From an uncultured Lentisphaeria bacterium (GTDB lineage Bacteria; Verrucomicrobiota; Lentisphaeria; Victivallales; Victivallaceae): a stretch of DNA of 55,099 nucleotides. A model generated the notes under the pieces. That model did no database searches, had not been told where the DNA came from, and was given only the letters and a program-made list of their open reading frames with translations. The stretch covers positions 1 through 55,099 of the forward strand of contig CAIKZE010000090.1 of NCBI GenBank assembly GCA_903831825.1, in the 5' to 3' direction. The first letter of the stretch is position 1. Each line of letters starts with the position of its first letter. Positions 1 to 55,099 of the stretch are shown here, piece after piece. The translations under genes and the position numbers were made by a program.

Positions 1-29
1 ACTCCAAAGTCTCGGAGTAATTGAAGAAA

Positions 30-83
30 AGTACCACAAGCATCCTGCTTGTGATTTTACTCAAGCTGGAAGCTTGAGGTACT
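30..83 (-). repeat. cloverleaf-like repeat element, copy 0
   Basis: Outer stem AGTACC (30-35) pairs with GGTACT (78-83) and encloses two 8-bp-stem hairpins, at 35-53 (loop TCC) and 60-78 (loop GGA). Read on the minus strand it has the same order as the copies at 13672, 15727 and 16078: hairpin A with loop TCC, then hairpin B with loop GGA. The two loops are complementary to each other. Confidence 0.75.
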
Positions 84-401
84 CTGGACTTTTGAAAACT
101 GATAGATATTATGTTCAACGGGACTCCAAAGTATCGGAGTGGTTGGGGAAGTTCGAGAGTTCTAAAGTGCGGAAGTGCCCCGCTTGGCGGGTCCCGCGAC
201 TGCGGGAGAGAAAAGTTAAGAACAGGTAAAATCATAATAAAGCGGTGTCCAAAATGTGCAGACGCGGTGTCCAAAATGCAAAGAAAGTGAATAGTGAATG
301 GTAACTGGTGAATAGTAAAAACAAATGGAAAAGGGTGTCCAGAATGAGGCGACGCAGTGTCCAAAATCCAGGGGACAGGAGTCCAGAATGGTTATAAAAC
401 T

Positions 402-535
402 GAAAAACGTTGTGTTCAAGAGGTCTCCAAAAGCTCGGACAGTATGCCAGTTTCGCCGAAACTGGCAAGCAAGGCGGTTTTGGCAAAACCGCCATACAGT
501 GGAGCCCTGCACCTGCTGTCCAAATTGTCCAGAAT
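402..535 (+). repeat. 134-bp module, inverted copy at 11715-11851
   Basis: Holds two adjacent hairpins: one at 446-466 with GCCAGTTTCG arms and one at 473-493 with GGCGGTTTT arms. It is bordered by GTCTCCAAAAGCTCGGACAG on the left and CCAAATTGTCCAGAATG on the right. The reverse complement of 11715-11851 repeats the whole order with only scattered differences. Confidence 0.85.
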
Positions 536-917
536 GGAACAGGGGTCCAAAATGCTGTCAGTTAAAGAAAACCTCAACCGGACGGTCAATTGAAAATTGA
601 AAGTGGAAAATTTAAAGTGAAAAAACAAAACAATAACAGCCTCAAAGGAGTCTCCAAAACCTCGGAAATGTGGTTTTGTTGTAGCGCCGTCCGTATCGGA
701 CGGGGTTTTAAATCTTCCCTCTCAGAGAGAGGGCACTACACCGGAGCATTCTGCACAACAGGTGTCCAAAATGAATAATTGAAAATTGAAAGTGGAAAAT
801 TGAAAATGAAAAAACAAAACAACAATAGCCTCAAAGAGGTCTCCAGGGGCTCGGAAATGTTCAGCAACAGGGGGTGTCCAAAATATGCGGATGGGGTGTC
901 CAAAATCTTGGGGTTCT

Positions 918-949
918 CCATAAGCCCCATAAGCCCATGAGGCCCCATC
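918..949. repeat. 9-bp-period minisatellite CCATAAGCC
   Basis: Two exact units (918-926, 927-935) are followed by degenerate units (CATGAGGCC, CCATCGG). Same period as the minisatellites at 10932, 11071 and 11204. Confidence 0.6.
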
Positions 950-1013
950 GGTTTGCAGTCGTGGCGAAAGTCCATAGGTACCATATAGGTAGCCGGAGAA
1001 GGCGCTGCGCAAA

Positions 1014-1388
1014 TTATTTGACGAGGCCGGGGAGAATTTGGGTGTTCCGCCATTTGCCGTTGGAATCTCTGAAAAAAACGAAAGTTACCGGAAATGTTGC
1101 CGGGATGCTTTTCTTCAGTTCGATTTTGCCCAATACGGGGTCGGTTAAGATGGTATCACGGTTGCTGATGAAAGTCACTTCCGTGAGCCAGTTGAACTTG
1201 GTTCTGTTACCGGAGACAATCCCGGTATGTCGGCAGGTTACGGCGGCCTTTCCGGCGTATGCCGAATCGTAATAGGTTTCAATCTGCCTGGCGGCGGCCT
1301 GGCGGTCAATTTTATAGTAATAGTGCATGAACAGCACGAATGCGGCGACAATGACAAAGAAGATTAAGGTTGTCCGCAGGAACTTCAA
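1014..1388 (-). CDS. small single-span membrane protein of unknown function
   Basis: A 124-residue protein, not recognised. One hydrophobic helix (about residues 7-22, FVIVAAFVLFMHYYYKI) anchors the N-terminus; the rest is soluble, probably on the outer side of the membrane, with a beta-rich tail. The start chosen is TTG at 1388, which overlaps the rodA stop (TTGA) and has AAGGAG seven bases upstream; a longer frame to ATG 1490 would lie entirely inside rodA and is unlikely. The overlap means translation is probably coupled to rodA, suggesting an accessory role in the cell envelope (inference). It is the last gene of the purA-rodA unit before the repeat island. Confidence 0.65.
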   Translation of the reverse strand: MKFLRTTLIFFVIVAAFVLFMHYYYKIDRQAAARQIETYYDSAYAGKAAVTCRHTGIVSGNRTKFNWLTEVTFISNRDTILTDPVLGKIELKKSIPATFPVTFVFFRDSNGKWRNTQILPGLVK

Positions 1389-2578
1389 AAGTTTCTCTCC
1401 TTGCGGTGGCGGTAGACCGATTGGAGGATACCCAGGCAGGTCATGGAGAGCAGCATGAATGACCCGCCGTAACTGACGAACGGCAGGCATACGCCGGTGA
1501 CCGGATTGACGCCGATACTCATGCCCATATTAATGAAGGAGTGCGTAAAGAAAATACAGGCGGTGCCTACCGCGATAAACCTGCCGAAGTCGTCAGACGC
1601 GGTAAATGCCGTCCGCAGGATGGAAAAGGCGAGCAGGATATATGAAAGAATCAGCACCATGCATCCGGCAAAACCGGTCTCCTCCGCGATCACGGAAAAT
1701 ATAAAGTCATTATTGGAAACGGTTTGCGGCAGAAACCCCAGCGTGTTCTGGGTGCCTTGCCCGATGCCTTTGCCGATGGCGCCGCCGCTGCCGACGGCGA
1801 GCCGTGCCTGGAATTGGTTGTAGCCGCGATGGGTGATGTCGCGTTCAGGGTCGAGGAAAGTAAGCAGCCGCTCTTTCTGATAGGTTTTAAGGAACGGATA
1901 GTATTCGCCGACCTCGTTGATGACTTCGGCGGTGACGATCACCGCAAGAACGGCGCCGGCAGTGATAATGTATTTCCATTTCAGCCCGGAGACAAAAATC
2001 AGTCCGATGAAGATCGGGATCAGGATGATTGCGCTGCCGAGGTCCGGTTCCTTGGCGATCAGCAGGAACGGGATCGCGACCAGCAGCCCGGCCCAGGCCA
2101 TATATCTGAATTTATTGATGTTGAACGAGGGCGCGGTCATGATATGACTGAGCAGCAGCAGGATGGCAAGCTTGGCGAGTTCAGACGGTTGCAGCCGGAT
2201 TCCGGTACCGAAGTCCAGCCATCGTCTGGCCCCGTAGATTTTGACCCCGAAAATTAATACGACAACCAGCAGGATTAGGCACAGGACATAGAACACCCAG
2301 ACCAGCGGTTTCAAATCCCGGTAGTTGGTGCAGGCCATTACGGTCCAGAAACAGGCCCCCATGGCAATCCATTGCAGCTGTTTGAGCCAGAACATTGAGG
2401 AGGAATAGGTTCCGATCTGTTGTCCGGTGGAATAGATGAAAATCAAGCCGATGACCAGCAACAACAACACGGAAAGTATCTGGAGATAGTCAAAGCTGGC
2501 GACATAATTAATGACACGTTTAAGGAAAAAATCGTGGTCCGATTGTCTTTTCACCATAAATGCCATATCAATCATCAA
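1385..2578 (-). CDS. rodA: RodA-type SEDS peptidoglycan glycosyltransferase
   Basis: SEDS-family integral membrane protein that polymerises lipid II into glycan strands with a class B PBP during elongation. About ten membrane helices. Family signatures seen: KEPDLGSA in the middle, then LGFLPQTVSNNDFIFSVIAE, and near the end GVNPVTGVCLPFVSYGGS. The PVTG-LPFVSYGGS form favours RodA over FtsW. At 397 residues it is of usual length. The frame opens with ATG at 2578; another ATG at 2557 (MVKRQSDHDFF) is about as plausible, since neither has a strong ribosome site. It follows purA after about 65 bp and overlaps the small membrane gene by four bases. No mre genes or class B PBP lie in the window. 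Confidence 0.9.
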   Translation of the reverse strand: MMIDMAFMVKRQSDHDFFLKRVINYVASFDYLQILSVLLLLVIGLIFIYSTGQQIGTYSSSMFWLKQLQWIAMGACFWTVMACTNYRDLKPLVWVFYVLCLILLVVVLIFGVKIYGARRWLDFGTGIRLQPSELAKLAILLLLSHIMTAPSFNINKFRYMAWAGLLVAIPFLLIAKEPDLGSAIILIPIFIGLIFVSGLKWKYIITAGAVLAVIVTAEVINEVGEYYPFLKTYQKERLLTFLDPERDITHRGYNQFQARLAVGSGGAIGKGIGQGTQNTLGFLPQTVSNNDFIFSVIAEETGFAGCMVLILSYILLAFSILRTAFTASDDFGRFIAVGTACIFFTHSFINMGMSIGVNPVTGVCLPFVSYGGSFMLLSMTCLGILQSVYRHRKERNF

Positions 2579-2643
2579 CCGGACATAATCCGGTTGCCTT
2601 TCACCTTAACAGCATTTTCCAACGTGATCGAATAAAACTGTTA

Positions 2644-3915
2644 TCAAGCCTGAAATGTCTGTTCCCGTTTCGGCCCGACAGATATGATCGCGATCTCCGC
2701 GTCCACCAGTCCGGAGATTCTTTCCAGATATTTTCTGGCGTTTGCCGGAAGATCGTAGTAATTGCGGACATCGGCGGTGCTGCATTTCCATCCAGGCATG
2801 GACTCATAGACAGGCTTGACTTCATTAAGCGCTTTGGTATCCGACGGCATGTCTTCGGTAATCTGGCCGTCAACTTCATAAGCGGTACAGATTTTCAGCT
2901 CATCGAGTCCGTCGAGGACATCAAGTTTGGTGATGGCCAGTTTGTCCACGCCGTTGATCATGCATGAATAACGCGAGGCAACCGCATCGAACCAGCCGCA
3001 GCGTCTCGGTCGGCCGGTGGTGGCGCCGTATTCGTTGCCGACTTTGCGGAGGTCTTCCCCGACGGCGTCTTTCAATTCGGTGGGAAACGGACCTTCGCCG
3101 ACCCTGGTGGTGTAGGCTTTCATTACGCCCCATACCGAGGAGATATATTTCGGAGCGATGCCGGCGCCGGTACATGCGCCGCCGGAGGTGGTGTTGCTGC
3201 TGGTGACAAAGGGATAGGTGCCGTGGTCAATGTCCAGCAGCGCGCCCTGTGCGCCTTCACACAAAATATTTTTTCCGGCCTTGGCGGCGCGGTTTACGGT
3301 CAGTACGGTATCGGTGATATACGGCTTCAGGAATTCCGCCGCAATTTTGACTTTCTGCCAGGCAGCGTCAACATCCAATTCCTGGGCGCCGCGCGCTTTG
3401 AATATCTGGTTGTATTTTACGGCCTGTTCCCGGAAAGTTTTTTCGAATTCGGCCAGGTTCTGCATCTGGATGGCCCTGATGCCGACTCTGGCGGCCTTGT
3501 CGGAATATGCCGGACCGATGCCGCGTTTGGTGGTGCCGAGCTTCCTGCCGGAGGCGGATGATGCTTCGTTAAGGGCGTCAGCCTGTTTGTGATATTCAAA
3601 GATCAGGTGGGCTTTCGTGCTTAACTGGATTACGGAGATATCCAGGCCTCTGGCTTTCAGGTCGAGCATTTCGTCCATCAGGCTGATGGGATCCACTACC
3701 AGTCCGTTGCCGATAACACAGAGCGTTCCCGGACGGAAAATTCCGGACGGCACCAGATGCAGGACATATTTCTTGTCCCCGATTTCAACAGTATGTCCGG
3801 CGTTATTGCCGCCTTGAAAACGAACAACTATATCAGTGTTCTCGGTAAGAACATCTATCAGTTTCCCTTTTCCTTCATCGCCCCACTGCGTTCCGACCAG
3901 GATATTTACCGGCAT
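2644..3915 (-). CDS. purA: adenylosuccinate synthetase
   Basis: Catalyses GTP-dependent joining of IMP and aspartate to adenylosuccinate, the first committed step to AMP. Hallmarks: N-terminal GTQWGDEGKGK P-loop region with the catalytic Asp, GGNNAGHTV with the catalytic His, the GTTKRGIGPAYSDKAAR segment, and the C-terminal GWFD and SVGPKRE GTP-binding segments. Length 423 matches the family. TAAGGA precedes the ATG at about ten bases. Cytoplasmic. It reads towards rodA with a gap of about 65 bp, so the two are probably cotranscribed. Confidence 0.96.
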   Translation of the reverse strand: MPVNILVGTQWGDEGKGKLIDVLTENTDIVVRFQGGNNAGHTVEIGDKKYVLHLVPSGIFRPGTLCVIGNGLVVDPISLMDEMLDLKARGLDISVIQLSTKAHLIFEYHKQADALNEASSASGRKLGTTKRGIGPAYSDKAARVGIRAIQMQNLAEFEKTFREQAVKYNQIFKARGAQELDVDAAWQKVKIAAEFLKPYITDTVLTVNRAAKAGKNILCEGAQGALLDIDHGTYPFVTSSNTTSGGACTGAGIAPKYISSVWGVMKAYTTRVGEGPFPTELKDAVGEDLRKVGNEYGATTGRPRRCGWFDAVASRYSCMINGVDKLAITKLDVLDGLDELKICTAYEVDGQITEDMPSDTKALNEVKPVYESMPGWKCSTADVRNYYDLPANARKYLERISGLVDAEIAIISVGPKREQTFQA

Positions 3916-4120
3916 TTTCTATTTTTCCTTAACAGTTGAATATTCACAGTCTTTCATCAATCATAGACATTGTAACATCGAAAACAAAAAGTATAATCTA
4001 ATTTCATAACATCAAAATGCAAGTCATTAAGCCAAAATAAAAAATGGAAAGGCTGCCGAGGTAATTCAAGGACAAAACCGGGTTAGGTTTCAGGCATCCG
4101 GACGGCATTCAACTATTGTT

Positions 4121-5398
4121 TTATAACTTCAATTTTCTACCGAAAACGAGGTTTAATATGCCTGCAAAAACTGACGGACGGCTTAATCTTTGCAGCATCT
4201 TTCTGGTCAGTTTCAGCTTAAAAAATTGAGAATAGCGGAAAGTCAGATCCAGTAATCGCACGGCGGAGAGCATCTCGTCTTCGCCAATTACATTTTTCCT
4301 GTTTGCCCGCGCAAAAGCGGCGGCAAGCGCGAATGTTACCGGGATGCTTAACAGCAAATGCCGGATTCCCATTTCGTATGACAAACCGTTAACAATGTCT
4401 CCGCAGAAGTGCATGGCATCAAGTCTGCCGTAAAAGAATTGCCGGAATATTTCCAGCGCCGGATCGTCCGGGGCTATCTTAGATGAAAGATTGAGGATTT
4501 GCTTGCCGCCAATATCCGGAGCCTGCGGATTAATCCGCCGCAAATTCCCTCCCCCGGCGGCAAATATGGAATGGGCGCATAGCATTTTCATGCGCAACGT
4601 CGAAGATTTGACAGTCAAAGGGTCATCATCCCGCAAATATCCGGTAAGCAAAATACGGAAATCAATAATATCTTTAAACGAAGCAGTTCCCTTGATCAGC
4701 TCCGCCGACAGCACAGGAATGGCTTTGCAGGTGAAATTCATTGCGTCCGCGGCGAATCCGGCATCCGCGGCGCTGACCGCATTGTAATTATCTTTGGCCG
4801 CATGAAAATCAACAATTCTGGACAAGGCATAAAGCCTCAACTTCAGCGGCATTGTCTCATCATGGAGAATTGCCTTGTATCCGGCATGTACATGCCGCAC
4901 CACCGGCAATGATACCGGATTTTCATTGGAGTATTCGACACTGCCGGCCGCCATCCGCTCCCGTAATGATCCGGCAACTCCGGCAATAATTTCCGGCTGA
5001 TGCTCCATTAAAGTTGCCGATGTATTGCCGACGCCCGGACAAAGAAAGCGCAAACTTGCCGAACAGTGACCGTCTTTCCAATTGACAATATACAGCGGGA
5101 ACACGCGGCAGATCAGCGGTTTCGCCTTAATTTCATGCAGAACGCACCCTCCGCCGTCCTCCCTGAAAACACATTCGCCGTCGGCAGTTTTAGCCACGAC
5201 AAAATCAGACGGCTGCGCAGGCGAAGGGATAAACCATTCCGCGGGCGGATATTTCCCCGATGGAAGCATCGTCTTTTTCAAACGATCCGCTTCCTCCCCG
5301 GTAATCTTGATTGCGAGTCTGCAACAATACCCGCAACGCCGGCAACTGAACCGTTGTTGCGGATAAAAGTCAATATGATTTGATACTGTATTTTTCAT
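4121..5398 (-). CDS. YkgJ-family cysteine-cluster (zinc/iron-chelating) protein
   Basis: The N-terminal 130 residues form a YkgJ/Fliban-type metal-binding domain: CRRCGYCC near residues 19-26 (C19, C22, C25, C26), then CVFREDGGGCVLHE, then KPLICRVFPL with a further conserved Cys and a later FLCPG Cys. The family is thought to bind Zn or an Fe-S centre; its role is unknown. Unlike most short YkgJ proteins, this one has about 290 further residues with no recognised motif, mostly helical. ATG at 5398 has no clear ribosome site. It is separated from purA by 205 bp and is divergent from proA, so it may be a single-gene unit. Confidence 0.8.
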   Translation of the reverse strand: MKNTVSNHIDFYPQQRFSCRRCGYCCRLAIKITGEEADRLKKTMLPSGKYPPAEWFIPSPAQPSDFVVAKTADGECVFREDGGGCVLHEIKAKPLICRVFPLYIVNWKDGHCSASLRFLCPGVGNTSATLMEHQPEIIAGVAGSLRERMAAGSVEYSNENPVSLPVVRHVHAGYKAILHDETMPLKLRLYALSRIVDFHAAKDNYNAVSAADAGFAADAMNFTCKAIPVLSAELIKGTASFKDIIDFRILLTGYLRDDDPLTVKSSTLRMKMLCAHSIFAAGGGNLRRINPQAPDIGGKQILNLSSKIAPDDPALEIFRQFFYGRLDAMHFCGDIVNGLSYEMGIRHLLLSIPVTFALAAAFARANRKNVIGEDEMLSAVRLLDLTFRYSQFFKLKLTRKMLQRLSRPSVFAGILNLVFGRKLKL

Positions 5399-5596
5399 CT
5401 GAAATTACGTTATGCACCTTTAAAATATGTCGGACAAATATGCCTCAGGTCCGCGTTAAATGCAAATAATTTGTGACATGGGCCGGCTGAAAAAATTGCT
5501 ATCCTGTCAGCGGATTTGCTGATCGCATTTGAAACCATGCGTTTTTTATGGTACTTTAAACAGTGTAATATTATTAAAACCAATGAGGTAAATATA

Positions 5597-6868
5597 ATGG
5601 AAAAAAATCTCAATGAGATGCGTTCTATATTGATGCAGATGGGTGAAAAAGCGCTGCAGGCGTCCAGATTTCTGGCGGTGGCGGGTACCGATGCGAAAAA
5701 CCGATGCCTGAACCGGATGGCCAATGAACTGGAAGCCTCGGAAAACGAGATCAGCAAAGCCAATGAAAAAGATATGGAAGCCGGACGCAAGAACGGTCTT
5801 TCCGGCGCGATGCTTGACCGCTTGAAGCTCAATGCCGACAGGATTAAGTCCATGGCCGACGGCCTGCGTTATGTTGCCGGGCTGGCAGACCCGGTCGGCA
5901 TAAATTTATCCACAACTGTCCGCCCGAACGGTCTGAAAATTGAAAAAATCTCGGTTCCGATCGGAGTTATCGGCATCGTTTATGAATCGCGTCCCAATGT
6001 CACGGTTGACGCCGCCGGGCTCTGTTTGAAGGCCGGCAATGCGGTCATTCTGCGCGGCGGGTCGGAAGCTTTCCACTCGAACTGCGTGCTGGCGCACTGT
6101 CTCAACCGCGCCGCCGTGCTTTCCGGAATGCCGGACGGCGCGGTTCAACTCGTGCCGTGGACCGACCGCCAGGCGGTTGGAATCTTGCTTAAAATGGACA
6201 AATATATTGACTTAATCATACCGCGCGGCGGCGAAAGCCTGATCCGGGCGGTGGTCGAACAGTCCACAATCCCGGTCATCAAGCATTATAAAGGCGTATG
6301 TCATTTGTATGTTGATGCTGAATGTGATATTGACATGGCGGTAAAAGTGGTGGAAAATGCCAAATGCCAGCGTCCCGGCACCTGCAATGCCCTGGAAACT
6401 TTGCTGATTAACAAATCGGTCGCGGAGAAATTCATTCCCAAGTTTGTCAAATCCATGAAAAAGTCCGGCGTGGAATTACGCGGCGATTCAAGATTTATCA
6501 CTATGGTTCCGGATGCCGTGGAAGCTACGGAAGACGACTTTTACGCTGAATTCCTCGACCTGATTCTGGCGGTGGCGATTGTTGACGATGTCACTCAGGC
6601 GGTTGAGCATATCAACAAATATGGGTCTAAGCACAGTGACGGCATCATTACCAGCAATCTGGCAAATGTAAAGTACTTCATGGACTGGGTTGATTCCGCA
6701 ACGGTTTATCACAATGCCTCGACCCGTTTTACTGACGGCGAGCAATTCGGCATGGGAGCGGAGATCGGCATCAGCACGGACAAATTGCATGCCCGCGGGC
6801 CGATGGGCTTGCCTGAACTTACCACCTACAAATATCTGATTTACGGCAACGGCCAGATCAGAACTTAA
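5597..6868 (+). CDS. proA: gamma-glutamyl phosphate reductase
   Basis: Second step of proline synthesis: NADPH-dependent reduction of glutamyl-5-phosphate to the semialdehyde. The aldehyde dehydrogenase-fold protein shows PIGVIGIVYESRPNVT, the nucleotide-binding RGGSEA segment, the catalytic Cys in PGTCNALETLL (about C263), and the C-terminal GAEIGISTDKLHARGPMGL family signature. The start at 5597 is chosen because GAGGT sits seven bases upstream; an ATG 81 bp earlier adds a non-homologous leader. Length 423 is normal. No proB is nearby. mtaB follows after 3 bp. Confidence 0.95.
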   Translation: MEKNLNEMRSILMQMGEKALQASRFLAVAGTDAKNRCLNRMANELEASENEISKANEKDMEAGRKNGLSGAMLDRLKLNADRIKSMADGLRYVAGLADPVGINLSTTVRPNGLKIEKISVPIGVIGIVYESRPNVTVDAAGLCLKAGNAVILRGGSEAFHSNCVLAHCLNRAAVLSGMPDGAVQLVPWTDRQAVGILLKMDKYIDLIIPRGGESLIRAVVEQSTIPVIKHYKGVCHLYVDAECDIDMAVKVVENAKCQRPGTCNALETLLINKSVAEKFIPKFVKSMKKSGVELRGDSRFITMVPDAVEATEDDFYAEFLDLILAVAIVDDVTQAVEHINKYGSKHSDGIITSNLANVKYFMDWVDSATVYHNASTRFTDGEQFGMGAEIGISTDKLHARGPMGLPELTTYKYLIYGNGQIRT

Positions 6869-6871
6869 CGC

Positions 6872-8203
6872 ATGACAACAAAACTTTCAGGCAATGCGGC
6901 AATATACACTATCGGCTGTCGTTTAAATCAGGCTGACAGTTCCCTCGTTTGTGACCGTCTCACTCGCGACGGCTGGAACATTATTGAAATGGAGCCGGGT
7001 TCTGAGCTAAACCTGATTATCATCAACAGTTGTTCGGTAACCGGAACGGCTTCGCAGAAAAGCCGCCAGGCCGCCAGGAAATTCCGGAGGCTTTATCCGT
7101 CCGCCTGTATTGTCGTTACCGGATGCAGCGCCGAAGTTGAAAATGAGTTTTGGGCCGGAGAAAATTCGGTTGATATTGTGCTGACCAATCCGCAAAAAAA
7201 AGAACTGGTTGAACACGTCAGGACTTTCTTTGAAGATCAGCGGCAGGTGTCCGGCATGTTGAAGTTCAGCTCCAATGAACCGCCGGATGTGTTCATGGAA
7301 AATGCCGAGTCCAGTTTCCCCTTTAAAAGCCGGGCGTTCCTTAAAATCCAGGAGGGATGCAACAACTTCTGCAGCTATTGTATTGTTCCTTACACCCGGG
7401 GCAGAGAGCGTTCCCGCGCCTGGGATGAGGTTATTGCAGACTTTAAACACCAGCTTGATTCCGGATTTCAGGAGATCGTGCTGGCGGGAGTCAATGTCTG
7501 CGCCTATAATGATCACGGACGGCGGTTGCCGGATCTGCTGAACAAACTGACCGGATTCGAGGGTAAATTCCGCATCCGGCTGAGTTCGACCGAACCGCAT
7601 CCGGACAATATGGAACTGCTGTCGGTGATGGCCGGCAATCCCAAAATATGCCGTTTCCTGCACCTTTCGCTGCAGCACGGCACGGACGAGATTCTCAGCG
7701 CGATGAACCGCAAATACACCACGGCCGAATATGCCGATTTTGTCCGTGCGGCCCGCTCCCTGATCCCCGGCATTCACATGGGGACTGATATCATCGTCGG
7801 CTTTCCCGGAGAAACAGACGAACTGTTCCGCAAAGAATGCGAGTTTGTCCGGCAGATGGCTTTTGCCAATGTCCATATCTTCACGTTTTCCCCGCGCAAA
7901 GGAACGCCGGCGGCGACGCTGCCCGGCCAGGTGAATCCCGAAGTCGCCAGACAGCGTTATAAGCAGTTGATGGAGATAACCGAAGCTTCCTCGGTCGAAT
8001 TTATCCGGTCGCAACTGCATCAGAAGCTCCAGGTCATCTTTGAATCCCGCGACAAACAAGGACGCTTTACCGGCTGGTCCGATAATTATGTTTCCGTCCG
8101 GTGCGGCGCTGCCGGAATTAATCCGCATGGTATCACCGATGTTATCGCGGCAAGGGCCGTTCCCGGCGGAATCGAGGCTGAAATGCCGTGTCCGGCAATG
8201 TGA
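6872..8203 (+). CDS. mtaB: tRNA t6A37 methylthiotransferase (MtaB-type radical SAM)
   Basis: Converts t6A to ms2t6A at position 37 of ANN-decoding tRNAs. The N-terminal MTTase domain has three Cys for an auxiliary 4Fe-4S cluster (C16 in TIGCRLNQADS, C54 in INSCSVT, C85 in VTGCSAEVE); the radical-SAM domain carries CNNFCSYC (C163, C167, C170); a C-terminal TRAM-like part follows. GCRLNQ-DS and IVPYTRGRERSR fit the MtaB subgroup better than MiaB or RimO. 443 residues. It starts three bases after the proA stop with a weak ribosome site, so translation may be coupled. Confidence 0.9.
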   Translation: MTTKLSGNAAIYTIGCRLNQADSSLVCDRLTRDGWNIIEMEPGSELNLIIINSCSVTGTASQKSRQAARKFRRLYPSACIVVTGCSAEVENEFWAGENSVDIVLTNPQKKELVEHVRTFFEDQRQVSGMLKFSSNEPPDVFMENAESSFPFKSRAFLKIQEGCNNFCSYCIVPYTRGRERSRAWDEVIADFKHQLDSGFQEIVLAGVNVCAYNDHGRRLPDLLNKLTGFEGKFRIRLSSTEPHPDNMELLSVMAGNPKICRFLHLSLQHGTDEILSAMNRKYTTAEYADFVRAARSLIPGIHMGTDIIVGFPGETDELFRKECEFVRQMAFANVHIFTFSPRKGTPAATLPGQVNPEVARQRYKQLMEITEASSVEFIRSQLHQKLQVIFESRDKQGRFTGWSDNYVSVRCGAAGINPHGITDVIAARAVPGGIEAEMPCPAM

Positions 8204-8366
8204 TTCCGCTTATATTTAGCGTTTGTAATTTCTCTAATTATTACCCTGATTTGCCGTTACAGCCTTTGGTTTTTCAGTTAAATGTGTTATCTTATTTAGA
8301 TTTGCTGGATGTTTATTATATCCCGGAAAGCGTTTCCGGAAAAATTTAAAATAAGGAAATGATAAT

Positions 8367-9167
8367 ATGGCCAGAATTCATCCGACAGCTATTGTTGAGG
8401 CAAAAGCAGCGCAGATCGCCGATGATGTTGAAATCGGAGCGATGGCTTATGTCGGTCCTGATGTAAAGATTGGACCGGGATGCAAACTGCTTCCTCAATG
8501 TCATGTTACCGGATATACCACCATGGGCGCGAATAATACGGTTTATCCGTTTGCCTCGCTCGGCACCCCTGCCGAAGACTTCGCGTTCGAAGGCGGAAAG
8601 ACTTATCTCCGCATCGGGGACGGCAATATTTTCCGCGAAGGCGTTACGGTCAATACCGGCACCAAGCCTGATACCGAAACCGTTATCGGCAACCGCTGTT
8701 TCCTGATGGCGAATGTCCATGTGGCTCATAACTGCATCCTTGGCAATAACGTCATTCTGGTGGTCGGCGCCGGGCTTTCCGGCTATGTCACCATTTTTGA
8801 CCGTGCGTTTGTTTCCGGGCTGACCGGAATTCATCAGTTCTGCCGCGTCGGACGGCTCGCCATGCTCAGCGGCGGCTCGGTGTTTTCGAAAGACATTCCG
8901 CCGTTCATGACTGCGGAAGGCCGCAACGGCGGCGTGAAGATGGTCAACCTGGTCGGCCTCAAACGCGCCGGCATCTCCGATGAAGCCATCCGGGCGCTGC
9001 GCGATGTCCACCGCATTTTCTTCCGTCTGGGACTGAATACCACCAATGCCATTGAGCAGATCAAGGCGGAAGTCCCGCTGCTGCCGGAAGTCAAGGAATT
9101 CCTTGATTTCTGTGAATCCAGCGAACGCGGCGTACTCCAGAACCGCATCGCCGGCAAGCGTTCATAA
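8367..9167 (+). CDS. lpxA: acyl-ACP--UDP-N-acetylglucosamine O-acyltransferase
   Basis: First step of lipid A synthesis; its presence argues for an outer membrane with LPS. Left-handed beta-helix protein built of hexapeptide repeats (IHPTAIVE, IGAMAYVG, IGPGCKL and so on). The catalytic His region ANVHVAHNC lies near residues 118-126, and the helical C-terminal domain holds VGLKRAGIS and AIRALRDVHRIFF, typical of LpxA rather than LpxD. Length 266. Ribosome site TAAGGA upstream. A 163-bp gap after mtaB suggests its own promoter; gpmI follows after 39 bp. Confidence 0.95.
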   Translation: MARIHPTAIVEAKAAQIADDVEIGAMAYVGPDVKIGPGCKLLPQCHVTGYTTMGANNTVYPFASLGTPAEDFAFEGGKTYLRIGDGNIFREGVTVNTGTKPDTETVIGNRCFLMANVHVAHNCILGNNVILVVGAGLSGYVTIFDRAFVSGLTGIHQFCRVGRLAMLSGGSVFSKDIPPFMTAEGRNGGVKMVNLVGLKRAGISDEAIRALRDVHRIFFRLGLNTTNAIEQIKAEVPLLPEVKEFLDFCESSERGVLQNRIAGKRS

Positions 9168-9206
9168 TAAGCTAACAGCATTCAAGATAACAGGAGATTA
9201 CTCAAG

Positions 9207-10856
9207 ATGGTTGAAGCTTTGCCCAGAAACCCCAAATTCCATCAGCGCCGCGGCCCGGTTGTGCTCGTCATCATGGACGGTGTCGGATTCGGCCAGTATC
9301 CCGACGGCGACGGCTTCCTGCAGGCCTATACCCCGGAACTCAAGAACCTTTTGAAAAGCTGCCCTAATACCCAATTGAAGGCCCACGGCATTGCGGTCGG
9401 CATGCCTTCCGACGAAGATATGGGCAACAGCGAAGTCGGCCATAACGCCATCGGCTGCGGCCGCGTTTTCGCCCAGGGCGCCAAGCTGGTGGAAGCAGCC
9501 ATTGCCGGCAAGTCCATATTCAACGGCGCAACCTGGAAAAAAGTCATCGCCAACTGTCTTGAAAAGCACAGCACCCTGCACTTTCTCGGGCTTTTCTCCG
9601 ACGGCAACGTGCACAGCAATATCGCCCACCTGAAGGCCATGATTCTCCAGGCCAAGGCTGAAGGCGTCAAGAAAATCCGCATCCATGCGCTGCTCGACGG
9701 ACGCGATGTGCCGGAAACTTCCGCATTGCTCTATATCGACCCGTTTGAACAGTTCCTGGCCGGCCTTAACAAGGACGGCGTGGACTTCCGGATCGCCTCC
9801 GGCGGCGGCCGGATGGTCATTACCATGGACCGCTACGGCGCGGACTGGAACATGGTCAAAAAAGGCTGGGCGGTTCATGTCCGCGGCCAGGGCGATTGCT
9901 ACAAAACTGCCCATGAGGCGGTTGAAACCATCCGCAAAAAAACCGGTTCCATTGACCAGGATCTCCAGCCGTTTGTCATTTCCGATGACGGCAAAACTCC
10001 GATCGGCAAAATGGTTGACGGCGACTCCGTGATTTTCTTCAACTTCCGCGGCGACCGCTCCATCGAGATCACCGCCGCTTTCGAGGAAGACAAGTTTGAC
10101 AAATTCGACCGCGGCGTCCGTCCGCAGGTCTTGTATGCAGGCATGATGGAATACGACGGCGACCTGCATGTCCCAAAGAATTTCCTGGTAAAACCTCCCG
10201 CCATTGACCGCACGGTCGGCGAATATCTCTGCGCCAGCGGCGTTAAGCAGCTCGCGATCAGCGAAACCCAGAAGTTCGGACACGTCACCTACTTCTTCAA
10301 CGGCAACCGTTCCGGCAAATTCAATGAACGGCTCGAAGACTATGTCGAGATCAAATCCGACAACGTGCCGTTCGAACAGCGCCCGTGGATGAAGTGCGCC
10401 GAAATTACCGATCAGGTCTGCGCCGCGATTGAAGACGGCAAATACAGTTTCATCAGGATGAACTTCCCCAACGGCGACATGGTCGGCCATACCGGCGTTT
10501 TTCAGGCGGTGCTGGTCTCCCTGGGCGCGTTGGACATCTGCATTAAACGCATCCGTGAAGCCGTCGCCAAAGCCGGCGGCGTAATGGTAATTTCCGCCGA
10601 CCACGGCAACTGCGACGACATGCTGGAACATGACAAAAAGGGCAACCTCAAGTTTGATGAGGAAGGCGTACCTTCCCGCAAGACCAGCCATTCGCTCAAT
10701 CCGGTGCCGTGCATCGTCTATGACCCGGAAAGAAAAGGCGAATATTCCGGTCTCAACGAAGGTCTTGGTATCAGTTCCCTGGCCGCGACCTGCATCGAAC
10801 TGCTCGGCTTCCAGCCCCCGCAAGGCTACGATTCCGGAGTGCTCAAGTTTAACTGA
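9207..10856 (+). CDS. gpmI: 2,3-bisphosphoglycerate-independent phosphoglycerate mutase
   Basis: Glycolytic interconversion of 3- and 2-phosphoglycerate using two metal ions. Alkaline phosphatase-superfamily signatures: VLVIMDGVGFG (metal ligand D24), DMGNSEVGH with the phosphorylated Ser (about S75), HALLDGRDVPETSA, NFRGDRSIEI and late ISADHGNCDDM plus KTSHSLNPVP for the second metal. 549 residues, slightly longer than the usual 510-520. The intrinsic terminator at 10872-10912 ends the unit 15 bases after the stop. Long open frames on the opposite strand of this gene are codon-bias shadows. Confidence 0.96.
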   Translation: MVEALPRNPKFHQRRGPVVLVIMDGVGFGQYPDGDGFLQAYTPELKNLLKSCPNTQLKAHGIAVGMPSDEDMGNSEVGHNAIGCGRVFAQGAKLVEAAIAGKSIFNGATWKKVIANCLEKHSTLHFLGLFSDGNVHSNIAHLKAMILQAKAEGVKKIRIHALLDGRDVPETSALLYIDPFEQFLAGLNKDGVDFRIASGGGRMVITMDRYGADWNMVKKGWAVHVRGQGDCYKTAHEAVETIRKKTGSIDQDLQPFVISDDGKTPIGKMVDGDSVIFFNFRGDRSIEITAAFEEDKFDKFDRGVRPQVLYAGMMEYDGDLHVPKNFLVKPPAIDRTVGEYLCASGVKQLAISETQKFGHVTYFFNGNRSGKFNERLEDYVEIKSDNVPFEQRPWMKCAEITDQVCAAIEDGKYSFIRMNFPNGDMVGHTGVFQAVLVSLGALDICIKRIREAVAKAGGVMVISADHGNCDDMLEHDKKGNLKFDEEGVPSRKTSHSLNPVPCIVYDPERKGEYSGLNEGLGISSLAATCIELLGFQPPQGYDSGVLKFN

Positions 10857-10871
10857 TTGCTTCGTTATTTC

Positions 10872-10912
10872 CCGGCGCACTTGATTAACGTCAAGGTGCG
10901 CCGGTTTTTTTT
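10872..10912 (+). terminator. intrinsic terminator after gpmI
   Basis: CCGGCGCAC and GTGCGCCGG form a GC-rich 9-bp stem, extended inward by TTGA/TCAA, and are followed directly by eight T. Position 15 bases after the gpmI stop fits termination of the lpxA-gpmI transcript. Confidence 0.92.
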
Positions 10913-10931
10913 GCCCAGGTTCGCGAAGCAT

Positions 10932-10991
10932 GGACATTATGGACATTATGGACATTATGGACATTATGGACATTATGGACATTATGGACAT
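10932..10991. repeat. 9-bp minisatellite GGACATTAT, 6.7 copies
   Basis: Six exact consecutive copies of GGACATTAT followed by GGACAT. Because the unit is three codons it stays open in frame (Ile-Met-Asp on plus), but there is no sign of translation. A likely slippage and copy-number hotspot. Confidence 0.95.
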
Positions 10992-11070
10992 GCCTTGTGC
11001 AGAATGCTTTTGCCCGTCCGGCCAACGCAACCGCCCAGGCTGGTTAAGGTTTTCGTTAACTGCATTGCCG

Positions 11071-11093
11071 CCCATTATTCCCATTATTCCCAT
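11071..11093. repeat. 9-bp minisatellite CCCATTATT, 2.5 copies
   Basis: Two exact units and CCCAT. Same period as the neighbouring GGACATTAT and CCCAGTCCT arrays. Confidence 0.7.
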
Positions 11094-11203
11094 CTGTCTT
11101 GAGAAATCCCCGTCCGAGACGGACGGCGCTACACCACAACCGCCCGACTCCGACACTTTGGAGTGCCGTTGAGCGGGAGTTTCAGTGGATTTTCCGGCGA
11201 CAC

Positions 11204-11237
11204 CCCAGTCCTCCCAGTCCTCCCAGTCCTCCCAGTC
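11204..11237. repeat. 9-bp minisatellite CCCAGTCCT, 3.8 copies
   Basis: Three exact copies (11204, 11213, 11222) and a partial fourth. Confidence 0.9.
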
Positions 11238-11253
11238 TCCCATCGTCTTCCGG

Positions 11254-11423
11254 CGACTCCGACACTTTGGAGTGTCCTTGAGCGGAATCGTATTCCGCAA
11301 TGGAGGGTTGTGCTCTGTCACAACCGCCCGACTCCGACACTTTGGAGTGTCCTTGAGCGGAATCGTATTCCGCAATGAAGGGTTGTGCTCTGTCACAACC
11401 GCCGGACTCCGAGACTTTGGAGT
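11254..11423 (+). repeat. 75-bp tandem repeat, each unit carrying three hairpins
   Basis: Units start at 11254 and 11329, nearly identical, with a third, diverged partial unit from 11404. Each full unit contains an ACTCC-N8-GGAGT hairpin, GCGGAAT/ATTCCGC and GGTTGTG/CACAACC. Confidence 0.88.
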
Positions 11424-11714
11424 CCGGTTGAACAGAGCGTTTTTCATTTTTAACTTTTCTTGCTTTTCTCGCTTTCCACTTTTCTCGCTCCTTCACACTC
11501 CGACACTTTGGAGACCACGCCAGCACAATTATTTTTTACCACAGAGGCACAGAGACACAGAGAAAACTTTTTACTTTATCTTTGCTCCACCAACTTCTAA
11601 CTCCTAACTTCTAACTTCTAACTTCTGTTCTCATAAACATTTCCGAGTCCTGGAGAGCTTTTCTGCATAACATATTCCTCTTTTTAACATCTGCGTCCAT
11701 CTGTGACATATCCG

Positions 11715-11851
11715 CATTCTGGACAATTTGGACATCCCCGGTGCAGGGTACCGTTGTATGGCGGTTTTGCCAAAACCGCCTGGCTTGCCAGTTTCGGCGA
11801 AACCGGCATACTGTCCGAGCTTTTGGAGACCTCTTCAGCACAACGTTTTTC
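11715..11851 (-). repeat. 137-bp module, inverted copy of 402-535
   Basis: Read on minus it repeats the order of 402-535: CCAAAAGCTCGGACAG, the GCCGGTTTCG hairpin, the GGCGGTTTT hairpin, then CCAAATTGTCCAGAATG. The two copies lie about 11.3 kb apart in opposite orientation. Confidence 0.85.
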
Positions 11852-11901
11852 AACTTTTCTCACCTTTCTTCTATAATCTTTTCACCCGTTCCGGGTTTTT
11901 C

Positions 11902-11931
11902 ACCAGTCACCAGTCACCAGTCACCAGTCAC
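11902..11931. repeat. 7-bp minisatellite ACCAGTC, 4 copies
   Basis: Four exact tandem units followed by AC. Related GTGACTG-type words occur near 15860. Confidence 0.8.
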
Positions 11932-12218
11932 TAATTGTCCCTACATATATAGGAGTTTTGTCAACAGGCAGTATGAAAGCAGGCTCAATAAACGGAAAAA
12001 AGGCGGAATATTTTTTTACCACTAACCGGGCTGCTTTTCGAATATCTATTAGAAGACGCTTACCAGGCCCCCTTAGAACAACCAATATGGGGTAATTTCA
12101 AAAAGATGAGTTGCAAAAAAGAACCAGAGTCATTAAAGTATTTCTTCATTGAATTTGGAAGAGAAAGTTTGATATTAAAAAGAAAAAGTAAAGCTACCCA
12201 GGCAATAAGCGATAGGGC

Positions 12219-13253
12219 GTGATAGTGAGAAACATACTGAAAACCTTGGATAAACTGCAAGCTGAACTTGCCGCGTTGCGTCCGCTGGATGCGGAAACAA
12301 ATGCCCGGCTGGAGCAAAAGCTTAATATCGAGTTGAACTGGAACTCCAATGCCATTGAAGGAAATACGCTGACCCTGGGCGAGACCAGGACGTTTCTGCT
12401 TTATGGCATTACCGCCAAAGGCAAACCGTTTCGCGACTATCTGGAGATTGCCGGACACAACGAAGCATTGGATTATGTTGCCGCCGCAGTTAGAAACCAG
12501 GAACCGCTGACTCATAGTTTCTGCCGGTTCCTGCATAAAATACTGCTGGGAGAAAAACCGTTTCGAGTAAAAGCGGAGACGCCGGACGGTCAACCGACGA
12601 CTCGGGAAATTTGTCCGGGGGAATATAAGCAACAGCCCAACAGCGTAATGACCTCCACCGGCCAAATGTTTCATTATGCCCCGCCCGGCGAAGTGCCGTC
12701 GCGCATGGCGGATTTGTTCGACTGGTACAATCAACAGCTTGCCATGAAAACGCACGGATTGCTGATCGCCTGTGAATTCCACTACCGTTTTGTGCGCATT
12801 CATCCGTTTGATGACGGCAATGGACGGATGGCAAGACTGCTGATGAATCTGATTCTGATGCAGCACGGCTATCCGGTGGCGATTGTGCCGATGAAAAAGC
12901 GCAAGGAATATATTGCCGCGCTGGAAATTGCGGACGCATCCGGGGAAATTGCCGACTTTATCAATTTTATCGGTTTATGCGTTTGCGACACCATAAAACT
13001 GACGATCAAGGCCGCGCATGGCGAAGATGTCTGGCAAGATAGTTCACCGATAAGTTCACCGATAGGTTCACCGACCACGGCAGAACGGATATTGGATTTG
13101 ACCCGGGAAAATCCCGGCATTTCCACCGCTCAAATGGGGGAACGCATTGGCATCAGCAAACGCGCGGTATTGAAACAGATTGAGAAATTGAAGCTTGCCG
13201 GACGCCTCCGGCGCGTCGGTTCAGCGAAAAGCGGTCATTGGGAAGAAATTTGA
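12219..13253 (+). CDS. Fic family protein (predicted AMPylase/nucleotidyltransferase) with winged-helix C-terminus
   Basis: Fic proteins transfer a nucleotide moiety, usually AMP, to a target protein. The full active-site motif HPFDDGNGR is present at residues 195-203, so it should be active. An N-terminal inhibitory helix motif SNAIEGN (43-49, Glu47) marks the autoinhibited class II type. After a Ser/Pro-rich linker (SSPISSPIGSP, about residues 276-286) comes a winged-helix-like domain (ISTAQMGERIGISKRAVLKQI) that may bind DNA. Start is GTG at 12219 or GTG at 12225; an in-frame stop lies just before, and AGGG at 12214 suits the second. Length 344 is complete. No antitoxin-like partner is adjacent. 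It sits alone between repeat islands, consistent with acquired accessory DNA. Confidence 0.88.
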   Translation: MIVRNILKTLDKLQAELAALRPLDAETNARLEQKLNIELNWNSNAIEGNTLTLGETRTFLLYGITAKGKPFRDYLEIAGHNEALDYVAAAVRNQEPLTHSFCRFLHKILLGEKPFRVKAETPDGQPTTREICPGEYKQQPNSVMTSTGQMFHYAPPGEVPSRMADLFDWYNQQLAMKTHGLLIACEFHYRFVRIHPFDDGNGRMARLLMNLILMQHGYPVAIVPMKKRKEYIAALEIADASGEIADFINFIGLCVCDTIKLTIKAAHGEDVWQDSSPISSPIGSPTTAERILDLTRENPGISTAQMGERIGISKRAVLKQIEKLKLAGRLRRVGSAKSGHWEEI

Positions 13254-13445
13254 CCAGATGCGCCCAATGTTTCATAGAAAAAGTTTAAATAAACCTTATT
13301 TTTAAATCCTGCAACTGAAAATATTGAAATAAGAAGTATAAATGAACGATATATCAATGAATATATCCAATAAAAATGAGAATAAAGTGGACAGACCCCG
13401 CTCAGATCAATTTTAGCCTGTTCTTTAAACTGAAAAATCGGGGTC

Positions 13446-13757
13446 TTTAGCTTTGGCGTTTTCGTTGCTTGAATACCGGAGTTAATATGTCGCTCCGCTG
13501 GAGCTGAAATTTATTTATGGGATTTTGGGCTATTAATATTTCGCGCCGCTGGCGCTTTTGAACGAAGAATACAGCCGGTTTTACCATGAAGAACATGAAG
13601 AGAATGAAGGCGGCATCAAGCGTTTATAGTAGCAATAAGGTGTGGGATTGTGCGACTCTGACAGAGTCGAAAGTACCTCAAGCTTCCAGCTTGAGAAGAA
13701 GTCGCAAGCAGGATGCTTGCGGTACTCTGGGCATATCGTGCCGATATGCCTTTCCGC
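13446..13757 (+). repeat. about 312-bp long direct repeat, copy 1
   Basis: Nearly identical by eye to 15500-15812 (offset about 2054 bp), beginning at TTAGCTTTGG and ending at CTTTCCGC. The two copies flank the alpha/beta hydrolase gene. Contains 9-bp-spaced ATGAAGAAC/ATGAAGAGA words and a run of four hairpins. Confidence 0.9.
13653..13750 (+). repeat. cloverleaf-like repeat element, copy 1, with flanking hairpins
   Basis: Hairpin CGACTCT/AGAGTCG (13653-13669); outer stem AGTACC (13672) with GGTACT (13721-13726) enclosing hairpin A (13677-13695, loop TCC) and hairpin B (13704-13720, loop GGA); then a 9-bp stem GGCATATCG/CGATATGCC (13730-13750). Confidence 0.8.
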
Positions 13758-14150
13758 TGGAGCTTTTGCTTCCGATGATGATTAAGCATTTAAGAGATGC
13801 CAACGGCATCAAACGTTTATAGTACCAAAATCTTGTGCGCCTCCGCCAGTTTTTCCCGTACCTCTGTTGCTTCATTGTTTTTATGGGGTAAATTAGAGTT
13901 GAATCAGCTTTTTTACGAGGTAAATTACGAGCAGATAATAGTTCTATTTTCGGGGATAAGGAAGGAGAGTGATAATACTACAAAAGCCTTCATGGACTTA
14001 GTCCGTCGGGGAGTCATTCCCGGCAGTCCGAAAAAACGATTTTTCCGGAGTTCCATCCGGACAGCGGCAAAACGGCGAACCATAGTCGAATACCAGACTG
14101 CGGCTCGACAGACGGATTCAAACTTCAGTTAACTCAGAAAGAGACATCTA

Positions 14151-15404
14151 ATGAAAAATAAATTGATTATTCTTATGCAAAAACTGGCAGTGGCAAGCGG
14201 ACTGATGATAGCATTTTCAGCGAACACCGTACTGAGCGAAAACATTGTGCCGGCAGACTTCCGGGAGGTAACAAGCGGCGTCAAATATCAATTGATCGGC
14301 GAATACAGTATTGAAAGATTAAACAAGATACTTACCAGTGAACTCGCTGATTTTTCCAGCTTTCCCATGACGTATCCGCCGGCGAAGAACGCGGTTAAAC
14401 TTTACAAAGTTATCTACGGCACAGTCATCCCGGAAGACAATAACCGCCCGGTTCAGGTTTCCGGCCTGATAGCTGTTCCGGAAATAGCCTCGACGAAGCT
14501 CCCCGTGGTGTCTTATCAGCACGGAACAGTATTTGCGCGCGACGAAGTGCCCTCATGCATTGAGAAATCAATGGAGACCAGACTGATTATAGCGCGGTTT
14601 GCCGGTCAGGGTTATATCGTAATTGCGGCTGATTATATTGGCAAGGGCGTCTCAAACGAACCTGACAGTTGGCTGGTAAAAGAAAGTACCGCACAAGCCT
14701 GCCTGGACATGCTGCTTGCATCAAGGGCTGTCTGTTCGGACTTGAAAATCACTCCTCTGGAATTATTTCTCAGCGGCTGGTCACAAGGCGCATTCAGCAC
14801 GTCAGTATTTTTAAATCGCCTGGAAAAAATTGGAATACCGGTCAAGGCGGCGGCGGTGGCCAGCGCTCCGAACGATATTTACCTGTGCGTTAATCGCTGG
14901 ATTCATGTCCCTTCCAAACTTGACGTCAACTGGCTGGTGGCAACGTCCGCGATGCTCGTGAACTCCTACGAAAACTACTACAAAATGCCCGGCCTGACCG
15001 CGGCGGCAATAAAACCGGAATATTTGCAGACGGCGCGCGAGTTTTGCAGTAATCGAATGAGCTGGGAAGACGCGGAAAAGAAATTGCCGGCTAAAGTCAA
15101 GGATTTGTTTCAGGAAGAATTCATTAACCAGGGATCGCTGGTGGCGAACCGTTTCTTTCAGCAATTGCAGTTGAATTCCTCCTATAACTGGCGCTTCAAG
15201 ACTCCGGTATATTATTACTACGGCACGATTGATGAAGTGGTGACCCCTTATATGGTACAATTGCCGGTTGAATACCAGCAGACACTGGGCGCGGCTAAGG
15301 CGCAGGCGATATTTGCCGGTGGAAACGCCAATCATCGCGGGACTTTCGTCTTTGCCGTCAACAATCAAAAGCAGCAGTTCGACGAATTACGCAGCACAAA
15401 GTGA
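14151..15404 (+). CDS. secreted alpha/beta hydrolase (lipase/esterase-like)
   Basis: Predicted exported serine hydrolase of 417 residues. A signal peptide is likely (residues 1-29, hydrophobic core ASGLMIAFSANTVLS). Alpha/beta-hydrolase features: oxyanion-region YQHG (122-125), nucleophile elbow GWSQG with Ser211, probable Asp361 in YYGTIDEVVTPY and His395 in GNANHRG. The arrangement resembles secretory lipases (LIP family), but substrate cannot be fixed from sequence. AAGAGA precedes the ATG. It is a lone gene enclosed by two about 312-bp direct repeats, suggesting duplication or insertion as a cassette. Confidence 0.8.
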   Translation: MKNKLIILMQKLAVASGLMIAFSANTVLSENIVPADFREVTSGVKYQLIGEYSIERLNKILTSELADFSSFPMTYPPAKNAVKLYKVIYGTVIPEDNNRPVQVSGLIAVPEIASTKLPVVSYQHGTVFARDEVPSCIEKSMETRLIIARFAGQGYIVIAADYIGKGVSNEPDSWLVKESTAQACLDMLLASRAVCSDLKITPLELFLSGWSQGAFSTSVFLNRLEKIGIPVKAAAVASAPNDIYLCVNRWIHVPSKLDVNWLVATSAMLVNSYENYYKMPGLTAAAIKPEYLQTAREFCSNRMSWEDAEKKLPAKVKDLFQEEFINQGSLVANRFFQQLQLNSSYNWRFKTPVYYYYGTIDEVVTPYMVQLPVEYQQTLGAAKAQAIFAGGNANHRGTFVFAVNNQKQQFDELRSTK

Positions 15405-15499
15405 TATTCTGATCTTCAGGCTGTGGAATGATCACGGTTGTCCTTCGCGGCAACTCAAAAGCTTATTGGGGAGCGGCTTCGGCGGCATCGGTGTCGCAA

Positions 15500-15812
15500 T
15501 TTAACTTTGGTGTTTTCGTTGCTTGAATACCGGGGTTAATATGCCGCTCCGCTGGAGCTGAAATTTATTTATGGGATTTTGGGCTATTAATATTTCGCGC
15601 CGCTGGCGCTTTTGAACGAAGAATACAGCCGGTTTTACCATGAAGAACATGAAGAGAATGAAGGCGGCATCAAACGTTTATAGTATCAATAAAGGTGGAG
15701 AATTGTGCGACTCTGACGGAGTCGAAAGTACCTCAAGCTTCCAGCTTGAGAAGAAGTCGCAAGCAGGATGCTTGCGATACTCTTGACATATCATGCCGCT
15801 ATGTCTTTCCGC
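15500..15812 (+). repeat. about 312-bp long direct repeat, copy 2
   Basis: Second copy of 13446-13757, same orientation, with a few substitutions and one short indel. Confidence 0.9.
15708..15805 (+). repeat. cloverleaf-like repeat element, copy 2
   Basis: CGACTC/GAGTCG hairpin (15708-15724); outer stem AGTACC (15727) with GATACT (15776-15781, one pair weakened); hairpins with loops TCC and GGA; a partly decayed GACATA/TATGTC stem at 15785-15805. Confidence 0.75.
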
Positions 15813-15952
15813 GCCCCCCTCTTCATTACTTTCATGTTCTTCATGGTGAAGCCGGTGAATTGTGACTGGTGACTGGTTACTGGTAAAAAACAGAAAGGTA
15901 AAAAAGATTTCCTCTGCGGCTTTGTGGCTTAGTGCGAGAAACAAAGATTTGA

Positions 15953-16216
15953 TTTATGACGGGATTTTGAGCTATTAATATTTCGCGCCGATGATTAAGC
16001 ATTAAGAGATGCCGACGGCATCAAACGTTTATAGTATCAATAAAGGTGGAGGATTGAGCGACTCTGACGGAGTCGAAAGTACCTCAAGCATCCTGCTTGA
16101 GCAACTAAAACGGAGAAGTCGCAAGCAGGATGCTTGCGGTACTCTGGACATATCGTGCCGATATGTCTTTCCGCGCCCCCCTCTTCATTACCTTCATGCT
16201 CTTCATGGTGAAGCGC
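15953..16216 (+). repeat. mosaic third copy of the long repeat
   Basis: Shares GGGATTTTGAGCTATTAATA with the left part of the long repeat, then jumps to the ATGATTAAGCATT tail known from 13776, then returns to the cloverleaf region. The internal deletion and reordering indicate modular assembly. Confidence 0.7.
16059..16167 (+). repeat. cloverleaf-like repeat element, copy 3
   Basis: CGACTC/GAGTCG hairpin (16059-16075); outer stem AGTACC (16078-16083) with GGTACT (16138-16143); hairpin A CTCAAGCA/TGCTTGAG (loop TCC) at 16083-16101; hairpin B at 16121-16137 (loop GGA); GACATATCG/CGATATGTC at 16147-16167. Stem changes relative to copy 1 are compensated on both sides. Confidence 0.8.
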
Positions 16217-16223
16217 ATTCCGT

Positions 16224-16256
16224 GGTTAAAAATATAATGCCGGTCAGGCGACCGGC
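16224..16256 (-). terminator. probable intrinsic terminator after metG
   Basis: On the minus strand, GCCGGTC and GACCGGC form a perfect 7-bp stem with a 4-base loop (16239-16256), followed by ATTATATTTTTAA. It begins about 10 bases after the metG stop. Confidence 0.75.
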
Positions 16257-16265
16257 GCTCCCGGA

Positions 16266-18218
16266 TTACCCTACCGTGGCTCCGCTGACGAAGGGGCCGT
16301 CAACAGTAATCAGCTTCAGGTCTTTGCCGTCTTTGGCGGCCAGCAACATGCCCTGCGATTCCACGCCGCGGATTTTGGCCGGTTTCAGATTGGCTACCAC
16401 GACAATGATCTTGCCGGTGATTTCCTCCGGGGTGTAGTATTGCGCCACGCCGGCGACCAGTTGCCGGACTTCTTTGCCGATTTCAATCTGCAATTTCAGG
16501 AGTTTGTCCGCGCCTTCGATCCGCTCCGCCTTGATTACTTTCGCGGTGCGGAGCTGCGTTTTAAAAAATTCATCGATGGTGATTATGCCTTCAACGGGGG
16601 CTTCGGTCTTTACTTCCGGCGGTTTCACGGTTTTATCGGCGGCGGGCTTCTCCGCCAGTTTTTCCTCTTCGGTTTTGATGCGCAAAAACAGCGCGTCAAT
16701 ATCGGTCATTTGCAGACCGCTGAGCACATTTTGTTTATTATTCAGATCGGAGATGCGGCAATCCGTAAGCTGCGCCTCCGGGATTCCGAGGACCCGGCGC
16801 AGTTCAACCATTTTTTGCGGCATAACCGGATAGAGCAGCACTGACACATTCCGCAATATTTCGGCGGAATAATAGAGGACGGAATTGAGCCGGTCAATGC
16901 TGCCGGTTTTAGCCAGCGTCCACGGGGCGGTTTTCTCCAGATAGCGGTTGCCGGCGCGGACGACATTCATGATTTGCGCGATGCCGTGTTCCAGTTTCAT
17001 TTCGGTGATGGCCTTTTCCATTTCCGGGATCGCGCCGCGAATGATTTCCTTCAATTCGGTTTCATTGTCCGTTTCGACATGCGGGACCGGAATGACGCCG
17101 CCGCAATTGCGCAAAGTCATCTTGACCACGCGGCTGAGCAGGTTGCCCAGGTCATTGGCCAGGTCGCAGTTGTACCGGTTGATAAAAGCGTCTTCGCTGA
17201 ATACGGCATCCTGTCCCAGCGACATTTCCGCCATCAGGAAATACCTGAAAGCGTCAACGCCGTAAGTCTGGACCAGATCCATCGGGTTGACGACGTTGCC
17301 GCGCGATTTGCTCATTTTTTCAGCGCCGATCATCCACCAGCCGTGAGCGAAAATTGTTTTCGGCAATTCCACGCCCATCGCCTTGAGCATCGTCGGCCAG
17401 TAAACGGTATGGGTAGTGAGAATGTCTTTGCCGATCAGATGATAAGAGGCGGGCCACCATTTTTTGAACATCGCCTCGTCAGTGCCGTAACCGACGCCGG
17501 AAATATAGTTGATCAAAGCGTCGAACCAGACATAGCAGACGAAATCGGAGTCAAACGGCAGTTCGATGCCCCAGTGCAGTCTGGATTTGGGGCGGGAAAT
17601 GCAGAGGTCGCCGAGCGGATTCCGCAGAAAGCCGAGCGTTTCATTGGCCCGGAATGCGGGCTGAATGAATTCCGGATGGGTCTTGATATGGTCAATCAGC
17701 CAATCCTGATACTGGCTCATCCGGAAGAAGTAATTGGATTCAACGATCTCCGAGGTTTCCCTGCCGCAGCTTTCTTCCGGGCATACGGTGGAACCGCTCA
17801 AATCCTTATCCGTAAAAAAGCGTTCGCAGTGAACGCAGTATCTGCCTTTGTACTCATTCTTATAAATCAGGCCGCGGTCATAAAGATCCTGGAGTATCTT
17901 TTGGACAACGGCTTTGTGTTCGGGGTCGGTGGTGCGGATAAATTTATCGTTGGTAATCTCCAGCTTCCGCCATAATTCCTTGAATCTGGTTACCGTTTCA
18001 TCGCAATGCGCCTGCGGAGTGAGATTATTTTTTTCGGCGGCCTTCTGTACTTTCTGTCCGTGTTCATCGGTACCGGTCAGAAAAAAGGTGGGAATGCCAA
18101 GCGAGCGGTGATACCTGGCCAGCACATCCGCCAGAATCGTGGTATAGGCATGGCCGATATGCGGACGGTCATTGACATAATATATTGGCGTCGTTATATA
18201 AAAATTACCATTTTCCAT
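16266..18218 (-). CDS. metG: methionyl-tRNA synthetase
   Basis: Charges tRNA-Met. Class I synthetase motifs: PIYYVNDRPHIGHAYTT (HIGH) near the N-terminus and KMSKSRGNVV in the middle. The connective domain shows one CVHC...CPEESC zinc knuckle. An anticodon-binding helical domain is followed by a Lys/Pro-rich linker and a C-terminal EMAP/Trbp111-type tRNA-binding domain (about residues 545-650, ending GVESQGMLLAAKDG). Length 650 is usual for the tRNA-binding-domain-fused form. ATG at 18218 is preceded by AAGGGGG at a long spacing of about 13. It is a lone minus-strand unit ended by a hairpin at 16239-16256. Confidence 0.96.
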   Translation of the reverse strand: MENGNFYITTPIYYVNDRPHIGHAYTTILADVLARYHRSLGIPTFFLTGTDEHGQKVQKAAEKNNLTPQAHCDETVTRFKELWRKLEITNDKFIRTTDPEHKAVVQKILQDLYDRGLIYKNEYKGRYCVHCERFFTDKDLSGSTVCPEESCGRETSEIVESNYFFRMSQYQDWLIDHIKTHPEFIQPAFRANETLGFLRNPLGDLCISRPKSRLHWGIELPFDSDFVCYVWFDALINYISGVGYGTDEAMFKKWWPASYHLIGKDILTTHTVYWPTMLKAMGVELPKTIFAHGWWMIGAEKMSKSRGNVVNPMDLVQTYGVDAFRYFLMAEMSLGQDAVFSEDAFINRYNCDLANDLGNLLSRVVKMTLRNCGGVIPVPHVETDNETELKEIIRGAIPEMEKAITEMKLEHGIAQIMNVVRAGNRYLEKTAPWTLAKTGSIDRLNSVLYYSAEILRNVSVLLYPVMPQKMVELRRVLGIPEAQLTDCRISDLNNKQNVLSGLQMTDIDALFLRIKTEEEKLAEKPAADKTVKPPEVKTEAPVEGIITIDEFFKTQLRTAKVIKAERIEGADKLLKLQIEIGKEVRQLVAGVAQYYTPEEITGKIIVVVANLKPAKIRGVESQGMLLAAKDGKDLKLITVDGPFVSGATVG

Positions 18219-18484
18219 AAAAATAATATCCCCCTTGAAATGATTTCTGAATATTCCGGTAAATAATTTAAATCAAATCATGCTCTTTTCAAAGCTCAAT
18301 CCGGGATTATATTAGTATTATTCAAATTTTAAGAGAAGTCAGAAGTCAGTAGTCAGTAGTCAGAATGGAAGATATGAATTCAGAAGACAGAATACTGAAT
18401 TCAGGACGGAAAGCATAAGACAGCTCAGGGTGAGCGTAATATTAACAACTAAGCAATAAATTATAGATTAAAGGATTAAGGATA
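18219..18484. other. intergenic region between divergent metG and pepF
   Basis: Should hold both divergent promoters, but none is clear by eye. AGTCAG-type microrepeats occupy 18337-18363 (AGTCAGAAGTCAGTAGTCAG and so on); the rest is AT-rich. Confidence 0.5.
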
Positions 18485-20311
18485 ATGCCGAAAAAAAGCG
18501 ATAAACTGCCGAAGAAGAGCGATAAACTGCCGCTGCATGCCGAACTGTCCGTGGAGTTGACCTGGGACCTTATCCCCCTGTACCCAGATCTCAAGTCATG
18601 GGAAAAGGATTTCAAGGCGATTGACCCGCTGGTAAAGAAATTCATGAGCTACAAAGGACGGTTGGCCGAATCCCCGGAAATTCTGACCGAGGCCATCGCC
18701 GCGATGGATGACATGGAACGACTGACAGAGAAAGTTTATACTTACGCCCACCTGCGGGCCGATGAAGACACCGGCAGTTCCCACCATAGCGCGCTGATGG
18801 ACCGCATCAACGCCAAATACGCCAAAATCTCAGGGGAAACCGCCTGGTTCGATCCGGAAATAATGACCATCCCGCTGAAAACAATGAATAAATTTCTCAA
18901 AAGCAAGGCGCTGAAATTCTATAAGCGCAGCCTGAAAGAACTGCTGCGCGAACGTCCGCACACGCTTTCCGAAAAGGAAGAGCGCATTCTGGGGCTGGCC
19001 TCGGACATTTTCAGCAGTTCCCATAAGACTTTCTCCAAACTGAACAACGCGGACATGAAATTCCCCAGGGTAAAAAATGAGCATGGCAAACTGGCGACGC
19101 TCACCCACGGCAACTATATCGAATTTCTGGAAAGCCATGACCGCGGCGTCCGCAAAGGCGCGTTCAGCGCCATGTTCGGCACCTACGAAAAATTCCGCAA
19201 CACCCTGGCCTCGACGCTGGACGGCACCGTCAAAAAGCATGTATTCAACGCCAAAATCCGCAACTATCCGTCCGTACTGGAGGCATCGCTTTTCGAAGAC
19301 AACGTTCCGGCGGAAGTTTATAACAACCTGATCAGCGCGGTAAAGACGAAATTGCCGATACTGCACAAATATCTGGCGGTCAGAAAAAAAGCGCTGAAAC
19401 TGAAAAAGCTCGATATGTACGATATCTACAACCCGCTCGTTCCGGAATGCCGCATCAAAGTCTCCTGGGATGAGGCCTGCCGCTGGGTGCGGGAAGCGCT
19501 GAAACCGCTGGGCAAAGAATATTGCGCTCTTCTGGAAAACGCTTTTTCACAGCGCTGGATCGACGTCATGGAATGCAAAGGCAAACGCTCCGGCGCTTAT
19601 TCCAGCGGCTGCTACGATTCCCATCCCTATGTCCTGATGAATTTCAACGGCACGCTGGGCGACGTGTTCACGCTGGCCCACGAACTCGGGCATTCCATGC
19701 ATTCGCTGTATTCCAACCGCAATCAGCAATACCATTACGCCGACTACAGCATTTTCGTCGCGGAAGTGGCCTCCACCACCAACGAACTGCTGCTGCATCA
19801 CTATCTGATGAAGCAGAAACGCGATAAAAACGTGCAGGCCTATCTGCTGTGCCATCTGGCGGACGAAATCCGGGGAACAGTTTACCGCCAGACCATGTTC
19901 GCCGAATTTGAAAAGATGATCCATGAGAAATCGGAAAACTCGATTCCGCTGACGCCGGATATGCTTTCCGCCGAGTATTATAAACTGAACACCGAATATT
20001 ACGGTAAAACGGTCGAAGCCGATCAGATGGTCGAGATGGAATGGGCCAGAATCCCCCATTTCTACTACAATTTCTATGTTTACAAATATGCCACCGGCAT
20101 GTCCGCGGCAGTCAAGCTGTCCAAAAACATCCTCAGCGGCTCCAGTGAAAAACTTGACGCCTATCTCGGTTTCCTGAAAGCCGGCGATTCCAAGGATGTG
20201 CTCGATATCATGAAAGACGCCGGAGTTGACCTTTCCAGGCCGGAACCGGTACTGGAAGCGCTTGATGAATTCGGCAATATCGTAAAACAACTGGAGAAAG
20301 CGCTTTTGTGA
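18485..20311 (+). CDS. pepF: oligoendopeptidase F (M3B family metallopeptidase)
   Basis: Cytoplasmic zinc peptidase that cuts oligopeptides. The M3 active site HELGHSMH lies at about residues 399-406, with the third ligand Glu in the downstream FVAEVASTTNE segment. 608 residues matches the family. Odd: the N-terminus carries a perfect PKKSDKL duplication (a 21-bp tandem at 18488-18529), probably a slippage product and not conserved. AAAGGATTAAGGA precedes the ATG. The next gene starts inside the stop codon (GTGA). Confidence 0.93.
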   Translation: MPKKSDKLPKKSDKLPLHAELSVELTWDLIPLYPDLKSWEKDFKAIDPLVKKFMSYKGRLAESPEILTEAIAAMDDMERLTEKVYTYAHLRADEDTGSSHHSALMDRINAKYAKISGETAWFDPEIMTIPLKTMNKFLKSKALKFYKRSLKELLRERPHTLSEKEERILGLASDIFSSSHKTFSKLNNADMKFPRVKNEHGKLATLTHGNYIEFLESHDRGVRKGAFSAMFGTYEKFRNTLASTLDGTVKKHVFNAKIRNYPSVLEASLFEDNVPAEVYNNLISAVKTKLPILHKYLAVRKKALKLKKLDMYDIYNPLVPECRIKVSWDEACRWVREALKPLGKEYCALLENAFSQRWIDVMECKGKRSGAYSSGCYDSHPYVLMNFNGTLGDVFTLAHELGHSMHSLYSNRNQQYHYADYSIFVAEVASTTNELLLHHYLMKQKRDKNVQAYLLCHLADEIRGTVYRQTMFAEFEKMIHEKSENSIPLTPDMLSAEYYKLNTEYYGKTVEADQMVEMEWARIPHFYYNFYVYKYATGMSAAVKLSKNILSGSSEKLDAYLGFLKAGDSKDVLDIMKDAGVDLSRPEPVLEALDEFGNIVKQLEKALL

Positions 20312-21360
20312 AAAACGCGAAGGTCACAATCGAGTTCCCCTATGACGGCGCGGTATTGAACAGACATCACGGCGATGAGACCGCCCGCGGCTTGAAGATC
20401 ACGGTCAAAGGCAAGGCCGCGCCCGATACCGAAATCGACATAAACGGGATCAAGGCATTCTGCGCCGACGGTTCTTTCGACGCCAATATCGAACTGAAAG
20501 AACGTTTCAATACGCTAAAAGTAAGTTCAGGGCAGGAACAACGGATAATTTCCGTGATATGGGACAAAAATTCATTCAAGCGCTATAATTTCTTCATTGA
20601 CGATAATATTTTCTTCCTGACCGAAATCTACAAGAAATGTTATGCGTCAATCTTCGAGTCATTTTATCTGGCGAAACTGAAAGAGTTCAATACCAGATAC
20701 GGCACTAAATTCGTGTTGAATATCTTTTTCAGGAACGACCATGAACCGTTCGAATTGAGCCAATTTCCCGATAAGTATAAAGCTGAATGGGAAGCTAACG
20801 CCGACTGGCTGAAACTGGCGTTCCACGCTTTTTCCGAATTTCCGGCGCGGCCGTACAGCGAGCATTTCCCGGAAAAACTGCCGGAACACTATGAGCTGGT
20901 TAAAGAGCAGGTTATCCGTTTCGCGGGGGAGAGGACTTTCTGCCCGCCGACGATTATCCATTATTACGAGGTTTCATCCCCGGCGTCGCTCAAATATCTG
21001 AAGGACAACGGCGCCGCCGCCCTGGCTGCGAGAATTTTCCCGGAGGCCGCGGAAAAGGCCTTGACCAATATCATTTATGAACGTGAAAATGATTTATTCA
21101 GAATGCCGTCGGACTTCTTCTGCAATCTCTGCACCGTTGAACAAATCAAAGACCTGGTTGGAAAATTAACGTCAAAAACATGGAAAGACACCATCGATAT
21201 CGGCACCCATGAGCAATATTGCTACCCGTTCTACGCCAACTACATCCCGGACCATTTTGAAAGGATGGAAACCGCGATAAGACTGGTGACGGAAAAAGGT
21301 TACAAGCCGGTATTTTTCCATGAAGGGTTACTGGGAAACTTGGAAGCCGTTCAAAAATAA
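20308..21360 (+). CDS. unknown protein, polysaccharide-deacetylase-like, translationally coupled to pepF
   Basis: 350 residues, not firmly recognised. Residues about 1-88 look like a beta-sandwich Ig-like domain (VTIEFPYDGAVLNRHHGD, GAAPDTEIDINGI style). The rest alternates strand and helix with motifs reminiscent of NodB-type deacetylases: FFIDDNIFF (paired Asp), FVLNIFFRND, LKLAFHAFSEFPARPY and PPTIIHYYEVSS, ending with GYKPVFFHEG. No signal peptide, so probably cytoplasmic. Start is GTG at 20308, overlapping the pepF stop by four bases. A 103-bp palindrome follows the stop and separates it from the convergent kinase gene. Confidence 0.6.
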   Translation: MKNAKVTIEFPYDGAVLNRHHGDETARGLKITVKGKAAPDTEIDINGIKAFCADGSFDANIELKERFNTLKVSSGQEQRIISVIWDKNSFKRYNFFIDDNIFFLTEIYKKCYASIFESFYLAKLKEFNTRYGTKFVLNIFFRNDHEPFELSQFPDKYKAEWEANADWLKLAFHAFSEFPARPYSEHFPEKLPEHYELVKEQVIRFAGERTFCPPTIIHYYEVSSPASLKYLKDNGAAALAARIFPEAAEKALTNIIYERENDLFRMPSDFFCNLCTVEQIKDLVGKLTSKTWKDTIDIGTHEQYCYPFYANYIPDHFERMETAIRLVTEKGYKPVFFHEGLLGNLEAVQK

Positions 21361-21370
21361 CCCTGACACC

Positions 21371-21473
21371 TTCGCGATTCTCCCGAATGCTTTTGTGTTT
21401 GCCAGTTCGTTACATACCTTCAGGTATGCGCCTTGCTGGCAATTCCCAAAATCACCTCGGGATATTTCGCGAA
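21371..21473 (+). repeat. about 100-bp imperfect palindrome, copy a
   Basis: Nested paired segments around centre about 21421: TTCGCGA/TCGCGAA, TCCCGA/TCGGGA, TTTTG/CAAAA, GCCAG/CTGGC and core CATACC-ttca-GGTATG. Same family as 43882-43979 (opposite strand) and 54976-55074. Between two convergent genes, so it may act as a bidirectional terminator, though no T-run follows. Confidence 0.82.
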
Positions 21474-21491
21474 ACTTGACAGGTTTATTTT

Positions 21492-23489
21492 TTAAACAAC
21501 TTCTTCTGAGTTTGCAGTTTCAGACAGATCAACGCGGCGGACGGTCTTGGGCAGAAAAACGTAGAAGGCCGTGCCTTTGCCGACTTTGCTTGTCACCTGC
21601 ACCCAGCCGTGATGGTTGGAAACCGTGCCGTAGACCATCGCCAGCCCCATGCCGGTCCCTTTGCCGATCGGTTTGGTGGTGAAGAACGGTTCGAAAATTC
21701 GCAGCATGGTACTCTTGTCCATCCCGCTCCCGTTATCCTCAATCATGATACAATAGTAATCTTCCGGGTGGACTTTGACCTTGACGCCGATCGGTTTCAA
21801 GGTGACATTGAATTTTTCGGCGGAATCCACTTTTACCACCAGCCGCATATTTTTGTCGCCGTTGTTTTCCATGGCGTCCCTGGCATTGATGAGCAGATTG
21901 ATGAGCACCTGCTGCAATTGAACTTTATCGCCGCGGATCGGCATTTCACCGTCGGCGACATTCACGATCAAATCCAGGCTTTTCTGGCTGTTAGGCAGGA
22001 AAAGTTCAGTGCTTTTTCTGATCAGCTCGCTCAAATCCAGAATGGTTTCCTGATATTTGCCTTTTCTGGCGAATCCCAGAAGCTGCTCGGTGAGCCGGCC
22101 GGCCTGTTCGGATATCTCGGTGATTTTGTCCAGATGCTTGGACACTTTCGGGTCATCGAATTTATAAAACAGCCGGATCAGGTCGAGATGGCCGAGAATG
22201 GCATGGATGTGATTGTTGAAATCGTGAGCGACGCCGCCGGCAAGCTGCCCGACCGCTTCCAGCCGCTGGGAATGGGCAAGCTGTTCGCTGAGCATTTCCT
22301 TTTCACTGGCCAGCCGGCTCTCCTCAGTGATATCCCGTCCCAGCAGCACCTGCATTTTGACGTCTTTAAATTCGATTGAAGAAAGCGAGATGTCCAGATG
22401 AAGCTGGTCTTTCTCCTGGCCGAGATAGCACTTGAAGTGATTGGTATTGACCCTGGTGGCGGTGTCCTGCATGTTTCGTGGCTCCTTCGGCTGCATCATG
22501 GGCATCAGCGGCAGCCGGTTTTCAGTCCGCAGCATCGCCAGGAAATTAGCGCCGATGATTTCCTTTTTCGTTCTGGCTTTAAGCATCCCGATAGCGGCAT
22601 AATTGGCGTCAATGATGCATCCCTGCTGGTCCAGCAGCATAATCATTTCACTGGCATTTTCAACCACCATGCGATAGCGGCCTTCCCATTCACGGAGATT
22701 ACGCTCAAGTATCTGGGCCTTGCCGTAACCGCCCAGAAAGGCGAAAATAATATCCAGAGTGCCGCGCGGCTCGTTGGCGACCTCTTTTTCAACCAGAAAC
22801 AGATAGATCGAAATAAGCGCGCTGATCCAGACGGTGGCGACAGATTTGATCAGGAACGAATTATTAATATACAGCCACCATTGCGGGCGGTCCCAGTAAG
22901 CCACCGACAGATAGATAAAAGAATCAATCAATTGAGTAAACAGCATGGCGCCGAGAACACAGAAAAAAACGCGGCAGTTAGCATTGCGCAGACGCTGGAA
23001 AAAGATCGGCAGCAGAAACAGGTCGAAAAGTTGAGCCAGAGTGGACGCGGTCATGGAACGCCGGGATTGCTGCAACAGGAAATCCAGCGAGTCCGCGGAA
23101 GTGCCCTGTGAAATCGCAAACCCCAGCCAGTTGCATTGCAGACTGGTCAGCGTGCTCAAATAAACGAAAAGCCCTAAACCGGCGACGGCGCCGGTAATCA
23201 TCCGCTGCGCCTCCAGCGTCCCTTGCGTCGCATACACCAGCATCAACGCGCCCAGATACGGCAGAAAAAGCGCCGTCGGGCCGATGCTGAAGTTGAGATT
23301 TGCGGAAAAAACATTGACGTTCAATTCCGCGGCGCTGACGAACTGGGTAAACACAAACAGCAGTCCGACCGCGACATAGAAAGCGGCATTGCCGATGACC
23401 TTCCGCTGATTGTGAAGCAAGGCGAGGCCGACAAACACAAAAGTCATTTCCAGGAACGTCAGGAGTACAGCATAAAAGCTTTCCAACAT
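21492..23489 (-). CDS. membrane sensor histidine kinase with VUT/YhhQ-like input domain and PAS
   Basis: 665 residues. Residues 1-235 form about seven membrane helices; the pattern ([55 protein letters not shown]) resembles VUT_1/YhhQ-type vitamin-uptake proteins used as sensors. Then a PAS domain (about 271-390), HisKA with [20 protein letters not shown] (phospho-acceptor His422) and HATPase_c motifs [17 protein letters not shown] and [11 protein letters not shown]. No receiver domain is attached and no response regulator is nearby. TAAGGC seven bases before ATG 23489 overlaps the mcsB stop, so it is probably in the mcsA-mcsB transcript. Confidence 0.85.
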
Positions 23490-23499
23490 AAACTATGCC

Positions 23500-24576
23500 T
23501 TACGTGTTCTTGAATTTTTTAAGCCGGTCCCGTACCATCGAGGCCCGGAAAATATCACGTTCTTCAGCGCTTAATTCCTTGCCTGCGAACTTCTGGAGAT
23601 GCGCCGGATGAATGGTCAGAAAGAGTTCATTTACCGTATGCAGGTCCACCGTTGAAAACATGCCCATGTCAACCCCGATTCTGATGCCGGACAGGGAATT
23701 CAGCGCCTCTTCGCTGGAAAGGACATAAGCATGGCGCAGGATGCCGTATGACCGCCCTACATGGTCGAGCAGAAAATACTGATTTTTCTCGATCAGCGTC
23801 AGCCGGGCATTTTTTTCGTGGCTGATCAACTGCTTGATGACGCCGCCAAGCCGCTCTATAATCTGCTGTTCGGACTCGCCGAGCGTACTCTGATTGGATA
23901 CCTGAAACAAATTGCCCTGGTTGTCCGAACCCTCGCCGAAAATGCCTCTTACGGCCAGTCCCAGCTTGGAGATTCCCTGAATTGCGGCATTGATCTGACT
24001 GGAAAGCACCAGTCCCGGCAGATGCAGCATTACCGACGCGCGCATGCCGGTGCCGACATTAGTGGGGCATGACGTCAGATATCCAAGTTTTGAATCATAT
24101 GCAAAAGGCAGATGCTTTTCCAGCGACGCGTCAATTCTGGAGATAATCTTCCATACTTCATCCAGTTGAAATCCGGGCGAAAGCGCCTGCATTCTTATAT
24201 GGTCTTCCTCATTAATCATAATCCCGGCTGATTCGTTGCGTTTCACAATCAGCGCCGCGCCGCCGTCGCGGGCAATAAACTCACTGCTGACCAGACGTCT
24301 TTCCAGCAGCAGTTCTCTCTCCCAGCGCGAAAGCTTTTCCATTTCAAAACAAAGCGCCGACGCGCCCAGGCAGTTTGATTTTTCCACGGCCATCTGGATT
24401 GCGCCTCTGGTATTGTTCAACTGGTCAGGGGAGGCCGCTATCGGAAAAGGAGTGCCTTTTATATTTCTGGCCAGCCGGATTCTGGAACTGATTGCGATAT
24501 CATCATCAGGACCGCTGTCTTCGAGCCAACTGACCTTATGCTTCAGAAGACTGTCTATTTTCTGTTTATTGTCCAT
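23500..24576 (-). CDS. mcsB: protein arginine kinase McsB
   Basis: Phosphorylates arginine in proteins; in Firmicutes this marks proteins for ClpCP and controls CtsR. Phosphagen-kinase-fold signatures: DDDIAISSRIRLARNI near the N-terminus, then INEEDHIRMQ, SCPTNVGTGMRASVMLHLPG, and NQSTLGESEQQII. The start at 24576 (second ATG) is preferred because AGGA then sits nine bases upstream; the ATG at 24582 leaves only three. About 358 residues, normal. Directly after mcsA. No ctsR or clpC in the window. Confidence 0.93.
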   Translation of the reverse strand: MDNKQKIDSLLKHKVSWLEDSGPDDDIAISSRIRLARNIKGTPFPIAASPDQLNNTRGAIQMAVEKSNCLGASALCFEMEKLSRWERELLLERRLVSSEFIARDGGAALIVKRNESAGIMINEEDHIRMQALSPGFQLDEVWKIISRIDASLEKHLPFAYDSKLGYLTSCPTNVGTGMRASVMLHLPGLVLSSQINAAIQGISKLGLAVRGIFGEGSDNQGNLFQVSNQSTLGESEQQIIERLGGVIKQLISHEKNARLTLIEKNQYFLLDHVGRSYGILRHAYVLSSEEALNSLSGIRIGVDMGMFSTVDLHTVNELFLTIHPAHLQKFAGKELSAEERDIFRASMVRDRLKKFKNT

Positions 24577-24593
24577 AGCCATAAATCCTGAAA

Positions 24594-25142
24594 TTATTTT
24601 TTAATTTTTTTCTTCAGTTCATTGATCATATCGCGAACTTTCGCGGCTTTTTCGTATTCCTCCCGCTGAATAAGTTCCTCTAGTTCTTTCTGGTAATTCA
24701 TCAGTTCCAGCATGAGTCTGGGGGATTCATCGGAACTGTCGGAACCCGGCTTTTTGCCGACATGGAGTTTGCCGCGGTGCATATTCTCCAGCGCCGCTTC
24801 CAGAATATCCCTGAAGGTATTGTAACATTCAGGACATCCCAGCCGCCCGGTGTTTCTCAACCCTTCGGTAGTCCAGTTGCAGGCCGGGCAAACCAGCGGT
24901 TTCTCCTGTGCCGGCGCAATTCCGCCCTGCTGCAAAGCCTGCTGAAAACCGGGAATATTCAACTTTTCCGTCAGATTATATAACATTTCCGCGATGTTAA
25001 AACCGCCGATCTCCATTGCCGGATTGTCACCGGATTTCTTGGCCGCGCATTCACCGCACAGGTGAATAGTTTTTTTCTGCCCGTTGATAATTTCCTGGAT
25101 ATGGATAGTCGCATCATTTTTTTTACAGGAATCGCACAGCAT
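24594..25142 (-). CDS. mcsA: McsA-type activator of the arginine kinase (UVR domain, zinc finger protein)
   Basis: Binds and activates McsB. Four CxxC pairs for zinc are visible (CDSC at residues 3-6, LCGEC, VCPAC, GCPEC), and a C-terminal UvrB/UvrC-type helix pair YQKELEELIQREEYEKAAKV. The start is ATG 25142, giving MLCDSCKKNDATIH, which aligns with typical McsA starts; an upstream TTG adds only three residues. 182 residues. First gene of the mcsA-mcsB-kinase unit. Confidence 0.9.
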   Translation of the reverse strand: MLCDSCKKNDATIHIQEIINGQKKTIHLCGECAAKKSGDNPAMEIGGFNIAEMLYNLTEKLNIPGFQQALQQGGIAPAQEKPLVCPACNWTTEGLRNTGRLGCPECYNTFRDILEAALENMHRGKLHVGKKPGSDSSDESPRLMLELMNYQKELEELIQREEYEKAAKVRDMINELKKKIKK

Positions 25143-25228
25143 ATCCTCCAACCTTTCTTACAATGAAGTTAATTATAGAAATATAGCCTCAATGAAAACA
25201 AAAGCAAGAAATTGCTTGATAGTAGAAA

Positions 25229-25867
25229 TCAAGCTCGTCCCATTAATACATCAAGCGCATGAAGTTCCGACGGCGCCAGCGGCGAAATCCTGTCTTTCAA
25301 TACCGATTCGCAAATCAGGTTGAGCCTGGCGGTGTTTTCCAGCACTTCCAGACGGTCAAATGCTTCCAGCAGAGTTTTCCCGACTGCCAGCGCGCCGTGA
25401 TTTTTCATGATTACGCAGTTGGCGGCGGAAACCGCCGCCGCAGTTTCGCAGGCCAGTTCAACGGTGCCTACACAATGGTATCCGGCATACGCGATTTCAC
25501 CGACGATGGCGTAAGATTCCGCCAGCAGCGCGGTATTGATCTTGCGCGTTGAAGCGGCATACGCGCTGGCCGCCAGCGGATGCGCATGCACTACCGCCGT
25601 CACATCCGGCCGCTTGCGGTAAATTTCCAGATGCAAACGGGTTTCGATGGAAGGTTTCAGATTTTCTGTTTTCATATTGCCGTCCATATCCATCACCCCG
25701 ATCTGCTCGCCGGTGATTCTGCCCTTATCCAGCGCTGAAGGCGTAATCAGCACAACCTCCCCGAATTTGACCGATATATTGCCTCCGGAAGTAGTTGTGA
25801 GCTGCTGGATATAAAGGCGGCGCATAAAATATGCGACTTCCTCACGCATTGTATCTATTTCAGACAT
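25229..25867 (-). CDS. class II aldolase/adducin family protein
   Basis: Zinc-dependent aldolase of the L-fuculose-phosphate/L-ribulose-phosphate group, 212 residues. Seen: TSGGNISVKFG phosphate/substrate loop, PSIETRLHLEIYRKRPD with the probable catalytic Glu, VVHAHP with two zinc His, and MKNHGALAVG with a third. Start set at 25867 because GGAG lies six bases upstream; the ATG at 25879 contains that site. Divergent from mtnP with 109 bp between them. The pairing suggests an Ald2-like role cleaving 5-(methylthio)ribulose- or 5-deoxyribulose-1-phosphate (inference). MtnB or a sugar-phosphate aldolase are alternatives. Confidence 0.82.
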   Translation of the reverse strand: MSEIDTMREEVAYFMRRLYIQQLTTTSGGNISVKFGEVVLITPSALDKGRITGEQIGVMDMDGNMKTENLKPSIETRLHLEIYRKRPDVTAVVHAHPLAASAYAASTRKINTALLAESYAIVGEIAYAGYHCVGTVELACETAAAVSAANCVIMKNHGALAVGKTLLEAFDRLEVLENTARLNLICESVLKDRISPLAPSELHALDVLMGRA

Positions 25868-25976
25868 GAAGTTCTCCATAAAAATAAATTCATCAGTTTT
25901 ACATTGTTCCTTTGCGATAATATATTTATAGAATAATTAATTTAAAGCGCAATTGGCAACAACTTGGAGATATTAA

Positions 25977-26858
25977 ATGAAGCTTGGCATAATCGGCGGC
26001 AGCGGACTTTATCAGATTGAAGGCATGGAAGATATTAAACAGCAGCAGATAGATACTCCGTTCGGGCCGCCTTCCGACAAATTCGTCTGCGGCAGCATTC
26101 ATGGAGTTGAAGTAGTTTTTCTGCCACGGCACGCCCAGGGACACCCGCTGATGCCGGGAGAGCTTAATCACCGCGCCAACATTTATGCCATGAAAACGCT
26201 TGGCGTAACCCATATCCTGAGCATTTCCGCGGTCGGCAGCCTGAAAGAAGACATGAAACCGCGCGACGTCGTCATTGTTGACCAGTATTTTGACCGCACC
26301 AAACGCGGCACGGACCACACTTTTTTCGGCGACGGCGTCGTCGGTCATATCGCGTTCGGGCATCCGGTATGTCCGGAACTGGCTGAACTCGCGACACAGG
26401 CGGCGGCAGAGGCAGTCAAAGCTTCCGATAACACCTCCAGAGTTGTTCATGACAGCGGCACTTATGTCAATATGGAAGGTCCGGCGTTCTCCACGATGGC
26501 CGAATCCAAATTCTATCGTTCAATGGGCTGGTCCGTCATCGGCATGACCAATCTGGCGGAAGCTAAACTGTCCAGGGAAGCCGAAATATGTTACTGCACC
26601 GTCGCCATGGTCACCGACTATGACTGCTGGCATCCGGACCACGATCATGTAAGCGTGGATATGGTTATCGCCCATCTGATCGCCAATACCGCGCTTTCCA
26701 AAGATATCATCCGGCGGGTTGCGGGAAAAATTGAGACGCTGAAGCGCGCCTGCGTCTGTCCCAATGCCCTCGCCTGCGCCATTATCACCAGCCCGGACGC
26801 CATGAACCCGGCAACTAGAAAGAAACTCCAGCCGATCATCGGCAAATACGTCAAATAA
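25977..26858 (+). CDS. mtnP: S-methyl-5'-thioadenosine phosphorylase
   Basis: Phosphorolyses methylthioadenosine (and probably 5'-deoxyadenosine) to adenine and the ribose-1-phosphate, salvaging purine and methionine. Purine nucleoside phosphorylase superfamily, MTAP type: KLGIIGGSGLY, LPRHAQGH, NMEGPAFSTMAES, GMTNLAEAKLSREAEICY and AMVTDYDCWH. 293 residues, normal. GGAG seven bases before ATG. Upstream and divergent is a class II aldolase; downstream on the same strand is an aminopropyltransferase-like gene, the kind of enzyme that would release methylthioadenosine. Confidence 0.94.
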   Translation: MKLGIIGGSGLYQIEGMEDIKQQQIDTPFGPPSDKFVCGSIHGVEVVFLPRHAQGHPLMPGELNHRANIYAMKTLGVTHILSISAVGSLKEDMKPRDVVIVDQYFDRTKRGTDHTFFGDGVVGHIAFGHPVCPELAELATQAAAEAVKASDNTSRVVHDSGTYVNMEGPAFSTMAESKFYRSMGWSVIGMTNLAEAKLSREAEICYCTVAMVTDYDCWHPDHDHVSVDMVIAHLIANTALSKDIIRRVAGKIETLKRACVCPNALACAIITSPDAMNPATRKKLQPIIGKYVK

Positions 26859-26920
26859 GGCCATTTCTTAAATAAATTGAGCAGGCAATGGCGCAAACTG
26901 CGCCGCCTGTAATCGTAAAT

Positions 26921-27898
26921 ATGAAAAAATACATTCACATAGCAATTTTTATCGCTGTTTTATCTCTGGCGCTCCCCGGTACGGCACAGGAAAAAACGTC
27001 CGGTTCAAGCAGCAGCAACCAGCCCGGCTTCTGGGAAACTGTCAATGACTTTTTCCTGCCGCACCCTGAGCATCGGGAAATATTGCTGGAGAAGCAGACG
27101 CTCTATTTCCTGGTAACGGTTGAAAAGGGTGAAAACGGCTGGCATCATCTGGTCTTTAATCCCAATCGCGGTTCCCAGGGAATATGGAATCCGGAATCAC
27201 CGGACGAACTGCTTTCCAACTACTGCAAGTATACAACGCTTTTCCTGCAAAGCATTGACCAGTATCCGCGCCGGGTACTGTTTGTCGGACTCGGCGCCGG
27301 CATCATGCCGCGCTTCATCCGGAAACATTTCCCGGCGACCATCATTGACGTCATCGAGATTGACGGCGAAATCCCCGGCATTGCAGAACAATATTTCGGG
27401 TTCAAAAAAGACGATAAAACTAATATAACCATTGGCGACGGTCGCGATTTCATCAATCGGAACAAAGTCAAATACGATATTATTTTCATTGACGCCTATC
27501 ATGCTGAAAACATCCCGTTCCAACTCACTACTGAAGAGTTTTACCGGAAAATCCGCGACGCCCTCACTCCCGGCGGCCTGATGACCGCCAATCTCGCCAA
27601 TCTCGGCAAGCCCAAGTTTATCGCCAATGAGCTGAAAACCGTGCAAAGCATTTTTCCGGATCTCGCTGTTTTTGTCTGTCCCGGCCAGACCAACTACATG
27701 CTGTTTGCTCCAGTCAACCGGAAGTTTGACAGCGCCGCAGTCAAGCCCAAATGTGCCGAATTGGAGAAAACCTCAAACCCGGAACTGGATTTCAAAGCAA
27801 TGCTTGATACCAGAATGAAAGAGGAAGAGATCAAAACAATGACCGGCGAAGCGATGATTCTGAAAGACGATTTTGCGCCGGTGGAAACTATGAAATAA
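26921..27898 (+). CDS. exported or membrane-tethered spermidine synthase-like protein
   Basis: Rossmann-fold SpeE-like protein with an N-terminal hydrophobic signal or anchor (MKKYIHIAIFIAVLSLALPG). Motif I RVLFVGLGAGIMPRFI, IDVIEIDGE, TIGDGRDFI and YDIIFIDAYHAENIPFQLTT are typical of the SpeE part of fused MFS/spermidine synthase proteins; the DSSDPxGPA polyamine signature is absent, so true spermidine synthase activity is doubtful. ATG 26921 is preferred because it begins the signal-like segment; the frame is open to ATG 26888. 325 residues. It follows mtnP by 62 bp and precedes its membrane counterpart. Confidence 0.75.
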   Translation: MKKYIHIAIFIAVLSLALPGTAQEKTSGSSSSNQPGFWETVNDFFLPHPEHREILLEKQTLYFLVTVEKGENGWHHLVFNPNRGSQGIWNPESPDELLSNYCKYTTLFLQSIDQYPRRVLFVGLGAGIMPRFIRKHFPATIIDVIEIDGEIPGIAEQYFGFKKDDKTNITIGDGRDFINRNKVKYDIIFIDAYHAENIPFQLTTEEFYRKIRDALTPGGLMTANLANLGKPKFIANELKTVQSIFPDLAVFVCPGQTNYMLFAPVNRKFDSAAVKPKCAELEKTSNPELDFKAMLDTRMKEEEIKTMTGEAMILKDDFAPVETMK

Positions 27899-27942
27899 TA
27901 CATTTTTTATACTTGTAACGTAAATTAAAGGGAGACAATAAT

Positions 27943-28551
27943 ATGCCTGTTGCTAATAAAAAAATACTCTACACAATCGCTTTTCTGATGGGATTTACCC
28001 TGATGAGCTATGAAATTCTGGGAGTCAGAGTGCTGTCGCCTTATTACGGCAGTTCGATTTACGTATGGGGCGCGATTATCTCGATTTTCCTGGCAGGCCT
28101 GGCCGTCGGCTATGAGTATGGAGGCAAAATTGCCGACAAAACGGCGGATTTAAACATCCTGCGCAGAATAATCATTTCTCCGGCATTGCTGATCACGACA
28201 TTCCCGGTTTATGGACAGCGCCTCTGCAAATCAATCTATGAGCTTGAGCTGGATTCCAGAGTGAGTGTGCTGCTGCTCTCCGCTATTCTCTTTTTCATTC
28301 CATGTGTTTTCATGGGTGCCATAATCCCGATTCTGGTGAAAATACGGGCCGCCGACAGTCAAAAAATCGGCTCTGCCGCGGGCGATGTTTATGCGACGTC
28401 AACTGCCGGCAGCATTGCCGGCACTCTGTTCACCTCGTTTTTCCTGATAAGCTGGCTCAGCATTCCCAAATGTTTTCTGCTCCTCGGCCTGATCCTGATT
28501 GCATGCTGGCTGCTCTGCGTTATTTTTCAATTGAAAAGTTCTAAAAAATGA
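27943..28551 (+). CDS. membrane protein matching the transmembrane half of MFS/SpeE fusions
   Basis: 202 residues, five to six membrane helices, no soluble domain. Starts LYTIAFLMGFTLMSYEILGVRVLSPYYGSSIYVWGAIISI, the pattern usually found at the N-terminus of fused MFS/spermidine synthase proteins (E-R-x-L-x-P-x-x-G-S motif). Here that half is a separate gene placed after the synthase-like half, the reverse of the fusion order. AAAGGGAG precedes ATG 27943 by about eight bases. Probably works with the preceding gene product at the membrane. Confidence 0.72.
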   Translation: MPVANKKILYTIAFLMGFTLMSYEILGVRVLSPYYGSSIYVWGAIISIFLAGLAVGYEYGGKIADKTADLNILRRIIISPALLITTFPVYGQRLCKSIYELELDSRVSVLLLSAILFFIPCVFMGAIIPILVKIRAADSQKIGSAAGDVYATSTAGSIAGTLFTSFFLISWLSIPKCFLLLGLILIACWLLCVIFQLKSSKK

Positions 28552-28623
28552 CTGTTGCAGTAATCTCATTCCGGAGTTATTTTATGTGCGGAAAAATATT
28601 GCATCATAAAATCAGGAACGTCA

Positions 28624-29148
28624 ATGAAAAGATTAAAAAAACGGTCAGTTGCATACTGGTACTATAAGATATTGCGCGAAAGAGGCACGCCGGATTTCAT
28701 CGCCCGCGGCTGGGCAATAGGGTTATTTGTGAATTTTTTTATTCCTCAACTTTTCCAGACGGCGGCGGCAATCCCATTGGCTTTTCTGTTCAAAGGGTCG
28801 CGAATTGCCGCGTTTGTGGGTACGTTCATCACTAATAACGTAACACTTCCGTTTATATATCCGGTACAATGCTACATTGGCGGCTATCTGATTTGCAACC
28901 CGTTGCATTATGAACAGATAAAAACCGCGCTGAAGGCGATTATGCAAAATCCGTCTTATGAGGCGATTTATCAACTGGGAATGCATCTGGTGCTGGCTTT
29001 TTTCGCAGGCGGAGCTTTTCTGGGAATCATCTCAGCAATACCCGGATATTTCATCGCGCACCGCCTTACGGCGAAATATCAGCAAAAACGCCATGAGTTG
29101 CGAATGCAGAAACGTCAGGCAAAGTTTGATGCCGGCAGCAAAGCTTAA
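28624..29148 (+). CDS. DUF2062 domain membrane protein
   Basis: 174 residues. DUF2062 pattern: RERGTPDFIARGWAIGLFVNFFIPQLFQT, LAFLFKGSRIAAFVGTFITNN, then a second pair of helices (GMHLVLAFFAGGAFLGIISAI) and a basic tail. Two to four membrane helices. The family has no settled function but is often near glycosyltransferase or polyamine-type genes. AGGA about eight bases before ATG 28624. Last of the plus-strand run that begins with mtnP; abuts the convergent bacteriohemerythrin gene. Confidence 0.8.
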   Translation: MKRLKKRSVAYWYYKILRERGTPDFIARGWAIGLFVNFFIPQLFQTAAAIPLAFLFKGSRIAAFVGTFITNNVTLPFIYPVQCYIGGYLICNPLHYEQIKTALKAIMQNPSYEAIYQLGMHLVLAFFAGGAFLGIISAIPGYFIAHRLTAKYQQKRHELRMQKRQAKFDAGSKA

Positions 29149-29150
29149 GA

Positions 29151-29636
29151 TCACTGCCATTCCGCTTCTTCACCATGCTTGGCGGTAAATCTGTTCAGCA
29201 AAGATTTAAGTTTTGCCATAATGCCGGAATCCATTTTTGACTGAGTGAGAATAAACTCACATAAATGCTTGTCCACAGTCTGAATATGTTTAACAAACCA
29301 GTCAATCAGCAGACAGCTTATCTTCATTTTTACATTCACGTCAAAATCACTGGTCTTCGAATATAGCCTGGTCAATTCTTTGACTTTATCCCTGAAGTAG
29401 TCATGCTGTCTAATGTGCTGAACCGTCTTGTCATAATTGTATTTGTTCATGAAATCTTCTTCAGTCTTGAAATGATAAATCACATAATTATTTAAATCTT
29501 TAAACAGCGTCTTATTCTGCTCTTTATCGCCAAGGTTATCCAGCATGTTATTAACTATGCTGAAATATTTAAAATGCTGTTTGTCAATTAACTCAACCCC
29601 GGTACGGATGCTTGCTTTATTCAATTTTGTATACAT
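29151..29636 (-). CDS. bacteriohemerythrin (diiron oxygen-binding protein)
   Basis: 161 residues, single hemerythrin domain. Diiron ligands are all visible: H21 (LIDKQH), H55 and E59 (HFKTEE), H74 and H78 (HIRQH), H117 and D122 (HIQTVD). Probably binds or senses O2, perhaps protecting an anaerobe or microaerophile. GAGGT precedes the ATG at about five bases. No signaling domain is fused. Converges with the DUF2062 gene with two bases between the stops. Confidence 0.92.
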   Translation of the reverse strand: MYTKLNKASIRTGVELIDKQHFKYFSIVNNMLDNLGDKEQNKTLFKDLNNYVIYHFKTEEDFMNKYNYDKTVQHIRQHDYFRDKVKELTRLYSKTSDFDVNVKMKISCLLIDWFVKHIQTVDKHLCEFILTQSKMDSGIMAKLKSLLNRFTAKHGEEAEWQ

Positions 29637-29820
29637 ACATTACCTCGCATTGCTGATTTTTTAACAAAAAATTCCTCGCAAGTAAATATGGCCTGATAAA
29701 ATACAGAATTCAAACGTTTCTTAAATGCAGAATGTCATCTTACTCATGAAGAGGTTGAAAAAACGTTGTAAAATGCGATATTAAGCCTTTTCGATTTTAA
29801 ATTATACAGGACAAATATTA

Positions 29821-30978
29821 ATGATACGATTTTTGATATATCTTTTTCCGGCGATGATGGACATGATAGCAGGCGCCTTTTTTTTCGTAACCGCAGTCAG
29901 GTACTCTGAAAGCGGGGCCAGTTCATTGACGGTAACAGGCGTAATGGCAACCTGGGCTTTTATTTACTCTATCAGTTCAATTGCCGTTGGCCGCATTGTG
30001 ACCTCTAAAAATGCCGCACGGCTTATTATGATGTCAGGCGGAGCGGTTACACTGATATCAACCGGTTATATTGCCGTTCCCCAGCTTGGCGCGCAATATC
30101 TGTGGACAGCCTTGATGGGCGTGGCTACCGCGTTTTTCTTCACCCCGTTCCAGGTGTTTATGAAATCACTGGAACACGGAGAAGACGGCAGCGTGGTCAG
30201 GTCCACCGCGCTTTATACTTTTTCCTGGAGTTTCGGCATGGCGTGCGGTCCTTTTGTCTGCGGCTATGTCTGGCCGCATTTCGGATGGCAGTGGTGTTAT
30301 GTGCTGAACGCGATCATGGGACTGACGATAGCATTTGGAATATGGCATCTCAATCAATATGCTTGTCAGCATCACGAAGATGCGCAAGCTGCCGTAAAAT
30401 CGTCTAAGACGGAAGATTACTCGAATATGCCCGACCTGGCCTGGCTGGGCTGGCTGGCCGCCGGCATCGGCTGCATGACCGTAGCCGTGGGAAGATCGCT
30501 GTTTCCGGTAAAAGCCGCCATTCTGGAATTGTCCAAAACCGACCAGGGCGTAATCCTGGCTATCGTCAGTTTCACTCAGGCATTCATCGGCCTGGCTTTC
30601 ATCCGCAGCAAATTCTGGATGTACAGACCTGTTCCGGTAGCGCTTTTTTCATTGTCCGGCCTGCTTGGGCTGCTGCTTTTCGGCTTGGGTTCCAGGTCCG
30701 AAATATTTTATCTGGCGGCATTGTTCTACGGCATATATTCCGGAATGTTTTTCTTTTATCTGGTATTTCATTCCCTGGTGCATCCGACCAAAAGTTCAAA
30801 ATATGTCGCGATCAATGAAGCCGTCGTAGGCATTACCTCCATCATCGGACCGATTGCCGGCGGGATTATCGCCGACAAAACCAACTCCAGCATACCATTC
30901 TATCTAGCCGCCATTCTGGTGTTGCTGGTCATGGCGGTACAAGCCAGAGTGCATTATGCGAGACCGGTGAAACCGTAA
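29821..30978 (+). CDS. major facilitator superfamily transporter
   Basis: 385 residues with about twelve hydrophobic helices and a hydrophilic central loop (about residues 180-205). Substrate unknown; position beside an AraC regulator and a glycosidase locus suggests a sugar or sugar-acid carrier (inference). AGGA nine bases before ATG 29821. Convergent with the AraC gene, with three bases between the stops. Confidence 0.85.
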   Translation: MIRFLIYLFPAMMDMIAGAFFFVTAVRYSESGASSLTVTGVMATWAFIYSISSIAVGRIVTSKNAARLIMMSGGAVTLISTGYIAVPQLGAQYLWTALMGVATAFFFTPFQVFMKSLEHGEDGSVVRSTALYTFSWSFGMACGPFVCGYVWPHFGWQWCYVLNAIMGLTIAFGIWHLNQYACQHHEDAQAAVKSSKTEDYSNMPDLAWLGWLAAGIGCMTVAVGRSLFPVKAAILELSKTDQGVILAIVSFTQAFIGLAFIRSKFWMYRPVPVALFSLSGLLGLLLFGLGSRSEIFYLAALFYGIYSGMFFFYLVFHSLVHPTKSSKYVAINEAVVGITSIIGPIAGGIIADKTNSSIPFYLAAILVLLVMAVQARVHYARPVKP

Positions 30979-30981
30979 AAT

Positions 30982-31848
30982 TTAAATACTGATATCAATA
31001 TCTCCCAAATCGTTATTTTCTTGCAATTTTCTAAAACTCTTCCGGTATTCGAATGGAGAGAGACCGGTTGCCCGTTTAAACATTTTTGAGAAATTAGCTA
31101 CGTCGCCAATCCCGGTCTTGTCTGCAATTTCAGAAACAGAATAATCCGTGCTCCAGATAAGGTCGATGGCCAGCCGGATGCGCCGCCGGTTACAATAGGC
31201 TATCAGCGGCAAACCCATCTTTTGAGCAAACAGATTGGACAGGTAGGTGGGGTTCAGATGGAATTCTTCAGCCAATTCGGCTAAAGTTAATCTCCGGGAG
31301 AGATTTTTTTCAATGTATGCCAGCAGTCTGGTGAATTTTGCCATGGAATCAACGGATTTGCCGGAAAATTCGTTTTTAATAGTTTTTAAAAACGGCGTGA
31401 TCAATAATCCAAGCGCACTTTTTACCTCTAAAGCGTCTATCGGTTGAAGAATGGTTCCCGGCATACTGTGCAATTCGACCATCCGGATAAAAAGATTTCT
31501 AACAAAATCACTGTTTTTGACTTCCAGTTCGTAGGCGGGGTGATACAGCGAAAAAATGTCCAGATCGGAATCAAGAATATACGCATTGAAATGGCACCAG
31601 TATTTAACCAGGTGTTTCGGGCAACTGACTTCCGCCTGTGCATACGGCGGCACCAGATAAATCCAGCCGGGCCGCAAATGGTATTGCCGCCCGTGATGAA
31701 TCACAATTCCCTCGCCTTCCACCGGATAGTACAGCCGGGCATAAGGAATAATCCGGCTCGCAAACATCTCCGTCCGCCATTCCGGGCCCATTTCCTGAAA
31801 TCTGGCAACTTGTATTTTTAAACAAATTTTTTCAATCAGTTCCTGCAT
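30982..31848 (-). CDS. AraC family transcriptional regulator
   Basis: 288 residues. The N-terminal half is a cupin-like effector domain (YYPVEGEGIVIHHGRQYHLRPGWIYLVPP); the C-terminal hundred residues contain two helix-turn-helix motifs (LTLAELAEEFHLNPTYLSNLF and VSEIADKTGIGDVANFSKMFK) followed by GLSPFEYRK, the AraC/XylS signature. Probably senses a sugar. Divergent from the prepilin-like gene, and three 21-bp-phased repeats lie in that gap, making control of the 32-41 kb carbohydrate genes plausible. Confidence 0.93.
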   Translation of the reverse strand: MQELIEKICLKIQVARFQEMGPEWRTEMFASRIIPYARLYYPVEGEGIVIHHGRQYHLRPGWIYLVPPYAQAEVSCPKHLVKYWCHFNAYILDSDLDIFSLYHPAYELEVKNSDFVRNLFIRMVELHSMPGTILQPIDALEVKSALGLLITPFLKTIKNEFSGKSVDSMAKFTRLLAYIEKNLSRRLTLAELAEEFHLNPTYLSNLFAQKMGLPLIAYCNRRRIRLAIDLIWSTDYSVSEIADKTGIGDVANFSKMFKRATGLSPFEYRKSFRKLQENNDLGDIDISI

Positions 31849-31912
31849 TTCATGTTCCCCGGTGGTTTAGAAACTTATTTAAATTATGCCCATATTTTAT
31901 TATTTCCATGTA

Positions 31913-31967
31913 AAATCTGTATTTTTACCATTTAAATCTGTATTTTAAACAAAAAAAACTGTACTTA
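31913..31967. promoter_or_regulatory. three 21-bp-phased repeats, candidate AraC-type operator
   Basis: AAATCTGTATTTT occurs at 31913-31925 and again at 31934-31946; a weaker third site centred on CTGTA lies at 31959-31963. The three CTGTA cores begin at 31917, 31938 and 31959, exactly two helical turns apart, the spacing used by AraC-family dimers. Lies just upstream of a good promoter. Confidence 0.6.
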
Positions 31968-31972
31968 CTCTA

Positions 31973-32001
31973 TTTACTTTGATCCTTTGGAAAGGTATAA
32001 T
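31973..32001 (+). promoter_or_regulatory. sigma-70-like promoter of the prepilin-like gene
   Basis: Perfect -10 TATAAT at 31996-32001 with TTTACT at 31973-31978 as a moderate -35, spacing 17. The phased repeats end about 10 bases upstream, an activator-like position. Confidence 0.55.
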
Positions 32002-32060
32002 CTAATCATATGAAAAAGCATTGGAATAAATGCATAACTAATAATAATGGAGTTATATTC

Positions 32061-32834
32061 ATGGGAACTGAAATTCACAAGAATCCGCAAAGGAAACAAA
32101 AAAGTTCCGAAAATTTTACGCTCATTGAACTCCTGGTCGTGATCGCCATCATCGCGATCCTCGCCAGCATACTGCTTCCGGCGCTTAACACCGCCAGGCT
32201 CAAGGCATATCAAAGTACCTGTTCCAGCAACCAAAAAAATCTCGGAATTTCAGTGGTGCAGTATAGCGATGACAACAACGGATTCTTCCCTTGGACGTAT
32301 TATTCTTCGACGACAGTAATATATTCCTGGATTCATTTCACCGCTCCTTACTGTACCGGCATGAGGTCGCCGGCTATTGTGTACTCCTTTACCCCGTCTA
32401 CCACTGGCGTCCTTCCCCAAAATATTAATAAATTTAAAATTTTCATCTGTCCGGCGAATCCTCATAAAATGTTTCAAGAACAAACATTAGGTCAGTATAT
32501 TTATCCGACGAATTACGCTGATAATAATAATCTTATGCCAAGCTGTACTATTGCCGCCCCCAATGCAGGTCTAAAAACAGGGCAAGTTAGAAAGCCATCG
32601 ACTAACGGGCTCCTTTGGGATGGATACCCTGATCCCAATAAATATGCCGCCGGTACTCAATTTAATCCATCGGCGCTATGGAATACGGCAATCAATATTA
32701 CACTTAGCAGTAACACGGCAGCTTCCTATCACTCCAATCAAACCAATTTACTTTACGCTGACGGTCATACCAGTCTGGTGAAGCAGACACCCTATCTGCC
32801 GATGGAAGTAGTAGCCAGCAAGATGATTTATTAG
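32061..32834 (+). CDS. type IV prepilin-like protein with H-X9-DG domain
   Basis: 257 residues. A charged leader ends at [20 protein letters not shown] (residues about 17-36), the prepilin cleavage and methylation helix, with Asn rather than the usual Gly before the Phe. The pseudopilin-type C-terminus shows H224-X9-DG ([12 protein letters not shown]), the processing-associated motif common in Lentisphaerota and Planctomycetota. Start at 32061 is chosen because GGAG lies eight bases upstream; an in-frame ATG at 32010 lacks one. The family expands hugely in PVC genomes and often sits beside sugar-degradation genes; the role is unknown. Confidence 0.88.
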
Positions 32835-33001
32835 CTGAAGTCTTTCATTAAATTGCGGCTCCTAAAAAATAAGGGGCCGATGATTTTAACACGCTTATAA
32901 AAAAAAGATTACGATAGTAAGAAAATGAGGATTCAGGCGAATCCCCGGAATTAAGTTTAGTAAAAAGAACCCATAGCTAATTATAAGTGAGATATCAATA
33001 T

Positions 33002-35359
33002 ATGCTTAAATCAATCACAATTGCCGCTGTTGCCTTTTTGTCTTTATTGGCAGCGGCAGCCCAGGACTTGGTCTTAGCGGAAAACGGTAAAACCAACTAC
33101 CAAATTATCCTGGGCGACAACCCTTCGCATTTGGATAAATTTGCAGTTGAGGAGTTGCAACTATTTTTGGGCAAAGCCACCCAGTCCGATTTTACTAAAA
33201 CGAATACTAAGCGAATCTTTTTAGGTAATTCAGTTCAAGTCAGCAGCTTGCTCGGTGAAGAGAACTTAAAATCCCTGGCCAGCCAGGAATCCTGGGTGAT
33301 AACTAAAGGCGATGATCTCTTCCTCGTGGGTGGCGGTACGCATGGCAATATCTATGCGGTATATGCTTTCCTCGAAAACCAAATCGGGTGCCGCTGGCTT
33401 GATGCTTATGGCAAAATGCATATCCCCGGCTACACAAAGTTAAGTATTCCCCCGCTGAATTATCGTGAAAAACCTTTTTTCCAAAATCGTTTTGTCCATG
33501 CTACTTTTACTCCATATTACATTAATCCTGATTCGGCGCTGTTTTTCTTCCGCAATCGCCAGAATTTGTCACAAAATAATTTTGATAATACACCGTTGCC
33601 GGTTGGGGCGGTTGCTGAAAAACTTCATGGTTTCCAGAGTCATACTTTATTCTTTTATATTACCCCTACTACCGAGGAAAGATATAACCTGCTCAAATGG
33701 GCCTGGCAGAAACCGCAGAACTATTTCACCACCCATCCTGAATATTTTTCACTGGATAAAAGTGGAAAACGAGTTTCCAATATGCAACTATGCTTCAGTA
33801 ATCCGGAGTTGCGAAAAGAGTTGACCAGGCGAGTTGAAGAACGCATCCAGGCCGATGGTTCAAATGGAATATATAATCTATCGGCGCTGGATTGGGCCGG
33901 CGATTTTTGTTATTGCCCCGATTGTCAAAATTTAAAGAATAAACTGCAATGCACGGGAGCTCCCTTATTTGACTACCTGATTGAGTTATGTAAATATCTT
34001 GAACCCAAATACCCCGCGGTTAAAATTTCCACCCTGGCTTATCGCAAAGAGCAGTCCGAAAAACCGCCGGTAATGGAGGGTAAATTACCCGGCAACTTAA
34101 TCATTATTTTTGCGCCGATTTATGATAATTTCTCCAAGACTTTAAATGATCCAAGCAATGCGGAAACATTGGTCAATCTCCAAAATTGGATTAAATTGAG
34201 CGGCAATGTGTGGTTTTGGTACTATCCTCAGCCGTATGAGTGCGGCTATCCGCCGTTTGGAGCCGCGAAACGGATGGCGGAGGATCTCCAATTAATGGAC
34301 AAAGAGAGAGTCAATGGCAATTTCTTCGAGCATGATTCCGGAGTTTTTGAGGGGATTAATACCCCCGAATTAACTCTGTGGGTGATGTTGAAATTATTCC
34401 AGAACCCGCGTCAGGATTACCGGGCGCTGGTTAAAGAATTTTGCGGGCTGTATTATGGGAAGGCGGCGGAAATGATGCAGGAATACCTTAACCAATTGGA
34501 TGAAAAACTGGCACAGCAAAAGACTTTTGTTCATTGGAATGGCCCCATTACCGCTTTCGATTATCTGACGCCCCAAAACCTTCAAGCCTGGCAGAGCAGT
34601 TTTGATGCAATGGAACAATTGGTGAGTAATCAACCGGAATATTTATTTCGAGTAAAAGAAGCCAGAATGGCGTTAGATCTGGCAACGCTCGGCAGCCACT
34701 GGGAGAAGTTCAAAAAAGAGAATCCCAATACCAGTCTTACCCCGGAGATTTTGCACCAGCGTTTATGGGCTACTTTTGAAAATGCAATAAAGTTTCGTTA
34801 TTTAAACAATGGATCTCAAAATCGCTACAATTATTTAAAAGGCAAAATGAGTCCGATAATCGAGGACGCATTTTTAGTGGCGAATGCGGGGCTTAAGCCC
34901 CTGCCGGCGCCCTTTGATGCCATAGACTCAAATCGGGTACATAAAGTCCCGCCTCTGGGCAAGGATGTAATAAAGATGGCCGAAGGCGCTTATGGCATAG
35001 CCAATTACAATCCTAAAGCAGGAGTGGAACTCCCCTTTACCTTTGGACTCTATGACCAACTAAATAAAAAACATCTTCTGACAAATAAAATTGCTCAGCA
35101 GGATATTATAATCGATGCGTTTCATCTGTATAAGTTGGGAACTTCCAGCATTTCTCCTCAAACCGTAGTTTGGATGTCAAAAACCTGGTTCCCCAATGTT
35201 CAAGTCGGACAATGCGCGGAATCCGGCAATCAATTTAAGCAGTTTGATATCTATGTGTCGCTAAAGTTTGAGGGGACGGCTTATGATGCGAAAAGCAAAG
35301 CGAGCAAAAATCAAGTTTTTTGTGATAACATAATTTTAATTGAAACTGAAGCCCCGTAA
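33002..35359 (+). CDS. secreted DUF4838 glycosidase-like protein
   Basis: 785 residues with a signal peptide (MLKSITIAAVAFLSLLAAAAQ). Residues about 25-130 match an alpha-glucuronidase-type N-terminal domain (FAVEELQLFLGKAT, GTHGNIYAVYAFLENQIGCRWLD); the centre is DUF4838-like with a YCPDCQ cysteine pair near residue 303 and a WYYPQPYECGY segment. Probably acts on polysaccharide outside the cytoplasm; the bond cleaved is unknown. The ATG at 33002 starts the signal peptide and has AAGTGAG ten bases upstream; GTG 32987 adds five residues. First of three large glycosidase-type genes. Confidence 0.85.
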   Translation: MLKSITIAAVAFLSLLAAAAQDLVLAENGKTNYQIILGDNPSHLDKFAVEELQLFLGKATQSDFTKTNTKRIFLGNSVQVSSLLGEENLKSLASQESWVITKGDDLFLVGGGTHGNIYAVYAFLENQIGCRWLDAYGKMHIPGYTKLSIPPLNYREKPFFQNRFVHATFTPYYINPDSALFFFRNRQNLSQNNFDNTPLPVGAVAEKLHGFQSHTLFFYITPTTEERYNLLKWAWQKPQNYFTTHPEYFSLDKSGKRVSNMQLCFSNPELRKELTRRVEERIQADGSNGIYNLSALDWAGDFCYCPDCQNLKNKLQCTGAPLFDYLIELCKYLEPKYPAVKISTLAYRKEQSEKPPVMEGKLPGNLIIIFAPIYDNFSKTLNDPSNAETLVNLQNWIKLSGNVWFWYYPQPYECGYPPFGAAKRMAEDLQLMDKERVNGNFFEHDSGVFEGINTPELTLWVMLKLFQNPRQDYRALVKEFCGLYYGKAAEMMQEYLNQLDEKLAQQKTFVHWNGPITAFDYLTPQNLQAWQSSFDAMEQLVSNQPEYLFRVKEARMALDLATLGSHWEKFKKENPNTSLTPEILHQRLWATFENAIKFRYLNNGSQNRYNYLKGKMSPIIEDAFLVANAGLKPLPAPFDAIDSNRVHKVPPLGKDVIKMAEGAYGIANYNPKAGVELPFTFGLYDQLNKKHLLTNKIAQQDIIIDAFHLYKLGTSSISPQTVVWMSKTWFPNVQVGQCAESGNQFKQFDIYVSLKFEGTAYDAKSKASKNQVFCDNIILIETEAP

Positions 35360-35430
35360 CAGCACTTGCAACCGTAAGCCGCAAGACAACCATATGTAGC
35401 CTCGGTTTATGAAGAAAAAAGGTAAAATAA

Positions 35431-38307
35431 ATGGAATGCAAGAAGAATATTCTGATTGCTGAACCTCCGCAGCCGCCGGAAAGCGAATGGAAGTTCATTG
35501 ATGAATTGCGCGAGCCGGCAATCACGCGGATTGTGTGGGAAAAACGCGATGCCGCCGCTAACGAAATATCGCTGGCGGCCGGCACGGTACTTATTCCTGA
35601 ATTTAAGGATAAGGAAGGATTGCTTGACACCGCTTATGCCGACATGAAAAGGTTTTTCGCGCTTGCCGGAATTCCGCAAACTGCGGCATTCCGGATTGTC
35701 ACCGCTTACGCGGCATTGGAGCAGGAAGCCTACCGGATTGAAATCAATGGCGGCGAATGCCGGATTTCAGCAGGAGACGCCGAAGGCATCCGGCGCGGAA
35801 TTTTTTATCTTCAAGATGAACTGCTGCGGGCAGGCGGGCCTTTTCTGACAAAAGGCGTCATTGAGCGCAAACCAGTTATCAAAACTCGCGTTTCCCGCTG
35901 TTTTTTCGGTCCTTTGAAGCGTCCGCCGAAGTACCAGGACGAATTACTGGACGAAGTGAACTATTATCCTGATGAATATCTGAACCGGCTGGCACATGAA
36001 GGGATTAATGGTCTATGGTTGACAGTCAGTTTTAAAGATTTGACTAAAACTGGAATACTGCCGCACGGGGAACATATCGAACGGCGGCTGGACAAACTGC
36101 GCAAAACTATTGCTCAATGCCGTCGTTACGGGATCAGGATTTATCTTTTCTGCATTGAACCGCTGGCTTTTGACAAAAATGATCCGGTATTAAAAGAATA
36201 TCCGGAACTGCGCGGATCTACAGCAAATGGGAAAATCTGTTTTTGTCCAACATCGGAAACCGCGCAGACTTATCTCCGGACGGTGTTAAAAAATATTTTT
36301 TCTGCCGCTCCGGGACTTGGCGGCATGATCGTATTGAGTGTCGGCGAATGGTTGACTTTATGCCCGAACTCCGGAATCGGCGCTAATAACTGTCCGCGTT
36401 GTTCGCATCGGCCGCCATGGCAGGTGCTGGCGCTCTCGCTTGGCGCAATGGAACAGGGGATGCATGAGGCCGCACCCGAAGCTGAATTGATTTCCTGGCC
36501 ATACACCCAGCCAAGTTACTGGGGAATGCAGGAAAGTGTTGAAGCAGCCGCTCATGTTCCGGACAATGTCACACTAATGCACAATTTTGAATCGCATGGC
36601 AGCAAGGTACAATTGGGAAAAAAACGGAAGATTACCGATTACTGGCTATCGTATATCGGCCCCAGCAATTTCTTCAAACGCTGCGCCGGCAAAACGAAAA
36701 AGCACGGCACAAAGATGTTCGCCAAGCTCCAGGTCGGCTGTTCGCATGAAGTTGCCACCACCCAATATGTCCCTGTTCCCGGCAATTTGTATAAAAAATA
36801 TAAAGCGATGCATGAACTTGGAGTCAGCGGGGTCATGCAGTGCTGGTATTTTGGAGCATATCCTTCATTGATGACGAAAGCTGCCGGGGAGCTGGCATTC
36901 GCTCCGTTTCCGGCCTCCGAGCAGGAATTCCTTCTGCGGCTGGCTAAATTATCCTGGGGCGGGTACTCTCAAAAAGTTGTAAAAGCCTGGAAGTGTTTTT
37001 CCGACAGTTACCGGAATTATCCGTTAAGCAACGCATTGGGTTATATCGGCCCGATGCATGACGGGATCGTCTGGCCGCTTTATCTGGAACCGGTCAACCG
37101 GCGGCTGTTGCCGACGTGGGAAATCGGATGGCCTCCTCCCGGCGACCGTATTGGAGAATGCCTTGGATATTCTGTCCGGCTGGAAAATGATTTTACCCTT
37201 GATGAAATGATCATCTTGCTGGAAAAGCTCTCCGGCAAATGGGATAAAGGCGTCAAAATATTAAACAGCCTTGAACCGTATTTTCGTGAAAATAGAGACA
37301 GAATGCGCGAAATCGGCGTAGCCAAGGCGCTTGGAATTCTCTTTCGCAGCGGGCTGAATATCTTCCGTTTCTATAAATTGAGAGAAAGCATCGCAACTTC
37401 TCTCGAAAATTCCAGACAGACAACCCTTGATGAAATGAAAAAAATCGTTCTTGAAGAAATCGAGTCTTCAAAAACGATGCTGATGCTTACCATGAATGAT
37501 TCTTCCCTGGGCTTCCACTCAGAAGCAGAAGGTTATAAATTCCATCCGGAAAAGATACGGCTCCGGATAAAATCGCTTGAAGAGCTTCTGTTGTCGGAAT
37601 TTCCGCGGACAGAACATCGCATACAGCGGCGTCTGGCGGCATTTCCAGAATATCTCGGGCAAACGGGCAAAGTTGCATCGTGCAAACATTTTAATCGTCT
37701 GCCGCAACAATCTGCATGGGATTCTCTGCCGCAGCAATATTTGAATTTCGCCGGTACGCTTAATTTGACTTTCAGAGGAGCCTATTCAGACTTTTCGTTT
37801 ACATTAATTGATGATAATCGCAGGGATGCTTACTGGCAGGCCGGTTATTCCGACAATATGCTGTTTTTCAATCTTGTAGCAAGAAAATTTGAAAAAAATG
37901 AAAAATTCAAAATAGAAATTGAAACAAGACGGTTATGCTGGCATGAGGAATTCGTGATTTGTCAAGACGGAAAAGTCATTTACAACGGGAAAGCGGCGGA
38001 TGCCTTGGCTTTAACCGCCTCTGTTCACAAAACAAGCTCTTCAATGGACTTAAAAATTGCTTTTCCATTTTCCATTCTGAAATTACCGGAAAGATCTTGC
38101 GCGCCTGTAAAAGTCAATGTTTTCAGAACATATACCAATTCCGAAGGTATTGAAATAACTCAAGCCTGGATTGCGCCACACCCGTTGCGGACAAACTTTG
38201 TTAACGGATTTCACAATCCCGATGATTTCGGCTGGCTTGTCCCTGAGCCAAGACAAGCTATGTTAAAACACTTGAAAGTATCAAAAATGGAAATGGCATG
38301 CGTTTGA
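35431..38307 (+). CDS. large glycosidase-like protein, paralog 1
   Basis: 958 residues without a signal peptide, so probably cytoplasmic. An N-terminal GH67N-like part (GDAEGIRRGIFYLQDELLRAGG) is followed by a TIM-barrel-like region: TRVSRCFFGPLKRPP, YYPDEYLNRLAHEGINGLWLT, FCIEPLAF, PGLGGMIVLSVGEW and a NNCPRC cysteine pair resembling DUF4838/GH20-type proteins. The last 220 residues look like a CBM9-type beta sandwich (DAYWQAGYSDNMLFF). No defined activity. It is followed 18 bp later by a paralog with the same order of motifs. Confidence 0.75.
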   Translation: MECKKNILIAEPPQPPESEWKFIDELREPAITRIVWEKRDAAANEISLAAGTVLIPEFKDKEGLLDTAYADMKRFFALAGIPQTAAFRIVTAYAALEQEAYRIEINGGECRISAGDAEGIRRGIFYLQDELLRAGGPFLTKGVIERKPVIKTRVSRCFFGPLKRPPKYQDELLDEVNYYPDEYLNRLAHEGINGLWLTVSFKDLTKTGILPHGEHIERRLDKLRKTIAQCRRYGIRIYLFCIEPLAFDKNDPVLKEYPELRGSTANGKICFCPTSETAQTYLRTVLKNIFSAAPGLGGMIVLSVGEWLTLCPNSGIGANNCPRCSHRPPWQVLALSLGAMEQGMHEAAPEAELISWPYTQPSYWGMQESVEAAAHVPDNVTLMHNFESHGSKVQLGKKRKITDYWLSYIGPSNFFKRCAGKTKKHGTKMFAKLQVGCSHEVATTQYVPVPGNLYKKYKAMHELGVSGVMQCWYFGAYPSLMTKAAGELAFAPFPASEQEFLLRLAKLSWGGYSQKVVKAWKCFSDSYRNYPLSNALGYIGPMHDGIVWPLYLEPVNRRLLPTWEIGWPPPGDRIGECLGYSVRLENDFTLDEMIILLEKLSGKWDKGVKILNSLEPYFRENRDRMREIGVAKALGILFRSGLNIFRFYKLRESIATSLENSRQTTLDEMKKIVLEEIESSKTMLMLTMNDSSLGFHSEAEGYKFHPEKIRLRIKSLEELLLSEFPRTEHRIQRRLAAFPEYLGQTGKVASCKHFNRLPQQSAWDSLPQQYLNFAGTLNLTFRGAYSDFSFTLIDDNRRDAYWQAGYSDNMLFFNLVARKFEKNEKFKIEIETRRLCWHEEFVICQDGKVIYNGKAADALALTASVHKTSSSMDLKIAFPFSILKLPERSCAPVKVNVFRTYTNSEGIEITQAWIAPHPLRTNFVNGFHNPDDFGWLVPEPRQAMLKHLKVSKMEMACV

Positions 38308-38325
38308 AGTAAAAGGGATTGGAAA

Positions 38326-40995
38326 GTGAAACATATTGACGAGCCGCCGCAACCGGTTCAATCCGAATGGAAGTTCATTGAGGAACTCCGGTTACCTGAA
38401 CTTCGGGCTTTCAACTGGAACAGAACAACTCGCCAAACCTGCGAAGCTGATCTGTCCGGAGGAATCCGCCTGTGCTCTGACTTCCCTGATCCTGCGGGAA
38501 TGCTGGCTACTGCCTATGAAGACATGGAACGTTTTTTTGATGAATGCGGTATCAGGCAGGACGGCAGTTATAAAATAATTACCGAATATGGCGACGCGGG
38601 AGAAAATGATTCTTTTTTAATTCGCGTTGAACCCGATTCGTGTAAGATTATTGCAAAAAATACTGAAGGCATCCGGCGAGGAATTTTTTATTTGGAAGAC
38701 CTGTTGCTGGGTGCTGATGGGCCATTTCTTGAAATCGGCGAAATTCATCGTGTGGCATGGATCAAAAACCGGATTTCCCGTTGTTTTTTCGGCCCCATCA
38801 AACGTCCTCCGCTGAACCGCGACGAACTTATGGACGAAGTAGACTATTATCCCGAAGAGTATTTGAACCGGTTGGCGCATGAAGGCGTTAACGGCCTGTG
38901 GTTGACCATTAAATTCAGCGATTTATGTAAAACGTCCATAACTCCGGAATATGGAAAAGATGCTACTAAAAGACTGAAAAAACTGCGCAGCACTGTCGAT
39001 AAATGTCTGCGTTATGGAATTAAAACCTATATTTTCTGCATCGAGCCTGCCGCATGGAAAGCGGATAGTCCAATCTTGAAACGGTATCCGGAACTCGGCG
39101 GTGCGGCATACATGGGCGATTCATGTTTCTGCCCATTCTCAAAAACCGCTCAGCAATATCTTTATGAAGCAGTAAACGGTATTTTCAGTTCGGTTCCCGG
39201 ACTTGGCGGCATGATCAATATCACTCATGGAGAACGCTCTACAACCTGCCTGAGCAGTGTTCCCGCAATTGCCAACAGTACGGTCAACTGCCCGGTATGC
39301 TCAAAACACAAGCACTGGGAAATCATCCATTCTTCGCTGTCCGCGATGGAAAAAGGGATGCATGCCGCCGCTCCGGCGGCACAGTTGATCAGTTGGTTGT
39401 ATATGCCGTATGCGAAACCGCTGGCGGAGTGGGTATTTGAGATACCTGAACATGTTCCGGATAATGTCATCTTGCAATTTAATTTTGAATCGGGCGGGAC
39501 AAAAGAGCAGCTTGGCAAACCGCGAACAGGCGGTGATTATTGGCTGTCTTATACCGGACCTTGCGAAAGTTTCCGGAGAATCGCGGAATCAGCAATCGCT
39601 TCTAAAGCTCAACTGTCCGCTAAAATCCAGGTTGGTTGTTCACATGAAGTGGCAACAATCCCGTTTATTCCGGTTCCGGTGCTGCTTTATCGCAAATATC
39701 TTAAAATGCATGAGCTTGATGTTTCCGGTGTTATGCAATGCTGGTATTTCGGCAACTATCCGGGAATTATGAATAAAACGGCCGGGATGCTGGCGTTTGA
39801 GGATTTCGAATCGGGCGAAAAAGACTTCCTGAATAAGTTGGCGCTGCCGGACTGGGGCAGTCATGCTGACGATGCGGTTGCCGCCTGGATGCTGTTCGCC
39901 GACGGTTACTCCAACTATCCGTTATCGAATATGTTTCAATATTACGGGCCAATGCATGATGGAGTAGTTTGGCCGCTGCATCTTTATCCTGTTAACGCAC
40001 CGCTTGCTCCGACGTGGAAACTGGAATTCGGCACCAGCGGCGACTGTATCGGCGAATGTCTGGAAAATCATACCATTGACGAAGCCATCATCCTTTGCCG
40101 TGAAATGTCTGAAAAATGGAATCGCGGAGTCGATATTTTGAGTAAAATACGAGCCGACTTCACCGATAACCCGGCGCGTCTGAAAGATATTGGGCTGGCT
40201 GAAGCGCTCGGTATCCAGTTTGAAAGCGGATACAATATTCTGCGCTTTTATGCCCTCCGGGAACAGCTTCTCAATGCAGAACCCACTTTACAGAAAACTA
40301 TCCTTGATCAAATGCAAGCTATCGTAAAGGAAGAAATCCGCGGTAGTGAACGGCTGGTCAAGTTATGCGAGAACGACTCGCGTCTGGGTTTCCATTCAGA
40401 AGCTGAAGGCTATAAATACTTTCCGGCAAAACTCCAATGGAGAGTCAACTTACTGAAAGACTTGTTGCAAGATGACTTCCCCGCATTCAGAAACGCTATT
40501 GCTATAGGGAAAATGGCTCTGTCAAGCACGGAAACCGCTCCTGTTTATATTTGCGGCAGTGGCAAATTCGAACAATGCGAAACGTTCCGCTGGAAAGCCG
40601 ACAAAGACGACCATGCATTGTATTTTGAACTAAACTTTGAAAATATAAGCCATCAAGTTCCGGATGTGGAAAACATTTGCATGACACTTGTTCGCAATAA
40701 TATTTCCCATCCGTTGTACATTGAAATTATGCAAAGAACGACTTTGCATTCAAACCGAAACGGCTGTTCATGCGATATTCGTCAACAACCGGACGGATGG
40801 TACGCTAAAATTACGATCCCATATGCGATATTGGGTGACTCTAAAGCTCCTTTGAAATTAAGCCTGATTCGCTGGATAATAAGCGAAAACTCAACCAAGC
40901 GTCTTGCCTGGGAGAAATATGTCGGCGCAGGAAGATACCGGCTTAATCTTGGAATGTACAATCCGTCTGTTATGGGCGATTTGATCCTTGAATGA
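38326..40995 (+). CDS. large glycosidase-like protein, paralog 2
   Basis: 889 residues, GTG start with GGG/GGA upstream. Shares with the previous protein PPQPVQSEWKFIEELR, EGIRRGIFYLEDLLLGADGP, SRCFFGPIKRPP, YYPEEYLNRLAHEGVNGLWLT, QVGCSHEVAT, GVMQCWYFG, NDSRLGFHSEAEGYK and others, so the pair arose by tandem duplication. The C-terminal beta-sandwich is present but diverged. No signal peptide. Abuts the convergent XRE-cupin gene with no spacer. Confidence 0.75.
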   Translation: MKHIDEPPQPVQSEWKFIEELRLPELRAFNWNRTTRQTCEADLSGGIRLCSDFPDPAGMLATAYEDMERFFDECGIRQDGSYKIITEYGDAGENDSFLIRVEPDSCKIIAKNTEGIRRGIFYLEDLLLGADGPFLEIGEIHRVAWIKNRISRCFFGPIKRPPLNRDELMDEVDYYPEEYLNRLAHEGVNGLWLTIKFSDLCKTSITPEYGKDATKRLKKLRSTVDKCLRYGIKTYIFCIEPAAWKADSPILKRYPELGGAAYMGDSCFCPFSKTAQQYLYEAVNGIFSSVPGLGGMINITHGERSTTCLSSVPAIANSTVNCPVCSKHKHWEIIHSSLSAMEKGMHAAAPAAQLISWLYMPYAKPLAEWVFEIPEHVPDNVILQFNFESGGTKEQLGKPRTGGDYWLSYTGPCESFRRIAESAIASKAQLSAKIQVGCSHEVATIPFIPVPVLLYRKYLKMHELDVSGVMQCWYFGNYPGIMNKTAGMLAFEDFESGEKDFLNKLALPDWGSHADDAVAAWMLFADGYSNYPLSNMFQYYGPMHDGVVWPLHLYPVNAPLAPTWKLEFGTSGDCIGECLENHTIDEAIILCREMSEKWNRGVDILSKIRADFTDNPARLKDIGLAEALGIQFESGYNILRFYALREQLLNAEPTLQKTILDQMQAIVKEEIRGSERLVKLCENDSRLGFHSEAEGYKYFPAKLQWRVNLLKDLLQDDFPAFRNAIAIGKMALSSTETAPVYICGSGKFEQCETFRWKADKDDHALYFELNFENISHQVPDVENICMTLVRNNISHPLYIEIMQRTTLHSNRNGCSCDIRQQPDGWYAKITIPYAILGDSKAPLKLSLIRWIISENSTKRLAWEKYVGAGRYRLNLGMYNPSVMGDLILE

Positions 40996-41577
40996 TTATT
41001 TTATCTTTCGGGCAAAACGGACAACCATATAAAGCCTGGAGTCCCTGCTGGAAAGATTTTTGATGGAATGTTCAACATCGCACTGATACAGCAGGACGTC
41101 GCCTTCATTCAACACGGTGGATTTTTTCCCGGCGGTGACTTTCACTTTGCCGTCAAGCACGGTCAAATATTCTTCCGTTTCCGGATAATGCGGAATGGAA
41201 CTTAGTATCGCGCCGGGTTTAAAAGTCAGAGTATAAAGTTCAAGGTCCTCGGACATGGCAATCGGCGAAAGCACTTTGATGTAAACACCTTCCTCGATCG
41301 TATCCAGCGTCGTGATATCTTCCTTGCGGTTGATGTTGAACTTGCGCACCTTGTCCCCCTCGCCTTTCAGCAGCACATTGAAATCCACTTTCAGGGCGTG
41401 CGCAATCTTCCACATCGTGGCGATGGTGGGATTAACCTTGTCGGATTCTATCTGCGAAAGCATGGCCTTGGATACGCCGCTGGCGGCGGAAAGGGCGTCC
41501 AGCGACAACTGTTGACGCTGACGCTCTTTTCTCACATTCTTGCCGATTGACGGCGGAGCCGGAATATCTCTTGTCAT
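40996..41577 (-). CDS. XRE-type regulator with cupin domain
   Basis: 193 residues. HTH_3 domain at about 11-66 (LSLDALSAASGVSKAMLSQIE), then a cupin_2 sensor (about 105-185: YPETEEYLTVLDGKVKV, LNEGDVLLYQCDVEH). Divergent from tdh, 144 bp away; the gap contains a GTTC/GAAC inverted repeat over the probable tdh start site. Such regulators commonly control amino-acid or polyamine catabolism; here threonine breakdown is likely (inference). No clear ribosome site before the ATG. Confidence 0.9.
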   Translation of the reverse strand: MTRDIPAPPSIGKNVRKERQRQQLSLDALSAASGVSKAMLSQIESDKVNPTIATMWKIAHALKVDFNVLLKGEGDKVRKFNINRKEDITTLDTIEEGVYIKVLSPIAMSEDLELYTLTFKPGAILSSIPHYPETEEYLTVLDGKVKVTAGKKSTVLNEGDVLLYQCDVEHSIKNLSSRDSRLYMVVRFARKIK

Positions 41578-41621
41578 AGTTCACTATAATGAAAATTTGT
41601 TAATTATTTCGAACAAGCTCT

Positions 41622-41649
41622 TGCTTTTTACTTTTTTTGTAATTATAAT
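41622..41649 (+). promoter_or_regulatory. probable tdh promoter
   Basis: TTGCTT (41622-41627), 16 bases, perfect TATAAT (41644-41649) on plus, followed about 70 bases later by the tdh start. Confidence 0.5.
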
Positions 41650-41659
41650 AATAAACAAT

Positions 41660-41698
41660 GTTCAATATATCGAACAAAACGAAAAATTCAATATTGAA
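41660..41698. promoter_or_regulatory. candidate operator for the XRE-cupin regulator
   Basis: GTTCAATATATCGAAC (41660-41675) is an inverted repeat with one mismatch per half, beginning 10 bases after the -10 box, where a bound repressor would block initiation. A perfect palindrome TTCAATATTGAA follows at 41687-41698, and a TTCGAACAA half site lies near 41609. Confidence 0.5.
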
Positions 41699-41721
41699 AT
41701 TATAGAGAGGAGATGAAATCC

Positions 41722-42756
41722 ATGAAAGCGATAATCAAACACGAGCGCGGAACCGGCCTGAAAATGGTTGATGTCCCCAAGCCGGAATACGGCATCAACG
41801 ACGTCCTGATAAAAATCAAAAAAACCTCCATCTGCGGCACCGATGTGCATATTTACAACTGGGACGAATGGGCGCAGCGGACGATAAAACCGCCGATGAT
41901 CATCGGCCATGAATTCGTCGGCACGGTCGAAGCTTTCGGCAGCAACGTGCACGACGTGAATATCGGCGACCTGGTCAGCGGCGAAGGCCATATTGTTTGC
42001 GGACGCTGCCGGAATTGTCTGGCCGGACGCCGCCATCTCTGCCCTAACACCAGCGGCGTCGGCGTCAATCGCGACGGCGCATTTGCGGAATATCTGGTAA
42101 TTCCGGTGACCAATGTCTGGCACTGCAATCCCGACATTTCAACCGATATCCTCTCCTGTTTCGACCCGCTGGGCAACGCCACGCATACGGCGTTGTCGTT
42201 CAGCGTTCTCGGCGAAGATGTGCTGATTACCGGCGCCGGGCCGATTGGAATAATGGCGGCGGCGATTGCAAAACACGCCGGCGCGCGTTATGTGGTCATC
42301 ACCGACGTCAACCCTTACCGGCTGGCGCTGGCGGAAAAAATCGGAGTTACCCGTGCCGTGGACGTGAGCAAAGAAAAACTGGAAGATGTACAGAATTCCC
42401 TGAACATGAAAGAGGGGTTTGACGTCGGCATGGAAATGTCCGGCAATCCGCAGGCATTGAACAGCATGATTGACTGCATGTGTCACGGCGGTAAAATCGC
42501 GCTCCTGGGCATTCTGCCCGGCAAAACGCTGGTGGACTGGAATAAAGTGGTTTTCAACGGCCTTACGCTGAAAGGCATTTACGGACGGGAAATGTACGAA
42601 ACCTGGTACATGATGACCAGCATGATCGAATCCGGACTCGACATCAGTTCCATCATCACCCACCGTTTCCACTATACGGAATTCGAACAAGGATTCGACG
42701 TCATGCGTTCCGGCAAATCCGGCAAAGTGGTTTTAAACTGGGAGGCCCCTTGCTGA
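41722..42756 (+). CDS. tdh: L-threonine 3-dehydrogenase
   Basis: NAD-dependent, zinc-containing oxidation of threonine to 2-amino-3-ketobutyrate, the substrate of Kbl. Catalytic zinc ligands C38, H63, E64 (SICGTD, IGHEF); structural zinc [15 protein letters not shown]; Rossmann motif [15 protein letters not shown]. 344 residues, as in the E. coli family. Start 41722 has GAGGAG at nine bases; the ATG at 41713 would overlap that site. Followed by a cysteine synthase-like gene after 97 bp; kbl lies further on. Confidence 0.95.
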
Positions 42757-42853
42757 ATTATCAATTAATATTGATTAGCAAGACAAGATTTATATTTGAA
42801 CAACGCTATATTATTGCTACTTAAAACTTAATAAACACATATAAAAGCAGAAC

Positions 42854-43837
42854 ATGAAAAACAGATTCGGACTATGTTCATCAATACTTGACGTGATAGG
42901 GAATACGCCGCTAGTGGAACTTTCCAGACTGACTGAAAATGTCGACGGGCGGATACTTGCCAAACTAGAATATCTCAACCCCGGTTTTTCGAAAAAAGAT
43001 CGCATCGCGCTGCAAATGATAGAGGATGCTGAAAAATCAGGGGCATTAAAACCCGGTCAGACAGTTGTGGAACTTACAAGCGGCAACACCGGTACCGGTT
43101 TGGCAATAGTATGTGGAATAAAGGGCTATCCTTTTATCGCGGTAATGAGCAAGGGCAATTCAATTGAAAGGGCGCGAATGATGCTTGCGCTTGGCGCTGA
43201 AGTCGTCCTTGTGGAACAAGCCTCCGGCTCTCAGAAAGGACAAGTTTCAGGTGAAGACCTTGCCCTTGTCGAAAAAGAAACTCAGCGCATAATAAAAGAA
43301 AAAAGCGCCTTCAGGGCTGACCAGTTCAGTCTGCAAAGTAATTTTGATGCTCATTATCTGCATACTGGACCGGAAATAATCGTCCAATCTGGCGGAAAGA
43401 TTGATATTTTTTGCGATTTTGCGGGGACCGGAGGTTCTTTAGGCGGAATATCCAGGGCCCTGAAAGAGCACAACCCTCAAGTAGAATGTTATCTCGTTGA
43501 ACCTGAAAACTGTGCCGTTTACGCCGGGAAGAAAACCACGAGCTCAAGCCACCGGATACAAGGCGGCGGTTATTCCATATCCGACCTTAAATTTATTGAC
43601 AGGAAGGATATTGACGGATTTGTGCAGGTTTCCGATGAAGAAGCCATGCGCACAGCTGGAAGGCTTGCTAAAGAAGAGGGAATTTTCGGAGGTTTTTCAA
43701 GCGGAGCGAATGCCGCCGCCGCTTTAAAACTGCTTGATAAACCTGAAAATAAAGGTAAAACTGTTGTAATATTGTGTTGTGATTCCGGCCTGAAATATCT
43801 CAGCACTGATTTGTGGGATTCGATGGATAGGCTGTAA
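42854..43837 (+). CDS. cysteine synthase family PLP enzyme
   Basis: 327 residues, fold type II. PLP Lys probably K48 in NPGFSKKDRIAL (family form is GGSVKDR), TSGNTGTGLA substrate loop, DFAGTGGSLGGISRALKE phosphate loop, late GGFSSGANAAAAL and VILCCDSGLKYL. Fits O-acetylserine sulfhydrylase or a related beta-replacing enzyme; true CysK or cystathionine beta-synthase substrate choice cannot be told, so no symbol is given. A 98-bp palindrome follows its stop. Its separation of tdh from kbl is unusual. Confidence 0.85.
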   Translation: MKNRFGLCSSILDVIGNTPLVELSRLTENVDGRILAKLEYLNPGFSKKDRIALQMIEDAEKSGALKPGQTVVELTSGNTGTGLAIVCGIKGYPFIAVMSKGNSIERARMMLALGAEVVLVEQASGSQKGQVSGEDLALVEKETQRIIKEKSAFRADQFSLQSNFDAHYLHTGPEIIVQSGGKIDIFCDFAGTGGSLGGISRALKEHNPQVECYLVEPENCAVYAGKKTTSSSHRIQGGGYSISDLKFIDRKDIDGFVQVSDEEAMRTAGRLAKEEGIFGGFSSGANAAAALKLLDKPENKGKTVVILCCDSGLKYLSTDLWDSMDRL

Positions 43838-43881
43838 AAACCAGGAGTTAGGAACTGGAACAAAATAAACTATTGAATTTT

Positions 43882-43979
43882 CACCGAATATCTTGATTTG
43901 ATTTTCGAGTTGCTTGTGAGGCGCATACCGGCAGGTATGTAACGAACAAGCGGCGCGAAAAGCATTCAAGAGAGCGGTG
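43882..43979 (-). repeat. about 100-bp imperfect palindrome, copy b
   Basis: Nested pairs around centre about 43931: CACCG/CGGTG, TCTTGA/TCAAGA, TTTTCG/CGAAAA, GCTTGT/ACAAGC, core CATACC-ggca-GGTATG. Read on minus it aligns along its length to 21371-21473; stem changes are compensated on both arms. Confidence 0.85.
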
Positions 43980-44066
43980 TAAAAACACAGGTTATTTTGA
44001 GACAGTTCCTTAGCATGAAACAGGTAATTTTAAGTATCATTGCGCGAGTTAACAATGGAGGATGCA

Positions 44067-45308
44067 ATGCTGACCTTTAAAGATGGTAAAGAAATTTTCC
44101 GCAAAAGTCAATCAAAAGAGAAAGTCGAAATCCTGATAACCGGGGACTGCTGTCCGTGGGATAAGGCGATTGCCCCGGTTTGTGCAGGAAAATCTTCAGA
44201 AATACTAGCCGGCATCAAAGCTGTTCTTGATGACTGCGACCTGTCGGTAGTACAGTTCGAAACTCCGTTGACCAACGCCGAAACGCCTATTACCAAAAGC
44301 GGCCCCAACCTGAAATGTCCGCCGCAGTGTGTGGATTTCGTCAAAGCCGGAAGTTTCGATATTGCGGCGCTGGCCAATAACCATATCGGCGACTTCGGTA
44401 CTGAACCGGTCCTGGAAACCATCAATATCCTGGAGAAAAACGGCATCAAAACTGTCGGCGCCGGAAAAAATCTGGAAGCGGCGAACAAGCCGCTGATTGT
44501 CAGCAGGAAAGGGATGAAAATCGCCTTCATCAATATCGCGGAAAATGAATTCGGCACGGCAGGCAAAGACAAACCGGGCGCGGCCCCGCTGGACCCGCTC
44601 AACAATATCAGACTTATAAAAGAAACCGCTGTTCAGACAGATCATGTGATTGTGATTATGCATGGCGGCAATGAAGGTAATCCGCTGCCCAGTCCGCGGG
44701 TAGTCAAGACCTGCCGCGCCTTTGCCGAAGCCGGCGCCCATGCGGTAATACATATTCATGCCCACTGTCCGCAGGGGATTGAGGTTTGGAAAAACACCCC
44801 GATTTTCTACTGCCCCGGCAATTTTTATTTTCCAGGCCCGTGGCAGCAGTTTGATCCGAAGTCTTTCTGGTGGAGCGGATTCATGATCAAGCTGGCTTTC
44901 GACAAACAGGCGGCGTTCAGCCTGGAAATCATTCCTTACACTTTCGGCTATACCCCGGAAAAGATTGTTCCGCTGACCGGCGAGAAAAAAGCCGCATTCT
45001 GCAAGTATATGGCTAAGATTTCGAAGATCGTTCAAGATCCGGACGCGGTTCAGCGCCATTTTGACGGCTGGTGCGCATGGCATGGACGTCATGCCCTGTC
45101 CAATATCCGTAAAGTTTCAGCTCTCTGGCCGATTGAACATCGCGACCCCGGAACGCTTAAACAGTTCATGGCGCTGAGAAATTATTTTACCTGTGAGGCG
45201 CATAATGAATTGGTTACCAATTTTATGCGTCTGGTGGAGGAAGACCGCGTCAAAGAAGCGGAAAAATATATCCCTAAAATCCAAAAGCTCCAGATCGCGG
45301 ATTTTTGA
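44067..45308 (+). CDS. CapA-family metallophosphatase-like protein
   Basis: 413 residues. CapA/PgsA fold: EILITGDCCPWD near the N-terminus, VQFETPLT, ALANNHIGDFG, VIMHGGNEGNPLPSPR and IHIHAHCPQGIEVW metal-site segments. No signal peptide, so a cytoplasmic variant. A precise substrate is unknown. Start 44067 has GGAGG five bases upstream; the frame extends to ATG 44055 and TTG 44040, less likely. Precedes kbl by about 100 bp. Confidence 0.85.
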   Translation: MLTFKDGKEIFRKSQSKEKVEILITGDCCPWDKAIAPVCAGKSSEILAGIKAVLDDCDLSVVQFETPLTNAETPITKSGPNLKCPPQCVDFVKAGSFDIAALANNHIGDFGTEPVLETINILEKNGIKTVGAGKNLEAANKPLIVSRKGMKIAFINIAENEFGTAGKDKPGAAPLDPLNNIRLIKETAVQTDHVIVIMHGGNEGNPLPSPRVVKTCRAFAEAGAHAVIHIHAHCPQGIEVWKNTPIFYCPGNFYFPGPWQQFDPKSFWWSGFMIKLAFDKQAAFSLEIIPYTFGYTPEKIVPLTGEKKAAFCKYMAKISKIVQDPDAVQRHFDGWCAWHGRHALSNIRKVSALWPIEHRDPGTLKQFMALRNYFTCEAHNELVTNFMRLVEEDRVKEAEKYIPKIQKLQIADF

Positions 45309-45409
45309 GATATAAATCGTTAATCATTTATTAATTATTAACAGTAGAATGTAATTTATTTTGCAAGAAACTATGGGAATAGCCCAACAATATTCAGGAG
45401 ACTATTGAT

Positions 45410-46594
45410 ATGTACGGAGCCATGCAGGAACATTTACAGAAAACATTGCAGGAAATACGCGATAGCGGACTATATAAAAACGAACGGATAATTACCAGCC
45501 CGCAAAACGCGAACATCACCGTCAGCGGCGGCCGCAAAGTCCTCAATATGTGCGCCAATAACTATCTCGGCCTCTCCGATCATCCGGCAATCGTCAAAGC
45601 GGCCCGGGAAGGATTGACCCGGCGCGGTTACGGTTTGTCTTCGGTGCGCTTCATCTGCGGCACCCAGGATATTCATAAGGAACTGGAACAGCAACTGTCC
45701 GATTTCCTCGGTGCCGATGATACCATTCTTTACAGTTCCTGTTTTGACGCCAACGGCGGGTTATTCGAAACTCTGCTCGGCGCGGAAGATGCCGTCATCA
45801 GCGACGCGCTGAATCATGCCAGCATCATCGACGGCGTCAGACTGTGCAAGGCACAGCGTTTCCGCTATAACAACAACGACATGGCCGACCTGGAGGCAAA
45901 ACTTAAAGAAGCCGCCAACTGCCGTTTTAAAATGATCGCTACCGACGGCGTGTTCTCCATGGACGGCTATATCGCCAAACTCACGGAGATTTGCGATCTC
46001 GCGGAGAAGTACGGCGCGCTGGTCATGGTTGACGACTCCCATGCCGTCGGTTTTATCGGAGCTAAAGGCCGCGGCACCCACGAACTGAACAATGTAATCG
46101 GCAGAATTGACATTATCACCGGCACTCTCGGCAAAGCGCTCGGCGGCGCCAGCGGGGGCTACACCAGCGGACGCAAAGAAATAATTGAAATTCTCCGACA
46201 GCGTTCCCGCCCCTATCTTTTCAGCAACAGCGTTTCACCGGCGGTGGTCTGTGCCTCGCTGAAAGCGCTGGAACTGGTCACCGCCTCAACCGCATTGCGC
46301 GACAAACTGGAAGAGAATACCACCTATTTCCGCCAGAAAATGACCGACGCCGGATTCAACATCCGACCGGGCATTCATCCGATCGTCCCGATCATGCTCG
46401 GCGACGCGGTCCTAGCTCAGAATATGGCGGCGAAAATGCTGGAGAAAGGCGTCTATGTAGTAGGCTTTTTCTATCCGGTAGTGCCGCAGGGACAGGCCCG
46501 CATCCGCACCCAGATTTCAGCCGCGCATTCACGCGAAGACCTGGATTTCGCCATCAAAGCCTTTTGTGAAGTAAAAAAGGAACTGGGAATATAA
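45410..46594 (+). CDS. kbl: glycine C-acetyltransferase (2-amino-3-ketobutyrate CoA ligase)
   Basis: PLP-dependent cleavage of the Tdh product with CoA to glycine and acetyl-CoA. Alpha-oxoamine synthase signatures: [40 protein letters not shown] and PLP Lys about K242 in [14 protein letters not shown]. 394 residues, as expected. AGGAGA lies eight bases before the ATG. With tdh it completes threonine to glycine conversion. Confidence 0.95.
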
Positions 46595-46643
46595 TCCGTA
46601 ATTTTTCAATCTCATTTGTTTTTTTAACGATCCAATAATCTGA

Positions 46644-46814
46644 ATATCCAATATCCAACAAGGAATATCCAACATCCAAGTAAAAAATATCGCTGTCGCG
46701 CCTGCTTTTTTCCGGCAGTAAGCTATGCTCCTGGACAAAATTGAGATTCAGTTGATATTTTGTATTTTGTCTTTCCTTCACCGGTTGGACATTCCTTGTT
46801 GGATATTGGACATT
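46644..46814. repeat. inverted repeat, arms about 30 bp
   Basis: Arm 1 (46644-46672, ATATCCAATATCCAACAAGG onward) and arm 2 (46785-46814, reading TTGGACATTCCTTGTTGGAT onward) are inverted copies with few differences, 112 bases apart. Arm 2 lies in the 5' end of the next open frame. Confidence 0.8.
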
Positions 46815-47944
46815 CGTTTTTACCCACTAAATTCCAGAGAAGACCCGCTTTTCGGAGTTCCTGCTATTGTAAAAAGTATAAATTGGATTCTTTTATCGCG
46901 GTTGTCACACTTTTAAACCTGAAGGTAAAAATAATCACAACTACGGAATTCATTCCCGCTTTACTTGAAAAAGCTATTGCCGCTCGTGAGCATCTGCTCG
47001 ATGCCCGGCACGAAACCGCCATCCGGTTGTTCAATGGTTTTGTTGAGGGATATCCGGATATCGCCATTGATCTATATGCGACGACCGCAGTCATCCATAA
47101 CTATGCCGATCCGGCGGAACAGGGAGCGGCAGCAGTTGATGAAGCGTTGCGCGTGCTGCAAAGCCGCCTGCCCTGGATCCGGGTAGTGATACTGAAAACA
47201 CGCAACAGTCAACTGGCGGAAGAAAGACGCGGCAGAATACTTACCGGAACCATCGCCGACCGGGCGGTGCGGGAGCATGACGTATGGTATGCCGTTGATT
47301 TGTGCATGAACCGCGATGCCAGCCTGTATCTGGACACGCGCAACCTGCGCGGCTGGGCGCTGCAACACTTAAGCGGCAAAACCGTTCTGAACACTTTCGC
47401 GTATACCGGCAGCCTCGGCGTCGCCGCGCTGGCGGGCGGCGCAAAACGGGTGGTGCAGCTTGACCGCAGCAGCCTTTTTCTCAATCTCGCGAAAACATCG
47501 TATGAAATGAATAATTTTCCCGTTTTAAAAAAAGATTTTATCATTGGAGATTTCTGGGAACAGATCAGCCGGCTCAAGCAGCAGGGCGAACATTTTGACT
47601 GTATTTTTGTTGATCCGCCATTCTTTGCCGTAAATCATCAGCAAGGCGTGGTTGATCTGGTCAATAACTGTACCAGAATGATTAATAAGGTCCGTCCGCT
47701 GATTAACGACGGCGGATATTTGGTCACCATCAATAATGCGTTATTCGTCAGCGGCAAAGAATATATGGAAACGCTGAATGAACTATGTGCCGACGGTTAT
47801 TTGAAGATCGCGGAATTAATTCCAATTCCGAATGACTTTGCGGGCTATCCGCAAACCCGGACCGGCATTCCCGTCACCGATCCCGCTCCGTTCAACCACT
47901 CCACCAAAATAGCGATTCTCGAAGTCCGGCGAAAAAAAGCGTAA
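46760..47944 (+). CDS. RlmI/RlmK-like class I SAM methyltransferase
   Basis: Likely 23S rRNA (cytosine-5) methyltransferase type: IRLFNGFVEGYPDIAIDLYATTAVI, RDASLYLDTRNLRGWALQHL, LNTFAYTGSLGVAAL (SAM loop), VVQLDRSSLFL and FVDPPFFA. No PUA domain, which RlmI usually has. 394 codons from ATG 46760, but the first forty code for inverted-repeat DNA (VGHSLLDIGHS), so the real start is probably near 46883 (TTG) to 46934; no candidate has a convincing ribosome site except GAAGG at 46921, which fits only rare start codons. Target site cannot be fixed. Confidence 0.8.
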   Translation: MYFVFPSPVGHSLLDIGHSFLPTKFQRRPAFRSSCYCKKYKLDSFIAVVTLLNLKVKIITTTEFIPALLEKAIAAREHLLDARHETAIRLFNGFVEGYPDIAIDLYATTAVIHNYADPAEQGAAAVDEALRVLQSRLPWIRVVILKTRNSQLAEERRGRILTGTIADRAVREHDVWYAVDLCMNRDASLYLDTRNLRGWALQHLSGKTVLNTFAYTGSLGVAALAGGAKRVVQLDRSSLFLNLAKTSYEMNNFPVLKKDFIIGDFWEQISRLKQQGEHFDCIFVDPPFFAVNHQQGVVDLVNNCTRMINKVRPLINDGGYLVTINNALFVSGKEYMETLNELCADGYLKIAELIPIPNDFAGYPQTRTGIPVTDPAPFNHSTKIAILEVRRKKA

Positions 47945-47962
47945 CCGCTTATTATATGCTCT

Positions 47963-49756
47963 TTATTGTTGCGTGGATTTCTGAATTTTCTTTTCCGTAT
48001 CGTCAAACATTTTTTGCAGAATATCCTTTTTCTTGCCCGAGGCAAATTCAAGTCCGGCCTTGTAGGCTTTCAAAGCTTCCGGCAACTTGTTTTGCAGGCG
48101 CAACGCTTCGCCGAGATAGTAGTAATACTGGCTGTTGGATTCGGCTGAACCGGGTACGGGGATTTTGCGGAAAACGCTTTCAGCTTTTGACGGGTTGCGG
48201 ACGCCGAGCAGGGCAATGCCGTAATAATAAGCAATGCCGTTATCTCCATTAAATCTGACGTAAGCGTCGGCCAGCAGTGAATGCGCCTGCTGATACTGGC
48301 CCATTTTTATGAGATTATCGGCATAATTAATATAGCCTGGAATATAATCCGGTTCCTGTTCAATGGCTTTTTGAAAATATTCGCCGGATTCATCAGTGGC
48401 TTTGCCGGCCTGGTATTGAACCGCTTTGCCGTAGGCCACATAGTCAGTTGCGCGAGCATCGGCATTATAGGGGAAGGTAACCCGCAGTACCAATACCCAG
48501 AGCAGGAGCATCGGCAAAATCATTAAAATAGTGTTGCGCCGTTTTATCTGGCTGTACGCTTTGTAAAAAGGATAAAACATCAGAATTGCAAAAACCGGGT
48601 ACAGAATCAGGCGGTATCGCGCCAGCGGATAAAAAAAGGCCAACGGCATCGAATATGCCAGGATGTAAAGCAGCAGCAAGCCTTCCTTCCGCATCCATTG
48701 CCATGAGCACAGCATGAACAGAATTGCCGAGAACGCCAGCGGAATTACCAGCAATGGTCCGGCCATGTACTCCAGCGGAAAAAGTTTATACTTCATGAAG
48801 TAATAATTTACATTATTGGGTACTTCAAAAGGTTTGAACAGCAGATAAAACTTGCAGATATAGTTCATTAAGTAACTGCCGACGCCAAAATTTTGTCTGG
48901 AAGCAGTATCTCCTGAAATCGCAGGAGTTGCCGTTACCGGAGTTGCCGGCTGCGCCGGACCGGTATTCATGTCTTTGGGATTTTCAATTTTACCCAGTTT
49001 TAATGCATAGTCCATATCCACGTGAAACGGCAGCTTAGTCCCGGAATTTCTGGCATTGAATAACATTACCGAACCGAATATTACCGAACAAACCGCCGCC
49101 AGCACGCCGACCCGGATAAAAAATTGTTTCAGGATGAGCCTTTTCCCTTTGTATTTCAAGAACAAATACAGCACAATCCACAATGAGCCCAAAACAAAAA
49201 ACGGCGCGGAAGAAACCCTGACCATGCAGGGCAGCGACAGACATGTTCCGGCAACAATCAGCCCGATAACGTCAAAATGGCGCTTTCTTCCCCAAAGCAA
49301 ACCGAAGAGCGATAACGCCGCAAAAAAAACTTGGGTGCTTTCGCGCAGCGTCAGGCATTCGTGCAGCAAGGCGGGAGCATACGCCGCGGCGATTATGCCG
49401 GAAGCTATTGCCCACAGCCGTTTACCGGTAAGGTGCAGCGCGCACCAGGCAATGACCGGGGCGGCAATAGCGCCAAGGATGATTTGAACCAGAACCAGGG
49501 CTTCCGGGGAATGCTGTCCGTTATTGAAAAACATAACGGCGGCAATCATGAATTTATGGATGGTGAATATCGAGAACCCCTGATAAAGCCAACTGCCGAT
49601 CAGCAGCGTCGTCTGCATATCCAGGCCGAGAATATTGCTGTAATACCTGACCGGAGACTGCAACCAGCACATATACAGAATTGTCCTGATTACAATTGCC
49701 GCCAGAAGCGGAATGCCCGCCACGCTTATCAGAGTTGTCGTTTTGGATATTTTCAA
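47963..49756 (-). CDS. GT39/PMT-like membrane protein with C-terminal TPRs
   Basis: 597 residues. About eleven membrane helices (1-430); the first loop motif YYSNILGLDMQTTLLIGSWLYQG resembles ArnT/PMT-type glycosyltransferases, with a likely catalytic Asp. The last about 150 residues hold TPRs (YFQKAIEQEPDYIPGYINYADNLIKMGQYQQAHSLL and after). Probably transfers a sugar from polyprenyl-phosphate outside the inner membrane, with TPRs for protein contact (inference). Start codon is TTG at 49756; nine bases separate it from the giant gene upstream. Confidence 0.72.
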   Translation of the reverse strand: MKISKTTTLISVAGIPLLAAIVIRTILYMCWLQSPVRYYSNILGLDMQTTLLIGSWLYQGFSIFTIHKFMIAAVMFFNNGQHSPEALVLVQIILGAIAAPVIAWCALHLTGKRLWAIASGIIAAAYAPALLHECLTLRESTQVFFAALSLFGLLWGRKRHFDVIGLIVAGTCLSLPCMVRVSSAPFFVLGSLWIVLYLFLKYKGKRLILKQFFIRVGVLAAVCSVIFGSVMLFNARNSGTKLPFHVDMDYALKLGKIENPKDMNTGPAQPATPVTATPAISGDTASRQNFGVGSYLMNYICKFYLLFKPFEVPNNVNYYFMKYKLFPLEYMAGPLLVIPLAFSAILFMLCSWQWMRKEGLLLLYILAYSMPLAFFYPLARYRLILYPVFAILMFYPFYKAYSQIKRRNTILMILPMLLLWVLVLRVTFPYNADARATDYVAYGKAVQYQAGKATDESGEYFQKAIEQEPDYIPGYINYADNLIKMGQYQQAHSLLADAYVRFNGDNGIAYYYGIALLGVRNPSKAESVFRKIPVPGSAESNSQYYYYLGEALRLQNKLPEALKAYKAGLEFASGKKKDILQKMFDDTEKKIQKSTQQ

Positions 49757-49765
49757 TTCAAATAA

Positions 49766-52700
49766 TTACTTCTTTGAGAATTGTTTGAATAAATCATATA
49801 CTTTTTCAGCTTTCTTATCCGCATCGTCCGGAAGATTTTTAATTTTCAACTCAACGGTTGAATCAAGCGATTTTAAAAGTTCCGGACGGCTGTACTGCGG
49901 ATTCTTCCCGAGCGCGGTTTGCGCTTTTGCAAACATTTCCAGCGCCTTGGCGGAATTACCTTTAAAAATCCATGCGTCCGCGGAAGTCAGCAGTCCGCTG
50001 ATGTCATTGTCATTTATTTTCAACGCTTTCAGCGTTTTGTCCGGCGAATTCTGCAACAGATACAGCATGCCGAGTTTATTCAGTATTTCAGCATTGTCCG
50101 GGCTTAGATCAACCAGTTGAGAATAATACCATGCGGCAGACCCCCAATCCTTGCTTTTTTCCGCATCGGCGGCAGCCTGCTGCAGGAAAGAAACCGCTTC
50201 GTTGTTGGCGGAAGCCAGTTTGCCGCTAAGCAGCTTTTCCAGTTCCGGTTCAGGACTTCCGCCGAGTTTTCTGGATTTCCGGTAGAGTTCTGAAGCTTCA
50301 CCGGTTTTATCTTTATCACCGGCCAGCAGCAGCGCCAGCTTCTGCATTATTTCCACAGAATCCGGCTTTATTCTTAAAGCTGCCCTGAATTCTTTTTCCG
50401 CATTTTTAACATCGCCTTTACTCTGCAGCGCACATCCCAGACCGAATCTGGCTTTCGGGTTGTCCGACTGGTTTTTTATCAGATTCTTAAATGTTTCCGC
50501 CGCCTCGTCATAGCGCTTGGCGCCAAGCAGCGCAAATCCGTAATCAGCGACAGTGTCGCTGTTCTTGCTGTCCGCTTTGACGGCACGGCTCAGATGCTCG
50601 ACCGCTTTATCATAATCTTCGATCTGGAGATAAAGTTTACCCAAATGACGATGCGCGATCAGGTTGCCTGGCTCACTTTCCAGCACCATCTGAAAATGCC
50701 ACAATGCCACCTCAAAATCCTGTTTTTTCTCGGCAACGATACCATTAGTCAGCAGTTCCTGTATCTTAACGGCGGGAACTGCCGGGGCTGCCAATTTTAC
50801 TTCAGGAGCTCCTGACTTCTTCTCGGCCAGTTGCGACTCCAGCGATTTAATTTTTTCTATGCTTTCTCTAAGATTTGCGGCAAGCGCATTGATTTTATTT
50901 TCCGCCGCGGCATATTTTGCGCCTAGATCCGCGTCAACGGATTTTCCGGAAAGCCGCGTTCTTAAATCGAGAACGACGGCATCTCTTTCAGCCAGTTGCC
51001 GCTTCATTACGGCCAATGAAGAATCCATCGAAGAAAGCTGTTCTTTCAGCGAATCTACTCTGGCTAGCTGGGTTGCCAGAGTTTTCCTGGCTTCGGCATC
51101 GCCAGTCCGCGAATTTTTCAGGACATTTATTTCCTCTTTCAATGCTGAAATCGTGCTATTATTCTGCTTCAGCGCTTCCATCTCCTGCGACAGTTTCTGA
51201 TTTTCATTTTTTGACTTATCCAGCATGTGGGCAAGCTTTTTATTCAGTTCATCCAGCGAAGCCAGTTTATTTTTATCGCTTTGCTGATAGGAATTTATGT
51301 TCTGGAGCGCCTGCTGATAACTTAACTGAAGTTTCTTGTAATCATCCTGAAGCGCAATCATTTCGCGGTTTTTAGCGGTAAGCGCGGCATTCGCTTTTTT
51401 TAGCTCATCCAATTTGGACATATCCATATTTATTTTAGAGTTGCTTTCAGTTGCCGCCTGATATTTAGTCTTGTATTCCACCACCGCCTGCTCCTGGTCC
51501 GCAAGCTGTTTTTTAAGAGCTGGAATCACCGAGATTTCGCTCTGCATGGCGATAACCTTCTCTGACAGTTCCTTTTTTTCGATTTTTGATTTATCCAGCA
51601 TGGCGCCGAGCTTTTTATTCAGTTCATCCAGTGAAGCCAGTTTGTCTTTATTGCTTTGCTGATAGGAATTTATGCTCTGGAGCGCCTGCTGATAACTTGA
51701 CTGAAGTTTCTTGTAGTCATCCTGAAGCGCAACCATTTCACGGTTTTTAGCGGTAAGCGCGACGTTCGTCTTTTTTAGATCATCCAACTGCGACAGTTCC
51801 ATATTTATTTTGGAACTGCTCTCGGTTGCCGCCTGATATTTCTCCTTGTATTCCTTCAACGCCTGCCCCTGGTCCGCAAGCTGTTTTTTAAGAGCGGGAA
51901 TCGCCGAGATTTCGCTCTGCATGGCGATAACCTTCTCTGACAGTTCCTGCTTTTCGCTTTTTGACTTATCCAGCATGGCTCCGAGCTTTTTATTCATCTC
52001 GTCGGATGAATTATTGCTGATGCGCTTGATTTGTTCAAGCGCTTCCTGATAATTCGAGTTCAGCGCTTTATAGTTTTCCTTGAGATCCGCCATCTCTTTG
52101 ATTTTAAGTTTCATCTCGGCGTTTTCATTCTTCAAATCCGCCATGACTTTGATTTCATTCTGGAGACTGGATTTTTCCGCAACCAGTTTATCCACTTTTT
52201 CCTGAATCTGTTTAATCTCCAGATTGCTCTGTTCAAACCGTTTTTGCTTGTCCAGCAATCCGGCATTTTCGGATTTCAGGTTGTTCACGGATTGCTCCAT
52301 AATCCGATTGTCATTTATGGATTTCTCCAATGCGTCAGCAAGACGCTTATTGATTTCGTCCAGCGATGCAATCTTATTTTTATCATTTTTGGAGGCTTCC
52401 CGGAGCGAGTCCTGCACTTGCTGCTGACCAGCCAGGGATTTTTTATTTTCCTCCTTGAGTGAATCAACCATTTTGTCCTTTTCCGCCAGTTGCAGATTAA
52501 AGTTTTTCTTTTCCGCGTCCAGGGCATTAACCGACTGCTGTATTTTATCCCCGGCATCAGCCAGCGTCCGGCACTTAGTCTCTAATTCAGTAATGGCATT
52601 ACGGCTCTTCGTCAGTTGCTCATTAAGCTGCTGATTTTCATCTTTGACCGCAGCCACGGCTTTCTGGTCTTCGCGTGTCTGCGCATTCATTCTCTCCGTG

Positions 52701-54913
52701 AGACGCTTATTGATTTCATCCAGCGATGCAATCTTGTCTTTATCATTTTTGGAAGCGTCTCTGAGCGAATCCTGTATCTGCTGCTGATTAGCTAATGTCT
52801 TTTTATTTTCTTCCTTGAGTGAATCAACCATTTTATCTTTTTCCGCCAGTTGCAGATTAAGACTTTTCTTTTCCGCTTCCAGGGCATTAGCCGACTGCTG
52901 TATTTTATCTCCGGATTCAGTCAGTTTCTGGCATTTATCCTTTAATTCGGCAATGGCATTGCGGCTCTTCGTCAGTTGTTCGTTAAGCTGCTGATTTTCA
53001 TCTTTGACCGCAGTCATGGCTTTCAGTTCTTCGCGTATCTGCGCATTCATTTTATCGGCATCTTTCAGTCCCGCAAGTTCATTCTTTAAAGACTGAATCT
53101 GTTTTCGCGCTTCCAGCAGTTCTCCGGATACGCCCTGGAGCGCTTCCAATTCTTTCTTTAAAGAGGCGATCTCTTTAGTAGTGGAATCCAGCGCGGTCTG
53201 ATATTTATCACGCTGTCCGGCCATTTCCGCCTTTTCTTTACGCAATATCTGGCTGTCCTGCTGAAGCGTTTGAACTTCGCTTTTGATGGCAACCAGATTT
53301 TTAGATTCTTCTCTGAGGCTGCTGTTTTCCGCATTCATTGCATACATTTTTGCCTTCAGATCGGCCAGGGCGTTTGCACTATCCTGATTCGCTTTATTCA
53401 GTTGCTCGTATTTCAAATTCAGGCTGTTTAATTCGTCGCTTTTGGAGTTGAGTTTTTCCGTAAGTTCGGAATTCGTTTTATTGACTGCCAGAATGGACTG
53501 GTACTCATTGGCGGAACGCTCCTCAAGACGCTTCTGTATTTTTTCATACTTGTCCACAAACAGTTTAAGTTCTCTATCCTGTTTGGAATTCTGCTCCCGC
53601 AAATTCTGGATTTCCTTCGTGTTCGCGCCTTCCTCCAGGATGCTCTGATTATATTTTTTCGTAAGACCGTTATACTCGTCAACTATGCTGTTCTTCTGGT
53701 CATTAATAAGTTTTACCGTATCTTTCATCCGGGTGAATGAAATATTCTCTTCGAGCTGCTTGTTTTTTAACTCCTGATTTTCCTGCGCCAGTTTTTCATT
53801 TTGCTCTTTCAGCGCATCAAATTTTTCACGAATAGCTTTATTTTCATTCATGACCTCGCCGGACATCTTGTTCTGGCTGCCGTCTTTGGCGCGCAGCTCT
53901 TCAATCCATTTATTGAGTTTGCTGATCTCTTCCTGCTTTTCTTTGATGCCCGCCAGGTTGACATTATTGTTTTGAGTAAGCTGTGCGATTTGGGCATTCA
54001 AGCCTCTGATCTGGGAACCGCGGTCAGAACTCTCTTTTTCATAACGCAAGATCTGATCATTCAGTTCCCGGATTTTCTGCTCGCTTTGCTGCTGAGCGAA
54101 TTTTGCTTCAGTTTTATCCTTGAACAGATCCGCCATCTCGTGGCGGAGTTTCTCGTAATTGTCATCCTGCATTTTCAGTTTCTGAGTGAGAATCTCCATC
54201 TTCATCTTCTCTTCAAGCATGCGATTCTTCAGCTCGTTCTTTTCGGTATCAGGCTGAGTGATTTTCTCATTCAAAGCATCGTATTTCTGCTGCAGCAGAG
54301 ATAACTGCTGCTGCAGGACCCCCTTCTCCTTGATCATATTCTCAACTTCGCGCGAGGCGCTCTGGCCGCGTTCGGCCTGACGCCGCAACTCGTCCACTTC
54401 AACCAGCACGGCAAAAAGTTTTTTCTTGTATTTATCCAGTTCAGCTTTAACTTCGCTGGTATCGGAATCCACATCCTTTCCGAAGGAAGATGTTGATACG
54501 GTTGACGGAATCCCCTCAGAAGACGCGGCGGAAGACGAATACGACGATGGCTTGGTGGCGGTTTTAGGCGATATGCGTTCTTCGGGAGCTGCGCTTTCGT
54601 TGCGATGTTTGGAGATTTCACCTTTGAGTTCGCTGATTTCCTGATCGCACATTTTTATGCGGCTGCCGATGATTTTCTGGTTCCACTCCGGACGATTGTT
54701 CTGGACAGCGACATAATATTCGCGGGCGCGCTGGAAACATTTCAAAGCCTCTTCGGCATTGCCACGGTTTTTGCTCTGTTCGCCTTTTTCATAATTTGAA
54801 AAGCCCTGCCGCCACGCTTCCCACGGCGAGAACTCATCATCTTCCGCAAACACCAATGCCGTTTGAACCGTCAGGAACAGCGTCATCAATATTATTATCC
54901 ACTTTTTTGACAT
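49766..54913 (-). CDS. giant secreted coiled-coil protein with C-terminal TPRs
   Basis: 1715 residues. Signal peptide (MSKKWIIILMTLFLTVQTALVFA), an N-terminal TPR-like piece (AEEALKCFQRAREYYVAV), then about 1150 residues of Gln/Glu/Lys-rich coiled coil and at least six C-terminal TPRs (NLIAHRHLGKLYLQIEDYDKAVEHL and after). Internal coil duplications: 120-residue units (ENQQLNEQLTKSRNAI twice, period 360 bp) and 125-residue units (KKLGAMLDKSK, EKVIAMQSEIS, ALTAKNREM; period 375 bp). Probably a periplasmic spacer or scaffold. ATG 54913 has GGAGA six bases upstream. Partner gene is the GT39-TPR protein. Confidence 0.85.
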   Translation of the reverse strand: MSKKWIIILMTLFLTVQTALVFAEDDEFSPWEAWRQGFSNYEKGEQSKNRGNAEEALKCFQRAREYYVAVQNNRPEWNQKIIGSRIKMCDQEISELKGEISKHRNESAAPEERISPKTATKPSSYSSSAASSEGIPSTVSTSSFGKDVDSDTSEVKAELDKYKKKLFAVLVEVDELRRQAERGQSASREVENMIKEKGVLQQQLSLLQQKYDALNEKITQPDTEKNELKNRMLEEKMKMEILTQKLKMQDDNYEKLRHEMADLFKDKTEAKFAQQQSEQKIRELNDQILRYEKESSDRGSQIRGLNAQIAQLTQNNNVNLAGIKEKQEEISKLNKWIEELRAKDGSQNKMSGEVMNENKAIREKFDALKEQNEKLAQENQELKNKQLEENISFTRMKDTVKLINDQKNSIVDEYNGLTKKYNQSILEEGANTKEIQNLREQNSKQDRELKLFVDKYEKIQKRLEERSANEYQSILAVNKTNSELTEKLNSKSDELNSLNLKYEQLNKANQDSANALADLKAKMYAMNAENSSLREESKNLVAIKSEVQTLQQDSQILRKEKAEMAGQRDKYQTALDSTTKEIASLKKELEALQGVSGELLEARKQIQSLKNELAGLKDADKMNAQIREELKAMTAVKDENQQLNEQLTKSRNAIAELKDKCQKLTESGDKIQQSANALEAEKKSLNLQLAEKDKMVDSLKEENKKTLANQQQIQDSLRDASKNDKDKIASLDEINKRLTERMNAQTREDQKAVAAVKDENQQLNEQLTKSRNAITELETKCRTLADAGDKIQQSVNALDAEKKNFNLQLAEKDKMVDSLKEENKKSLAGQQQVQDSLREASKNDKNKIASLDEINKRLADALEKSINDNRIMEQSVNNLKSENAGLLDKQKRFEQSNLEIKQIQEKVDKLVAEKSSLQNEIKVMADLKNENAEMKLKIKEMADLKENYKALNSNYQEALEQIKRISNNSSDEMNKKLGAMLDKSKSEKQELSEKVIAMQSEISAIPALKKQLADQGQALKEYKEKYQAATESSSKINMELSQLDDLKKTNVALTAKNREMVALQDDYKKLQSSYQQALQSINSYQQSNKDKLASLDELNKKLGAMLDKSKIEKKELSEKVIAMQSEISVIPALKKQLADQEQAVVEYKTKYQAATESNSKINMDMSKLDELKKANAALTAKNREMIALQDDYKKLQLSYQQALQNINSYQQSDKNKLASLDELNKKLAHMLDKSKNENQKLSQEMEALKQNNSTISALKEEINVLKNSRTGDAEARKTLATQLARVDSLKEQLSSMDSSLAVMKRQLAERDAVVLDLRTRLSGKSVDADLGAKYAAAENKINALAANLRESIEKIKSLESQLAEKKSGAPEVKLAAPAVPAVKIQELLTNGIVAEKKQDFEVALWHFQMVLESEPGNLIAHRHLGKLYLQIEDYDKAVEHLSRAVKADSKNSDTVADYGFALLGAKRYDEAAETFKNLIKNQSDNPKARFGLGCALQSKGDVKNAEKEFRAALRIKPDSVEIMQKLALLLAGDKDKTGEASELYRKSRKLGGSPEPELEKLLSGKLASANNEAVSFLQQAAADAEKSKDWGSAAWYYSQLVDLSPDNAEILNKLGMLYLLQNSPDKTLKALKINDNDISGLLTSADAWIFKGNSAKALEMFAKAQTALGKNPQYSRPELLKSLDSTVELKIKNLPDDADKKAEKVYDLFKQFSKK

Positions 54914-55099
54914 AACATTCTCCAGGAACTTAATGATTGTTGTTATACTCTATCAGGTTGAAAATTTAAAATAGATTGCGAAGATTTTGAGAATTGGTTC
55001 GTATTCTGAGAGGCTGCCGATACCGGGGTATCGAAGGCCTCGAAGAGTGCGAATCCAAACTCAAAAGATCGCAACCGCTTTGGGCGAGTGCCTTGCGGC
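54914..55099. other. intergenic end of window with a large palindrome
   Basis: Upstream region of the giant gene. Holds palindrome copy c (54976-55074); nothing else recognised. Confidence 0.5.
54976..55074 (+). repeat. about 100-bp imperfect palindrome, copy c
   Basis: Nested pairs around centre 55025.5: TTGCG/CGCAA, TTTTGAG/CTCAAAA, TTCG/CGAA, GAGGC/GCCTC, core CGATACC-gg-GGTATCG. Same architecture as copies a and b; read on minus it shares CTTTTG-GTTTG and AATTC-CAAAATC with copy a. Confidence 0.75.

Follow-up and report, generated by a model that had tools for sequence, protein, structure and literature searches.

Systems in which REPs, or REPINs built from them, accompany a RAYT gene have already been described, as have Y/Z heterodimers, complementary stem variants and genomes with several RAYT/REP pairs (PMC2817692, PMC3116915, PMC3733652, PMC6006769). 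In a REPIN, a short spacer separates two inverted REPs; the element is extragenic and high in copy number, and is linked to one RAYT; remnant-like singlets and paired stem changes also belong to the picture (Bertels and Rainey 2011, PMC3116915). Why REPs favour heterodimers has been described as not obvious, and escape from enzymatic removal, for example by SbcCD, has been suggested (PMC3733652). Here we analysed a stretch of 55,099 nt from an uncultured Lentisphaeria bacterium (contig CAIKZE010000090.1; hereafter the window) and searched the 5.9-Mb genome to which it belongs (506 contigs). Four repeats in the window, with the family they belong to, share all the REPIN features listed above, and the repeats are very probably REPINs of a high-copy REP family mobilised by a RAYT of the same genome. 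A seemingly unknown fold is now explained by a REP/REPIN system, and none had previously been recognised in this genome.

Re-reading of the window sequence located all four copies where an earlier note had placed them, at 30-83 on the minus strand and at 13672-13726, 15727-15781 and 16078-16143 on the plus strand. Each copy is one 22-nt unit, AGTACC-N-CAAGC-N-TCC-N'-GCTTG, followed by a short spacer and the same unit in opposite orientation. Because the unit is repeated in inverse, the AGTACC/GGTACT ends and the TCC/GGA loops are complementary; the loops could pair, as had been proposed, but only through hairpin B being an inverted copy of hairpin A. The motif CAAGCWTCCWGCTTG, with the core CAAGC-N-TCC-N-GCTTG, occurs eight times in the window at up to two mismatches, compared with 0.43 expected from shuffles (largest count, 3).

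The copy at 30-83 is a heterodimer of a Y unit (62-83, minus strand; AGTACCTCAAGCTTCCAGCTTG) and a Z unit (30-51, plus strand; AGTACCACAAGCATCCTGCTTG), and it lies at the contig end, where the first 87 nt are identical to contig C16. The second heterodimer (Y, 13672-13693, plus strand; Z, 13705-13726, minus strand) is found downstream of a Fic-domain gene. A third, at 15727-15781, lies between convergent genes and is the one decayed copy that had been recognised: its Z head has become AGTATC, GATACT breaks the outer stem, and GACATATCATGCCGCTATGTC carries two mismatches. The copy at 16078-16143 has an enlarged spacer and is a homodimer at the apical pair, with A..T in both arms; its neighbours are again convergent, a hydrolase-like gene (14151-15404, plus strand) and metG (16266-18218, minus strand). 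The paired change from CAAGCT/AGCTTG to CAAGCA/TGCTTG is indeed present at 16085-16099. It makes the core of hairpin A equal to that of hairpin B in the same element, so arm-to-arm copying is as good an account as stepwise compensation, and the equal apical pair in both arms may reflect such copying. The other paired change, GGCATATCG..CGATATGCC (13730-13750) to GACATATCG..CGATATGTC (16147-16167), is also real and belongs to a companion palindrome, not to the REPIN hairpins; single-change intermediates of the GGCATATCG stem (GGC..GTC and GAC..GCC) occur elsewhere in the genome.

The copies at 13672, 15727 and 16078 are not independent observations, because they lie within a larger duplicated block. 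This mosaic block is duplicated in a tandem-like fashion and contains other palindromes. Its first copy (13446-13757, plus strand) carries the REPIN at 13672 together with the CTCCGCTGGAGC and CGCCGCTGGCGC palindromes, its second (15500-15812, plus strand) carries the REPIN at 15727 in pieces 92-97% identical to the first, and a third is partial. Directly upstream of the REPIN at 13672 stands the companion palindrome GCGACTCTGACAGAGTCG (13652-13669, plus strand), which recurs at 15707-15724 and 16058-16075 and in contig C463; just downstream stands GGCATATCGTGCCGATATGCC (13730-13750, plus strand), which recurs at 15785-15805 and 16147-16167 and, adjoining REPs, in contigs C463 and C69. The GRCATATCG..YC and GCGACTC..GAGTCG palindromes are found essentially only with the mosaic block (C90, C463, C69), and the CTCCGCTGGAGC/CGCCGCTGGCGC region of the block is dispersed across same-genus genomes. 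The local cluster (13446-16214) would represent later growth by ordinary segmental duplication. Another abundant palindromic repeat, ACTCCGA..TTTGGAGT(G)..GTTGAGC, is present in the window (588-860 and 11135-11857) and in many contigs, where it forms arrays and hosts REPIN insertions. Window positions 21353-21494, L023:514-654 and L045:2353-2521 are also related to one another; L045 carries a REPIN at the point where the other two have a different small palindrome (CATACCTTCAGGTATG).

Throughout the genome, AGTACCNCAAGCNTCCNGCTTG matched 166 times at up to three mismatches, compared with none for a reversed-pattern control. From 40-odd genome stretches we collected 156 units of the pattern AGTA[C/A]C-N-CAAGC-N-TCY-N'-GCTTG-N', each made up of a 7-bp hairpin with a TCC or TCT loop and, at its foot, a short head (A-GTAC-C or A-GTAA-C). 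Head-out doublets, 62 in number, account for 124 units, and the other 32 stand alone. The 22-nt core units of a doublet are about 4-22 nt apart (exactly 10 nt in 34 of 62), and doublets in arrays have a period of 58-122 bp. Nearly all doublets are heterodimers: one unit has apical T..A and the other A..T in 54 of 62, while both have A..T in two. The commonest heads among the 156 units are AGTACC (92), AGTAAC (28) and AGTATC (8), which differ from the canonical head of the GTAG superfamily, GT[AG]G. Only 11% of the units fall within ORFs of at least 200 codons, compared with 62% of random positions. Within the genus, the copy number is 162 in G000, 81 in G002 and 11 in G001, and it is 0 in most of the family.

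A search of the genome with PF01797 identified nine Y1 loci. One is a RAYT whose frame is cut by a contig end (C284:23643-23993); an exact 141-nt overlap with the end of C260 yields one open frame, and the gene is read here as a join of these two contigs. No other intact copy of it was found in the genome. REP-pattern matches lie on both sides of the gene, six upstream (C260:7095-7319) and four downstream (C284:23542-23677), and the last residues of the protein (GTQASSLEKTN) are REP sequence translated in frame. The protein matches Pfam Y1_Tnp (PF01797; 1.7e-9, above the cut-off), and its sole match in the PDB is 4ER8, the E. coli TnpAREP (8.8e-5). REP_Tyr_transpos (NF047646) is the best NCBIfam model, at 69.8 bits and below the curated cut-off of 80. 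Both an NHVH (HUH) motif and a YIRNNP motif with the catalytic tyrosine are present. Other Y1 proteins were considered as the mobiliser and rejected. No CAAGC REP lies near the IS200-like TnpA genes at C379 and C427, and the copies at C162 are 1.2 kb off, which favours C260/C284; the Y1 protein of C248 is ~1 kb from a doublet and does not have REPs on both sides. The three IS200-like genes encode proteins of ~160 aa of the MANxYHQIYIQ type and are flanked by short palindromes, e.g. CCCCGACGGGGTG or GAGCCTACGGCTC.

The closest homologues of the RAYT, ~49-67% identical, come from records named Bacteroidetes, Ignavibacteria, Pontiellaceae, Planctomycetota and Opitutaceae. In Kiritimatiellota, Ignavibacteria, Planctomycetota and others, homologous RAYTs have flanking REPs that follow the format of our family with different but compensated stems, GTAG heads among them. 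GTANC-headed hairpins are eight times denser near 25 homologous RAYTs, with a near zone that includes the gene itself, than farther off (39 in 40.4 kb versus 8 in 66.7 kb, p = 2e-10). When 25 RAYT-linked units from several phyla were compared, they showed a common register, the head GTA and the loop TC[CT], and five of the seven stem pairs were changed on both sides; 99.4% of positions are paired versus 73.7% in shuffles, and there are 47 double-change cells versus 10.6. Across 61 genomes, a RAYT match is present in six of the eight with at least five CAAGC REPs and in 13 of the 53 others (p = 0.009). In G001 and G032 this REP is present and the RAYT was not detected, as expected of relics or incomplete assemblies.

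Some homologous RAYTs reside within other genes. At L109, L110, L112, L113, L115 and L120 (Bacteroidota/Ignavibacteria), the RAYT and its REPs lie in frame inside an ORF for an Eco57I/TaqI-type restriction-modification methylase, confirmed with Pfam for all of these loci apart from L115. The place is the same in all, between '..FYTPREIVNYMVDESL' and '..KILDPACGSGAFP', and the frame is unbroken. In Pontiellaceae, the RAYT is in frame within a radical-SAM/DUF4080 ORF and a Fic-family ORF (L111, L114). A literature search found no report of RAYT in-frame insertion in such ORFs.

The question of which pairing is selected was addressed with 47 distinct doublets. Their two local hairpins are 99.1% paired even as the closing pair varies (T-A, C-G or A-T in one arm; G-C or A-T in the other) and the apical pair is T-A, A-T or G-C. 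The whole structure contains 36 double-change cells compared with 11.3 in shuffles; the copies share descent, so these counts are not independent and shuffle statistics overstate significance within one genome, and the cross-species comparison is the stronger test of covariation. The outer "cloverleaf" helix is 86.5% paired and lacks covariation, and its fifth pair fails in 24 of the 47 because the AGTAAC subfamily retains GGTACT. With the arms joined in one long hairpin, 77.8% of positions are paired, covariation is not above shuffles and four columns are unpaired in 43-47 of the 47; the Y and Z units differ at exactly these columns. For three of the four window copies the single long REPIN hairpin has the lowest energy, but pairing and covariation rule it out as the fold under selection. 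Since the local hairpins are kept while the outer stem and the long hairpin fail, selection acts on the single REP hairpin. The earlier note had proposed selection for a folded strand. This stands insofar as the window copies form good single-strand folds (z-scores -5.9 to -7.8, DNA parameters) and their hairpins are kept by paired changes, but not as a cloverleaf with a selected outer stem.

These pair counts largely rule out a cloverleaf or three-way RNA. A structured RNA of this or a kissing-loop kind, cis-acting or small, with the outer stem and loop-loop pairing under selection, would suit the good single-strand folding and the possible transcription of the copies at 15727 and 16078, which are located between the 3' ends of convergent genes. 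It is nevertheless very improbable, given the outer stem without covariation, the solitary units (32 of 156), the same-format units adjoining RAYT genes across phyla and the absence of a family match in Rfam, where the search returned one chance hit (E = 0.58) far below the gathering score. In kind, the fold is of a known type, REP doublets tied to a RAYT gene; a match to a known REP family is what the earlier note had named as refuting its reading. If local segmental duplication were the whole story, a 300-bp block in three copies would have acquired the paired changes by chance. This view draws on the similarity of the duplicated blocks that hold the copies at 13672, 15727 and 16078, and on companion palindromes whose only other locations are C463 and C69. 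The 166 units are spread over many contigs without the block, however, and covariation exceeds every shuffle both in the 47 distinct doublets and across species. This explanation is next to impossible and is refuted as a full account, but it still explains the local cluster.

Related sites without a REP bear on mobility. The flanks of a doublet in C85 (L042:3215-3268) match repeat copies that lack the doublet in C191, C145, C154 and other contigs; there the left and right flanks are contiguous, ~77-89% identical across the junction, and no duplicated target is evident. As sequence comparisons, these sites support either insertion or clean loss, and being paralogous repeats they could also be deletions. 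No unique orthologous empty site was found in same-genus genomes, because the flanking sequence is repeated and dispersed. The repeats could instead be MITEs that derive from a classical DNA transposon, bounded by AGTACC/GGTACT terminal inverted repeats and target-site duplications. Such an origin would fit their short length, high copy number and inverted ends, and the multiple families in the genome. We consider it highly improbable: doublet flanks have no direct repeat of constant length, the REP-free sites have no duplicated target, the conserved and covarying unit is a single hairpin and not the ends, and the linked transposase is of the Y1/HUH type. It is also unlikely that a host-selected REP function (3' mRNA stabilisation, transcription termination or gyrase/IHF binding) keeps the copies, with RAYT mobility being only historical. 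Such roles have been proposed for REPs elsewhere (PMC3733652), and they would fit the 89% of units outside long ORFs, the three window copies downstream of gene 3' ends, and the 11 REPs retained in G001, where the RAYT was not detected. Yet tandem arrays, near-identical copies and the restriction to certain lineages (G000 and G002, with most of the family at 0) look like recent amplification, and the RAYT linkage would be left unexplained.

We then propose a mechanistic model for REPINs mobilised by a RAYT. The RAYT on C260/C284, a Y1 transposase of the TnpAREP type with HUH and tyrosine motifs, would mobilise the REP family surrounding its own gene. By analogy with characterised TnpAREP, it would bind the hairpin and head of one strand when the DNA is single-stranded, as happens in replication, then cut beside the hairpin and rejoin it elsewhere; its family suggests that it is an active enzyme and may be so at present. 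Drift of the hairpin sequence along with the enzyme, under the need to stay paired, would give rise to the paired changes, and the complementarity of the outer stem and of the loops would be a by-product of the inverted-repeat arrangement.

One doubtful extension is that the GTAC family represents a natural case in which the guide changed from GTAG to GTAC and the cut site of the RAYT changed along with it. Work with one RAYT and engineered substrates showed that a GTAC guide shifts the cut to GA or GT (PMC8266576), and by this rule a cut at G[A/T] is predicted. Of the GTAC-headed units, 43 of 52 Z and 22 of 30 Y units have G[A/T] immediately 3' of the hairpin; G is also the commonest base in front of AGTAC, which places GA directly 5' of GTAC. 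Against such a co-change, GTAA-headed Y units misfit the rule (AG follows in 18 of 25 and CAA precedes in 22 of 25, where TT or TA would be expected), the copies are related, and Pontiellaceae GTAC REPs do not have G[A/T] there. Among RAYTs, the residue after W (Q95 equivalent) shows no clear pattern with the fourth head base.

The genome holds four RAYT/REP pairs, which makes it a good place to study RAYT specificity. The second RAYT (C298:34200-35270; L060) lies just after the end of an apparent type I restriction-modification hsdS. It has a REP family of its own with GGGA[A/T]C heads, GCCAATC/GCCACT stems and TCC-type loops, and its own REPs are translated in frame at both ends of the gene and between the HUH and tyrosine motifs. 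The third (C280:22519-23426; L061) is flanked by GTAG-headed REPs; a genome search with GTAG[N]GCCGTCCGT[N]TCGGACGG gave 133 matches (43 forward, 90 reverse), of which two fall in the window (681-703 and 11110-11132), and the control gave none. The fourth, a RAYT-like gene (C170:26540-26872; L059), is bordered on each side by a repeated palindrome of its own (GGTTATGCTCCGTCATAACC).

Together, our results indicate that the GTAC- and GTAA-headed units are a new REP/REPIN family of an ordinary kind of element. A literature search found no paper that joins REPs with Lentisphaerae. The family provides a dataset on whether guide tetranucleotide and cut site evolve together, and on why REP doublets are heterodimers, as the units differ exactly where a long hairpin would be completed and each keeps its own.

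Compared with IS200/IS605 elements, the system shares a Y1/HUH enzyme, a hairpin with a 5' guide tetranucleotide and insertion without target duplication, but the RAYT scores 25.8 against an IS200 model cut-off of 55, and the repeated unit is a hairpin pair rather than a gene-bearing IS. Among TnpAREP proteins, N-H-V-H and Y-I-R-N-N-P fit both subclass 2.4 and subclass 2.7 of class 2 (PMC6006769); REPs in frame in the RAYT gene, the hallmark of subclass 2.4, are seen in relatives and in the second RAYT of the genome, whereas the YIxNNP motif also fits 2.7, and the RAYT has W-M instead of the usual W-Q. With the GTAG-superfamily REPs and the Y/Z REPs of E. coli BIMEs (PMC3733652, PMC2817692), the family shares a tag with a short-stem hairpin, complementary-stem subtypes joined as heterodimers, inverted dimers, tandem arrays, placement downstream of genes and a REP-flanked RAYT. 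Its tag, however, is GTAC (also GTAA and GTAT) instead of GTAG or GTGG, and 'GTAC' is absent from the text of PMC3733652. Finally, the two sides of a Pseudomonas REPIN pair into one long hairpin (PMC3116915), whereas here each REP keeps its own hairpin.
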